The translations under genes were made by a program, and so were the position numbers. The notes beneath the pieces were generated by a model that did no database searches, was not told where the DNA came from, and worked only from the letters and a program-made list of their open reading frames with translations. From SAR116 cluster bacterium AG-447-A06 (lineage in GTDB: Bacteria > Pseudomonadota > Alphaproteobacteria > Puniceispirillales > Puniceispirillaceae), in the NCBI GenBank assembly GCA_003212345.1, contig QCPZ01000011.1, forward strand, positions 1 through 48,873: a stretch of DNA of 48,873 bases, in the 5' to 3' direction. Shown piece by piece: positions 1 to 48,873 of this stretch; the first letter of the stretch is position 1; the number at the start of each line of letters is the position of its first letter.

Positions 1-456
1 GACGTGACCAGAGATGAGATTAATCAGTGCTGACGGTATGAAGAATGGACTGACGCGCCGCGGTCCTTTTTCATTCATCAACTGATCTGTTTTTACAATT
101 GACTCCAAACCGCCAATGCCAGATCCAATCATTACGCCGGTGCGGTTTTGCTGCTCGCGGGCACTGGGCTTCCAACCTGCATCCTCAACCGCCTGGCATG
201 CAGCCACGAGACCTAGCTGAATAAAACGATCTTGCTTACGCTGCTCGCGCGGGTCGATCCAATCATCAAGATTAAGCCCACCAACAGCATCCGAACCTGG
301 CACTTGACCGGCAATCTGGCAGGAAATATCGGAAACATCGAAATGTTCTATACGAGATATCCCGCTTTTTCCGGCAATTAACTGTGACCAATTGTGATCA
401 ACACCGGATCCGAGCGGTGTGACCATTCCCATTCCGGTGACTACAACGCGGCGCAT
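1..456 (-). CDS. fabF: Beta-ketoacyl-ACP synthase II, N-terminal part (cut by window edge)
   Basis: This is the first 152 codons of a 3-oxoacyl-ACP synthase, which condenses malonyl-ACP with a growing acyl-ACP in type II fatty-acid elongation in the cytoplasm. The protein starts MRRVVVTGMGMVTPLG, the classical KAS I/II opening, and continues with a recognisable IGSGIGGLES stretch that follows the first beta-alpha units. The catalytic Cys and two His lie beyond the window and cannot be checked. The ATG is at 456, 87 bases after the acpP stop, and the reading frame is open to base 1. It is the last of the minus-strand fabD-fabG-acpP-fabF series seen here. The family call is certain; FabF rather than FabB rests on its place after acpP. 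Confidence 0.95.
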   Translation of the reverse strand, partial: MRRVVVTGMGMVTPLGSGVDHNWSQLIAGKSGISRIEHFDVSDISCQIAGQVPGSDAVGGLNLDDWIDPREQRKQDRFIQLGLVAACQAVEDAGWKPSAREQQNRTGVMIGSGIGGLESIVKTDQLMNEKGPRRVSPFFIPSALINLISGHV

Positions 457-543
457 GGCAAACCTCCAGAAAAACAGGTGGAAGACAATGGTTGTTTATC
501 ACGGCAGCCGGAATATACAACACAATTTGAACGAAGCGCTGGG

Positions 544-780
544 TTAGGCAGCAGCTTCTTCAAGAAAGGACACAGCGTCCTTAACTGTCAGGATGCGCTC
601 AGCAGCATCATCGGGAATCTCAACAGCAAATTCCTCTTCGAATGCCATGACTAGCTCAACTGTATCAAGGCTATCCGCGCCAAGATCATCGATAAAGCTT
701 GCGCCGTCGACAACCTTATCAGCATCTACACCCAAATGTTCAACTACAATATTCTTCACACGATCTGCGATATCGCTCAT
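544..780 (-). CDS. acpP: Acyl carrier protein
   Basis: A 78-residue acidic protein of typical ACP length that carries acyl chains on a phosphopantetheine arm during fatty-acid synthesis. The attachment motif [12 protein letters not shown] is present, with the modified serine at residue 37, followed by the acidic helix AFEEEF. The start ATG at 780 is preceded on the minus strand by a purine-rich AGAGGGGG Shine-Dalgarno. It lies between fabG and fabF as in most Proteobacteria. The 130-base gap to fabG and a hairpin in its leader suggest it may also have its own promoter, in keeping with the high expression usual for ACP; that part is inference. Confidence 0.98.
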
Positions 781-809
781 TATTGCCCCCTCTTAGAAGC
801 TTGGTTTTT

Positions 810-825
810 GACCGAAACATCGGTC
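810..825 (-). promoter_or_regulatory. Hairpin in the acpP leader
   Basis: A perfect 6-bp inverted repeat, GACCGA / TCGGTC with a 4-base loop, lies 30 to 45 bases upstream of the acpP start. It has no following T-run in either direction, so it does not look like an intrinsic terminator. It could be a leader RNA stem or a dyad operator. Only the symmetry is seen; function is not established. Confidence 0.3.
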
Positions 826-910
826 GGAGAATTCGAAAGTGGGCGGCAGATAACATAGATTTGAATCTTATACCACCCCCGTTATGAACATAAAGCTCCC
901 AATACGCTTT

Positions 911-1651
911 TTATAGCATAGCCATTCCACCATTTACATGCATCGTAGTGCCGGTGATGTAAGACGCCTCGTCACTCGCAAGAAAAACAACTGAAGCCGC
1001 AATTTCGGCAGCTGTTCCAAGCCGCCCTGCCGGAACTCTTGTCAAAAGCGCCATTTTCTGACCATCATCTAAAACATCAGTCATTGGTGTTGTGATGAAG
1101 CCGGGCGCAACGACATTAACGGTAATGCCGCGGCTCGCCACCTCAGCCGCCAATGATTTGCTAAATCCGATAATTCCGGCCTTTGATGCCGCGTAATTTG
1201 TTTGGCCCGGATTGCCAGTCACGCCGACAACAGATGAAACGGAGATTATCCTACCCGAGCGCGCTTTCATCATTGCTCGAATCGCTGCTCGACAAAGAAT
1301 CATGCTTGCCGTCAAATTGACTTCTAGAACATCATCCCAATCGTCATTTTTCATGCGCATCAACAACCCATCACGGGTTATGCCCGCATTATTCACCAAA
1401 ATATTTAGAGGTCCGCCTGCGGCCTCGCTTGCGGACTCAACAAGGTCAGCAACGTCATCGCGGTTTGCCAGATTGGCCGTAACCACGAAAGTTCGCTCTC
1501 CAAGCTCTGCCCTCAGCGCTTCCAACTTCGAGGCGCGCGTCCCATGCAACACCACCGTCGCGCCCTGTGCATGTAACGCGGTGGCAACCTCTGCCCCAAT
1601 ACCACCGCTGGCACCAGTCACGAGAGCAATTTTGTTGTTAAGATCAAACAT
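911..1651 (-). CDS. fabG: 3-oxoacyl-ACP reductase
   Basis: A 246-residue short-chain dehydrogenase that reduces 3-oxoacyl-ACP to 3-hydroxyacyl-ACP with NADPH in fatty-acid elongation. The nucleotide motif TGASGGIG is at residues 12-19, NNAG near 87-90, and the catalytic triad is Ser140, Tyr153 and Lys157 in TNYAASKAG. The C-terminus YITGTTMHVNGGMAML is characteristic of FabG rather than of generic SDRs. Length matches the family. It sits 60 bases after fabD and 130 bases before acpP on the same strand, so it is most likely co-transcribed with fabD. Confidence 0.97.
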   Translation of the reverse strand: MFDLNNKIALVTGASGGIGAEVATALHAQGATVVLHGTRASKLEALRAELGERTFVVTANLANRDDVADLVESASEAAGGPLNILVNNAGITRDGLLMRMKNDDWDDVLEVNLTASMILCRAAIRAMMKARSGRIISVSSVVGVTGNPGQTNYAASKAGIIGFSKSLAAEVASRGITVNVVAPGFITTPMTDVLDDGQKMALLTRVPAGRLGTAAEIAASVVFLASDEASYITGTTMHVNGGMAML

Positions 1652-1711
1652 AGACCACCTTTACTCAAAATGTACGACCAAGCCGCATTGAAACGATCAG
1701 AATTAGCAAGA

Positions 1712-2662
1712 TTACATCTGGGCTAAGACGCTGTCCAGATCGTCCGGGCCATCCAGATTGACAATTGCTTTCGCCTCAATTCCCCGCTTCACCAGACCAG
1801 ATAAAACTTTCCCTGTGCCAAGCTCGACAAATTTTTCAGCTCCGGCAGTACGCATCGCGATTAATGACTCGCGCCAGCGGACACGGGCAGTGATCTGCGC
1901 CAACAAATTTTCTTGTAGTTTTACGGCATTTGTTTCTGCGGCAGCTGTGACATTACAATAAACTGGAATAGCCGCATCGCTGAAATTCGCGGCTGCCAAC
2001 GCTTCTCTCATAATGGCGGCCGCAGGGGCCATTAAATCACAATGAAATGGCGCGGATACCGGTAGTTTAATGACGCGACGCAATCCTGCTGTCTTGGCAA
2101 TTTCAATCGCGGCATCAACCGCGGCTGACGCACCACTAATGACAATTTGACCGGGCGCATTATCGTTGGCAATCTGCACGAGACCTCGGAATCTTGCTTC
2201 GTCTAAAATACCTTTTATCTGCGACTCGTCCGCTCCAAGTACTGCTGCCATTGCACCCTCACCAACCGGTACCGCAGATTGCATCGCTTCACCACGTTGC
2301 CGGAGCAGCCTCGCGCCATCAATGATGCTAAGGCTACCAGCAGCCGCCAACGCCGAATATTCGCCAAGCGAATGTCCCGCTGCCATACCACCACATGCGG
2401 TCAATGAAGCGCCAAGTTCGGCTTCAAGAACACGAACAGCCGCCATCGAGGTGGCAAACAAAGCAGGTTGTGCGTTGCGGGTCATCCGAATTTGATCGTC
2501 AGGCCCGTTCTGCATGATTACGAATAAATTCTCGCCAAGTGCATCATTGACCTCTTCAAAAACCCGTTTGGCGGCGGGGTGGGACACTGCTAAGGCACCG
2601 CCCATACCAACGGCCTGCGATCCTTGACCCGGAAACAAAAAAGCAATCGAACTATGTGTCAT
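1712..2662 (-). CDS. fabD: Malonyl-CoA:ACP transacylase
   Basis: A 316-residue acyltransferase that moves malonate from CoA to ACP, supplying the extender unit. The N-terminal FPGQGSQ motif is at residues 10-16, the nucleophile is Ser98 in GHSLGEY, and the second catalytic residue is His207 in APFHCDLM. Length agrees with bacterial FabD. The start ATG at 2662 opens MTHSSIAFLFPGQGSQ. It is the first gene of the minus-strand fab group and diverges from rpsF across a 331-base gap, an arrangement widely conserved in Alphaproteobacteria. Confidence 0.97.
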   Translation of the reverse strand: MTHSSIAFLFPGQGSQAVGMGGALAVSHPAAKRVFEEVNDALGENLFVIMQNGPDDQIRMTRNAQPALFATSMAAVRVLEAELGASLTACGGMAAGHSLGEYSALAAAGSLSIIDGARLLRQRGEAMQSAVPVGEGAMAAVLGADESQIKGILDEARFRGLVQIANDNAPGQIVISGASAAVDAAIEIAKTAGLRRVIKLPVSAPFHCDLMAPAAAIMREALAAANFSDAAIPVYCNVTAAAETNAVKLQENLLAQITARVRWRESLIAMRTAGAEKFVELGTGKVLSGLVKRGIEAKAIVNLDGPDDLDSVLAQM

Positions 2663-2847
2663 TAAATCTACCCGTTCACCAACGCGTAATTAGCCCTTGT
2701 TTTAAAACGTTGCATGCCAGCTAGAACCAGCGCCACTGAGCGCTAAACCTATTCCAAAAGACGTTGTAAAGGCAACCTCTAGACTTACAATAACCAGCTG
2801 ACCTACAAAAAACCGGCCTGATTGCAACAAAAAACTGGCAATGGGGC

Positions 2848-2875
2848 TTGCACTTAACTTCAAAAAGTGTAACCT
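2848..2875 (+). promoter_or_regulatory. Candidate sigma-70 type promoter for rpsF
   Basis: A TTGCAC hexamer at 2848-2853 and a TAACCT hexamer at 2870-2875 are separated by 16 bases, about 120 bases upstream of the rpsF start. Both match the -35/-10 consensus partly. It lies in the 331-base gap between divergent fabD and rpsF (2663-2993), which holds no credible gene. Assigned by eye only. Confidence 0.3.
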
Positions 2876-2931
2876 GCGGCCCTTGCTCGACTATTTTGAG
2901 TCCAGCTACCCACATGTTTGACGATATCCTT

Positions 2932-2972
2932 GCCGGAAGTTCCGGCTAGTCGTTACCTTATTTGATAGCGAC
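2932..2972 (+). promoter_or_regulatory. Two adjacent stem elements in the rpsF leader
   Basis: Just upstream of rpsF lie a 15-base palindrome (GCCGGAA-G-TTCCGGC, 2932-2946) and a hairpin with a 7-bp stem (GTCGTTA 2949-2955 with TAGCGAC 2966-2972, one G-U pair, 10-base loop). The hairpin ends 8 bases before the AGAAGGAG ribosome binding site at 2981-2988. S6 operons are known in other bacteria to be repressed by the S6:S18 complex binding an RNA stem in the rpsF leader, so this is a natural candidate site. I do not see the published CCG bulge signature clearly, so the link is inference. Confidence 0.35.
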
Positions 2973-2993
2973 AATAAGCCAGAAGGAGTTATT

Positions 2994-3422
2994 ATGCGCT
3001 TGTATGAAAGCGTGTTTATTGCACGCCAAGACATTACGACAGCTCAGGTGGAAACCATGGCTGACGAGTTCGCTGAAATCATCACATCTGCCGGTGGCTC
3101 AATCATAAAACGTGAATATTGGGGGCTTCGCTCTCTTGCCTACCGCATAAAAAAGAATCGGAAGGGCCATTACATCATGTTTAACATGGAAACCGGACCA
3201 GAGGCTCTCGGTGAGTATGAGCGCATCATGGGGCTAAACGAAGATGTGCTCCGCTTTTTAAATATACGCATTGAAGAAGTTTTAGATGGCCCGTCCATCA
3301 TGCTACAGGCCAAAACCGAACGGTCACAGCGCGGCGGACGTGATGATCATGATGGAGACGACCGTAGCACAGGTAATGAGACCGACTCTGACAACATCGT
3401 TGACGAAAAAGGTGAGGGCTAA
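2994..3422 (+). CDS. rpsF: 30S ribosomal protein S6
   Basis: A 142-residue S6, which binds the central domain of 16S rRNA as a pair with S18 in the small-subunit platform. The N-terminus MRLYESVFIARQDIT and the segment EYWGLRSLAYRIKKNRKGHY are diagnostic. After about residue 105 there is a hydrophilic tail rich in Asp, Arg and Gly that is not part of the conserved fold; such acidic tails are common in S6. An ideal AGAAGGAG lies 6 bases before the ATG. It is followed 3 bases later by rpsR, with which it forms the conserved rpsF-rpsR-rplI operon. Confidence 0.98.
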   Translation: MRLYESVFIARQDITTAQVETMADEFAEIITSAGGSIIKREYWGLRSLAYRIKKNRKGHYIMFNMETGPEALGEYERIMGLNEDVLRFLNIRIEEVLDGPSIMLQAKTERSQRGGRDDHDGDDRSTGNETDSDNIVDEKGEG

Positions 3423-3425
3423 TCA

Positions 3426-3680
3426 ATGACACAGTTGGAAATTAAGCGTGAAGCTGTTCGCAGGCCATTTAACCGTCGCCGCAAGGCCTGTCCCTTTTCT
3501 GGCCCAAATGCGCCAAAGATCGATTACAAGGACACCAAGCTCCTTGCCCGCTACACATCCGAGCGCGGGAAAATTGTCCCGTCACGCATTTCTGCCGTAT
3601 CTGCAAAAAAACAGCGGGAACTTGCCACAGCCATCAAGCGGTCACGCTTTTTGGCCTTGATGCCCTATGTAACGGTATAA
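3426..3680 (+). CDS. rpsR: 30S ribosomal protein S18
   Basis: An 84-residue basic protein, the partner of S6 in the 30S platform. The core segment [24 protein letters not shown] is almost invariant in bacterial S18 (the start of it is visible from about residue 37), preceded by the RRRKACPF stretch with the single Cys typical of the family. The gene begins 3 bases after the rpsF stop, so translation is probably coupled. Length is normal. Confidence 0.98.
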
Positions 3681-3708
3681 GCAGCGTCAGGATTTAGGAG
3701 ACATCAAC

Positions 3709-4365
3709 ATGCAAATTATTCTTCTTGAGCGCATCGAAAAGCTGGGTCAAATGGGAGACCTTGTAAATGTAAAGACTGGCTATGCGCGCAACTTCCTCAT
3801 CCCTCAAGGAAAGGCTCTTAGGGCAAATAAAGCCAATATGGAACGGTTTGAGGCTGAACGCGTTCAGCGTGAAGCCAACAACCTTGAGCTCCGTAAAGAT
3901 GCCGAAACAGAAGCTGCTAAAATGCAGGACCTTACTGTGAGCATGGTCCGGGCGGCATCAGAAATGGGGCAATTATTCGGTTCGGTTACATCACGGGATA
4001 TTGCCGAGGCGGTGACAGAAGCTGGTTATTCGATCAGGCGCAATCAGGTGATTATGGATCGCTCAATCAAAACGCTGGGCTTGACAGAGACGCGTATTCG
4101 CCTTCATCCCGAGGTGTCTGTCACAGTTATCGTGAATATTGCTCGCTCACTTGCCGAAGCCGAAACCCAGCTCAAGACGGGGGTTGCTGTCACAGGTGAA
4201 ATCGTCAGTGATGACGTTACGCTGCCTGAGACGAAAGCCGCATCAGTGGAGCCGGCCCCAGAAGTCGACTTAGACGCCGCGTCAACGGATGCAACCCCAG
4301 TGGCTGAAGTAGAAGCCGCGTCGGCCGAAACAGTTGACACTGAACCCGATCACGCAACTAATTAG
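3709..4365 (+). CDS. rplI: 50S ribosomal protein L9 with long C-terminal extension
   Basis: A 218-residue L9. The N-terminal rRNA-binding domain MQIILLERIEKLGQMGDLV and the GYARNFLIPQGKAL signature (around residues 24-37) are standard, followed by the connecting helix and the C-terminal domain to about residue 150. Residues from about 160 onward form an Ala, Glu, Asp, Thr and Val-rich tail without aromatic residues, likely disordered. L9 is usually near 150 residues, although extended forms occur in Alphaproteobacteria. A GGAG sequence lies about 8 bases before the ATG. It ends the S6-S18-L9 operon; the 201-base gap to dnaB has no obvious intrinsic terminator. Confidence 0.96.
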   Translation: MQIILLERIEKLGQMGDLVNVKTGYARNFLIPQGKALRANKANMERFEAERVQREANNLELRKDAETEAAKMQDLTVSMVRAASEMGQLFGSVTSRDIAEAVTEAGYSIRRNQVIMDRSIKTLGLTETRIRLHPEVSVTVIVNIARSLAEAETQLKTGVAVTGEIVSDDVTLPETKAASVEPAPEVDLDAASTDATPVAEVEAASAETVDTEPDHATN

Positions 4366-4566
4366 AGCTTGCCCGCACAAACCTCAAATGAAGTCCGGGT
4401 CATGTCTTTGGTTCATCCTCGTTATCGCCGGGGTTTGAGAACCGAGCCTCAATTCTTGTCGATATCAAAGTCGTCATAAGCATAAAAGAAAAAATGATTG
4501 AACTTATCCCCATCATCCCCAAACTTAACATCATGCCATTTGACCCTAAGTTTGTTACGATAAGGA

Positions 4567-6063
4567 ATGGCTGACGAACAATCCAACATCAAATCATTTC
4601 CCAGTGCTGCAAGCGCATCGTCTGCACGCACAATGCCACATAATCTGCCAGCAGAACAAAATCTGCTTGGGGCTATCCTCTTAGATAACAGCGTTTTTGA
4701 ACGGATTGATGACCGGCTAATGGCCGATCATTTCTATGATCCGCTTCACGGTCGAATTTTTTCGACCATTCAGCGCCTGATTGAGCGTGGTCAACTTGCC
4801 AATCCGGTAACGCTGAAAAGCTTTTTTACCGACAGCAGTGAATTTCAGGGGGACAACTCCGAATCCTATCTATCTGAGCTTGCCGATGGCGTGATCAGCA
4901 TTACTCAGGCACCCCATTACGCCAATGTTATTCATGAAGCGCATGTCCGTCGCCAACTAATCCTAATTGGTGATGCGGTGATCCTGGATGCGAGTCGACC
5001 CGAAGTTGATGTTCCCGCCCACGAACAAATCGAAACTGCCGAGGCGCAATTATTTCGCCTTGCGGAGACCGATACATCCAGCACTGGCTTACGCGGCTTT
5101 GATTCCGTCATTAGCGGCAGTATCACCCAGGCTGATCTTGCTCGAAAAAATGATGGGCATCTATCTGGCACCAGTACTGGCCTGACAGATTTGAATAACC
5201 TCCTTGGCGGGTTGCATAAATCAGATTTGATCATTCTTGCTGGTCGTCCTGGGATGGGTAAAACAGCCCTTGCCACAAATATTGCCTTTCATGCGGCGAT
5301 CACCTCCCGAACGGGGGAAACGGCAGTTCCAGTCGCATTCTTCTCACTTGAGATGGCCGCCGAACAGCTTGGAACACGTATTCTGTCTGAACGTGCTCAG
5401 GTGGACTCAGAGCAAATCCGGCGCGGTAAATTAAACAGTGCTGAATTTGACCAGCTTGTTGTTGCCAGTAACGCCATTTCTGGCGCACCCTTCTTTATTG
5501 ATGATACACCCTCACTATCAGTATCCCAGCTTTTAAGTCGAGCTCGCCGTTTAAAACGAACATCTGGCCTTGGCCTGATCATTGTTGATTACCTCCAACT
5601 TTTAACACCGCAACTTGGTGTCAAGTCAGAGAACCGCGTTCAAGAAATCTCAAACATCAGCCGAACCTTAAAGGCGATAGCAAAAGATTTAAATGTGCCT
5701 GTGTTAGCATTATCGCAATTATCACGTGCTGTTGAAATGCGCGAAGATAAGCGGCCTAACCTTGCTGACTTGCGTGAGTCTGGATCAATTGAGCAGGATG
5801 CCGACGTAGTAATGTTTGTTTATCGTGAAGAATATTATCTTAACAAGCGTGAACCCGAACGTAAAATGGAAGAGACAGAAGACACTTTCAATTTGCGACA
5901 TGATGATTGGATGCGCAAAATGCAGAATTCCGAAAATAAGGCTGAGTTGGTTGTCGCAAAGCAACGTCATGGCCCCACCGGGTCAGTACAGGTTCATTTC
6001 GAAAAGCGGTTCACCCATTTTACTGACCTTACCGATAGCACCCACCTGCCCGAGAGTTTTTAA
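4567..6063 (+). CDS. dnaB: Replicative DNA helicase
   Basis: A 498-residue hexameric helicase that unwinds DNA at the replication fork. The N-terminal primase-interacting domain covers about residues 25-130, then a linker, then the RecA-like motor with Walker A GRPGMGKT at 226-233, the Walker B region IIVDYLQLL, and the DLRESGSIEQDADVVMF motif near the C-terminus. Length and motifs are normal and no intein is present. The ATG at 4567 gives a 22-residue Ser/Ala-rich lead before the conserved NLPAEQNLLGAIL; the AAGG close to it is poorly spaced, so the exact start is a little uncertain. alr follows 6 bases later. Confidence 0.97.
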   Translation: MADEQSNIKSFPSAASASSARTMPHNLPAEQNLLGAILLDNSVFERIDDRLMADHFYDPLHGRIFSTIQRLIERGQLANPVTLKSFFTDSSEFQGDNSESYLSELADGVISITQAPHYANVIHEAHVRRQLILIGDAVILDASRPEVDVPAHEQIETAEAQLFRLAETDTSSTGLRGFDSVISGSITQADLARKNDGHLSGTSTGLTDLNNLLGGLHKSDLIILAGRPGMGKTALATNIAFHAAITSRTGETAVPVAFFSLEMAAEQLGTRILSERAQVDSEQIRRGKLNSAEFDQLVVASNAISGAPFFIDDTPSLSVSQLLSRARRLKRTSGLGLIIVDYLQLLTPQLGVKSENRVQEISNISRTLKAIAKDLNVPVLALSQLSRAVEMREDKRPNLADLRESGSIEQDADVVMFVYREEYYLNKREPERKMEETEDTFNLRHDDWMRKMQNSENKAELVVAKQRHGPTGSVQVHFEKRFTHFTDLTDSTHLPESF

Positions 6064-6069
6064 GTCATT

Positions 6070-7194
6070 ATGCCTCATCAACATTTTGGAAATGCAGATA
6101 ACGCTATCACAATTGATCTTAACGCAATTACCGCCAATTGGCGCTATATTGATGGTTTGTCTGCGCCTACAATAAAGACCGCCGCGGTGGTGAAGTCCAA
6201 TGCATACGGGCTGGGCAGCTGTGAGGTTGCAACGGCGTTGGCGCGGGCTGGCTGCAAACTTTTTTTTGTTGCAAGTCTTAACGAAGCAATAGAATTGCGA
6301 ACCCTATTTCGACAAACAGGCCATGGTGATTTAACAATCATGGTTTTTCACAGCTTCCAACGCGGGCAGGAAGCAGATTTTGTGGCCCATCAACTGGAAC
6401 CCGTGTTAAACGATCTGGAACAAATCTCACGCTGGCGGGTTTACGCTGCAAAGATGGGCATAAAGCTGCCGGCATCATTGCATTTTGATACCGGAATGAA
6501 CCGTTTGGGGCTGGATGCGGATCAGACAGATTGGTTGATCCGAAACAAGAAGGCCTTAAACGGGTTGAAACTAACCTATGTAATGAGCCACCTTGTGTCT
6601 GGTGAACTGATCAATGACCCAGTCAATGTTCGTCAATTGGCCAGTTTTAATAAAATTCACAGCTCGTTTTCAACCATTCCCGCTAGCATTGCTAATAGCG
6701 CGGGCTCACTTCTCGGTAGTGACTATCATTTTTCAATGACCCGGCCCGGAATTGCGCTTTATGGCATTCATCCGCTCGAAGATTTGGACAGCCCTCTTCA
6801 GCCTGCTTTTGAATGGCAGGCGCGTATCCTTCAGATTCGCAATGCTGCTGCTGGTGACAAGGTAGGGTATGGAGGCACCTACCAATTAGATCGTGATTCC
6901 CAAATTGCGACCCTTGGTGTTGGCTATGCAGATGGCTACCGTCGTCAGCTTGGGGGTATGGCCACCGTTTCAATTGGCGGGCGGCCTGCACCTGTTATTG
7001 GCCGCGTTTCTATGGACAGCATCACCGTCGATGTGACCGGTTTTAATCAGGGAAGCCTGCGCACCGACACAGCCTCGCTTGTTCACGAGGATTACCCTAT
7101 CGAAAAAATGGCGAACGATGTCGGCACCATTCCCTATGAGATCATGACCGGTCTTGGCCACCGGGCAGAACGGTATTATCGGGGTGGCGGCTAA
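6070..7194 (+). CDS. alr: Alanine racemase
   Basis: A 374-residue PLP enzyme that interconverts L- and D-alanine for peptidoglycan. The PLP lysine is Lys42 in AVVKSNAYGLG, and the second catalytic base is Tyr267 in VGYGGTY, which starts the C-terminal beta domain together with GVGYADGY. The active-site SMDSITVDVT segment and the GTIPYEIMTGLG ending are present, so the protein looks complete and active. It starts 6 bases after dnaB, an adjacency typical of Alphaproteobacteria. The 224-base AT-rich gap after it contains no credible gene or clear terminator. Confidence 0.97.
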   Translation: MPHQHFGNADNAITIDLNAITANWRYIDGLSAPTIKTAAVVKSNAYGLGSCEVATALARAGCKLFFVASLNEAIELRTLFRQTGHGDLTIMVFHSFQRGQEADFVAHQLEPVLNDLEQISRWRVYAAKMGIKLPASLHFDTGMNRLGLDADQTDWLIRNKKALNGLKLTYVMSHLVSGELINDPVNVRQLASFNKIHSSFSTIPASIANSAGSLLGSDYHFSMTRPGIALYGIHPLEDLDSPLQPAFEWQARILQIRNAAAGDKVGYGGTYQLDRDSQIATLGVGYADGYRRQLGGMATVSIGGRPAPVIGRVSMDSITVDVTGFNQGSLRTDTASLVHEDYPIEKMANDVGTIPYEIMTGLGHRAERYYRGGG

Positions 7195-7418
7195 CCCCTT
7201 GCAATCATCGATCAAGCTGGCCTTATCCTGATGATGCCTGCCCCACCAATACTTTTTAATAGAGTCTTTTGTCTTATTTCCTAAATTAGATTATGTTTAA
7301 TGTTCTTTCTTTTGGTGTTTATTAGTTAAAAGGTAGATTTTCTGTAGCCAAAAAAGGCAAATATCGGCATAACAATATCCACTCTTTTTAATAGCGCCTG
7401 GCGACGGTTCCAAGACAC

Positions 7419-8195
7419 ATGCATGGTTTTGTCCAAAATTTAGGTCGCACCGCCCTTAATTTCTTTGCCGCACTTGGGCATGTTTCCCTGTTCAGTATCA
7501 TGGCCATCCGCTGGATATTTACACCGCCTTATTACTGGCAACAATTGCTTCGACAAATCATTGATATTGGATATTATTCCTTGCCGGTTGTCGGATTGAC
7601 CACGCTATTTTCCGGCATGGTTTTGGCCCTCCAATCCTACACCGGTTTTGCTCGGTTTTCCGCTGAAGACACGGTTGCAACGGTGGTTGTGCTTTCGGTC
7701 ACGCGGGAACTTGGGCCAGTTTTAGCTGGATTAATGGTTGCAGGGCGTATCGGCGCATCAATGGCCGCCGAAATCGGCACAATGCGAGTTACTGACCAGA
7801 TTGACGCGCTAGAAACATTGTCAACCCGTCCAATGCAATATCTTGTAGCCCCACGTTTGCTGGCAGGCACTATCTGTTTACCCTTTCTCGTGCTGGTCGG
7901 CGATGTGATTGGCGTTTTTGGAGGTTATTTAGTTGGGGTTTACCGTCTTGGTTTCAATCCATCGGTTTACTTAGCTCGAACTCTTGAATATTTGGAAGTA
8001 TCCGATGTCACACTTGGCCTTATAAAGGCTGCTGTGTTTGGCTTTTTGATTGCACTTATGGGTTGTTATCATGGCTATCATTCGGGCCACGGAGCGCAAG
8101 GGGTTGGCCGAGCAACAACAAATGCCGTTGTGTCAGCATCAATTCTGATCCTGATCGCCAATTACGTTGTCACAACGATCTTTTTTGGAGGATAG
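7419..8195 (+). CDS. mlaE: MlaE-family ABC transporter permease
   Basis: A 258-residue inner-membrane permease of the MlaE family, which with an ATPase and an MCE-domain protein moves phospholipid between the inner and outer membranes. The family hallmarks are visible: the GLTTLFSGMVLALQSY stretch near residues 58-73, the SVTRELGPVLAGLMVAGRIGASMAAE segment, the DALETLSTRPMQYLVAPR loop, and five to six hydrophobic segments. The ATPase partner mlaF follows 2 bases later. The usual third gene, for the MlaD/MCE protein, is absent from the window. ATG at 7419 was chosen; no strong ribosome binding site is seen. Confidence 0.93.
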   Translation: MHGFVQNLGRTALNFFAALGHVSLFSIMAIRWIFTPPYYWQQLLRQIIDIGYYSLPVVGLTTLFSGMVLALQSYTGFARFSAEDTVATVVVLSVTRELGPVLAGLMVAGRIGASMAAEIGTMRVTDQIDALETLSTRPMQYLVAPRLLAGTICLPFLVLVGDVIGVFGGYLVGVYRLGFNPSVYLARTLEYLEVSDVTLGLIKAAVFGFLIALMGCYHGYHSGHGAQGVGRATTNAVVSASILILIANYVVTTIFFGG

Positions 8196-8197
8196 TC

Positions 8198-8986
8198 ATG
8201 CCAGCAGTCCCCAAAATTGAACTCGCCGGCGTTGCAAAATCATTCGATGCAAACCATGTCCTCAAAGGTGTTAACCTGACTGTCGCCCCACGAGAATCGC
8301 TGGTCATTATTGGCACGTCGGGTTGCGGCAAATCGGTGTTAATGAAATGCTTAAACGGGCTCATTAGGCCAGACACTGGCAGCGTAAAAATTGAGGGTAA
8401 GGAAGTCCTTGATCAGGGGCGTGCCGCGCTCGAAGATTTACGTCAGCGTTTTGGAATGACCTTTCAGTTTGGTGCCTTGTTTGATTCTTTACCAATATGG
8501 GAAAATATCACATTCCGGCTGCGGCACCAGCAAGCCCTTAGCAAAGCTGCAGCACGTGATATTGCGGCGCAAACAATTACACAGCTGGGCCTTGCCCCAA
8601 GTGTTATTGACCAATACCCGGCTGAATTATCGGGCGGGATGCAAAAACGTGTTGCCCTCGCCCGAGCCATTGTCGATGAACCTGAAATTCTACTATTTGA
8701 TGAACCTACATCAGGCCTCGATCCGATTACAGGAGGTGTTATTGACCGATTGATTATCGATGCGAGGAAACGTCTTGGAGCCACCACCGTTACTATTAGC
8801 CATGATATGGCATCTGTCCGCCGCATCGCCGACAAAGTGGCGATGCTTCATAATGGGGTCATTATCTGGGCTGGATCTGCAGCTAATATGAGTGAAAGTG
8901 GTGTTCCAGAGGTGCATCAATTTGTGCATGGCCTTTCTGAAGGGCCGCTTACGAATAATTGGACAATTGATCAGGCGGGGGCATAA
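8198..8986 (+). CDS. mlaF: MlaF-family ABC transporter ATP-binding protein
   Basis: A 262-residue ATPase that powers the MlaE permease. Walker A GTSGCGKS is at residues 39-46, the signature LSGGM at 144-148, and Walker B with D-loop LLFDEPTSGLDP at 165-176; the Gln-loop region MTFQFGALFDSL is typical of MlaF/Ttg2A. An in-frame upstream start at 8063 would overlap mlaE by 133 bases; the ATG at 8198 is preferred because a TTTGGAGGATAG Shine-Dalgarno at the mlaE stop precedes it and the family start MPAVPKIELAGVAKSF follows. The stop overlaps the radA start. Confidence 0.94.
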   Translation: MPAVPKIELAGVAKSFDANHVLKGVNLTVAPRESLVIIGTSGCGKSVLMKCLNGLIRPDTGSVKIEGKEVLDQGRAALEDLRQRFGMTFQFGALFDSLPIWENITFRLRHQQALSKAAARDIAAQTITQLGLAPSVIDQYPAELSGGMQKRVALARAIVDEPEILLFDEPTSGLDPITGGVIDRLIIDARKRLGATTVTISHDMASVRRIADKVAMLHNGVIIWAGSAANMSESGVPEVHQFVHGLSEGPLTNNWTIDQAGA

Positions 8987-10356
8987 TGGCACGAAGCGCC
9001 GTTACATATGTCTGCCAGCAATGCGGGGCGAGGTTTCCCAAATGGGCAGGAAAATGCGAGGATTGTGGAGCATGGAACACGCTTGTTGAAGAACGCAAAG
9101 ATGCCCCCTCCAGCCCCGGAAAGTGGGTGGCGGGCCGCCGCATAATATTTGAACAGCTACAAATTGACAACCGTTCAACCCCCCCACCCCGCATGCAATC
9201 TGGGATCAACGAATTTGACCGTGTGTCTGGCGGCGGCTTAGTGCCCGGCTCCGCTACCTTGGTTGGAGGTGACCCCGGCATTGGTAAATCAACCCTTTTA
9301 CTGCAATTAACTTGTAAATTAGCGGGGCTAAACCTCAAGGCAGCGTATATTTCTGGAGAGGAGTCTGCCGATCAGGTTCGCATGCGCGCCCAACGTCTGG
9401 GGCTTGCCAATACAGCTGTCCAACTTGGCACCGCAACCAATGTCAGCGATATTATCGCCTCGATGGATGGTCCTGACAAACCTGATGTCATGGTCATTGA
9501 CTCGATTCAGACCATGTTTTTGCCAAATCTAGACTCAGCTCCCGGAACGGTATCACAGGTTCGTGCCACCGCCCAAGAACTGATCCGTGCTTCCAAAAAT
9601 AATCAGGTTGCCCTGCTGATTGTCGGCCATGTTACCAAAGACGGGGCCATCGCTGGTCCACGCGTATTGGAACACATGGTTGATGCAGTGCTGTATTTTG
9701 AGGGCGATAGATCGCATCACTTCCGTATCCTGCGAAGCGTGAAAAACCGCTTCGGTGCCACTGATGAAATTGGCGTTTTTGAAATGGTTGAGGCTGGCCT
9801 TGCCGAAGTACCAAACCCGTCCGAGCTGTTTCTCGCTGACCGTCGTGAAGACGTTACCGGCGCAGTTGTGTTTGCTGGCATTGAGGGCAGCCGGCCAGTT
9901 TTAGTTGAAATTGAAGCACTTGTTGCACCATCCTCACTAGCAACACCACGGCGCAATGTTGTGGGGTGGGACTCCAGTCGTCTGGCCATGTTAACAGCGG
10001 TTCTTGAGGCACGTTGCGGTGTTCCTTTGTCGGGACGGGATATTTTTTTGAACGTTGCTGGTGGGTTGAAAATTAATGAAACCGCGGCTGATCTGGCTGT
10101 TGCGGCGGCACTGATTTCATCGGTAACCAGCAGGCCAGCCCCAAAACGCACAGTTTTCTTTGGGGAAGTGGCATTATCAGCCGAACTACGTCAGGTGGCC
10201 AAAGCCGAAGCAAGATTAAAGGAGTCCGCCAAGCTGGGATTCGACAATGCGGTGATGCCGCGCCCGCGCAAGTCTAGTGGAAAAATAGCTGGCATAGCCC
10301 TGGCCCAGCCAAGCACCCTTGCCGAATTGATTGAAATTATGGGTGGCATAAATTGA
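8986..10356 (+). CDS. radA: DNA repair protein RadA
   Basis: A 456-residue RecA-like ATPase that helps branch migration in recombination. It has an N-terminal C4 zinc finger (Cys10, Cys13, Cys24, Cys27), Walker A GDPGIGKST at 95-103, the RadA-specific KNRFG motif at 253-257, and a C-terminal Lon-protease-like domain that includes LSGRDIFLNVAGGLKI. All are intact and the length is normal. The ATG overlaps the mlaF stop codon by one base (TAATG), implying coupling. mlaE-mlaF-radA-cvpA-purF is a familiar alphaproteobacterial series. Confidence 0.97.
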   Translation: MARSAVTYVCQQCGARFPKWAGKCEDCGAWNTLVEERKDAPSSPGKWVAGRRIIFEQLQIDNRSTPPPRMQSGINEFDRVSGGGLVPGSATLVGGDPGIGKSTLLLQLTCKLAGLNLKAAYISGEESADQVRMRAQRLGLANTAVQLGTATNVSDIIASMDGPDKPDVMVIDSIQTMFLPNLDSAPGTVSQVRATAQELIRASKNNQVALLIVGHVTKDGAIAGPRVLEHMVDAVLYFEGDRSHHFRILRSVKNRFGATDEIGVFEMVEAGLAEVPNPSELFLADRREDVTGAVVFAGIEGSRPVLVEIEALVAPSSLATPRRNVVGWDSSRLAMLTAVLEARCGVPLSGRDIFLNVAGGLKINETAADLAVAAALISSVTSRPAPKRTVFFGEVALSAELRQVAKAEARLKESAKLGFDNAVMPRPRKSSGKIAGIALAQPSTLAELIEIMGGIN

Positions 10357-10414
10357 AGCTTTGTCGCATAATCGCATCCGATGGACAAAAGCGCATACCT
10401 GCTAAAGGATTCGC

Positions 10415-11095
10415 ATGATCGATTTTACAACATTGACGCTAGTAGATTATAGTATTGTTTTTGTTCTTATTTTATCTGCGACTATGTCCATTTTACGTGG
10501 TTTAACGCGCGAAATTCTTGGCCTCGCTGGCTGGGGTGTTTCGATATTGATCGCGAATTATTCTGCACCGCTGATCGAAGATCCAATTGTTGATTTATTA
10601 CAAGTCAAAGGCCTTGGTGCAGCATTGGCATGGGGATTACCCTTCGCTGTTTCTGTTGTGATCTGGTTTATTCTCGCAAGCTTAATTGCCCCCGGCTTGA
10701 AGCGGATCGGACTCGGCACTCTTGATCGTTGGCTTGGCGTATTATTCGGATTTGTCCGCGGCTATGGGCTTGTTCTCATTGTTTTTGTGGCAGCCGTTTT
10801 TGCCGTAGAAGGGGAGAATAATCTGCCAGAAACGGTCAAAGAGTCACACAGCACTCCCCTGCTTAGTCGCAGTGCACATTATTTTTCTGGGTTTGTCCCA
10901 AGGGATTATCGCCAACAACTGCTTAATTATCTCTCATATCGTACGCCCGTAACAATGGGCCAACTCACAATTGACCAAGTTTTAACAAGTGGGGCTGGTG
11001 GTAAAACTGACGCGTCCCTTAACAAGCCCGGCAAGGTAGCCAGACAAAATTTCAGCGATAACATGCAACTATTGAGCGACGAAAAGGCCAAATAA
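10415..11095 (+). CDS. cvpA: CvpA family inner-membrane protein
   Basis: A 226-residue membrane protein of the CvpA family, named for a need in colicin V production and linked to envelope integrity; its biochemical role is not settled. Four hydrophobic segments are visible at about residues 8-27, 38-55, 69-91 and 109-132, including the family-typical ILRGLTREILGLAGWG and LGVLFGFVRGYGLV stretches. The C-terminal ~90 residues are hydrophilic. In most Proteobacteria cvpA sits directly before purF; here it precedes a purF remnant. Confidence 0.9.
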   Translation: MIDFTTLTLVDYSIVFVLILSATMSILRGLTREILGLAGWGVSILIANYSAPLIEDPIVDLLQVKGLGAALAWGLPFAVSVVIWFILASLIAPGLKRIGLGTLDRWLGVLFGFVRGYGLVLIVFVAAVFAVEGENNLPETVKESHSTPLLSRSAHYFSGFVPRDYRQQLLNYLSYRTPVTMGQLTIDQVLTSGAGGKTDASLNKPGKVARQNFSDNMQLLSDEKAK

Positions 11096-11245
11096 ATCGA
11101 CAAGAGCAAATACGAAAACAAAGCGGAACAGATGTTACGGTCCGCATCTGACATATCTTGGCGTAAAGCCTCTTTCGATTGACAACTCAGCGTGGAATTG
11201 ATGCGTCGGTGTTGTCATATCCACCTTGATTTTAGGACATATCGA

Positions 11246-11662
11246 ATGTATTTGTTAAAAACCAACCAATTTGACGACAACCATTTGCAAGAAGACCGCG
11301 CGGTTTATAGTTTTTTTGGGACCAGTGAAGCTAGCATCAGCACCGCCCGTGGCCTGCGTGCGCTTCAACATCGCGGGCATGAAGCAACTTACATTGTTAG
11401 CTTTGATGTCAAGGAGTTCCAAGCACATCGCAGAATTGGACATTTTGTTGAAAATTTTGGACCTTACTTATTGGCATTTTTCTCAATTGACGAGCTATCT
11501 AGGGCCATGAGGAACGCTGGCAACAACAACGATTGCCCCCTATTCTGCGATGCGTGTTTTACTGACGATTACCCCATTGAACTTGAACCAGGGCTCTTTG
11601 CAAAGCGCGTTTCCCACGGCATCGGCCGTCAAGTTACCTCAAAAAAAGTGAGCGTCGCATGA
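11246..11662 (+). pseudogene. purF: PurF remnant: N- and C-terminal ends fused by internal deletion
   Basis: An in-frame 138-residue reading frame at the place where purF (amidophosphoribosyltransferase, ~480 residues, first step of purine synthesis) is expected. Residues ~8-71 resemble the start of the glutaminase domain: GLRALQHRGHEA, YIVSFD and a later VENF. Residues ~75-112 resemble the far C-terminus: LLAFFSIDELSRAM, then FCDACFTDDYPIEL. About 340 residues between them, including the whole PRPP-binding part, are missing. The nucleophile of the ECGVFG motif is replaced (DRAVYS, Arg18), so glutaminase activity is also lost. The CDAC pair that helps bind a 4Fe-4S cluster in Bacillus-type PurF remains. 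AGGA at 11234-11237, 8 bases before ATG 11246, is a good ribosome binding site; a longer in-frame start at 11192 exists. The stop overlaps the SDR start as ATGA. It could be a decaying gene, a translated leader, or a repurposed small protein. Confidence 0.8.
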
Positions 11663-12381
11663 CTCATGATTTTCAAAATAGGATTATTCTAATAACTGGC
11701 GCTAGCCGCGGCATTGGACGAGCAGTTGCGTTGGCGGCGGCTAAAGCAGGTGCTGACTTGATAATTACCGGTCGCACAATTGGTGCGTTGGAAGAATTAG
11801 ATGATGAAATTAAGTTGGCTGGAGGCAAGGCAACAATTGTTGAACTTGACATGCATGATTACGCAGCCATACCGCGCCTTGCCGCGGCCATCAATGGGCG
11901 CTGGGGTAAACTTGACGGTTTTGTTGCTAATGCAGCAACGCTCAACCCTCTTACACCCCTTTCGCATTTGGATGACTCGATCTGGAATGATACTATTGCT
12001 GTTAATTTGACCGCTCAATGGCATTTGATTAAGGCAATGGAACCTTTGCTACTTGCGGCGTCGGCGGGCCGAGCGGTTCTGGTTTCCTCGGGAGCTGCCG
12101 AGGGCATCAGACCCTTTTGGGGGCCATACGCTATTTCCAAGGCTGGGCTGGAAGCGATGGCGCGCGTCTGGGCGGGCGAGACTGAAAAGACAAATCTGCG
12201 CATCAACATTTTAAACCCCGGCGGCACTGCAACGGGAATGCGGGCATTAGCCTTTCCAGGGGAAAACCCGGACACGCTGCCGCAACCTGCGGATGTTGCC
12301 CCTGCCTTTTTGACCCTTCTTGACCCAGCATGCATTGATCATGGTCAACGCTTTGATGCGCGGGACATGCTAAACCTCTGA
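11659..12381 (+). CDS. SDR family NAD(P)-dependent oxidoreductase
   Basis: A 240-residue classical short-chain dehydrogenase. The cofactor motif TGASRGIG is at residues 13-20; the usual NNAG is VANAAT here; catalytic residues are Ser143/144, Tyr157 and Lys161 in GPYAISKAG. The substrate is unknown. SDRs of this type commonly follow purF in Alphaproteobacteria, so the neighbourhood is conserved even though purF itself is reduced here. Its ATG overlaps the purF-remnant stop (ATGA), so its translation probably depends on ribosomes that finish the remnant. No separate strong ribosome binding site is visible. Confidence 0.92.
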   Translation: MTHDFQNRIILITGASRGIGRAVALAAAKAGADLIITGRTIGALEELDDEIKLAGGKATIVELDMHDYAAIPRLAAAINGRWGKLDGFVANAATLNPLTPLSHLDDSIWNDTIAVNLTAQWHLIKAMEPLLLAASAGRAVLVSSGAAEGIRPFWGPYAISKAGLEAMARVWAGETEKTNLRINILNPGGTATGMRALAFPGENPDTLPQPADVAPAFLTLLDPACIDHGQRFDARDMLNL

Positions 12382-12456
12382 GGCGCGCATCACTTAATGA
12401 GCCACAACGTTGTTATCTAATTTAGATGATACAGATGATACGAAATCGTCTTTTGG

Positions 12457-14340
12457 TTAAATTTTGTTGGAACGCAGGCGGAAGCGAAAAGGGTTCAGTC
12501 CCCCACGAATATCAAGGCCAAGCGTTACGGGCATATCCAGCATTTGAGCTGCCATCATATCGCCCAGCAAAGGTGCCAGCGTTAATCCGCGCGCGCCAAG
12601 GGCACCAAAAACATATAGGTTAGAAGCAATTTCACCACAAACGGGGTTCCGGTCAGGCGTGCTAGCACGGCGGCTAATCCGCGCGCCATAACCCCTGGGA
12701 TCAGGCATTTGGATTGCCAGTCCAGCGGGCAACAAATCTCTATTGTGGTAATGCGAGCTCTCAAGAATGTCAGTTCCTGCGGAGCGGTCAAATGTGGCCC
12801 CAAGCTCGTGGTACCCGTCTTTTGCCGGCGTTAGGTAGCCGCCATAACTGATGCCAGCGCGCAATCCCACAAGATTACCAGTTTCAGGAACGTGGCTTAC
12901 CTGCCCTGATGTCACGTTAACTGCTATACCAGTAACTGCCAGCAGCCGGTTCAGCGCATCCAGGTCAGCACCACCAGCCAAAACTAGCTGGTCACACGAC
13001 AGACTTCGCCCATCTGATGCAACCAGATGAAAGCCTTCATCATCGCGGTCTATTTGAACAACGCGAAAGCCAAAAGAGGTTTGCGAGTCCCGGGCGAGGT
13101 GGCGGGTTAGCAACCCCGGATCAATCACACGCCCATAAGGATGCAGAACACCTCCAATAGGTAACCTAATACCAGCGTGGTCGGATGCTGCCTCTGCATC
13201 AACAAATTGCATCAGATCATCAGGCCAAAACTGAGTTCTAAATTTGGCCTGCCTCACAGCCTCCCGGTCTGGCCAGTCAAGCGATATAACCTTTCTGGAA
13301 ACAACGGCGTTGGCCGTATCACTTGTACGAGCTGCATAGGATAGACAATCAGCCGACATGCGGCTGGCAATATTATGGTCAACACTCAAGCGTGAGATTT
13401 GCAGTGCCAGACGATTACCCGAGGATGCTACGGCAAGACGGTCACCTGCTTCGATAATATGCGGGCACGCTCCCCGCAAGGACAGCCCAGCCGCCAGTGC
13501 CGCGCCCGCAATACCGCCGCCAATGATGGCAATTTTCCTACCAACACCAAATGATGCCGAACGCCCTCTGTGTCCACGGGATTTATTTGAGGATAGCGGA
13601 GCTTGCAGAGACTTGCAGCCAATTAGCATATCACGCTTACGGCCAAAGCCCCGACATTTTTCAACATGAAAGCCCGCATCAGCCAAACGCTGGCGTACCG
13701 AACCGGCTGCAGTAAACGTTGCAAAACTGCCACCGATCCGCGTTAATCTAGCAATAGCCAGTAGCAAATCACGATTCCACAGCTCAGGATTTTTGGCTGG
13801 TGAAAACCCGTCTAAAAACCACGCGTCCGCAATAAAATTGGCGTTGGCCAGGGTCTCATTTGCATCGCCATAAATCAGATGCAGGCGCAATTTGCCCCCC
13901 AGAAAATTACAGCGATGCAAGCCGGGCCAATGGGGAGGCATCGCGGCAATCAATTCTTTACTCTGTTTTTTGATCGCCGGAAACGCCTGGTGGCTTTTTG
14001 CGATCATTTCAGATGGCAAGGGGCGTGCTTCGAATGAAATATAGTCAATCTGGCGCATTCGTGGCTGTTCCACCGTCAGGTTTTCCAGCAGCTTCATCAC
14101 TGCCAAAAAGTTCAAACCGGTGCCAAATCCTGTTTCAGCAATTGTGAAATGCGCCGCATTGGATAAGCGATCAGCAATGTGGTTACCATCAATAAATACA
14201 TGCTGGCTTTCATTAAGGCCGTTATCAGAGGAAAAATAAAGATCATCAAAATTATCGGCGCGCAATATACCATCATGGTACGAAATCACAGCAGGGGTAA
14301 GCCGGTAATCAGCTGAATGATGGTTAACAGGGTCAGACAT
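12457..14340 (-). CDS. mnmC: Bifunctional tRNA 5-methylaminomethyl-2-thiouridine synthase MnmC
   Basis: A 627-residue two-domain enzyme that completes the mnm5s2U modification at the tRNA wobble position. The N-terminal SAM-dependent methyltransferase domain has GFGTG at about residues 71-75 and the family motif LDGFSPAKNPELW near 176. The C-terminal FAD-dependent oxidase domain starts with GGGIAGA at about 274-280 and removes the carboxymethyl group. ATG at 14340 is used; an in-frame GTG at 14355 would add five residues and neither has a clear ribosome binding site. It converges with the SDR gene; the 75-base gap between them holds only a weak AT-rich dyad at 12415-12427. Confidence 0.93.
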   Translation of the reverse strand: MSDPVNHHSADYRLTPAVISYHDGILRADNFDDLYFSSDNGLNESQHVFIDGNHIADRLSNAAHFTIAETGFGTGLNFLAVMKLLENLTVEQPRMRQIDYISFEARPLPSEMIAKSHQAFPAIKKQSKELIAAMPPHWPGLHRCNFLGGKLRLHLIYGDANETLANANFIADAWFLDGFSPAKNPELWNRDLLLAIARLTRIGGSFATFTAAGSVRQRLADAGFHVEKCRGFGRKRDMLIGCKSLQAPLSSNKSRGHRGRSASFGVGRKIAIIGGGIAGAALAAGLSLRGACPHIIEAGDRLAVASSGNRLALQISRLSVDHNIASRMSADCLSYAARTSDTANAVVSRKVISLDWPDREAVRQAKFRTQFWPDDLMQFVDAEAASDHAGIRLPIGGVLHPYGRVIDPGLLTRHLARDSQTSFGFRVVQIDRDDEGFHLVASDGRSLSCDQLVLAGGADLDALNRLLAVTGIAVNVTSGQVSHVPETGNLVGLRAGISYGGYLTPAKDGYHELGATFDRSAGTDILESSHYHNRDLLPAGLAIQMPDPRGYGARISRRASTPDRNPVCGEIASNLYVFGALGARGLTLAPLLGDMMAAQMLDMPVTLGLDIRGGLNPFRFRLRSNKI

Positions 14341-14748
14341 ACCAGTAATTTGCACCCCGCAATCTGGCCCTGCAAGTAGTTGACAGTTTTTTCCACAAAA
14401 AAAATTGCAATAAGGAGAACAAAGGCAGGTATGCGAGCCGTTAGCTCATTGCGCGACCTGCGCAACAAAAGCGGCTAAGCAACATCCCTTGAAAATCCTT
14501 CAGATCAAAAATTACGCTCGGCCATTATATGGAAAGCTCAAACAATGGCGCTCTGAATTCTAGCGCAACATTACCAAAGTCCATAAGGATCGTGACAATT
14601 GACTTATCCGAATGTGCTAATATTTACATGATGACTAGGTATATTTTTTCCATTGTCAGTTTGGTATTTTATTATGGGGACGTTCAGTCTATCATCGCAA
14701 TTCAACACTGTTAATGCAGCGTTTCACCAGCCACTATCAAATTAAATA
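14341..14748. other. Intergenic region upstream of mnmC and the UPF0260 gene
   Basis: 408 bases between divergent genes. The short open frames here have no family resemblance or ribosome binding site and I do not call them. A possible plus-strand promoter is TTGACT at 14599-14604 with TATTTA at 14621-14626 (16-base spacer), about 120 bases before the next gene. Base composition turns AT-rich toward 14750. Nothing else is recognised. Confidence 0.35.
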
Positions 14749-15198
14749 ATGGATAAAATTTTGTCCCAAACCAAATTCTGGAAAACCATTCCACTCGACC
14801 AGCTAAACGAGGGGCAGTGGGAGTCCCTCTGTGATGGGTGTGGCAAATGCTGTGTTCTAAAATTAGAGGATGTGGACACTGGCGTGGTTCACCACACCGA
14901 TGTGAGCTGTAAATTACTGGATTGTCAAACTGCAAGGTGTACTAAATATGCTGAGCGCAAAAAGCATGTTCCGGATTGTGTCTTGCTGACTCCCGACAAT
15001 TTAGGCATGCTTAGCTGGATGCCAAAAAGCTGCGCGTACAGGCTGATCCACGAAAACAAGGACCTTCCCGATTGGCACCCTCTGATAACAGGTAACCTTG
15101 ACAGTACACGTCAGGCCGGTCATTCCGTGGCCGCCCACGTTGTAACTGAGGCAGAAGTTGATGAGGATGATCTTCCCAACCATATAACAAACTGGTAA
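14749..15198 (+). CDS. UPF0260 (YcgN-like) cysteine-rich protein
   Basis: A 149-residue protein of the YcgN/UPF0260 family, conserved in Proteobacteria and grouped with putative zinc- or iron-chelating domains; its function is not established. Nine cysteines are seen, at residues 28, 31, 34, 35, 54, 59, 64, 77 and 95, with the diagnostic LCDGCGKCCVLKLED segment at 27-41 and the MPKSCAYRLI segment near 91-100. The spacing suggests binding of metal or an Fe-S cluster. Length matches the family. A possible tiny membrane-protein gene follows 26 bases later on the same strand. Confidence 0.9.
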   Translation: MDKILSQTKFWKTIPLDQLNEGQWESLCDGCGKCCVLKLEDVDTGVVHHTDVSCKLLDCQTARCTKYAERKKHVPDCVLLTPDNLGMLSWMPKSCAYRLIHENKDLPDWHPLITGNLDSTRQAGHSVAAHVVTEAEVDEDDLPNHITNW

Positions 15199-15224
15199 TT
15201 TCCATTGCGAAGGAGGCCAGAATA

Positions 15225-15404
15225 ATGAGCCGTACAATGTGGATATTACTGGTATTAATAGCCGCCCTATCAATTGCTACTATATGGCGTGACCAGCAAG
15301 GCCTGCCAGCGCCATCACACACGCTGTGTAAGGAATCTTTGGTAGTACAGATATTTACCGGTGCCTGCACATTAAGGCTCAAAGGCGAAACCACACCATC
15401 TTGA
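15225..15404 (+). CDS. Putative 59-residue single-pass membrane or secreted peptide
   Basis: A small open frame, ATG 15225 to TGA 15402-15404. An excellent AAGGAGG Shine-Dalgarno at 15210-15216 lies 8 bases before the ATG, which is the main reason for calling it. The peptide begins MSRTMWILLVLIAALSIA, giving a hydrophobic segment at about residues 5-20 that could be a signal anchor or signal peptide, followed by a mostly polar part with two cysteines (35 and 48). If exported, these could form a disulfide. I recognise no family. It sits 26 bases after the UPF0260 gene and may be co-transcribed with it. Confidence 0.5.
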   Translation: MSRTMWILLVLIAALSIATIWRDQQGLPAPSHTLCKESLVVQIFTGACTLRLKGETTPS

Positions 15405-15424
15405 TCCAGCATCCACGATTGGGT

Positions 15425-15467
15425 ACCGCAAATCTGGTTTGCTTGATTCCTAGCTCTAATTTGCGGT
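15425..15467 (+). promoter_or_regulatory. 9-bp inverted repeat with a competing internal hairpin
   Basis: ACCGCAAAT at 15425-15433 pairs perfectly with ATTTGCGGT at 15459-15467 across a 25-base loop. The left arm can instead form a shorter GCAAA/TTTGC hairpin (15428-15432 with 15439-15443), so the two structures exclude each other. No T-run follows, so this is not a standard terminator. It is 75 bases upstream of the flavin reductase-like gene and could be a leader switch or a spaced operator dyad. Function is unproven. Confidence 0.35.
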
Positions 15468-15542
15468 GGGGTGCTTAATGGCTTGTCGTCACCTTGGAAA
15501 GATGCATATAACGTTGCGCAATAAATACAAGGAGTTGAAAAC

Positions 15543-16163
15543 ATGTATTTCCGTCCCGGAACACACGAAGAGGCAGGCCTTTCATTCAGCCCTATAAAAG
15601 CCATTATCTCACCTCGCCCTATTGGCTGGATTTCCAGCCGCGGAGAGGATGGCAGTATTAATCTGGCGCCCTACAGCTATTTCAATGCCATCTCTGAACA
15701 GCCTCCGATGGTGATTTTCAGCAGCGCACCAATGGGTAACTCAGGGCATAAGGACTCAATTCGCAATGTCATGGAGACCGAGGAGTTTGTTGTTAACATC
15801 GTTAGTAGCGCGCTTGGCAATGCGATGAATATTACCTCGGGTGGCCTGCCATATGGCGAGAGTGAATTTGCCGCTGCAAACCTTGAAATTGCTGACTGTG
15901 AAACCGTGTCCGTGCCGCGCGTCGCCGCATCACCAGCTGCGTTAGAATGCAAATTGTGGAAAGTTGTTGAATTGCCAAAGCCAGACAATGCAGATGCTGG
16001 AATTATGGTGGTTGGCACTATTACCGGGATCCATATTGACGATAAGGTTATCAGAGACGGAAAGGTTGATGTTACAGCATTTCAGCCGCTAGCGCGCCTT
16101 GGTTATATGGATTATGCCCAAATTACGAATGTTTTTTCTATGAAGCGCCCAGACACAGATTAA
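15543..16163 (+). CDS. Flavin reductase family (FMN-binding split-barrel) protein
   Basis: A 206-residue protein of the flavin reductase-like/DIM6-NTAB family, whose members bind FMN and often supply reduced flavin to monooxygenases. Visible family features are the N-terminal ISPRPIGWISSRGEDG stretch (about residues 21-36), NLAPYSYFNAIS, the central HKDSIRNVMETEEFVVNIV segment, and the C-terminal PLARLGYMDYA. Length is typical. An AAGGAGTTGAAAAC ribosome binding site precedes ATG 15543. The partner enzyme and substrate cannot be told from context. Confidence 0.88.
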   Translation: MYFRPGTHEEAGLSFSPIKAIISPRPIGWISSRGEDGSINLAPYSYFNAISEQPPMVIFSSAPMGNSGHKDSIRNVMETEEFVVNIVSSALGNAMNITSGGLPYGESEFAAANLEIADCETVSVPRVAASPAALECKLWKVVELPKPDNADAGIMVVGTITGIHIDDKVIRDGKVDVTAFQPLARLGYMDYAQITNVFSMKRPDTD

Positions 16164-16191
16164 ATGAGAGTGTCGCCTAAAACCATATTTG

Positions 16192-16890
16192 CTAGCGAAG
16201 GATACAACTTGATATAATGGTTGTGACATAACCATGTAGGCTGGCTTTCTCAAAGCGCAGCCTCAATATCCAATCTTCGGTTGGGATAATGGTTTCCATT
16301 GGAACAACCCCGGAGTCTATTTTTTGACTGCCCAGAAAAACCTGCCGAACCCGCACCGGTTGATCGGGGTCGAACCAAGGGGTGTTTCGCTGAGCCTTTT
16401 TGCCAGCGCTTCCCTCAACATGAAGTTTCAACCCACCATCAAAGAGAGTGATTTTTGACTCTGGGCCGGCATAAAGAGGGGTTGCGACGGCCACATCATG
16501 GCGAGCTATTTCTCGGCAATTCACAGGGTTACCAAGGCCTTGCATCGACGCAATGATTTGTTCTGGTCTAACCCCAGCCTCAATTTTCTTCGCAATTATC
16601 CGCCGCAACGCAACATTTTCCTCGCCCGTTACAGATTTTGCCATGTCGGCCGCCTTAGTTTCTGCAAGCGAGCGCTGCAATGATTGAACCTCATTACTGA
16701 GCTCACTAATCCGCACGTTATTCTCGTAAATTACCAAATTTGCTTCCGCTTGCAGGCTAGATTGCTCAGCCTTTCCCCAGACCCAGCCAAACCACAACGC
16801 ACCACCAACAATAGCAACACGAAAAAGCAGTGCAAACCAGCTACGCATCTCTTGGCGGCGATAGCGCTCTTGTGTTTCGAAAAAATCCAT
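16192..16890 (-). CDS. Membrane-anchored coiled-coil protein of unknown function
   Basis: A 232-residue protein that I do not recognise. A single hydrophobic helix spans about residues 18-38 (ALLFRVAIVGGALWFGWVWG), followed by a predicted coiled coil at about 43-85 with regular Leu/Ile and Glu/Lys spacing. The C-terminal half is beta-rich with polar stretches. The layout, short charged N-terminus then one helix then soluble domain, implies a type II inner-membrane protein with its bulk in the periplasm. Its stop faces the flavin reductase-like gene 28 bases away. It is probably a conserved alphaproteobacterial hypothetical. Confidence 0.75.
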   Translation of the reverse strand: MDFFETQERYRRQEMRSWFALLFRVAIVGGALWFGWVWGKAEQSSLQAEANLVIYENNVRISELSNEVQSLQRSLAETKAADMAKSVTGEENVALRRIIAKKIEAGVRPEQIIASMQGLGNPVNCREIARHDVAVATPLYAGPESKITLFDGGLKLHVEGSAGKKAQRNTPWFDPDQPVRVRQVFLGSQKIDSGVVPMETIIPTEDWILRLRFEKASLHGYVTTIISSCILR

Positions 16891-17149
16891 TCTGGCAATC
16901 CCTCATAGCGTCCTGGTGCATTTTTGGCATAGCCAATGTTTTTTTGATACTATAACGATGTAAAAACACCAAGCGATGATCAATTTTGTTGGCCAAAAGA
17001 TAAAAAACAGAACGAGCAACAAATCAGTGCTGCTTGAAACTTTTTATAAAAATTGGCAAGGTACCGCGCCCGGTTAATTCAATTTGGAGCACCTCCCGAG
17101 TCAGGATTGCGAGCCAAGTTATGATTATGGGCCAGTGAAATCTCGGCTA

Positions 17150-17848
17150 ATGAGTGTGACCGCCCTTATGCAAAAACCTGATTTAAATCGTCAATTAAAG
17201 GTAAAATGGAGCCGTGGTAAATCTGTCAAAACAGAACTAAAAAAGGATAATTTAACCGAACGGGCGTGGCAGCGAATGCTCAGCGGCAGGCGCCTTGATA
17301 TTCTCAACCCTTCACCTCTTGACATAGAAATTGAAGATATCGCCCATGGGCTCGCCCGGGTAAGCCGCTGGAACGGTCAGACCCGCGGTAAACACAGTTT
17401 TTCGGTCGCACAGCACAGTGTTATGGTGGAGCGACTTGTGAGGGGCAATGCTCCAAAACTAGATCAAAAATGGTTTCTGGCAGCTTTACTGCATGATGCT
17501 CCTGAATATGTGATTGGTGATATGATCACCCCATTCAAGCATGTAATTGGCGGTGTTTACCACGAAATCGAGGCAAGACTTGATCGCGCTGTTAATATTC
17601 GGTTTGGCCTGCCTCCCATCATTCCTGACAGTGTAAAGCGTACAATCAAACGGGCGGATCGGATGGCTGGTTGGCTGGAAGCGACCCAGCTTGCCGGATT
17701 TTCTAAGCAGGAGGCTCTCAAAATTTTTATCAAGCCTGCTGGCACACCCGCCAATATTAGGCTAAGGCCTCAAACACCCGATGATGCCGCGGCAAGTTTC
17801 CTTCGACGTTTTTCCATTCTTGGTGGTTATAAAAAACAAATGAAATAA
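17150..17848 (+). CDS. HD-domain phosphohydrolase (YfbR-like)
   Basis: A ~232-residue HD-domain protein related to YfbR-type 5'-deoxynucleotidases. The metal-binding pattern is visible: His in SVAQHSVMVE, the HD doublet in ALLHDAPEYVIGDM, and a later Asp in RADRMAGWLEATQ. The block SGRRLDILNPSPLDIEIED before the domain is typical of an alphaproteobacterial subfamily. The exact substrate is unknown; dephosphorylation of nucleotides is the family expectation. ATG 17150 was chosen; an in-frame TTG at 17084 would add 22 residues and another ATG at 17168 is also possible. Confidence 0.82.
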   Translation: MSVTALMQKPDLNRQLKVKWSRGKSVKTELKKDNLTERAWQRMLSGRRLDILNPSPLDIEIEDIAHGLARVSRWNGQTRGKHSFSVAQHSVMVERLVRGNAPKLDQKWFLAALLHDAPEYVIGDMITPFKHVIGGVYHEIEARLDRAVNIRFGLPPIIPDSVKRTIKRADRMAGWLEATQLAGFSKQEALKIFIKPAGTPANIRLRPQTPDDAAASFLRRFSILGGYKKQMK

Positions 17849-18302
17849 ATCCATGGGCTCATTTGCCTCGAAGAACCGATGCGGCATGTTGTCGCTGTTT
17901 TAATTTGCTGCTCTTGACCAATCGCTTGGCCATAACCGGCGTCACGCAGGCGGACCAAACACAAACTTCAGCAGGATCAAATCCAACAAGCATATTTGAC
18001 AAATCCACTCACCAGCATTGGTCCTTGCCGATTGCGGCGCCACAATTGAACGATGTGCCGCAATAATTGCCTGCCAGTCTTTCTAGCAAGATCGTTAGTT
18101 TCGAAGACTTATTGGAATTAATCATCCCTTAAACAATGGTTTTATGCGAATTCTTGAGGACTAACCCCTTTCCAACTAAGACTATTGGCGTGTGTCATCA
18201 ATCCATCCTCTTAAATTATTTCCAGTGAAAAAAGTCTTTTTCTTTCCCTTAATCTTTGTAACAGTCACGCTTGTTGTGGAGTGTTCAGTCGCTGGGGTAG
18301 AC
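17849..18302 (+). other. Gap before the sox operon with one doubtful small ORF
   Basis: 454 bases. A 67-codon frame opens at TTG 17863 and ends at 18066; it has a hydrophobic run NLLLLTNRLAITGV and a possible signal-peptide cleavage site (VTQA before DQ), but no clear ribosome binding site and no recognised family, so it is not called as a gene. From 18192 the frame is open into soxB without a stop, encoding a second hydrophobic run (see the soxB entry). No convincing promoter was identified. Confidence 0.35.
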
Positions 18303-19553
18303 ATGCGATATTCAATTTGGTCAATAGTCAATCAGGCGCTAAAGGGCAATCGGGGTTGGACACCGGTTTGGCGGGAACCTGAACCAAAACTCCATTATGA
18401 CATTGTCATAATTGGCGGCGGCGGACATGGGCTTGCCACAGCATTTTATTTGGCAAGCCGTTATGGCATGACCAACATTGCGGTTCTGGAAAAAGGTTGG
18501 ATTGGGTCGGGAAATATTGGCCGAAACACCACCATCGTCCGATCCAACTACCTTCTTGATGGAAATGAGCCCTTTTATGAACAGTCGCTAAAACTTTGGG
18601 AGGGCTTGGAAAAGGATCTAAACTATAATGCAATGATGTCACAGCGCGGCATTATCAATCTTTATCACTCAGATGCACAACGCGATGCCTTTATTAGGCG
18701 AGGCAATGCGATGCGCCTCCATGGTGCCGATGCCAAGCTTTTGAACAAGAATGAATTACAAAAAATGTGCTCGTTTCTAGATTTTGAAAATGCGCGATTC
18801 CCTATTATGGGTGGGCTACTGCAGCCAAGAGCCGGAACTGCGCGGCATGATGCTGTTGCCTGGGGCTATGCGCGGGGTGCCGATCAGCGCGGTGTTGATA
18901 TCATACAGAACTGCGAGGTCACCGACTTTATCATCAAAAATGGAACATGCACCGGTGTTAGGACCAGTCGGGGCAAAATCCAAGCTGACAAAATTGGCGT
19001 TGCGGTTGCGGGATCAACTAGCCGTGTTATGGCAAAAGCTGGGTTGCGCCTCCCGATTGAAAGTCATGTTCTGCAAGCCTTTGTTAGCGAGGGATTAAAA
19101 CCAGTCATTCCGGGTGTAATTACCTTTGGTGCTGGACATTTCTACATCAGCCAGTCTGATAAGGGTGGCCTTGTTTTTGGAGGAGATATTGACGGATATA
19201 ACAGCTATGCACAACGTGGCAACCTACCAGTTTTTGAGGATGTGTGCGAAGGCGGTATGGCCATCATGCCAATGATTGGTCGGGCACGGGTGCTGCGAAA
19301 CTGGGGCGGAATTATGGATATGTCAATGGATGGCTCACCAATTATCGACAAAACCCCAATTGCTCAGCTGTATCTAAATGCGGGCTGGTGCTATGGCGGG
19401 TTTAAGGCCACTCCTGCTTCGGGCTTATGTTTTGCGCACCTTTTGGCGCGAGGTGAGCCGCATAAAGTAGCAACAAAGCTGCGTCTTGACCGGTTCCAGC
19501 GCGGTGCCATGCTTGACGAACGTGGGGCCGGAGCCCAGCCGAACCTACATTGA
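18303..19553 (+). CDS. soxB: Sarcosine oxidase beta subunit
   Basis: A 416-residue flavoprotein subunit of heterotetrameric sarcosine oxidase, which oxidatively demethylates sarcosine to glycine. It opens MRYSIWSIVNQALKGNRGW, the normal SoxB start, then has the FAD-binding IIGGGGHGLATAF motif at about 37-49 and GSGNIGRNTTIVRSNYLL at 68-85. His182 in GTARHDAVAWGY corresponds to the residue that links FMN covalently in characterised enzymes (family knowledge). The frame is open upstream to a GTG at 18192, which would add 37 residues including a hydrophobic stretch; ATG 18303 fits the family. First gene of soxB-soxD-soxA-soxG. Confidence 0.96.
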   Translation: MRYSIWSIVNQALKGNRGWTPVWREPEPKLHYDIVIIGGGGHGLATAFYLASRYGMTNIAVLEKGWIGSGNIGRNTTIVRSNYLLDGNEPFYEQSLKLWEGLEKDLNYNAMMSQRGIINLYHSDAQRDAFIRRGNAMRLHGADAKLLNKNELQKMCSFLDFENARFPIMGGLLQPRAGTARHDAVAWGYARGADQRGVDIIQNCEVTDFIIKNGTCTGVRTSRGKIQADKIGVAVAGSTSRVMAKAGLRLPIESHVLQAFVSEGLKPVIPGVITFGAGHFYISQSDKGGLVFGGDIDGYNSYAQRGNLPVFEDVCEGGMAIMPMIGRARVLRNWGGIMDMSMDGSPIIDKTPIAQLYLNAGWCYGGFKATPASGLCFAHLLARGEPHKVATKLRLDRFQRGAMLDERGAGAQPNLH

Positions 19554-19584
19554 TAACCAATTAATAGGAACACGGATCTACGTA

Positions 19585-19953
19585 ATGATAATCAACCATC
19601 CACATCTTGGCCCACGAGACGCTGCCGAATTCACTATCCTTGGCGATGCAGACCTGCTGAAACGGCCCGACTGGCAGGCAGGTAATGCTGATTATGCGTT
19701 TTATCACTATCTATATTTACGTGACAATCCGGCAGGGCTGCACCGTGAATTATGGTTCCACGAATGTGGCGACCGTTCATGGCTTATAGTTACCCGCGAT
19801 ACGGTGACGCATGCAGTATTGGATGTGGCGCTGGCTCGCGATGTGGCTCTTTCTTCCAAAAAACCGAAGGTGGGTAAAGGTGCGAGGGCGGCCAAAAAAG
19901 CACGCACAAAAAAGCCAGCCAAAGGCTGTATCGCTGAGGATTCACCAAAATGA
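19585..19953 (+). CDS. soxD: Sarcosine oxidase delta subunit, zinc site apparently degenerate
   Basis: A 122-residue small subunit of sarcosine oxidase. The conserved core YLYLRDNPAGLHRELWFH at about 42-59 and TRDTVTHAV identify it. In the family a zinc ion is held by an N-terminal Cys-Pro-x-Cys pair and by His and Cys in a later HxxGC motif. Here the N-terminus reads MIINHPHLGPRD, with His5 and Leu8 where the two Cys are expected, and the later motif reads HECGDR, with Asp63 where the Cys is expected; only His59 is kept. The tail after ~residue 92 is very rich in Lys and Ala. ATG 19585 was chosen as the family start; the stop overlaps soxA by ATGA. Confidence 0.92.
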   Translation: MIINHPHLGPRDAAEFTILGDADLLKRPDWQAGNADYAFYHYLYLRDNPAGLHRELWFHECGDRSWLIVTRDTVTHAVLDVALARDVALSSKKPKVGKGARAAKKARTKKPAKGCIAEDSPK

Positions 19954-22907
19954 ACGCGGCAAGTCTTTCACAAAAAAACCGTATCGCTGGTGGACTTATT
20001 GATCGGGGTAAACCCCTTAGTTTCCGCTTTGATGGGCAGCATTATACTGGGTTTTCCGGAGATACATTGGCATCTGCACTATTGGCCAACAATGTACGCC
20101 TGGTTGGACGCAGCTTCAAATACCACCGTCCGCGCGGCATTCTGACCGCAGGTTCAGAAGAACCAAATGCGCTGGTAACAATCGGTAGCGGTGCGTCTGA
20201 AGATCCCAATTGCCGTGCCACCACCACCGAGCTTTTAGATGGTCTTAAGGCAAAAAGCCAGACAAAGGTTGGATTTTTATCATTTGACCTTATGGCGATC
20301 AATGATCTGTTGTCGCCAATTCTTGGGGCTGGATTTTACTATAAGACATTTATGTGGCCAGTGGCCTTTTGGGAAAAGCTATACGAACCGTTAATCCGCA
20401 AAGCAGCAGGACTTGGCAGTTTGTCAGGGAAGGCTGATCCCGACCGCTATGACAAAGGCTATTTGCACTGCGATCTACTGGTTATTGGCAGTGGACCGAG
20501 TGGATTAATGGCTGCCCTCACTGCAGCCAGATCTGGGTTACGAGTTATTCTGGCCGATGAAGATTTCTGTCTTGGTGGCAGATTAAATGCCGAGACCCTA
20601 GAAATAGATGGTAAGAGCAGTGCCATGTTTGCGGCTGAAACGCTTGGCGTATTAGGCTCAATGGATAATGTAAGAATTTTACCAAGAACCACCGTTTTTG
20701 GCGCATTTGATCATGGCTGTTATGGAGCGCTGGAACGCGTGAATGAGCATGAAGCTAATGGGGGTATCCGACAAATTTTCTGGCATGTCCGCAGTCAGCG
20801 TTGCATTGTGGCAGGCGGTGCAACCGAACGGCCCATTGCCTTTAGCAATAATGATCGGCCGGGAATCATGCTGGCGGGAGCGGTTCGAACTTATGTGAAC
20901 CGGTTTGGAACTTCCCCCGGAAAGCGCGTTGCCATTTTCACCAATAATGATGATGGTTGGACAACCGCCAAGGATTTGCATGCGGCAGGGGTTGAAATCA
21001 CAGCGATAATTGACACACGGCCAGATGGCCAAAAAACACCGCCAGCCGGAGCGCTTTGCGTGCGTGGGGGGCATGTTGTCAACAGTAAAGGACGACTTGG
21101 CCTAAGCTCAATTTTAATAGATAACGGCACCCGTATTCCAGCCGACTGCCTTGCCGTGTCTGGGGGTTGGTCGCCAAATGTGCACTTGACCTGTCATCAC
21201 CAGAGTAAACCTATTTGGAATGATGAGATTGCCGCCTTTGTACCTGGACGCGCCTTGCCAGATGGGATGATTGTTGCTGGTGCAGCAAGTGGCACAATGA
21301 CTCTTGCATCTTGCTTGAAAGACGGCATTGTTACGGGGCAAAGAGTTGTTCGTGATCTTGGCGGAAAACCAGTCAAAATAAAGGCACCGCGCGCCAGCGA
21401 TGAAAATTTTGCTATTCAACCTTTCTGGCATGTCAAGGACAGCATTAATAATGCATTTGTTGATTTTCAAAATGATGTTGGGGTTAAAGATATCAAGCTG
21501 TCGCATTGCGAGGGTTTCCGGTCTGTTGAACATCTAAAGCGCTATTCAACCCTTGGCATGGCAACCGATCAGGGCAAAATCGCCAATATTCCCGGGCTAG
21601 CCATACTTGCCGATATATCAGGCAAAACGATCGCCGAAACCGGCACCACCATTTTCCGCCCACCTTACACACCCGTCCCAATTGCCGCTTTTGCGGGGCG
21701 CAGTCGTGGCAAAGAATTTCGCCCAACACGCCTCACGCCCTCACATCAATGGGCAGTTAGCGAGGGTGCCAAATTTGTTGAAACTGGTATTTGGCTTCGT
21801 GCCCAATGGTATCCGGCACCTGGGGAAACTGAATGGCGGCAATCAGTCGATCGGGAAGTTACTGCAGTACGAAAATCGGTTGGCGTTTGCGATGTAAGCA
21901 CGCTTGGCAAGATTGACATTCAAGGCCGCGATGTAGGAACCTTTTTGAACCGCGTCTATGCCAACGGATTTACTAAATTACCAGTTGGTAAAACGCGTTA
22001 TGGTCTAATGCTTCGCGAAGATGGCATGGTAATGGATGATGGAACTACGGCCCGACTTGACAAGACACATTATCTGATGACCACCACAACTGCCAATGCG
22101 GTGGCCGTTTTCCGGCATCTGGAATTTTGCCACCAGTGTTTATGGCCAGATCTGGACGTTCATTTAATTTCAGTAACGGAACAATATGCCCAATTTGCCA
22201 TTGCCGGACCAAATTCCCGTCGCCTTCTGGAAAAGTTGATTGATCCTAAAGAGGATATTTCAAATGACACCTTCCCCTTTATGGCATGCGGCACAATCCT
22301 TATTTGTGGTGGGGTTGAGGCGCGGCTGTTTCGCATCTCCTTCTCTGGTGAACTTGCTTTCGAAATTGCGGTTCCGGCCCGTTATGGTAATTCGATGATG
22401 CGGGCCCTAATGGAAGCAGGCGAGGAATTTGATGTTACCGCCTACGGCACCGAAGCGCTAGGCGTGTTGCGAATTGAAAAAGGTCACGTGGCCGGTAATG
22501 AATTAAATGGGCAGACAACAGCGCGGCAAATGGGTCTTGGCCGGATGGTATCACAAAAGAAGGATTCGATCGGGCTTGTTTTAAGCCGCCGAGAACAAAT
22601 GGTACGTGATGATGATTATGAACTTGTAGGCCTTAAACCGCTTGATCCCAAAGTTTCACTTACCGCTGGTGCCCATTTCATTGCGGTTGGGGCTGCCACC
22701 ACGGCTGAAAATGACGAAGGTTGGGTGACTTCGGTGGCATATTCTCCGCACTTGAAAACCTCCATAGGTCTTGGCTATATCCGCCGTGGCAGCAGGCGTC
22801 ATGGGGATATTGTTCGGGCAATTGATCTTCTTGGTGATCAGGATATTAAGGTTAAATTAACCAGCCAACATTTCTACGATGCAGAGGGAACACGACTTCA
22901 TGGCTAG
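19950..22907 (+). CDS. soxA: Sarcosine oxidase alpha subunit
   Basis: A 985-residue subunit of heterotetrameric sarcosine oxidase that binds NAD and folate and channels the methyl group to tetrahydrofolate. The N-terminal ~100 residues form a ferredoxin-like fold with SFKYHRPRGILTAGSEEPNAL and lack Fe-S cysteines, as in the family. The dinucleotide-binding motif GSGPSG is at 180-185. The C-terminal third, from about residue 600, is a GcvT-like aminomethyltransferase domain with VCDVSTLGKIDIQG and later YGTEALGVLRIEKGHVAG. The ATG overlaps the soxD stop as ATGA. Length and domain order are normal. Confidence 0.97.
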   Translation: MNAASLSQKNRIAGGLIDRGKPLSFRFDGQHYTGFSGDTLASALLANNVRLVGRSFKYHRPRGILTAGSEEPNALVTIGSGASEDPNCRATTTELLDGLKAKSQTKVGFLSFDLMAINDLLSPILGAGFYYKTFMWPVAFWEKLYEPLIRKAAGLGSLSGKADPDRYDKGYLHCDLLVIGSGPSGLMAALTAARSGLRVILADEDFCLGGRLNAETLEIDGKSSAMFAAETLGVLGSMDNVRILPRTTVFGAFDHGCYGALERVNEHEANGGIRQIFWHVRSQRCIVAGGATERPIAFSNNDRPGIMLAGAVRTYVNRFGTSPGKRVAIFTNNDDGWTTAKDLHAAGVEITAIIDTRPDGQKTPPAGALCVRGGHVVNSKGRLGLSSILIDNGTRIPADCLAVSGGWSPNVHLTCHHQSKPIWNDEIAAFVPGRALPDGMIVAGAASGTMTLASCLKDGIVTGQRVVRDLGGKPVKIKAPRASDENFAIQPFWHVKDSINNAFVDFQNDVGVKDIKLSHCEGFRSVEHLKRYSTLGMATDQGKIANIPGLAILADISGKTIAETGTTIFRPPYTPVPIAAFAGRSRGKEFRPTRLTPSHQWAVSEGAKFVETGIWLRAQWYPAPGETEWRQSVDREVTAVRKSVGVCDVSTLGKIDIQGRDVGTFLNRVYANGFTKLPVGKTRYGLMLREDGMVMDDGTTARLDKTHYLMTTTTANAVAVFRHLEFCHQCLWPDLDVHLISVTEQYAQFAIAGPNSRRLLEKLIDPKEDISNDTFPFMACGTILICGGVEARLFRISFSGELAFEIAVPARYGNSMMRALMEAGEEFDVTAYGTEALGVLRIEKGHVAGNELNGQTTARQMGLGRMVSQKKDSIGLVLSRREQMVRDDDYELVGLKPLDPKVSLTAGAHFIAVGAATTAENDEGWVTSVAYSPHLKTSIGLGYIRRGSRRHGDIVRAIDLLGDQDIKVKLTSQHFYDAEGTRLHG

Positions 22908-23526
22908 CCCCTCACCCAAGCAAAAACTTAACTTTACATTAACCGCGTCGAGCCCACTTGGTCGCCACCGTACAATCGTTGATGGTGCAAGCCTTATTGA
23001 AGTATCCCCGCGATCCGTTGTTTCAGTTTCACCCTTTAACGGCCATGAGGCTGAATTTAATACGGCAATTGATAACTTATTTGACGGTGCCTATCCAAGT
23101 GCCACAAAAGCATTTGAGCTAACTGGTGAGAATGCCTGTATACTCCTGCCAAGTTCTTATAGTCAGTGGTTTCTTTGTTTTGACGATGAAGTTCCAGATC
23201 CAGTGGCTGCAGCTAGTGATCTGTTTGGCAAGAAGACGTCAAAACATGTGGCGATGACTGATCAGTCGGATGCATGGGTAATCCTAGCGCTTACCGGACC
23301 TCTTGTTTACCGAACCTTAGAGCGGATCTGCCCAATTGATTGCAGCTCACCAGCAATGCCCATTGGCACCACAGCACGAACAATAATTGAACACCTTGGG
23401 ACCATTATTTTGCGCCGCCCTAATGATGATAATGGGAATCCATGTTTTTGGCTTATGGCAGCTCGGTCATCCGCAGCCAGCTTTTTGCATGTTGTCACTG
23501 CGTCACCTCCTTTTACCCTTCAATGA
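22900..23526 (+). CDS. soxG: Sarcosine oxidase gamma subunit
   Basis: A ~208-residue subunit that completes sarcosine oxidase; it has a GcvT-like fold without catalytic activity of its own. Recognition rests on position after soxA, length and weakly conserved segments such as SDAWVILALTGPLVYRTLER (about residues 120-139) and PIGTTARTIIEHLGTIILRR. This is the least conserved subunit of the complex. ATG 22900 overlaps the soxA end by 8 bases; a start at 22879 would add 7 residues. A GAGGGA lies about 12 bases upstream. The tRNA-Leu gene follows at 23612. Confidence 0.9.
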   Translation: MASPSPKQKLNFTLTASSPLGRHRTIVDGASLIEVSPRSVVSVSPFNGHEAEFNTAIDNLFDGAYPSATKAFELTGENACILLPSSYSQWFLCFDDEVPDPVAAASDLFGKKTSKHVAMTDQSDAWVILALTGPLVYRTLERICPIDCSSPAMPIGTTARTIIEHLGTIILRRPNDDNGNPCFWLMAARSSAASFLHVVTASPPFTLQ

Positions 23527-23611
23527 AATGCCAATTTTTTTTATTCCTGAAGTATTCTTTCCTTTTGCATCATTGCGCCTCCTGCGCTATCACCTGAGAC
23601 ACTCCCTCCAT

Positions 23612-23696
23612 GCGGGCGTGATGGAATGGTAGACATAACGGACTTAAAATCCGTGGGCCTTAGGCCGTGGGAGTTCGAGTCTCCCCGCCCGCACCA
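23612..23696 (+). tRNA. tRNA-Leu (UAA anticodon)
   Basis: An 85-base tRNA with encoded CCA. The acceptor stem GCGGGCG (23612-23618) pairs with CGCCCGC (23686-23692), discriminator A at 23693, CCA at 23694-23696. The anticodon stem ACGGA/TCCGT encloses the loop CTTAAAA, giving anticodon TAA at 23645-23647, which reads leucine UUA/UUG codons. A variable arm (GGGCCTTAGGCC) and the T-arm with GTTCGAGTC are present, as expected for a class II tRNA. It follows soxG on the same strand. Confidence 0.97.
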
Positions 23697-23867
23697 CATT
23701 TTTCGAGATACTCTCTGATCGCCCTGATACCCACAGGTATTTCAGAAACTTCCTGAGGCATTGATACAAGATATTGCTTGGCACTGCATCGTCTCAGTAT
23801 GACTAAATTGAAAATACGGGTGTTTATCAGATTGGGTAAGTTTAGCTGATCTTCGAAGGTAAACAGG

Positions 23868-24482
23868 TCAGTTCCATTCTAATGGATACATCGCCTCGTT
23901 CCGTCTCAGGAACGGTGGTGTAAATGGTGAATTGTAAGTTGCTTTTACAGGTGGGCCTGTAATAACCAAGCCGTCATTTAATAAAACCCTGCGCAATTCT
24001 TCATGGTGCTTTTCAAAATTACTCTGTGACGCGAAGCCAGAATAAGAAATAACCCCAAAATACTGCTCCGGCAGATCAATAATACGAACCCTTCTATCAG
24101 TTGGCTTTGGGGCATTTTTCGTCGAATACTGGTCAGGTAGGAAGAACCTCATGATCATTTTGCCATTTGTATTTAATTGTGTGACTGGAATGGTCATAGC
24201 AATCTTCTCTGATTGTGTGACTGGAACGGTCATCTCTAACTTCTGTGAACCGAGGTTAGCTCCTGAAATATAATCAAAAAGAACTCTAAATCCGCTGTTA
24301 TCTGACTCAGAGGTGACCTCCGCAACCGTTCGATTTTTATAGCGCCGAACCTCATAAGTATCTGTCTCACTCACAACAGTATATTGCGGTTCTTCATATG
24401 ACATGGCTGGACCTGCTATTTGGAACCCAAAAAGAACACTGAGAAACAAGACAATGCTTAACGAAGACAAGTGATTTGCCAT
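23868..24482 (-). CDS. SOUL-family heme-binding-like protein, exported
   Basis: A 204-residue protein of the SOUL/heme-binding protein family. The first ~27 residues are a signal peptide (hydrophobic core LSIVLFLSVLFGFQIAG, likely cut after AMS). The mature part starts with the family segment EEPQYTVVSETDTYEVRRY and has the repeated MTVPVTQ and MTIPVTQ motifs. Family members bind tetrapyrroles in some organisms; bacterial function is unclear, and I cannot identify a heme ligand. It lies 5 bases after the nucleosidase gene, so apt, nucleosidase and this gene may form one transcript. Confidence 0.9.
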   Translation of the reverse strand: MANHLSSLSIVLFLSVLFGFQIAGPAMSYEEPQYTVVSETDTYEVRRYKNRTVAEVTSESDNSGFRVLFDYISGANLGSQKLEMTVPVTQSEKIAMTIPVTQLNTNGKMIMRFFLPDQYSTKNAPKPTDRRVRIIDLPEQYFGVISYSGFASQSNFEKHHEELRRVLLNDGLVITGPPVKATYNSPFTPPFLRRNEAMYPLEWN

Positions 24483-24487
24483 ATAGA

Positions 24488-25057
24488 TTACCTAAACTTG
24501 CTATAATTCGTCAGAACTTCCGCAGAGAACAACCTAGCACCAAGCTCCAAGTGCTGAATCCAATCATTAGCCGCATCACCATTGGCATTATCTGAGATAA
24601 ATTTAAAACAGTGAAATTCAACGGCTTTCTGCTGACAGATTTTGGCCAGCGCATAGGCTTCCATGTCAACAAGATCACAACTCATCTCCGGCGGCGCACT
24701 TACAAAGTTATCACCAGTGCCACAGCTCAACCCATCACCATCAAGATCGATGATTACATCATCTTCGAATGGTGTTTGCCCAAGTGAAAAACCAAGCGCA
24801 CGCACATCCATATCCCTTTGCAAAAACCGTGTTACACGGCATAGACCCGATAAACCCTTCCGCAACGCCCCCGCACTTCCATAATTTACTACCCGCTTGG
24901 GCCGGAAGGATGACAATGCATCACAGAGGGTGATAGCAGCATTCACCTTGCCGACCCCACTATAAACAATTTGCCACCCCACCGCCAATTGGCGCGGTAG
25001 TTCGTTTTCCAAGGCAACCACGAGTAATGTTGTTCTCGGATCAAATTTAGTCATCAT
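24488..25057 (-). CDS. Nucleosidase of the MTA/SAH (PNP/UDP) family
   Basis: A 189-residue nucleosidase-like protein. The phosphorylase-family signatures are present: the ALENELP start near residues 15-21, VGKVNAAIT, VVNYGSAGAL, the DLVDMEAYALA segment with the ribose-binding Glu, and FKFISDNAN with the catalytic Asp. It probably splits 5'-methylthioadenosine and/or S-adenosylhomocysteine to adenine. It is shorter than E. coli MtnN (~230), as in other alphaproteobacterial members. The double ATG at 25052-25057 overlaps the end of apt, whose product would recycle the released adenine; this supports the assignment. Confidence 0.87.
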   Translation of the reverse strand: MMTKFDPRTTLLVVALENELPRQLAVGWQIVYSGVGKVNAAITLCDALSSFRPKRVVNYGSAGALRKGLSGLCRVTRFLQRDMDVRALGFSLGQTPFEDDVIIDLDGDGLSCGTGDNFVSAPPEMSCDLVDMEAYALAKICQQKAVEFHCFKFISDNANGDAANDWIQHLELGARLFSAEVLTNYSKFR

Positions 25058-25577
25058 AGACCTTTAGGGCAATTAACGGCACATCTAACACTGCACGCCC
25101 ACCAAGCGCTGCCAATTCTATAACCACAACGCAGGCAGGAACCACCGCTTCGCAACTTCTCAATAGCGATTTTGCCGCCATCATTGTCCCGCCCGTGGCC
25201 ATTAGATCATCAACTAGCAAGACAGATCGACCAGCCACTGGGGCATCCGCCTGTATGGTCAATTCCGCGCTTCCATATTCAAGATCGTAACTCTCATGGA
25301 CCAAGTTTCCAGGCAGTTTGCCGGGCTTTCTGATCATCATCGATCCAATGCCGAGCCGTGCTGCAAGCGGGGTAGAAAACAGAAAGCCACGTGACTCTAT
25401 CCCGGCTACAAGGTCTAGTTCCAAGCCCGCAACCTGAGCTGCAAGTTGATCAATTGCACAGTTCATACCTTTGGCAGATGCTAGCAAGGGGCTGATATCA
25501 CGGAACAAAATTCCCGGCTCGGGGAAATCGCGGTAACTGGCGATATATTTGTCAAAGTCAATTGAATTACCTTGCAC
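25047..25577 (-). CDS. apt: Adenine phosphoribosyltransferase
   Basis: A 176-residue salvage enzyme that makes AMP from adenine and PRPP. The opening YRDFPEPGILFRDISPLL, the ESRGFLF adenine-site segment and the PRPP-binding motif VLLVDDLMATGGT (about residues 120-132) are all intact. The start appears to be GTG at 25577, since the next in-frame Met lies inside the conserved core. It overlaps the downstream nucleosidase gene by 11 bases, implying coupled translation and an adenine-recycling unit. Confidence 0.95.
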   Translation of the reverse strand: MQGNSIDFDKYIASYRDFPEPGILFRDISPLLASAKGMNCAIDQLAAQVAGLELDLVAGIESRGFLFSTPLAARLGIGSMMIRKPGKLPGNLVHESYDLEYGSAELTIQADAPVAGRSVLLVDDLMATGGTMMAAKSLLRSCEAVVPACVVVIELAALGGRAVLDVPLIALKVYDD

Positions 25578-25691
25578 TAGAACTTTTCCTTAAACCCACT
25601 AAAAATGCGAACAACAATGCTCAAAATACCTGTCATGTGATGTAACCTAACCTACTCACATCAAAAATCCAGTGCGAAGGCAAAAACGACT

Positions 25692-26960
25692 CTAATCCAA
25701 ATGTTCGATTGTGACATTCAGTTGTTTGATGGCGGTTTCAGGCATCAGCAAATAGCTGGCAAAAAACAAAAACGGCACAGGCGCATCCGGGGCGGCGGAA
25801 AGTCGAAGTTGACCGCCATGGTCCAAGAACTTATCTATAGCTGAAAACAGGCGTGGCCCTTCATTGGGAATATTTACGTTTATTCCTTGTTCAATTTTAA
25901 ATCGAATATCTTCAATCGCCGCAGTAACCGATTGCCCAGAGCGTTTTGCGTGTAGATCAAAAAGCCTCTCAAAAGTCCCGTAATCCCGAACACCCAGGCT
26001 CACCTTTGAAAGTGCAGCGTTGGACTGGAGAAAACTCGCAAAAAAACTTTGACCAGACTCTTCAGCAAATTTACCAGTGAAAACAGTGTTCATATCTTTC
26101 GAATGCATAAAATCCTCAAATAAAGGCAGTGGAATTTGAGCATTAAATTCTATATCCGTGCTGAAATGGTTTTTGATATCAACACGCCCACTCAATTCAG
26201 AGTGCATAACTGCACCATCTTCAATGAGCACATTTTCGATATCAACGGCAATTTCAAAATTTTGCAAGCCAAGCTTGGTGACCAATTCATCCCCAGCGAT
26301 TTTTTCAGCACTTCGAACCCTATTTTGATTATGCAATCGGCGGTGTTTGACCGAGGCCTCCCCTCGCACTCCAATTCGGTTAAAATAGCTGTTTCCCGAT
26401 GACAAGGTTGTCCGCCGAACGGGTGTCAGTTCCAAAGATTGAACGAAGATATTATATTCAGCGCCGTGTTCAATCGGTGCCGAAAAGTCAAAAATACCCA
26501 AGTAGGCATTATCTAACGCATGATCTAAGAGCGAGCCAATTTTCCCCGCAAGTAAATGGTCATATTTGTCCAAAGCAATATTGCGAACATTGATACTTCC
26601 CACTTTTACCTCGTCCACCGAGGAGACAAAGCCGTCAATTTTTAAGTTTTTTACTATTAATGTCTGGCCATCAGCTAAAAGGATTGTATCCAATAATATT
26701 GCATCAGCGTTCCAGTAACGTCTGTCGTTTTTGAAAACCTCAACGTCGGTGATTTGCATATGGAATGTTTCAGTATCAATTTTGCCACCACCGAAACGTA
26801 TTTCATACCCGTGCTCAAGCATGATTTGAGTTGCGGCATAAGTGACTGATGATAGAAGACATAGCAGAAAAAATAATGTTGAAATTATTATCATCCGTAG
26901 AGTGACTTTGGGAGATGCTATGGACAACTCTGATGTAAAGCCTCTCAGCTGTCGTAACAC
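25692..26960 (-). CDS. Unknown exported or membrane-anchored protein
   Basis: A 422-residue protein that I do not recognise. A strong hydrophobic segment at about residues 23-42 (MIIISTLFFLLCLLSSVTYA) is followed by a long beta-rich region without cysteines, in which hydrophobic and polar residues alternate; phrases such as LLDTILLADGQTLIVKNLKIDGF recall AsmA-like or lipid-transfer beta-groove proteins, but this is only a resemblance. Most of it would be periplasmic. GTG 26960 has an AAGGAA about 11 bases upstream and is preferred; ATG 26894 would leave a clean signal peptide and is a real alternative. It lies 114 bases upstream of apt and may be transcribed separately. Confidence 0.7.
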   Translation of the reverse strand: MLRQLRGFTSELSIASPKVTLRMIIISTLFFLLCLLSSVTYAATQIMLEHGYEIRFGGGKIDTETFHMQITDVEVFKNDRRYWNADAILLDTILLADGQTLIVKNLKIDGFVSSVDEVKVGSINVRNIALDKYDHLLAGKIGSLLDHALDNAYLGIFDFSAPIEHGAEYNIFVQSLELTPVRRTTLSSGNSYFNRIGVRGEASVKHRRLHNQNRVRSAEKIAGDELVTKLGLQNFEIAVDIENVLIEDGAVMHSELSGRVDIKNHFSTDIEFNAQIPLPLFEDFMHSKDMNTVFTGKFAEESGQSFFASFLQSNAALSKVSLGVRDYGTFERLFDLHAKRSGQSVTAAIEDIRFKIEQGINVNIPNEGPRLFSAIDKFLDHGGQLRLSAAPDAPVPFLFFASYLLMPETAIKQLNVTIEHLD

Positions 26961-27159
26961 TGTTCTAATTTCCTTTCATTGTGCCTTTCATCATTTATCT
27001 AAATTTCATCAGAAAAAAGGAAAAAAAGTGGCACCCTCCAAACCCACTATCGCCATTGGCCTTTCACGGGCATTTTGCGTTTTAAGCCAATTGCCGTTTT
27101 TACCAACTCGCGCTAGATTGGCATAAAGCCGCTCACCAGCCAACCTTGAGGCACCATTT

Positions 27160-28005
27160 ATGTTTTTCTTTCCCCTTTTTGATGAAAACTCCACTAGCCG
27201 GCGCCCAATTGTTGTATGGATCATGATGGCCGCCTGCATTATGGTGTTTCTCTGGCAGCAATCACTTGATGCTGTCTCAGCACGCCTCGCTTTTTATCAA
27301 CTTGGATTTGTTCCCACCATTGTGTTTCAGGGCGATACTCTACCCACCAAACTAATTCTTGTGCCAGCATGGACAACAATTATCACATCAATGTTTTTGC
27401 ATGGAGGATGGTTACACATCGGTGGCAATATGCTTTATTTGTGGATTTTTGGTGACAATGTCGAAGATGCAATGGGACGATTTCGATTTATTCTGTTCTA
27501 CCTTTTATGCGGTGTTATTGCCGCCCTGGCACAGACCGCAATCAACCCATCATCGTCCATTCCAATGGTAGGAGCTTCTGGCGGAATTGCCGGAGTTCTC
27601 GGTGCCTACTTGATGCTACATCCAAAGGCTGCCGTGCGATGCCTTATGGTTATTATCTTCTTTTTTCGTTTTATCAATTTGCCGGCATGGCTAGTTCTCG
27701 GTGGATGGATCGGCCTGCAGTTTGCCGCTGCACCTCAAGCCTTTCAGGGGACTGGGGGCGGCGTAGCCTACATGGCACATATAGGCGGTTTTATGGCAGG
27801 CGTTGCGTTAATACCATTTTTTAAAAAACCCTACATATCCCTGTTTGATCGCGGGCAACCGCCAAAAACATGGTCAGGTAAGCCCATCAGTTTTTCAGAG
27901 GTTAAGCAGGAAGCACGCAAACGTTTCCAACGTTCAGCACAGCAAACGGCGCGCAGTTCTTTTCCCCATTCAAATCAGAGACCATCAAAAGGCCCTTGGG
28001 GATGA
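27160..28005 (+). CDS. Rhomboid-family intramembrane serine protease
   Basis: A 281-residue polytopic membrane protein. The rhomboid hallmarks are intact: HGGWLHIGGN with His86 and Asn90 on helix 2, the catalytic Ser140 in GASGGIAG, and the catalytic His207 in AHIGGFMAG. Six hydrophobic helices fall between about residues 15 and 220. The C-terminal ~55 residues are basic and hydrophilic, probably cytoplasmic. Rhomboids cleave single-pass membrane proteins; the target here is unknown. It converges with the CinA-type gene 18 bases away. Confidence 0.95.
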   Translation: MFFFPLFDENSTSRRPIVVWIMMAACIMVFLWQQSLDAVSARLAFYQLGFVPTIVFQGDTLPTKLILVPAWTTIITSMFLHGGWLHIGGNMLYLWIFGDNVEDAMGRFRFILFYLLCGVIAALAQTAINPSSSIPMVGASGGIAGVLGAYLMLHPKAAVRCLMVIIFFFRFINLPAWLVLGGWIGLQFAAAPQAFQGTGGGVAYMAHIGGFMAGVALIPFFKKPYISLFDRGQPPKTWSGKPISFSEVKQEARKRFQRSAQQTARSSFPHSNQRPSKGPWG

Positions 28006-28023
28006 TACCAAGCAGCGGGCACT

Positions 28024-28818
28024 CTATTTAACGAGTGTACCATCAGCATTAACTATATTAGCCTCGGCGCCAAAGGCTCGCACTCTTCTCTCAACCATGG
28101 TGGCCGCCTTGGTGGTAAGTTTAACATCAAGCCCACTTACAACAACTGCGGTTCCAAAATGGCCCGGCTTCATGTAGGGATAGCTTCCAATACTGACACC
28201 ATGGTATTGGGTATCAACATCGGCAAGGATTGATGCGATATTGCCCTCACCGGTAGAGCATTGAACAGTGATACGTGTCATCACAACGCCACCGGGCAAT
28301 TTACCTTTTATACCCTCGAACATAGCTTGCAGAATTAATGGCACACCCGGCAAAACATAAACATTGCCAATAATAAAGCCAGGCGCGGCCGAGAGAGGGT
28401 TATCAATCAACGTTGCTGTATCCGGAATATTTGCCATTTTTTGCCGGGCTTCATTAAATTCTAGATCCGTATTCTTATAATGGGCAATCAGTCGTCGTTC
28501 AGCTTCAGGGTGCCGGATAACTGGAACATTGAAGGCGGCCGCCACTGCGTCTGTGGTAATATCATCGTGTGTCGGACCAATGCCGCCGCTAGTGAAGACA
28601 AGGTCATAGGCATTAGAAAGGGTTTTCACCGTATTGATAATAATAGATTTTTTATCAGCGATTACCCGCGCTTCTGCTAGTTGAACACCCATCGCACTTA
28701 GCTGATCCGCGAGCCAGCCAATATTTTTATCTTTGGTACGACCTGAGAGGATCTCATCGCCAATAACAATAATAGCGGCGGTTGGAGTTACTTCGAAGTT
28801 TGAAGGGGAGGAAGACAT
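28024..28818 (-). CDS. CinA-type molybdopterin-binding domain protein
   Basis: A ~264-residue protein consisting of the MoCF-biosynthesis/CinA N-terminal domain only. The opening IIVIGDEILSGRTKDKN, the TSGGIGPTHDDITTDAVA segment and NIPDTATLIDNP are diagnostic. Full-length CinA also has a C-terminal nicotinamide-nucleotide deamidase domain, which is missing here, as in many alphaproteobacterial stand-alone members. A function in NAD-precursor repair is possible but not shown. ATG 28818 was chosen with AAGG 9 bases upstream; the frame stays open 34 codons further up without family similarity. Confidence 0.9.
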   Translation of the reverse strand: MSSSPSNFEVTPTAAIIVIGDEILSGRTKDKNIGWLADQLSAMGVQLAEARVIADKKSIIINTVKTLSNAYDLVFTSGGIGPTHDDITTDAVAAAFNVPVIRHPEAERRLIAHYKNTDLEFNEARQKMANIPDTATLIDNPLSAAPGFIIGNVYVLPGVPLILQAMFEGIKGKLPGGVVMTRITVQCSTGEGNIASILADVDTQYHGVSIGSYPYMKPGHFGTAVVVSGLDVKLTTKAATMVERRVRAFGAEANIVNADGTLVK

Positions 28819-29033
28819 ATCAAATAACCTTAAACAAGCGGTTTGAATATTGTCCGCAATTTGCTCATATATGCTGAAACTGTCAAATGGTTCAGTGGGC
28901 AAAATAACCAATGCCCACATTAATTAGAGTTTATGGGTTTCCCAAATAATAAAATATGCTATTCCAAGCGCAAAAGAAACACTCTCACCCACTCTTAGTC
29001 AATTGATTGCTCACAACTTCAAGAGAGATCTCA

Positions 29034-29822
29034 ATGCGCAGCGAAACAGTAATTAAACATGGTCCTGAAGGATTTGCAGGAATGCGTGAAGCCGGCCATC
29101 TTGCCGCTGCAGTTTTAGACATGATCACGCCGCATGTAGCTGCTGGGGTTAGCACCGATTATCTAAACCGCCTGTGTCACGACTTCATAGTAGCAAATGA
29201 CGCCATCCCGGCTCCATTAAATTACCGAGGTTTTCCGAAGTCTACTTGTATCTCACTAAATCATGTTGTGTGTCATGGCATTCCCGGAAAAAAAACACTT
29301 CGGGATGGTGATATTTTAAATATTGATATCACGGTTATTCTTGGTGGCTGGTATGGTGATACATCACGCATGTTTTATGTTGGCACTCCATCCATAAAGG
29401 CGCAAAGGCTAACCGAAGTAACATATGGTTGTTTGATGCGCGGCATAGAAGCAGCAAAGCCGGGCAATACCCTTGGTGATATTGGTCATGCCATTCAATC
29501 ATATGCAGAGTCATACCGCTATTCAGTTGTTCGCGACTTCACCGGCCATGGGCTTGGTCAGGTATTTCACACAGCCCCGACCGTTCTGCATTATGGCGAA
29601 CCAAGCAGCGGAATGGCCCTAGAACCAGGAATGATCTTTACCATCGAACCAATGATCAACGCTGGACGAGCCGAAACCAAAATCCTTACCGATGGCTGGA
29701 CCGCCGTAACCCGAGACAAAAGCCTATCAGCACAGTTTGAACATTCAATCGGCATTACCGACGGCGAGGCAGAAATATTTACCCTATCACCAGCAGGTTT
29801 CGATATGCCGCCTTATAGCTAA
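29034..29822 (+). CDS. map: Type I methionine aminopeptidase
   Basis: A 262-residue metalloprotease that removes the initiator methionine from nascent proteins. All five metal ligands are present: Asp98, Asp109, His172, Glu205 and Glu236, within NIDITVILGGWYGDTSR, FTGHGLGQVFH, FTIEPM and SAQFEHSIG. There is no N-terminal zinc-finger extension, so it is the bacterial type Ia. ATG 29034 has an AGAGAGAT upstream; an in-frame start at 29007 would add 9 residues. Length is normal. Confidence 0.96.
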   Translation: MRSETVIKHGPEGFAGMREAGHLAAAVLDMITPHVAAGVSTDYLNRLCHDFIVANDAIPAPLNYRGFPKSTCISLNHVVCHGIPGKKTLRDGDILNIDITVILGGWYGDTSRMFYVGTPSIKAQRLTEVTYGCLMRGIEAAKPGNTLGDIGHAIQSYAESYRYSVVRDFTGHGLGQVFHTAPTVLHYGEPSSGMALEPGMIFTIEPMINAGRAETKILTDGWTAVTRDKSLSAQFEHSIGITDGEAEIFTLSPAGFDMPPYS

Positions 29823-29873
29823 CCTGTCCCGACTCATCATTTTCTACTAGATACATCTGTTCTGTTTCCTTTA

Positions 29874-30068
29874 TTAGCCCCCATTTTTATTATCAAACAT
29901 TTTTTGTTTTGCCTTGCGCGTCAATTCACCTGCCCTTCTGCTTGCGCGCAGCAATGATGGCCGTGCTTGCTGTAAGGCTTTGCCAGCCACCTCACCAGCT
30001 TTTTTTTGTACTGCAGAATTTTGAGCAGCCCGTATTAACACCCCAAAAATAAAACGACGAAACAGCAT
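29874..30068 (-). CDS. Small basic conserved-type hypothetical protein
   Basis: A 64-residue protein with an N-terminal amphipathic/hydrophobic part MLFRRFIFGVLIRAAQ and a Lys, Arg and Ala-rich helical remainder ending NKNGG. No cysteines. I do not recognise a named family, though short proteins of this type occur in Alphaproteobacteria. ATG 30068 is preferred because a GGAGA lies 8-9 bases upstream; a start at 30095 would add 9 residues. It converges with map 51 bases away. The net positive charge could favour membrane surface or nucleic-acid contact. Confidence 0.55.
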   Translation of the reverse strand: MLFRRFIFGVLIRAAQNSAVQKKAGEVAGKALQQARPSLLRASRRAGELTRKAKQKMFDNKNGG

Positions 30069-30174
30069 GTAGATGTCTCCAGCCAAAATAGGCACAATAG
30101 CTTGTTATGCACTGGCTTTTTGCGTATTCGAATGGTACAACCTAGCCCCATTTTAAGCAAAAGGAATTTGAATT

Positions 30175-31467
30175 ATGATTTCGCGATATTCCCGCCCAGA
30201 AATGAGCTCTATCTGGTCCGAGGAAAGCAAATTCCAAATTTGGTTTGAAATTGAAGCACACGCTTGTGATGCACAGGCCAAATTAGGTGTCATACCCTCG
30301 TCAGCTGCCGCGACAGTCTGGAAAAAAGGCGCCTTTGAGATTGACCGTATTAACGAGATTGAACGCGAGACCAAGCATGACGTTATCGCCTTTCTAACTA
30401 ATCTGGCAGAGCATATTGGTGAGGACGCACGTTTTGTTCACCAAGGAATGACATCATCAGACATTCTTGACACAACATTATCAGTCCAAATGGCACGAGC
30501 CTCAGATTTGTTAATTGATGGCATCGACCGGCTCCTCGCCGGGCTAAAAAAGCGTGCGATGGAACATAAACGCACGCCAACCATTGGCCGCAGTCATGGC
30601 ATCCACGCTGAACCAGTTACTTTCGGCCTTAAACTTGCCAGCTTTTATGCGGAATTTAACCGCTGCCGTGATCGGCTTGTTTCTGCCCGGCGAGAGATCG
30701 CCACCTGCGCAATTTCTGGAGCAGTTGGCACTTTTGCGCATATTGATCCATCGGTTGAAGCACATGTAGCTGCCAAAATGGGCCTAACAATTGAGCCCGT
30801 GTCTACCCAAGTGATCCCTCGCGACCGGCACGCAATGTTTTTTGCCACCCTTGGGGTGATCGCAAGTTCAGTTGAAAGACTTGCAACCGAAATTCGACAT
30901 CTGCAGCGTACAGAAGTCCGCGAAGCAGAAGAGTTCTTTTCCGCAGGGCAGAAAGGATCATCTGCAATGCCGCATAAGCGTAATCCGGTTTTGACTGAAA
31001 ACCTGACAGGTATTGCCCGCATTGTCAGAGCAGCAGTGGTACCGGCACTTGAAAATGTGGCTTTATGGCATGAGCGTGATATTTCGCATTCATCGGTGGA
31101 GCGTGTGTTTGGCCCGGACACCACAATTGGGTTAGATTTTGCCCTTCACCGCCTCGCCGGGGTAATTGAAAATCTGCTGATTTATCCAGAGGCGATGCAG
31201 GCGAATCTCGACAAACTTGGCGGCTTAGTTCATTCGCAGCAAGTAATGCTAGCACTTACTCAAAAAGGGGTCAGCCGCGAGGACGCTTATGTCTTTGTTC
31301 AGCGCAATGCGATGAAAATCTGGGCAGAAGGCGGCAGCTATCTTGATAAACTAAAAACCGACAGCGATGTGGCCGCAAAACTTAGCCATAACGAACTTGA
31401 CGCGCTTTTCGATCTCGACCAGCATTTTCACCACGTCGACACAATTTTTGAGCGCGTTTTTGGCTAG
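30175..31467 (+). CDS. purB: Adenylosuccinate lyase
   Basis: A 430-residue enzyme that releases fumarate from SAICAR and from adenylosuccinate in AMP synthesis. The superfamily signature GSSAMPHKRNP is at about residues 261-271, and HQGMTSSDILDTTLS and RSHGIHAEP carry the other active-site residues. Length is normal for the short bacterial form. An AAAAGGAATTTGAATT leader supplies the ribosome binding site. It opens a plus-strand run purB-purC-purS-purQ-purL that covers the middle and later steps of purine synthesis. Confidence 0.97.
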   Translation: MISRYSRPEMSSIWSEESKFQIWFEIEAHACDAQAKLGVIPSSAAATVWKKGAFEIDRINEIERETKHDVIAFLTNLAEHIGEDARFVHQGMTSSDILDTTLSVQMARASDLLIDGIDRLLAGLKKRAMEHKRTPTIGRSHGIHAEPVTFGLKLASFYAEFNRCRDRLVSARREIATCAISGAVGTFAHIDPSVEAHVAAKMGLTIEPVSTQVIPRDRHAMFFATLGVIASSVERLATEIRHLQRTEVREAEEFFSAGQKGSSAMPHKRNPVLTENLTGIARIVRAAVVPALENVALWHERDISHSSVERVFGPDTTIGLDFALHRLAGVIENLLIYPEAMQANLDKLGGLVHSQQVMLALTQKGVSREDAYVFVQRNAMKIWAEGGSYLDKLKTDSDVAAKLSHNELDALFDLDQHFHHVDTIFERVFG

Positions 31468-31515
31468 CTCATTCCAACCTGACCGTGATCCGCGCTTACC
31501 ACAGGGTTTGACAGC

Positions 31516-32250
31516 ATGAAAAAGAAAAAACCGCTTTATGAAGGCAAGGCCAAAGTCATTTTTAATGGGCCAGAAGCTGATACGCTTGTTCAGTATTTCA
31601 AGGATGATGCCACTGCTTTCAACGCTCAAAAAAAAGATGTGATCACGGGCAAAGGCATTCTGAATAACTACATCAGCGAACATATTATGCTGGCGATTCG
31701 CGAACTTGGCATTCCAAATCACTTTATCAGCCGCATCAGTGATCGCGAGCAGCTGATCCATAAGCTAGAGATAATTCCAGTAGAAGTGGTGGTTCGCAAT
31801 GTTGCCGCCGGGTCTATTTGCTCCCGCCTTGGCCTTGAGGAAGGCGCGATGCTCAATAATACACTGGTCGAATTCTGTTTGAAGAATGACAGCCTCGGCG
31901 ACCCCATCGTTGCACCAGAACATATTTTCACCTTTGGCTGGGCAACACCGGATGAGCTTGAAACCATTGTCGAGGATACCTTGCGAATTAATGATTTTCT
32001 AACCGGCCTATTCCTCGGGATTGGTGTCAGATTGATTGATTTCAAACTTGAGTTTGGGCGTTACGGGACCGACGCTGCGGCTGAAATAATGCTTGCCGAT
32101 GAAATCAGCCCTGATAATTGCCGGCTATGGGACGTAAAGACTAACGAAAAAATGGACAAGGACAGGTTCCGGCGTGATCTGGGTGGACTGCTTGAAGCCT
32201 ATCAGGAAATTGCGCGGCGCCTTGGGGTAAAAATACCGCAGGTTGACTAG
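31516..32250 (+). CDS. purC: Phosphoribosylaminoimidazole-succinocarboxamide synthase
   Basis: A 244-residue SAICAR synthase that joins aspartate to CAIR with ATP. The family segments [11 protein letters not shown] at the N-terminus, [29 protein letters not shown] and [10 protein letters not shown] are all present, and the length matches the bacterial form. It lies 48 bases after purB and 74 bases before purS. A weak ACAGC/GCTGT stem near 32251-32274 in that gap is noted but not considered a terminator. Confidence 0.97.
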
Positions 32251-32324
32251 ACAGCAGGTCGATTGACGCTGTAGCTGTTTTGTTATCCGTGCATTAAAAG
32301 ACAAACAAAATAAAGGGTCTAAAG

Positions 32325-32573
32325 ATGCAAGCTATTGTAAATGTTATATTAAAAGATGGTGTTCTTGATCCGCAAGGACGGGCAATTTCGCATTCGCTAA
32401 ACGATCTTGGATTTAACGAGGTCAGCGATGTACGGGTTGGCAAACAAATCTTGCTTGAAATTGATGAAAATGACCCGGCCCGGCTTCGCCAGCGCGTTGC
32501 TCGAATGTGCGAGACATTATTGGCAAACACCGTGATCGAGGATTATTCAATCGTTGTCGCTAACGAAAAGTGA
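32325..32573 (+). CDS. purS: FGAM synthase PurS subunit
   Basis: An 82-residue structural subunit that links PurQ and PurL in the three-part formylglycinamidine ribonucleotide synthase found in Alphaproteobacteria, Gram-positives and archaea. The stretches LKDGVLDPQGRAI and GFNEVSDVRVGKQI are diagnostic. An AAAGGGTCT sequence lies upstream. Its stop overlaps a GTG that could start a longer purQ, and the purS-purQ-purL order is standard. Confidence 0.96.
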   Translation: MQAIVNVILKDGVLDPQGRAISHSLNDLGFNEVSDVRVGKQILLEIDENDPARLRQRVARMCETLLANTVIEDYSIVVANEK

Positions 32574-32626
32574 GAGCCCCAAAAACAGCGCCTTATCATC
32601 CCACAACCAGTAATGCGAAACAGACC

Positions 32627-33331
32627 ATGACCCTTTCAGCCTTGCGTGTAGCCATCATCGTTTTCCCCGGATCTAACTGTGATCGGGACATGATGGTTGC
32701 CATTGAGCAGTTGACATCTCGTCGCCCCGCACTTGTCTGGCACAAAGAAGCCAGTTTAGATGCTGCTGATCTTGTTATAATTCCAGGTGGATTTTCCTTT
32801 GGTGACTATCTGCGCTGCGGTGCGCTTGCAGGCCGATCCCCCATCATGAATGCGGTGCTGGATCATGCCGCACGGGGCGGGGCCGTTATGGGCATTTGCA
32901 ACGGGTTCCAGGTCTTAACAGAAACCGGTATGGTACCGGGTGTTCTGATTCGCAATGCCGAATTAAAATTTGCCTGTCGGAATGTCGGGTTACAAGTGTG
33001 CGAAACACTGGCATCGCCATTCACGTCCGAATTGGCAACCAACAAGAATTTGATCCTTCCGATTGCCCATAACGAAGGTAATTACTTTGCCGAACCAGAC
33101 GAGCTTGACCAGTTGGAGGGTGAAGGACAAGTTGCCTTCCGATACACCGATAGCAGTGCAATCGGGCCACCAAATCCGAATGGAGCAGCCCGTGATATTG
33201 CTGGTGTCATTTCCAGCAATGGACGGGTAATTGGCATGATGCCTCATCCTGAACGTGCCATGTCAGATTTGCATGGTGGCAACGATGGAGCTTATTTTCT
33301 GTTAAAATCGCTTGAGGCGTTAGTATCATGA
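32627..33331 (+). CDS. purQ: FGAM synthase glutaminase subunit
   Basis: A 234-residue class I glutaminase that delivers ammonia to PurL. The catalytic triad is Cys91 in GICNGFQVL, His207 and Glu209 in MPHPERAMS, and the conserved FPGSNCDRD opens the domain. ATG 32627 fits the family start. An in-frame GTG at 32570 overlaps the purS stop (GTGA) and would add 19 residues; this coupled start cannot be ruled out because neither site has a strong Shine-Dalgarno. The stop overlaps the purL start as ATGA. Confidence 0.96.
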
Positions 33332-35538
33332 CCCCAACATCAGATAAAATGACTTTTAAGAATGCTACTGCGATGGGGTTGTCCCGCGATGAGTGGAACC
33401 TGATTACCCAACGTCTTGGTCGTGTTCCAAACCTTTGCGAACTTGGCATATTTTCCGCAATGTGGTCCGAACACTGCTCATACAAATCATCAAAAAAATG
33501 GCTAAAAACTCTGCCAATTGATGGCCCTCAAGTGATTGAGGGACCCGGCGAAAATGCGGGGGCTGTCGATATTGGTGACGGGCTTGCCGCGATCTTCAAA
33601 ATTGAAAGCCATAATCACCCCTCATTTATCGAACCCTATCAGGGGGCTGCAACGGGCGTTGGCGGTATCTTGCGCGATGTTTTTACCATGGGTGCACGTC
33701 CTGTTGCGCTTTTGAACGCGCTTCGCTTCGGTGAGGCCAATAATGACAGAACTCGTCACCTTGTTGGTGGTGTCGTGTCAGGCATTGGCGGTTATGGCAA
33801 TTGCATTGGCATTCCAACTGTTGGGGGCGAAGTCAATTTTGACAAGTCCTATAATGGTAATATTCTTGTGAATGCGATGGCTGTTGGCATAGCAAACAGT
33901 GACCGCATTTTCCGGTCAGCCGCCACTGGTCCAGGAAATCCCGTGATTTATGTTGGGGCAAAAACCGGGCGCGATGGCATTCATGGTGCCACCATGGCAT
34001 CGGCAGAGTTTTCTGATGAAACCGAGAGTAAGCGACCAACCGTCCAGGTTGGTGACCCATTCACCGGAAAACTGCTTATGGAGGCCTGTCTTGAATTGAT
34101 GGCCTCTGACTCCGTCCTGTCGATTCAGGATATGGGCGCTGCTGGGCTTACCTCATCATCGGTTGAGATGGCCTCAAAAGGCGGGCTAGGCATGGAAATT
34201 GACCTTGATCTGGTGCCAGCACGTGAGGGTAACATGTCAGCTTATGAATTGATGCTATCAGAATCACAAGAACGCATGCTGATGGTGTTGAAGCCTGATG
34301 CAACCGAAACAGCTCGGGCCGTTTTCAATAAATGGGATCTTGATTTTATGCCAATTGGCCAGGTGACAGAAACCGGCCGACTTGTCCTTTTGAAAGATGG
34401 CGAAACCGCTTGTGACATTCCCATTGGCCCACTGGTTGATGATGCACCTGAATATGATCGCCCGCATGATGAAACCCCGCCCCGCCCGCAGCTTGCCAGC
34501 GCCAATATTGTCACTGACAGTCCGATTAGCCTGGTGTTAAAATCAATGCTTAGTCATGTTGATCTGGCCAGCCGCCGTTGGATTTATGAACAATACGACA
34601 GTCAGGTTATGGCCGACACCATGGCTGGGCCCGGCGGAGATGCAGCGTTAGTTCGGGTACATGGGAGCAACCGCGGCCTTGCAATCAGCACCGATTGCAC
34701 GCCCCGTTATGTCGAAGCAGATCCAAAAACCGGTGGCGCACAAGCCGTTGCCGAGGCCTATCGAAATTTATCAGCAATTGGCGCAACTCCACTTGCAATT
34801 ACCAATAATCTGAATTTTGGCAACCCTGAAAAACCCGAAATCATGACCCAGCTCGTTGAGGCTGTAACTGGAATGGGCGATGCTGCCCGTTTCCTAGATA
34901 CGCCAGTCGTTTCTGGCAATGTATCCCTATATAATGAAACGGATAGCAATGCCATCCAGCCCTGTCCGGTAATTGGCATGGTTGGGGTTATTGAAAATGT
35001 TGAGACGGCTGTTGGCAATGGCTTTATCGCCGCTGGTAACCATATTTTAGTTATTGGTCAGGGTAATGACACAATTGATGGCTGGCTTGGTGCATCAATT
35101 TACCAGCAGCATTTTGGCGATAATATAATCTACAAACCGCCACCAATAAACCTTGCAGCTGAACGGACACACAGCAGCTTTGTGCGTCAGCAAATCCTCG
35201 CTGGCAAGATTAATGCCGCGCATGATATCAGTGATGGTGGCTTGGCAGTTGCGATCGCTGAAATGGCCATGAAATCAGGGCTTGGCGCCAGCATTGAGAC
35301 CCCAGACTCGAGTCTCCTTCATGGTTGGGCTTTTGGCGAGGACCAGGCACGTTTTGTTGTCAGCACGGCTTATGACGCCGCTTTGATCGCGGCCGCAAAA
35401 GATGCTGGCATTGAAATCACAAAGATTGGTATGGTTATCGAGGATAGCGAATTGAAATTTGGTGATGGTGACACTATATCCATTGAAGAGATTATCGGCG
35501 TCTTTGAGAGCTGTATTCCATCACTGATGGCTGGCTAA
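33328..35538 (+). CDS. purL: FGAM synthase large subunit
   Basis: A 736-residue ATP-dependent synthase, the short PurL that works with PurS and PurQ. The [16 protein letters not shown] motif with His49, the nucleotide and Mg segment [21 protein letters not shown], and the repeated AIRS-like halves (second half from about residue 410) are present. Length is typical of small PurL and it lacks the fused glutaminase of the gammaproteobacterial enzyme. It overlaps purQ by four bases. bolA follows after 53 bases. Confidence 0.98.
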
Positions 35539-35591
35539 ATCCTCAACGTTATGGCCCGAGGCGCAATCAGCAACTAGGAGGAGCAGCACTT

Positions 35592-35828
35592 ATGGCAATG
35601 GCAGCAAACGAAATCGAAGAGTTGATTAAAGCCGCCTTCCCCGATGCTATTATTACTATTGAAGATTTACGTGGTGACGGCGATCATTACGCTTGTAATG
35701 TTGTCTCAACCGCATTTACTGGCAAGAACCGCGTTCAGCAACACCAAATGGTTTATAAAGCACTCGGGGGACGCATGGGTGGAGAACTGCACGCCCTTGC
35801 CCTGCAAACATCGGCACCACAAAAATAG
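35592..35828 (+). CDS. BolA family protein
   Basis: A 78-residue BolA-family protein. The helix-turn-helix-like segment HYACNVVSTAFTGKNRVQQHQMVYKAL, split around residues 30-56, and the C-terminal ELHALALQT stretch with its conserved His identify it. It has a strong AGGAGGAG ribosome binding site about 8 bases upstream. BolA proteins form [2Fe-2S] complexes with monothiol glutaredoxins, and such a glutaredoxin gene follows 45 bases later, so the two probably act together in iron-sulfur delivery or iron sensing. Confidence 0.94.
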   Translation: MAMAANEIEELIKAAFPDAIITIEDLRGDGDHYACNVVSTAFTGKNRVQQHQMVYKALGGRMGGELHALALQTSAPQK

Positions 35829-35873
35829 ATACCAATTATAAAAGGGATAACTACTCAGTTTGAGGAGAAAATT

Positions 35874-36212
35874 ATGTTAGACGATGCAATTAAAGCCCGC
35901 CTTGATAACGAAATCAAAAGTGAACAGGTTGTGCTATTCATGAAGGGCACACCTGTTTTCCCGCAATGTGGGTTTTCCGCAGCCACTGTCGGCGTTCTCT
36001 CACATCTTGGCGTGAAGTTTCGGGGCATTAACGTTCTGGAGGACGATGAAATCCGTGAAGGGATAAAAGCTTATTCAGATTGGCCAACAATTCCACAGCT
36101 ATACGTAAAGGGAGAATTTGTTGGCGGCTGTGACATCATTCGTGAAATGTATGAAACCGGTGAGTTAACTGAGATGTTCCAGACACATGGCATTGATGCT
36201 CATCCAACCTAG
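35874..36212 (+). CDS. grxD: Monothiol glutaredoxin (Grx4 type)
   Basis: A 112-residue monothiol glutaredoxin. The motif QCGFS at about residues 33-37 carries the single active Cys, and the glutathione-binding parts KGTP, WPTIPQLYV and GGCDIIREMY are in place. Such proteins carry a glutathione-ligated [2Fe-2S] cluster. A GAGGAGA ribosome binding site precedes the ATG. The bolA neighbour supports a shared Fe-S role. The stop converges with the monooxygenase-like gene 59 bases away. Confidence 0.96.
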   Translation: MLDDAIKARLDNEIKSEQVVLFMKGTPVFPQCGFSAATVGVLSHLGVKFRGINVLEDDEIREGIKAYSDWPTIPQLYVKGEFVGGCDIIREMYETGELTEMFQTHGIDAHPT

Positions 36213-36271
36213 GCCAATAATAGAAACATAAATGGAACGAACAGCAACCGGAGACAAACCCTGTGCAATAG

Positions 36272-36646
36272 CTAGGCAACGGGGCCCGCGACAACTGCGT
36301 CACCAGACATAAAACCCCGATCTGTTAACACTTCTGCAATACGTATTCGGTACCATTGATAGAATTCCTGTCTGCCCATGCCCTGAACAGACAAGTGTTC
36401 GGCTTGCCGCCCCCAATCTTGGATAGCCTTGCGGTCGGTCCAGTAGGAAACCGTGATACCCATGCCATCATCACCACGAACTGACTCAAGGCCCAGAAAT
36501 CCCTGTTGCTTCTGAGCCAGGGTTATCATTCGGCCTGCCATAATTTCGTATACATCATCCCCACTTTGGCTACGTTGTGTCGTAAAAATGGCTGCGAAAT
36601 AGCGATCTGGCCATCTATTATCTACTTGGTTTTTTAAGTCATTCAT
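36272..36646 (-). CDS. Antibiotic biosynthesis monooxygenase (ABM) domain protein
   Basis: A 124-residue single-domain protein of the ABM/dimeric alpha-beta barrel superfamily, comparable to YdhR or HmoA-like proteins. The pattern FAAIFTTQRS, AQKQQGFLGLESVRGDDGMGITVSYW and WGRQAEHLSVQ is characteristic. Members range from monooxygenases to heme-degrading enzymes and many have no assigned reaction; the substrate here is unknown. ATG 36646 was chosen because GGAGGG lies about 9 bases upstream; an in-frame upstream start would add 12 residues. Confidence 0.88.
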   Translation of the reverse strand: MNDLKNQVDNRWPDRYFAAIFTTQRSQSGDDVYEIMAGRMITLAQKQQGFLGLESVRGDDGMGITVSYWTDRKAIQDWGRQAEHLSVQGMGRQEFYQWYRIRIAEVLTDRGFMSGDAVVAGPVA

Positions 36647-36795
36647 GGAAAAAGCCCTCCTCAGCCTCAAAGCTTCCTGCAACGCCCTAGAAACCGACTT
36701 TTTTACCTCTCTTTTTTTCTACCAGCCTATGTATAAAATCGGTTTAATAACGAAAAACGGTAAACAAAGCGAGTTAGAAAAAAGTGCCTGAACAT

Positions 36796-36825
36796 AAAAA
36801 GGCGGTACATTTGTACCGCCTTTTT
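36796..36825 (-). terminator. Rho-independent terminator after rpsD
   Basis: A perfect 9-bp stem GGCGGTACA (36801-36809) / TGTACCGCC (36812-36820), flanked by five A on one side and five T on the other. The symmetrical flanks make it usable from both strands; for rpsD on the minus strand it lies about 47 bases after the stop codon. This is the clearest intrinsic terminator in the window. Confidence 0.92.
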
Positions 36826-36871
36826 CATAAACTTTGCCGTTGTGCTAGCAAAAAAATTCGGAGCTACACAC

Positions 36872-37498
36872 CTAACGTGAATAATACTCAACCACCAAGT
36901 TTGGTTCCATTTGAACCGGATATGGCACCTCGTCAAGACTCGGCACCCTAACAAATGTTGCAGTGAATTTATTGTGATCAGCATCGACATACTCTGGCAC
37001 ATCGCGTTCAACCGATGCGATGGCATCAAGAACAGCTGGAATGTTCCTTGCTTTTTCTTTTAAGCTGACAACATCACCCGGCTTTAACATTACAGATGCT
37101 ATATTACAGCGTCTACCATTTAGCATGACATGACCATGGTTGATAGTCTGGCGTGATGCAAACACGGTTGGAACTAACTTGGCACGATACAAAACTGCAT
37201 CTAGACGACATTCAAGAATACCGATCAGGTTCTGACCCGTGTCACCGCGACGCCGAACTGCTTCAGCATAATATTTCTTAAATTGCTTTTCACCAATATT
37301 CCCGTAATAGCCTTTCAGCTTTTGCTTTGCCATCAGCTGTACACCAAAATCAGTCGGCTTTTTGCGCCTCTGGCCATGTTGGCCCGGGCCATATTCACGA
37401 GCATTTACAGGAGATTTTGGACGACCCCAGAGGTTGACACCTAAACGGCGGTCAATCTTATGTTTCGCGGAATGCCGCTTATGATCGGACTTTGCCAT
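36872..37498 (-). CDS. rpsD: 30S ribosomal protein S4
   Basis: A 208-residue S4, a primary 16S rRNA-binding protein that nucleates assembly of the 30S body. The N-terminal part has [13 protein letters not shown] and the [14 protein letters not shown] block, then the S4 RNA-binding domain [14 protein letters not shown] and [15 protein letters not shown], and it ends NLVVEYYSR as usual. ATG 37498 is preceded by AAGGGAGCC, so the upstream in-frame 48 codons are not used. It stands alone, outside an alpha operon, which is usual in Alphaproteobacteria, and ends at a strong terminator. Confidence 0.98.
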
Positions 37499-37669
37499 TG
37501 ATTGGCTCCCTTGTTCATTTGTTGTCCCGGTAGGGCCGCAAAACAGGCTTTGCTGTTTTATTGACCGGCATCGCACCCCGCTGGTGCAATCCACGTTCCC
37601 AAGAATTGGCGGGAAATTAAGGGGATTCAGGTCAATTGTCAAATAATTTAAACTGATAGAAAACCGCGG

Positions 37670-38464
37670 TTATTTTCGTTGACGTTTTAGGGCCTGAATA
37701 ATGCCGTGAAGTGTTCTGATTTCCTGCACAGAAGGCATCGCCCGCGAAAACAATGCTCGTATATTCCGCTTCACTGAAGCTACCATATCAGGCGCGGTGA
37801 AGAAATCACTATCATCAAGTGCGGTTTCGAGCCGCTGAAAGAAGAAGTCTCGCTCCTGAATTGAAGCAGGCTGCCCATCTGGCATATTCGGTTGCGGAGC
37901 TGGAAGCACTGGCTCTGTTGTATCCCCCAAATGAGTTGCCATACGCCATTCCCACGCCATCAAGAACACCGCCTGTGCCAAATTTAGAGACGGGTAGGCA
38001 GGATTCAACGGCGCTGTCACGAGAATATCAGCGAGCACCACCTCATCATTGTTAAGTCCTGATGCTTCTGGTCCAAACAGCAATGCTGTTCGAGGACTTG
38101 TTTCTGCGCCCGTATTAATTGCTGACATGTCTCTAGCATGCGCCAATAGCAGGGTCGCAGCAACTCGGGGATCAGCATTTTTTATCGGAAGATCACGCCG
38201 CCTCGCACTGGCCGCTATCATAAATGATACGTCATGTGTGGCGGCGGCCAGACTTTTAAAAACTACTGCATTTTCAAGAATTTTCCTACCACCAGCCGCC
38301 ATTGGCACTGCCAACGGATTCGGCCAGCCATCACGTGGACTCACGAGCCGGAGATCAGCAAGCCCGCAATTCATCATGGCCCGCGCTGCGGCCCCAATAT
38401 TTTCGCCCATTTGCGGGCGCGCCAGAATGACAATGGGGGCAGCCGGCAGAGTCACCATAGTCAT
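37670..38464 (-). CDS. trmJ: tRNA (cytidine/uridine-2'-O-)-methyltransferase TrmJ
   Basis: A 264-residue SPOUT-class RNA methyltransferase, most like TrmJ, which methylates the ribose at tRNA position 32. The N-terminal ILARPQMGENIGAAARAMMNCG, the central ALLFGPEASGLNNDE, and LNLAQAVFLMAWEW form the knotted SAM site. The C-terminal ~80 residues form the extension typical of TrmJ. Its ATG overlaps the cimA stop (TAATG arrangement), so the two are co-translated from one mRNA. Related TrmL-type enzymes are shorter and less likely. Confidence 0.9.
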   Translation of the reverse strand: MTMVTLPAAPIVILARPQMGENIGAAARAMMNCGLADLRLVSPRDGWPNPLAVPMAAGGRKILENAVVFKSLAAATHDVSFMIAASARRRDLPIKNADPRVAATLLLAHARDMSAINTGAETSPRTALLFGPEASGLNNDEVVLADILVTAPLNPAYPSLNLAQAVFLMAWEWRMATHLGDTTEPVLPAPQPNMPDGQPASIQERDFFFQRLETALDDSDFFTAPDMVASVKRNIRALFSRAMPSVQEIRTLHGIIQALKRQRK

Positions 38465-40080
38465 TATGCCTGATTTGGCTTTGGACCAGCAACCTTGTCA
38501 TGCTGCAATTTCCAGATCATGCCATCACCGAGCGCGGCAACTGATGCGTCAATAATATTAGTCGAAAGGCCAACAGTACGCCAAACAGTGCCGTCTGGAA
38601 CACAAAATTCGATCATCACTCGTGTTATTGCACCGGTGCCAGAGCCTTCGGCGGCATCCAAAATGCGGACTTTATAATCTACTAATTCAACGTCAGCCAA
38701 AGATGGATAGGCCGCAACAAGGGCCTTTCGCATTGCCGTATCCACAGCGTTCACTGGACCATTACCAACAGCAGCTTCGTGAAAACTCTCGCTACCAACA
38801 AAAATTGTTGTTGTGGCCTCGGACTCAACAACCAATTCGCCACGCGCATTGAAACGACGTTCATCCATCACACGAAACCGGCCAATTCGGAAATATTCAG
38901 GCACCTCACCCAGCATTTGGCGAGCCAAAAGCTCAAAACTTGCTTCCGCTGAGTCAAAAGACCATCCCTCAAATTCCTTTTCCTTAACCACACTAATCAA
39001 CGTCTCAAGCCGCTCATCCTTGGGGTCAATCTCGATGTTGAATTGGGCAAACCGCGCCAACATATTAGACCGGCCAGCCTGATCAGACACGAGATAGTGC
39101 CGTTCATTGCCTACCTTTTCAGGAGGCACATGCTCGTAGGTGCGCGGGTCCTTTTGAGCGGCTGATGCGTGCAATCCACCCTTATGGGCAAAGGCAGCCG
39201 CTCCAACGTAAGGGGCATGAGCATCGGATGGCCGGTTCAAACGATCGTCAAGGAAGCGCGACAGCCCCATCAATTTAGGCAAATTAGCTTCTGAAACACT
39301 TGTTTCATAATCAGTTTTAAGAACCAGTGTTGGGATCAAGGAAATGAGATTGGCATTTCCGCACCTCTCGCCAAGGCCATTGATCGTGCCTTGAACTTGA
39401 CGTGCGCCAGCAGCAACTGCAGCAAGCGAGTTAGCAATTGCAACACCGGCATCGTTATGGCAATGAATTCCAAGCCGTACATCTGGCATTTGTTTATGCA
39501 CATGGCTCACAATCTTATAAACCTCATCTGGTAATGTGCCGCCATTAGTATCGCACAACACCACCCAGTTTGCCCCACCTTCTGTAGCAGCTCGGACACA
39601 GTCAAGGGCGAAAGTTGAGTTATTTTTATAACCATCAAAGAAATGTTCACAATCAAACATCGGCTCGCGGCCACGCTCTTTTGCAGCGATCAATGACTGG
39701 CGGATCATCTCAAGATTTTCATCAAGAGACGTATTAAGCGCTGTTTTTACGTGAAAATCCCATGTTTTTCCCACCAGACATGTAGCATCAACGTCAGCAT
39801 CAATGACTGCATTCAGTCCCGGATCATTTGCCGCACTGCGCCCACCACGCCTTGTCATGCCGAAGGAAACCAGCCTGGCATTTTTTAATTGTGGTGGCTT
39901 TCCAAAAAACGCATCATCAGTGGGGTTCGCACCAGGCCAGCCAGCTTCAATATAATCAATGCCAATATCATCAAGCGCATGAGCAATCGCAATTTTATCA
40001 GCGCGCGAGAAGTCAACGCCGCGCGTTTGTCCGCCATCGCGTAACGTAGTATCAAAAAGCCATATTTTATCTCTACTCAT
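38464..40080 (-). CDS. cimA: Citramalate synthase
   Basis: A 538-residue enzyme of the LeuA/HMGL superfamily that condenses pyruvate with acetyl-CoA to (R)-citramalate, an entry to isoleucine. The start WLFDTTLRDGGQTRGVDFS, the metal-binding HCHNDAGVAIANSL and the GLGERCGNANL motif are seen, followed by a C-terminal regulatory domain from about residue 390. The length and the TRGVDFS variant mark the CimA branch rather than 2-isopropylmalate synthase. ATG 40080 has a GGGAGG about 8 bases upstream. The gap to cysS contains a 6-bp CGTCTC/GAGACG stem at 40138-40154 without a T-run. Confidence 0.93.
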   Translation of the reverse strand: MSRDKIWLFDTTLRDGGQTRGVDFSRADKIAIAHALDDIGIDYIEAGWPGANPTDDAFFGKPPQLKNARLVSFGMTRRGGRSAANDPGLNAVIDADVDATCLVGKTWDFHVKTALNTSLDENLEMIRQSLIAAKERGREPMFDCEHFFDGYKNNSTFALDCVRAATEGGANWVVLCDTNGGTLPDEVYKIVSHVHKQMPDVRLGIHCHNDAGVAIANSLAAVAAGARQVQGTINGLGERCGNANLISLIPTLVLKTDYETSVSEANLPKLMGLSRFLDDRLNRPSDAHAPYVGAAAFAHKGGLHASAAQKDPRTYEHVPPEKVGNERHYLVSDQAGRSNMLARFAQFNIEIDPKDERLETLISVVKEKEFEGWSFDSAEASFELLARQMLGEVPEYFRIGRFRVMDERRFNARGELVVESEATTTIFVGSESFHEAAVGNGPVNAVDTAMRKALVAAYPSLADVELVDYKVRILDAAEGSGTGAITRVMIEFCVPDGTVWRTVGLSTNIIDASVAALGDGMIWKLQHDKVAGPKPNQA

Positions 40081-40179
40081 TGGTAACCTCCCGCTTCGTC
40101 CTTGCTTGGCCACCAGAGGTCAGCAGGGCACATCATGCGTCTCTTGCTGAGACGGTCTAACAAAATTGTGCGGTCATTA

Positions 40180-41541
40180 CTAGCGTCGCCGCCAAGTTGT
40201 GCCATCAATGCTATCTTCAAGAATGATACCAGCTTCGGTCAACTGATCACGAATTTCATCAGCCTTAGCAAAATCATGGTCTGCGCGCGCCTGTTTACGG
40301 GCCATAACCAGCACATCAATGGCGGTGTCGTCTATTTTATCTTTAGTGACTGTTTCGTCCGCTTTAGCCCATTCAGTTGCGGTTTTCTGTAACAGACCAA
40401 GAACGGCAGCGCTGGATTTCAACGCCTCACAAGCCCCCGCTTCTCCCTTGTTTGCCAACCTTGCAAGCTCATGCAAACGGGCAAATGCCGCCGGCGTGTT
40501 CAAATCATCTAGCAAGCAGGCGGCAAACTCTTCATCAACCCTATTGGGCATAGCATTAGTCTCGCCGACAGCCCGATACATGCGATCCAACCCATTGCGC
40601 GCATCGCGCATGGTGCTGTTCGACAAATCTAACGGTGCCCGATAGTGTGCAGACAGGAGGGCAGCCCGGAGAGTTTCTCCACGATATTTATCAGCTGCAT
40701 CCGTTACCGAAATAATATTGCCACGTGATTTTGACATTTTTTCATCATCCATTGTAACAAAGCCATTATGGAGCCAATAATGTGCCATGTGCTTGCTGTC
40801 ATGAGCACAACAGCTCTGCGCAATCTCGTTTTCATGATGTGGAAAAATCAGATCAAGGCCACCCGCATGAATATCAAAAACTTCGCCAAGATAAGCTTTC
40901 GCCATTGCCGAGCATTCGATATGCCAGCCCGGGCGTCCCCAACCCCATGGGCTATTCCATCCGGGTTGGTCCTCGTTGCTTGGCTTCCATAAAATGAAGT
41001 CAGCAGCTTCACGCTTGTAGGGCGCAACTTCAACACGGGCTCCGGCAATCATTTCATCCATCGGCCGTTTCGATAACGCGCCGTATGCGTCCATAGTTGA
41101 AACCTGAAACAGCACATGACCATCAGCTTCATAAGCGTGGCCTTTTTCGATCAACGTTGTGATCATTGCCTGCATTTCATCGATATGATGCGTTGCACGG
41201 GGCTCAATATCCGGATCAAACGACCCCAACCGCGCTGTATCCTGATGAAATATCTTAATGGTTTCTGCACATAAATCATTAATCGAGATACCGCGTTCCG
41301 CGGCCCGAATATTAATTTTATCATCAACATCGGTAATATTGCGAACATAAGTGACCTTGGCATGACGAAGGCGCAACAAACGAACCAACACATCAAACAC
41401 CACAATGGGACGCGCATTACCAACATGGATGCGGCCGTAAACTGTGGGTCCACAAGCATAGATCCGCACATGAGCTGGATCAATCGGGATGAAATTTTCT
41501 TTTTTACCGGTTAGGGTATTGTATAATTGAAGCACATTCAT
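40180..41541 (-). CDS. cysS: Cysteinyl-tRNA synthetase
   Basis: A 453-residue class I synthetase. Signature 1 is the HVGNA form of HIGH at residues 39-43, the KMSKS loop is at 268-272, and zinc ligands include Cys30 in YACGPTVYG and Cys210 in GWHIECSAMA, with HAGGLDLIFPHHENE completing the site. Length is normal. The ATG overlaps the gltX stop as ATGA, so the two synthetases are translated together. The C-terminal anticodon-binding domain is complete. Confidence 0.98.
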   Translation of the reverse strand: MNVLQLYNTLTGKKENFIPIDPAHVRIYACGPTVYGRIHVGNARPIVVFDVLVRLLRLRHAKVTYVRNITDVDDKINIRAAERGISINDLCAETIKIFHQDTARLGSFDPDIEPRATHHIDEMQAMITTLIEKGHAYEADGHVLFQVSTMDAYGALSKRPMDEMIAGARVEVAPYKREAADFILWKPSNEDQPGWNSPWGWGRPGWHIECSAMAKAYLGEVFDIHAGGLDLIFPHHENEIAQSCCAHDSKHMAHYWLHNGFVTMDDEKMSKSRGNIISVTDAADKYRGETLRAALLSAHYRAPLDLSNSTMRDARNGLDRMYRAVGETNAMPNRVDEEFAACLLDDLNTPAAFARLHELARLANKGEAGACEALKSSAAVLGLLQKTATEWAKADETVTKDKIDDTAIDVLVMARKQARADHDFAKADEIRDQLTEAGIILEDSIDGTTWRRR

Positions 41542-42878
41542 GCGGGGACCCCATTGAGGCGCGCAAGAATTCGGTCGCGGCCCATAATCGCAAGCAGTGA
41601 TGCCAGTTCGGGGCCAGAATCACGGCCAGTGAGCGCAAGCCTAAGTGGCATAAATAACCCTTTACCCTTTTTCCCTGTTTCGGTGGCAATTGCAGTTGTC
41701 CACATTTTCCAGATAGAGGCATCGACCGGGCCTGCCGGCAATAAGACTGCGGCGGCTTTCGTAACCTCTTTCGAGTCAATGATCGGTACAATTTCACAGG
41801 TGCATATGTCCCACCATATTTTCGCCTCGCTAACAAAAGTGATATTACCCCGCACCGTTTCCCAGAAAAGCGCTCCTCCACCAACACCTGAGGCCGCCAG
41901 CCGGTCTTTTACGATATCAAAAGGCATATCCTGAATGATTTGGCCATTAACCTTTTCCAGCTCAACAATATCAAATTTTGCTGTGGCGCGGCCAAAGCGG
42001 CTGATGTTAAAACCATCGATAATACTGGTGATATCAGCCTGTGCTTCCACCGGATCAGCGGTGCCGATGCGTGATAGGAGGCTGGCAATCGCAACGGGCT
42101 CAATGCCCTTTGTGCGTAACTCACCAATCGACAGGCTACCAAGACGCTTCGATAAACCCTCTCCATCTGCCCCAGCCAGCAATGCCATATGGCCCATCGT
42201 TGGAGCCTTTGCGCCTAAAGCTTCAAAAAGCTGGATTTGAGCAGCCGAGTTTGTAACATGATCTTCGCCCCGAAGGATATGGGTAATGCCGTGATCAACA
42301 TCATCAACCACAGACGCCATCGTATAAATAACTCTGCCATCTTCACGCATCAAAACTGGATCGGATAAGCTACTCATTTGATAGCTGATAACACCACGCA
42401 CCAAATCGTGCCATTTTACTTCGGTATCATTTAGCAAAAATCGCCAATGAGGGCGACGTCCATCTGTTTCGAATTTTTCTTTTTCTGACATGCTTAGCTC
42501 TAGCCCAGCACGATCATAAACCGGCGGACGACCCGACGAGAGTTGGGCCTTGCGCTTTAGCGATAATTCCTCTTGGGTTTCATAGCAAGCATAGGCGCGT
42601 CCAGACTCAACCAGCTTAGCAAGTGCTTCATCATATCGCGCAAGTCGCGATGATTGCCTATCTTCGCAATCCCAGTCCATGCCCATCCATTCTAGGTCAT
42701 CCCGAATAGCAGCCTCAAACGCAAGGGTTGATCGTTCCTTGTCAGTATCGTCAATCCGAAGCATAAACTGGCCACCCATTTTACGCGCAAACAGGTAATT
42801 CACTAAAGCGGTCCGTAAATTGCCAACATGCAGCATGCCCGTTGGGCTGGGGGCAAACCGGACTTTGATTGCAGTCAT
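41538..42878 (-). CDS. gltX: Glutamyl-tRNA synthetase
   Basis: A 446-residue class I synthetase. FAPSPTGMLHVGNLRTAL holds the HIGH-type motif (HVGN, 17-20); the KMSKS-type loop is GLSKR at 241-245; RIDDTDKERS and LRGEDHVTN are conserved. The C-terminal anticodon-binding part is present, so it is not the truncated GluQ paralogue. Alphaproteobacteria often carry two gltX copies and this window cannot say which one it is. It overlaps cysS by four bases. Confidence 0.96.
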   Translation of the reverse strand: MTAIKVRFAPSPTGMLHVGNLRTALVNYLFARKMGGQFMLRIDDTDKERSTLAFEAAIRDDLEWMGMDWDCEDRQSSRLARYDEALAKLVESGRAYACYETQEELSLKRKAQLSSGRPPVYDRAGLELSMSEKEKFETDGRRPHWRFLLNDTEVKWHDLVRGVISYQMSSLSDPVLMREDGRVIYTMASVVDDVDHGITHILRGEDHVTNSAAQIQLFEALGAKAPTMGHMALLAGADGEGLSKRLGSLSIGELRTKGIEPVAIASLLSRIGTADPVEAQADITSIIDGFNISRFGRATAKFDIVELEKVNGQIIQDMPFDIVKDRLAASGVGGGALFWETVRGNITFVSEAKIWWDICTCEIVPIIDSKEVTKAAAVLLPAGPVDASIWKMWTTAIATETGKKGKGLFMPLRLALTGRDSGPELASLLAIMGRDRILARLNGVPA

Positions 42879-42956
42879 TTATCGACTCCTCTGGGCGCAC
42901 AGGCCAAAACTTATTTCCATAAACCACTAGTTAAACCCGCTAGGCATACATACTGT

Positions 42957-44618
42957 TCAGGGTTTTATCGGGTTAAACCCAGAGGTCAAGGGAAGACGCC
43001 TATCACGACCAAAGGCGACGGGTGTCATTTTTGGGCCAGGTGCTGCTTGAAAACGTTTATACTCAGCGCGAAATAATAATCGGCTTGCCTGTGTCACCTC
43101 AGCCCTGTCAAAACCTCGCGCAACGATGCTCTCAATATCCGCCATTTCTTCACATAACGCCGCCATGATGGCATCCAACCGCTCATATGGCGGCAGGGAG
43201 TCCGTATCTTTTTGATCAGGACGCAATTCAGCAGAGGGAGGCTTATCGATAATATCCTGAGGGATAACAACACCTTCAGGGCCAGCAGCCCCGCGCGGCA
43301 AATTCTGGTTGCGCCATTCACACAGCCGGAATACATCCACTTTCCAAATATCTTTTAATGGTGCATAGCCACCACACATATCGCCGTAAAGCGTTGAGTA
43401 ACCTGCCGCGTATTCAGATTTATTGCCAGTTGCAAGTACCATTGGGCCATGCTTATTCGAAATACCCATTAGAATAAGGCCTCGAAGGCGGGACTGGATA
43501 TTTTCCTCGGCAACACCTGGGTTTGTTCCTGCAAACTGATCACCAAGCATTTCATCAAGGGCTGTCATCGCCGGTGTGATAGGTACAGTATCCAGGCGAA
43601 TACCGAGTAAAGATGCCAACTGTTTTGCGTCATCAAGGCTTTTCTGACTGGTATAAGCAGAAGGCATCATCACCGCATGAACAGAATCAGCCCCCAGTGC
43701 GTCAACAGCGATTGCCGCAACAAGCGCAGAGTCAATGCCGCCTGACAATCCAAGAACAACACCAGGAAACCCGTTTTTTTGAACATAATCACGCAAGCCC
43801 AAACAAAGGCCCCGATAAAGTGCGGTCAAATCGCTATCAGGCGGCGATAGCTGCCCTGTTAAAGTGAGAACCCCCTGAGACTTTTGCGCGGTTACAACCA
43901 GGACTGACTCTGAAAAACTGGGAGAATAGCATGCCAACTTGCCACCCGTATTTATGGCAAATGAACCACCATCATAAACTAGCTCGTCTTGACCGCCAAT
44001 CATATTGACATAAATAACGGGTAAACCTGTCTCGACACCTCGCGCAATTACGTTCTGCATCCTTCTCTCTGGCTTGGCGCTATCAAAAGGTGACGCATTC
44101 ATCGCGATAATCAAATCTGCACCGGACTCTTCTAAACATTCGGCAACATCGGGTTCCCAAATATCTTCGCAAATCGGAAAGCCAATTTTCAATCCACGAA
44201 GCATAATTGGTCCGGGCATCTGACCTGGGGTAAAATTGCGTTTATCGTCAAACACCCCATAATTTGGTAAATTGACCTTGTCAAAGCGAGCGACCCGTTT
44301 GCCATCATCGAGAACGAAGACCGAATTATAAATACTGCCGCTATCTTTAGTTGGTGCGCCAACCGCAATTGCTGGCCCACCATCGGTGGTTAATGCGGCC
44401 AATTGATCAATGCCGGCAGCAATATCATTCATAAAATCATCGCGTAGCACCAGGTCATCGCAAGGATAGCCTGAAAGATACATTTCCGGCGTAACAATAA
44501 TTTCAGCACCATTGGCCGCAGCCTTGGCCCTTGCTCCGGTGAGGCGACTGATATTACCTTCGATATTGCCCAAATGCGCATTCAGTTGCGCAAGAGCGAT
44601 AGGAACAGGATTTGTCAT
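42957..44618 (-). CDS. nadE: Glutamine-dependent NAD+ synthetase
   Basis: A 553-residue two-domain enzyme that amidates nicotinate adenine dinucleotide to NAD+. The N-terminal nitrilase-type glutaminase domain has the triad Glu45 (VTPEMYLSG), Lys114 (DKVNLPN) and Cys150 (GFPICEDIW). The C-terminal synthetase domain has the PP-loop SGGIDSA at 292-298. Both parts look active. It lies 15 bases after pncB, placing two steps of NAD recycling side by side. Confidence 0.97.
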   Translation of the reverse strand: MTNPVPIALAQLNAHLGNIEGNISRLTGARAKAAANGAEIIVTPEMYLSGYPCDDLVLRDDFMNDIAAGIDQLAALTTDGGPAIAVGAPTKDSGSIYNSVFVLDDGKRVARFDKVNLPNYGVFDDKRNFTPGQMPGPIMLRGLKIGFPICEDIWEPDVAECLEESGADLIIAMNASPFDSAKPERRMQNVIARGVETGLPVIYVNMIGGQDELVYDGGSFAINTGGKLACYSPSFSESVLVVTAQKSQGVLTLTGQLSPPDSDLTALYRGLCLGLRDYVQKNGFPGVVLGLSGGIDSALVAAIAVDALGADSVHAVMMPSAYTSQKSLDDAKQLASLLGIRLDTVPITPAMTALDEMLGDQFAGTNPGVAEENIQSRLRGLILMGISNKHGPMVLATGNKSEYAAGYSTLYGDMCGGYAPLKDIWKVDVFRLCEWRNQNLPRGAAGPEGVVIPQDIIDKPPSAELRPDQKDTDSLPPYERLDAIMAALCEEMADIESIVARGFDRAEVTQASRLLFRAEYKRFQAAPGPKMTPVAFGRDRRLPLTSGFNPIKP

Positions 44619-44633
44619 TGAATAGATAACCCT

Positions 44634-45773
44634 TTACTTTCGGATAAGAAATTCGCGACCAGCCTTTACGCGGGGCTGACCATCATAGGAAACAATATCT
44701 GCGGTTGCGTAGGTCTGCGACCAAATTTGTGGCAGGAACGAGCCTGTTCCAATTACATCAACTGGCGCGCTAGCGAGTCCAAAGACTCGGCATTTGTCAG
44801 GGCCAAATCCGCTAGAGGCAACGATTTTAACCTTTTCAAATCCGTGGCGATCCAGCTGTTCGCGCACATGCCATACCGCCGCCGCGCTGACCCCGGTGCC
44901 GAGAAGAAGCCGTAATTCATTGTCGGTGCGATATCCTCGCAGCGCTTTTGCGGCATTGCGCTCAAGAACCGCATATGATGACTGTGTGTCAAGTCCTTCA
45001 ACATATCGGCCACCATGCGTGTCAATGCGAAGCGATAGCCGTCCAGCTTCACTTAGACCTCGAAAATGCTCCGCAACGGCCAGCCCATCAGTAATTTCCT
45101 GCCCAAAATAGTCAACAAGAACTGTCAATGGAGCATCAGGAACAGTTTGATGGAACAACTCAGCCGCACGAAGTGTTGACCCAGCATAGCCAATCAAAGC
45201 ATGAGGCATTGTTCCCATGCCCTTTTCCCTCCCGAAGAAATGTGCAGTTGCATCAGCAGCACAGCCAACAAAACCAACGGCATTCGCCTTAGCCTTGGCC
45301 TTAGCCGACCCAACAGACGCACCATATGCCATTAACTCGGCCATTTCACTTCCCGCACAATGACGGGCGTCCATTGCTAGAAAGGCCACTTTTGGTAATT
45401 CAATACACATATTGTATGCATTGTAGGCTGCAACGCAGGCTGGACCAAGGCGTTGCAAAAAAATCGTTTCCAGATCTACAAGAACAGATAATGGACCAGT
45501 GATGTAGCACATCGGTTCGCCCGCACCAATCCAAGCTCCTTCAACATAAAGCTGTTCAATTTGCAGTTCGGCCCCGCGTGCCTTGGCCATAGCTGTTATC
45601 CATTCGATAGCAAGGCTTCCGGCAAAGGTTACCGGACGACGCATGAAAACCGCATAAGTTACTTCGCAATCACCATTTGCCAGCACAACATCGCGGGTAT
45701 GCTTGAAATAAGTATCGGTCAGAATTGGTTGAATTTCCGGGGTCGGCCCACTGCTCGCAAATTTTGCCATCAA
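44634..45773 (-). CDS. pncB: Nicotinate phosphoribosyltransferase
   Basis: A 379-residue enzyme that joins nicotinate to PRPP, giving nicotinate mononucleotide for NAD salvage. The N-terminal LTDTYFKHTRDVV, the central FLAMDARHC region, GTMPHALIGYAGSTLRAAE, and LGTGVSAAAVW with SSGFGPDKCRVFG fit this family. The double Met start at 45770-45773 leaves a one-residue ambiguity. It directly precedes nadE on the same strand, supporting a shared role. A nicotinamide-using homologue cannot be excluded by eye. Confidence 0.9.
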   Translation of the reverse strand: MMAKFASSGPTPEIQPILTDTYFKHTRDVVLANGDCEVTYAVFMRRPVTFAGSLAIEWITAMAKARGAELQIEQLYVEGAWIGAGEPMCYITGPLSVLVDLETIFLQRLGPACVAAYNAYNMCIELPKVAFLAMDARHCAGSEMAELMAYGASVGSAKAKAKANAVGFVGCAADATAHFFGREKGMGTMPHALIGYAGSTLRAAELFHQTVPDAPLTVLVDYFGQEITDGLAVAEHFRGLSEAGRLSLRIDTHGGRYVEGLDTQSSYAVLERNAAKALRGYRTDNELRLLLGTGVSAAAVWHVREQLDRHGFEKVKIVASSGFGPDKCRVFGLASAPVDVIGTGSFLPQIWSQTYATADIVSYDGQPRVKAGREFLIRK

Positions 45774-45847
45774 TCTTCCTCACTAACGAGTGGACTAAGC
45801 TTTACAATTTTTAACATCAGCAGTGCAAAAAATAGCTCATTCGAGAG

Positions 45848-47227
45848 TTAAATTGCTTTCGAAATGAAAGACGGTGTGCCGCGCCGTCGCTTCAACAAAT
45901 CAGCAAGTAGGAACGCAAGTTCCAGTGCCTGTGCACCATTCAGACGAGGATCACAATGAGTATGATAGCGATCACCGAGGCTTTCTTCGGTCACTTCAAC
46001 AACCCCACCAACACATTCAGTAACGTCCTGACCAGTCATTTCGTAATGAACACCACCCGGATAGGTACCAACCTCATCATGCGCGTCAAAAAACCCAGTT
46101 ACTTCTGCCATTACATCATCAACACGGCGCGTTTTATAGCCACTACTTGCCTTAATTGTGTTGCCATGCATCGGGTCACAACACCATACGACGTTCGACC
46201 CATGACCCTGCACAGCGCGTAGCAAAGGTGGTAATTCACTTCGCACTTTATCTGCACCCATTCGGGCGATCAGAGTTAACCGGCCAGCCTGATTTTCTGG
46301 ATTCAAAACATCAATCAACCGCAGCAATTCATCCGGTTCTAGGCTTGGCCCACATTTCAAACCAATTGGGTTAGATATACCACGCATATACTCAACATGT
46401 GCACCGTCTGGCTGGCGTGTGCGATCACCAATCCACAGCATATGCGCAGATGTATCATACCACCCCTGTTCTTCAGTAATTGTATCGCGACGTGTCATAG
46501 CTTCTTCATAACCAAGGAGAAGTGCCTCATGACTTGTAAAAAGTTCAGTTTCAGCAAGTGGCTTAGCATTTGCCGATGTAATGCCGCACGCCTTCATAAA
46601 ATTTAAACTTTCCTCAATCCGTTCAGCAAGTGCTTCAAAACGCTGGGTCTGCGGCGTACCAATCAAAAAATCTGCCACCCAGCTATGTACCTTGTTTAGA
46701 TCGGCAAGGCCGCCCTGAGCAAATGCCCGAAGCAAGTTCAAAGTTGCTGATGATTGCTCATAAACCCGCAATAACCGCCGTGGATCGGGGACGCGTTCAT
46801 CCTCGGTAAAGGCAGGACCATTGATCATATCCCCGCGATAGCTTGGCAATTCAATTCCATCAATGACCTCGGTGGGGGCGGATCGTGGCTTAGCAAACTG
46901 ACCGGCAAGCCGGCCAACTTTGATCACCGGCATTGAGGCACCGTAAGTCAGCACAACAGCCATTTGCAAAATAACTTTAAAGCTATCCCGGATATTATTT
47001 GCAGAAAATTCGGCGAAGCTCTCCGCGCAATCCCCACCTTGCAGCAGGAACGCTTCTCCACGCGATACAGCACCTAAGCGATTACGTAAACTCTGAGCTT
47101 CGCCAGCAAAAACTAGCGGTGGACGAGTGGCAATGATTTTTTCAACAGCATTTAATCTTTCAAGATCAGGGTATTCAGGGACCTGCCGAATGGGAAAGCT
47201 ACGCCAGCTATTTGGTTGCCAAGTCAT
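45848..47227 (-). CDS. Class II 3-deoxy-7-phosphoheptulonate synthase
   Basis: A 459-residue class II (plant/actinobacterial type) DAHP synthase, the first enzyme of the shikimate pathway. The opening [30 protein letters not shown] with the metal ligand Cys67, [26 protein letters not shown] and the C-terminal TECVGG block are diagnostic. Class I enzymes such as E. coli AroG are unrelated in sequence length and start. ATG 47227 is chosen with AAGGAC about 9 bases upstream; the frame extends six codons further up. Confidence 0.96.
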
Positions 47228-47374
47228 TTTACTCGTCCTTTTCACAGTTAAATCACCGACATAAAACGATGCCCATGCACAGCCGACGTTTCGGATTTTT
47301 GTAGTAATATTCCGGATTTATGCCGTTTTTTCAAGTATTATTGCGACCCGGCCACCAACGGCAAACATGTGAAC

Positions 47375-48748
47375 CTACCTGTCTTTCCTCGCACTGCGCA
47401 TGGTAACAAATTCTTCAGCCGCAGTGGGGTGAATGCCGATCGTCGCATCAAAATCTGCCTTTGTCGCTCTCATCTTAACCGCAATCGCAATGCCTTGCAT
47501 GATTTCCCCGCAATCTGGCCCCATCATATGAACGCCAACAACAGAGTCAGTGGCTTTATCCACAATCAGCTTCATATAAGTTTTTTCGTCACGGCCAGAG
47601 ATGGTGTTTTTCATTGCGCGAAATTGGCTTTCAAACACCGTTATTTCATCATAGACCTTTTTTGCAGCCGCTTCAGACAGGCCAATTGATGCAATGGGTG
47701 GCTGGCTGAAAACTGCCGAGGCAACATTCACATGATTGGCTTGGCGTTTCAAATTGCCAAATTCGCTGTCGGCGAAAGCATGCCCCTCGGCAATTGCAAC
47801 GGGTGTCAGATTAATTCGGTTTGTGACGTCACCAATGGCATAAAGGCTTGGCAAGTTCGTTTGTGACGTATCATTAACAATGATTTCGCCTTGTTTGCCA
47901 AGCTTGACCCCCAAATCATCAAGGCCAAGATTAGCGGTATTAGGCCGGCGGCCTGTGGCTGCCATAATCTGATCAACCGCCAGCCTGCTGCCATCGCTAA
48001 GGTGTGCTTGCTTGCAGCTGTTTTCAGCCGTGACCTGATCAATGGTGGTTTTGGGGTGAAGAATGACTCCACGATCTGTTAGCGCCGTTGCGATATGCGC
48101 ACGAACATCATCATCAAAGCCACGAAGCGGCAAATCACCCCGATAAATCAGATGGGTTCGCGCTCCAAGCCCATTAAAAATACCGGCAAATTCAAGCGCA
48201 ATATAGCCGCTGCCATAAATGGCAATTTTTTTTGGCATTTCGGGCAGATCCAGCGCTTCGTTTGAGCTGATGGCATGATCTTTCATGCCAGGAACATTGA
48301 TAAATTGCGGAGCACCACCAACCGCGATCAAAATTTTGGCAGCACGATAGACATCTGCTCCAACGCTTACCTCATTCGGGCCGGTGACCCGCCCCCAGCC
48401 CTCGATCAAGGTGGCGCCAACATTTTTCAATAGCGACCGGTAAATATCTTCCAGCCGGCTAATTTCAGCATCTTTCGCTGCGATCAAGGCAGGCCAATCA
48501 TGCGATAAACCATCAATCTGCCAGCCAAACCCGTGGGCATCTTCAACATCGGCAGAAAAGCTGGCTGCATACATCAGCAGCTTTTTCGGCACACAGCCAC
48601 GAATAACGCAGGTTCCTCCCGGCCGGTCACCTTCGATCACCGCAACCTTGGCGCCGTGACCAGCAGCGATGCGCCCAGCACGAACGCCGCCAGACCCTGC
48701 GCCAATCACAATCAAATCATACTCAAAATTCTGCGAAGGTTGTGTCAT
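47375..48748 (-). CDS. gor: Glutathione-disulfide reductase
   Basis: A 457-residue FAD-dependent disulfide reductase that regenerates reduced glutathione with NADPH. The FAD motif IGAGSGGVRAGRIAA is at about 15-29, the redox-active pair is Cys47/Cys52 in GGTCVIRGCVPKK, the NADP-binding GSGYIALEFAG lies near 170-180, and the C-terminal GIHPTAAEEFVTM holds the catalytic His. ATG 48748 has AAAAGG just upstream; 25 more open codons upstream lack similarity. Glutathione supply fits the monothiol glutaredoxin elsewhere in the window. Confidence 0.95.
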   Translation of the reverse strand: MTQPSQNFEYDLIVIGAGSGGVRAGRIAAGHGAKVAVIEGDRPGGTCVIRGCVPKKLLMYAASFSADVEDAHGFGWQIDGLSHDWPALIAAKDAEISRLEDIYRSLLKNVGATLIEGWGRVTGPNEVSVGADVYRAAKILIAVGGAPQFINVPGMKDHAISSNEALDLPEMPKKIAIYGSGYIALEFAGIFNGLGARTHLIYRGDLPLRGFDDDVRAHIATALTDRGVILHPKTTIDQVTAENSCKQAHLSDGSRLAVDQIMAATGRRPNTANLGLDDLGVKLGKQGEIIVNDTSQTNLPSLYAIGDVTNRINLTPVAIAEGHAFADSEFGNLKRQANHVNVASAVFSQPPIASIGLSEAAAKKVYDEITVFESQFRAMKNTISGRDEKTYMKLIVDKATDSVVGVHMMGPDCGEIMQGIAIAVKMRATKADFDATIGIHPTAAEEFVTMRSARKDR

Positions 48749-48873
48749 CACCTTTTGCCTTTGACTACCGGTTGAATTACGAAGAGGGAATGCCTCTATC
48801 AAACAATCTTGTCGCGCATTCACCCGCCAAGTTCAAGATGATTCCCAAGCCATCACGCTGCGGATTAGATGCT
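48749..48873. other. Window end, no gene recognised
   Basis: On the minus strand one frame is open from the window edge for 32 codons and ends at a TAA upstream of gor. It could be the last part of a preceding gene, but the translation resembles no family that I know, so it is not called. Confidence 0.3.

Follow-up and report, generated by a model that had tools for sequence, protein, structure and literature searches.

The 138-codon frame between cvpA and the SDR gene

The window, i.e., the whole stretch of 48,873 nucleotides that was analyzed, comes from SAR116 cluster bacterium AG-447-A06 (G000), whose assembly amounts to 2.0 Mb in 69 contigs and is 80% complete. A frame of 138 amino acids, running from an ATG at 11246 to a stop codon ending at 11662 as the preliminary description had located it, lies between cvpA and a gene for an SDR oxidoreductase. 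The features of the locus are as follows.

10415..11095, + strand: cvpA (colicin V production protein family), upstream neighbour; NCBIfam NF008100, 46.5 bits (family cut-off 264)
11246..11662, + strand: probable purF pseudogene of 138 codons, apparently open by chance; PurF matches at both ends, neutral pattern
11246..11465, + strand: 5' part of purF, spanning codons ~1-73 out of ~484, with Arg18; from alignment with intact genes
11457..11470, + strand: putative fused single copy of a short direct repeat, later diverged; from the ends of the 1068-bp deletion
11466..11629, + strand: 3' piece of purF, the last ~55 native codons; from alignment with intact genes
11630..11662, + strand: non-native extension from the native stop position to the SDR start; from comparison with intact genes
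11659..12381, + strand: SDR oxidoreductase, downstream neighbour; best NCBIfam match NF006509, 216.7 bits (cut-off 269)

The proposal that the two ends of purF are joined here in frame was borne out by comparison with intact PurF of the genus, to which residues 1-73 showed 64% identity (E 2.2e-24, G013) and residues 65-132 showed 56% identity (E 1.3e-18, G013). While both ends align with genus PurF, the TIGR01134 profile covered residues 27-71 only (24.2 bits, E 2e-5) and its cut-off of 350 bits was missed, and a Pfam scan of the frame gave three matches, all below cut-off (best E 0.026) and none PurF-like. The position of the glutaminase Cys, which we take to be the catalytic residue at the PurF N-terminus, is occupied by Arg18, as had been noted; Arg is also found in the sister genome G014 (SAR116 cluster bacterium AG-325-I21, another species, separately deposited), while Cys is found in 12 of 12 intact genus genes. 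Names of the AG- type, such as AG-325-I21, presumably denote single-cell genomes. The VDDSIVRGTTS motif, presumably the PRPP-binding motif of PurF, falls within the deleted stretch and is absent from the frame. The frame therefore has neither the TIGR01134 score, nor the glutaminase Cys, nor the PRPP motif of a functional PurF. The purB, purC, purQ, and purL genes reported in the window were all confirmed by NCBIfam matches.

The frame of G000 runs past the native stop position, which adds 10 non-native residues up to the SDR start. A stop codon stands ahead of the SDR start in 11 of the 12 intact genes (the contig of the twelfth, from G008, ends at the gene end, so that no downstream DNA entered the comparison), and the G014 remnant still has its stop codon at the native position. 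The overlap with the SDR start is thus a new stop loss in G000; of the frame, ribosome binding site, and stop overlap that had been described as persisting, the open frame and an AGGA-like site are present, but the overlap is not an old feature.

The 1068-bp deletion and the second purF

Compared with 12 of 12 intact genus relatives, the frame lacks 1068 bp, a multiple of three that corresponds to 356 codons rather than the ~340 residues first estimated; in the outgroup G020, which belongs to another genus, the corresponding stretch is 1065 bp. The junction falls at 11465/11466 in the alignment, and the ends of the deletion lie within a short imperfect direct repeat, e.g., TTGGCGCTGGCTCAT and TTGGCGCCGACTCAT in G004 and G015. 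For the majority of the nine closer relatives, the copy by the gene start is translated as GAGS and that by the gene end as GADS (GTDS in G011), and the two copies of the closer relatives share one codon phase; the repeat is weaker in G001, G002, G012, and G020. A deletion between two copies that agree in phase leaves the reading frame intact from the outset, and no selection for the frame is needed. Judging from these ends, the 1068 bp were probably lost by repeat-mediated slippage.

A single intact purF (L054; 492 aa, 477.9 bits with TIGR01134, no internal stop) was found on contig C34 of G000, alone between genes which we take, from their sequences, to encode a GntR-like regulator and a TRAP transporter. 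The genome search thus confirmed the first of three options offered earlier, a purF elsewhere, and removed the apparent gap in purine synthesis of G000; the other two, another first step and purine uptake, were rejected because an intact purF is present on C34. The other TIGR01134 match of this genome, on contig C27, remained below cut-off (107.6 bits, profile positions 1-204) and belongs to a 611-aa frame that is presumably GlmS, judging from its length. In G014 the second purF (98% identity) again adjoins these TRAP genes, and its opposite flank is occupied by a different gene; a related purF (88% identity) stands at another place in G010.

The second purF shares only 61-63% identity with its counterparts in the genus, and up to 72% with purF of other alphaproteobacterial families. 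In a PurF tree of 56 rows, in which the wider-class rows are best-scoring matches and thus an uneven sample, the second type grouped with other alphaproteobacterial families, its branch arising at a fork among several of them, and was split at 100/100 from 26 native-type rows, which comprise its own family (Puniceispirillaceae) and f2. The second-type side also took in six rows of f4, another family of the order. G000 thus holds an intact, divergent homologue with a different place in the tree, which suggests that the second purF was acquired by transfer from a foreign source. Duplication within the lineage would account for the two genes being of the same enzyme family, but with the low identity to the genus purF and the 100/100 separation from the native rows, we consider this origin extremely unlikely. 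The GC content of the C34 purF (0.435; GC3 0.363) is below the 0.526 (GC3 0.477) of the window's SDR gene. A literature search found no paper that joins "xenologous" with purF, nor SAR116 with purF.

An artefact of assembly or binning, in which the assembly had collapsed into the short form or C34 was a contaminant, would fit the fragmentary state of the G000 assembly and the lower GC content of C34 (0.433 vs. 0.484). The identical junction in G014, however, makes mis-assembly very unlikely, and G014 also carries the second purF with the adjoining TRAP genes, at a dS (0.25) like that of cvpA; we therefore give such an artefact hardly any credence.

Substitution pattern and the loci of relatives

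A search for the short form in sister genomes had been proposed, and G014 indeed carries the same deletion at the same site, but its remnant is broken by frameshifts and stop codons. The SDR genes of G000 and G014 are 95% identical. The two remnants differ at 69 of 410 aligned bases, and 46 of these 69 changes fall at codon positions 1 and 2, which is the neutral share (273/410, p = 1.0). In the intact genes of the same pair, the changes at these positions were 13/48 for SDR, 23/60 for cvpA, and 16/87 for the second purF (Fisher p vs. the remnant 3e-5, 0.0015, and 1e-9, respectively). The dN/dS of the remnant (Nei-Gojobori), one of the checks proposed earlier, was 0.88. It was 1.59 in the N part and 0.62 in the C part, the latter from few sites and counting against a neutral reading. 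By the same method the intact genes of G000 and G014 gave 0.135 (SDR), 0.195 (cvpA), and 0.055 (second purF). Over the same columns, intact purF pairs showed a median of 0.039 and a maximum of 0.291, the maximum being from a pair with only two differences (49 of 78 pairs usable; 29 saturated at silent sites omitted). The dS of the remnant (0.21) matches that of SDR, cvpA, and the second purF (0.21-0.25), and its overall divergence (0.168) is near that of the upstream intergenic DNA (0.189).

At 99 invariant codons, defined by a single residue across all intact genus relatives with a codon there, nine replacements are common to both remnants, including Cys18 to Arg, which indicates that decay probably began before G000 and G014 split. 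A further 25 were found in G000 and 24 in G014 (2 of them stops and 2 gapped codons). In simulations with substitutions only and no indels, 43-48% of frames were still open after 30-35 random neutral changes, so that it is no surprise to find one of the two sister frames open, and this weighs little. The remnant thus combines homology to purF with a disabling 1068-bp deletion and a neutral substitution pattern, as is characteristic of a pseudogene.

These data also bear on whether the fused frame has been kept to encode a small protein, either a partner that binds the intact PurF or a means of coupling translation to the SDR gene. In favor of this are the open frame with its start and upstream AGGA-like site, and the overlap of the stop with the SDR start in G000. 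The overlap is absent, however, from G014 and from the intact relatives with downstream DNA, the substitutions follow a neutral pattern, the G014 copy is broken, and conserved residues have been replaced about as often in G000 as in that broken copy. We regard a retained protein as very improbable, and re-use in G000 alone, as a translated leader coupled to SDR or as a partner of the foreign PurF, as slightly less probable still. Retention of the 138-codon frame as a gene, which the preliminary description had implied, is not supported, considering the broken sister, the dN/dS of 0.88, and the new stop loss.

Among 16 genomes of the genus, and at the thresholds used, 12 have one native-type purF, three (G000, G014, and G010) each carry a single intact second-type purF, and no purF was found in G006 (72% complete). 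G010 joins G000 and G014 in the SDR tree at 90/96, which is below the starred level. Its cvpA-SDR gap (C3, L051) is 313 bp and holds what is left of the purF 5' end, a trace of ~70-130 bp: of 500 mononucleotide shuffles, none reached the score against the intact genes of G003, G011, G013, G004, and G009, and 10 reached that against the intact G002 gene. Against the remnants of G000 and G014, the gap gave no clear signal (41/500 and 46/500 shuffles, respectively). The longer matches of the trace include a TTTTAGGA-like upstream site.

Two genomes of genus g7 of the same family (G122, 90% complete; G123, 73% complete) have, as the sole purF found, a non-native type that is located between cvpA and SDR in inverted orientation (L067 1447-2931 in G122; L066 1462-2943 in G123). 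In the tree, the g7 purF forms a separate branch beside the G000 type, at a fork. Because this branch is its own, purF may have been displaced at this locus on two occasions within the family, with g7 perhaps a separate displacement.

Probable gene displacement and comparison with known systems

Taken together, we have little doubt (probability about 0.93) that the 138-codon frame is a pseudogene left by xenologous displacement of the native purF. An ancestor of the SAR116 subclade would have acquired the second, divergent purF at another place, after which the native gene between cvpA and SDR would have been free to decay; that the gain preceded the deletion is the order we infer. A single 1068-bp deletion between the imperfect repeats would then have taken the PRPP-binding region along with the greater part of the glutaminase, with the join in frame from the start owing to the common codon phase, and later drift would have broken the G014 remnant by frameshifts and stops and left that of G000 open by chance. 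The best account of the relatives is a series of erosion stages, from intact in most sisters, through fused and open in G000 and fused and broken in G014, to nearly gone in G010. In the SAR116 group, one gene displacement would be visible at several of its stages, perhaps along with a second one at this locus in genus g7. The case also warns us that a pseudogene may mimic a neat in-frame fusion if the repeats that bound a deletion share their codon phase.

For Escherichia coli, deletions that arise between short direct repeats independently of RecA have been reported (PMC5426353). The loss of a stretch between two short direct repeats is common to both cases, while the purF repeats are imperfect and their mechanism is deduced from the ends of the deletion alone. 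Compared with PurF (TIGR01134), the frame is homologous at both ends and lies where intact relatives have purF, but 356 codons have gone, those for the PRPP-binding region and for most of the glutaminase among them, and Arg takes the place of the catalytic Cys. As in xenologous gene displacement, a general concept in which the resident copy decays, there is a foreign-looking intact copy elsewhere and a resident purF in neutral decay. There is no difference in kind: the event is of an ordinary, known type, and the case of G000 is unusually complete, with the stages in sister genomes (intact, fused open, fused broken, and trace) unusually clear.
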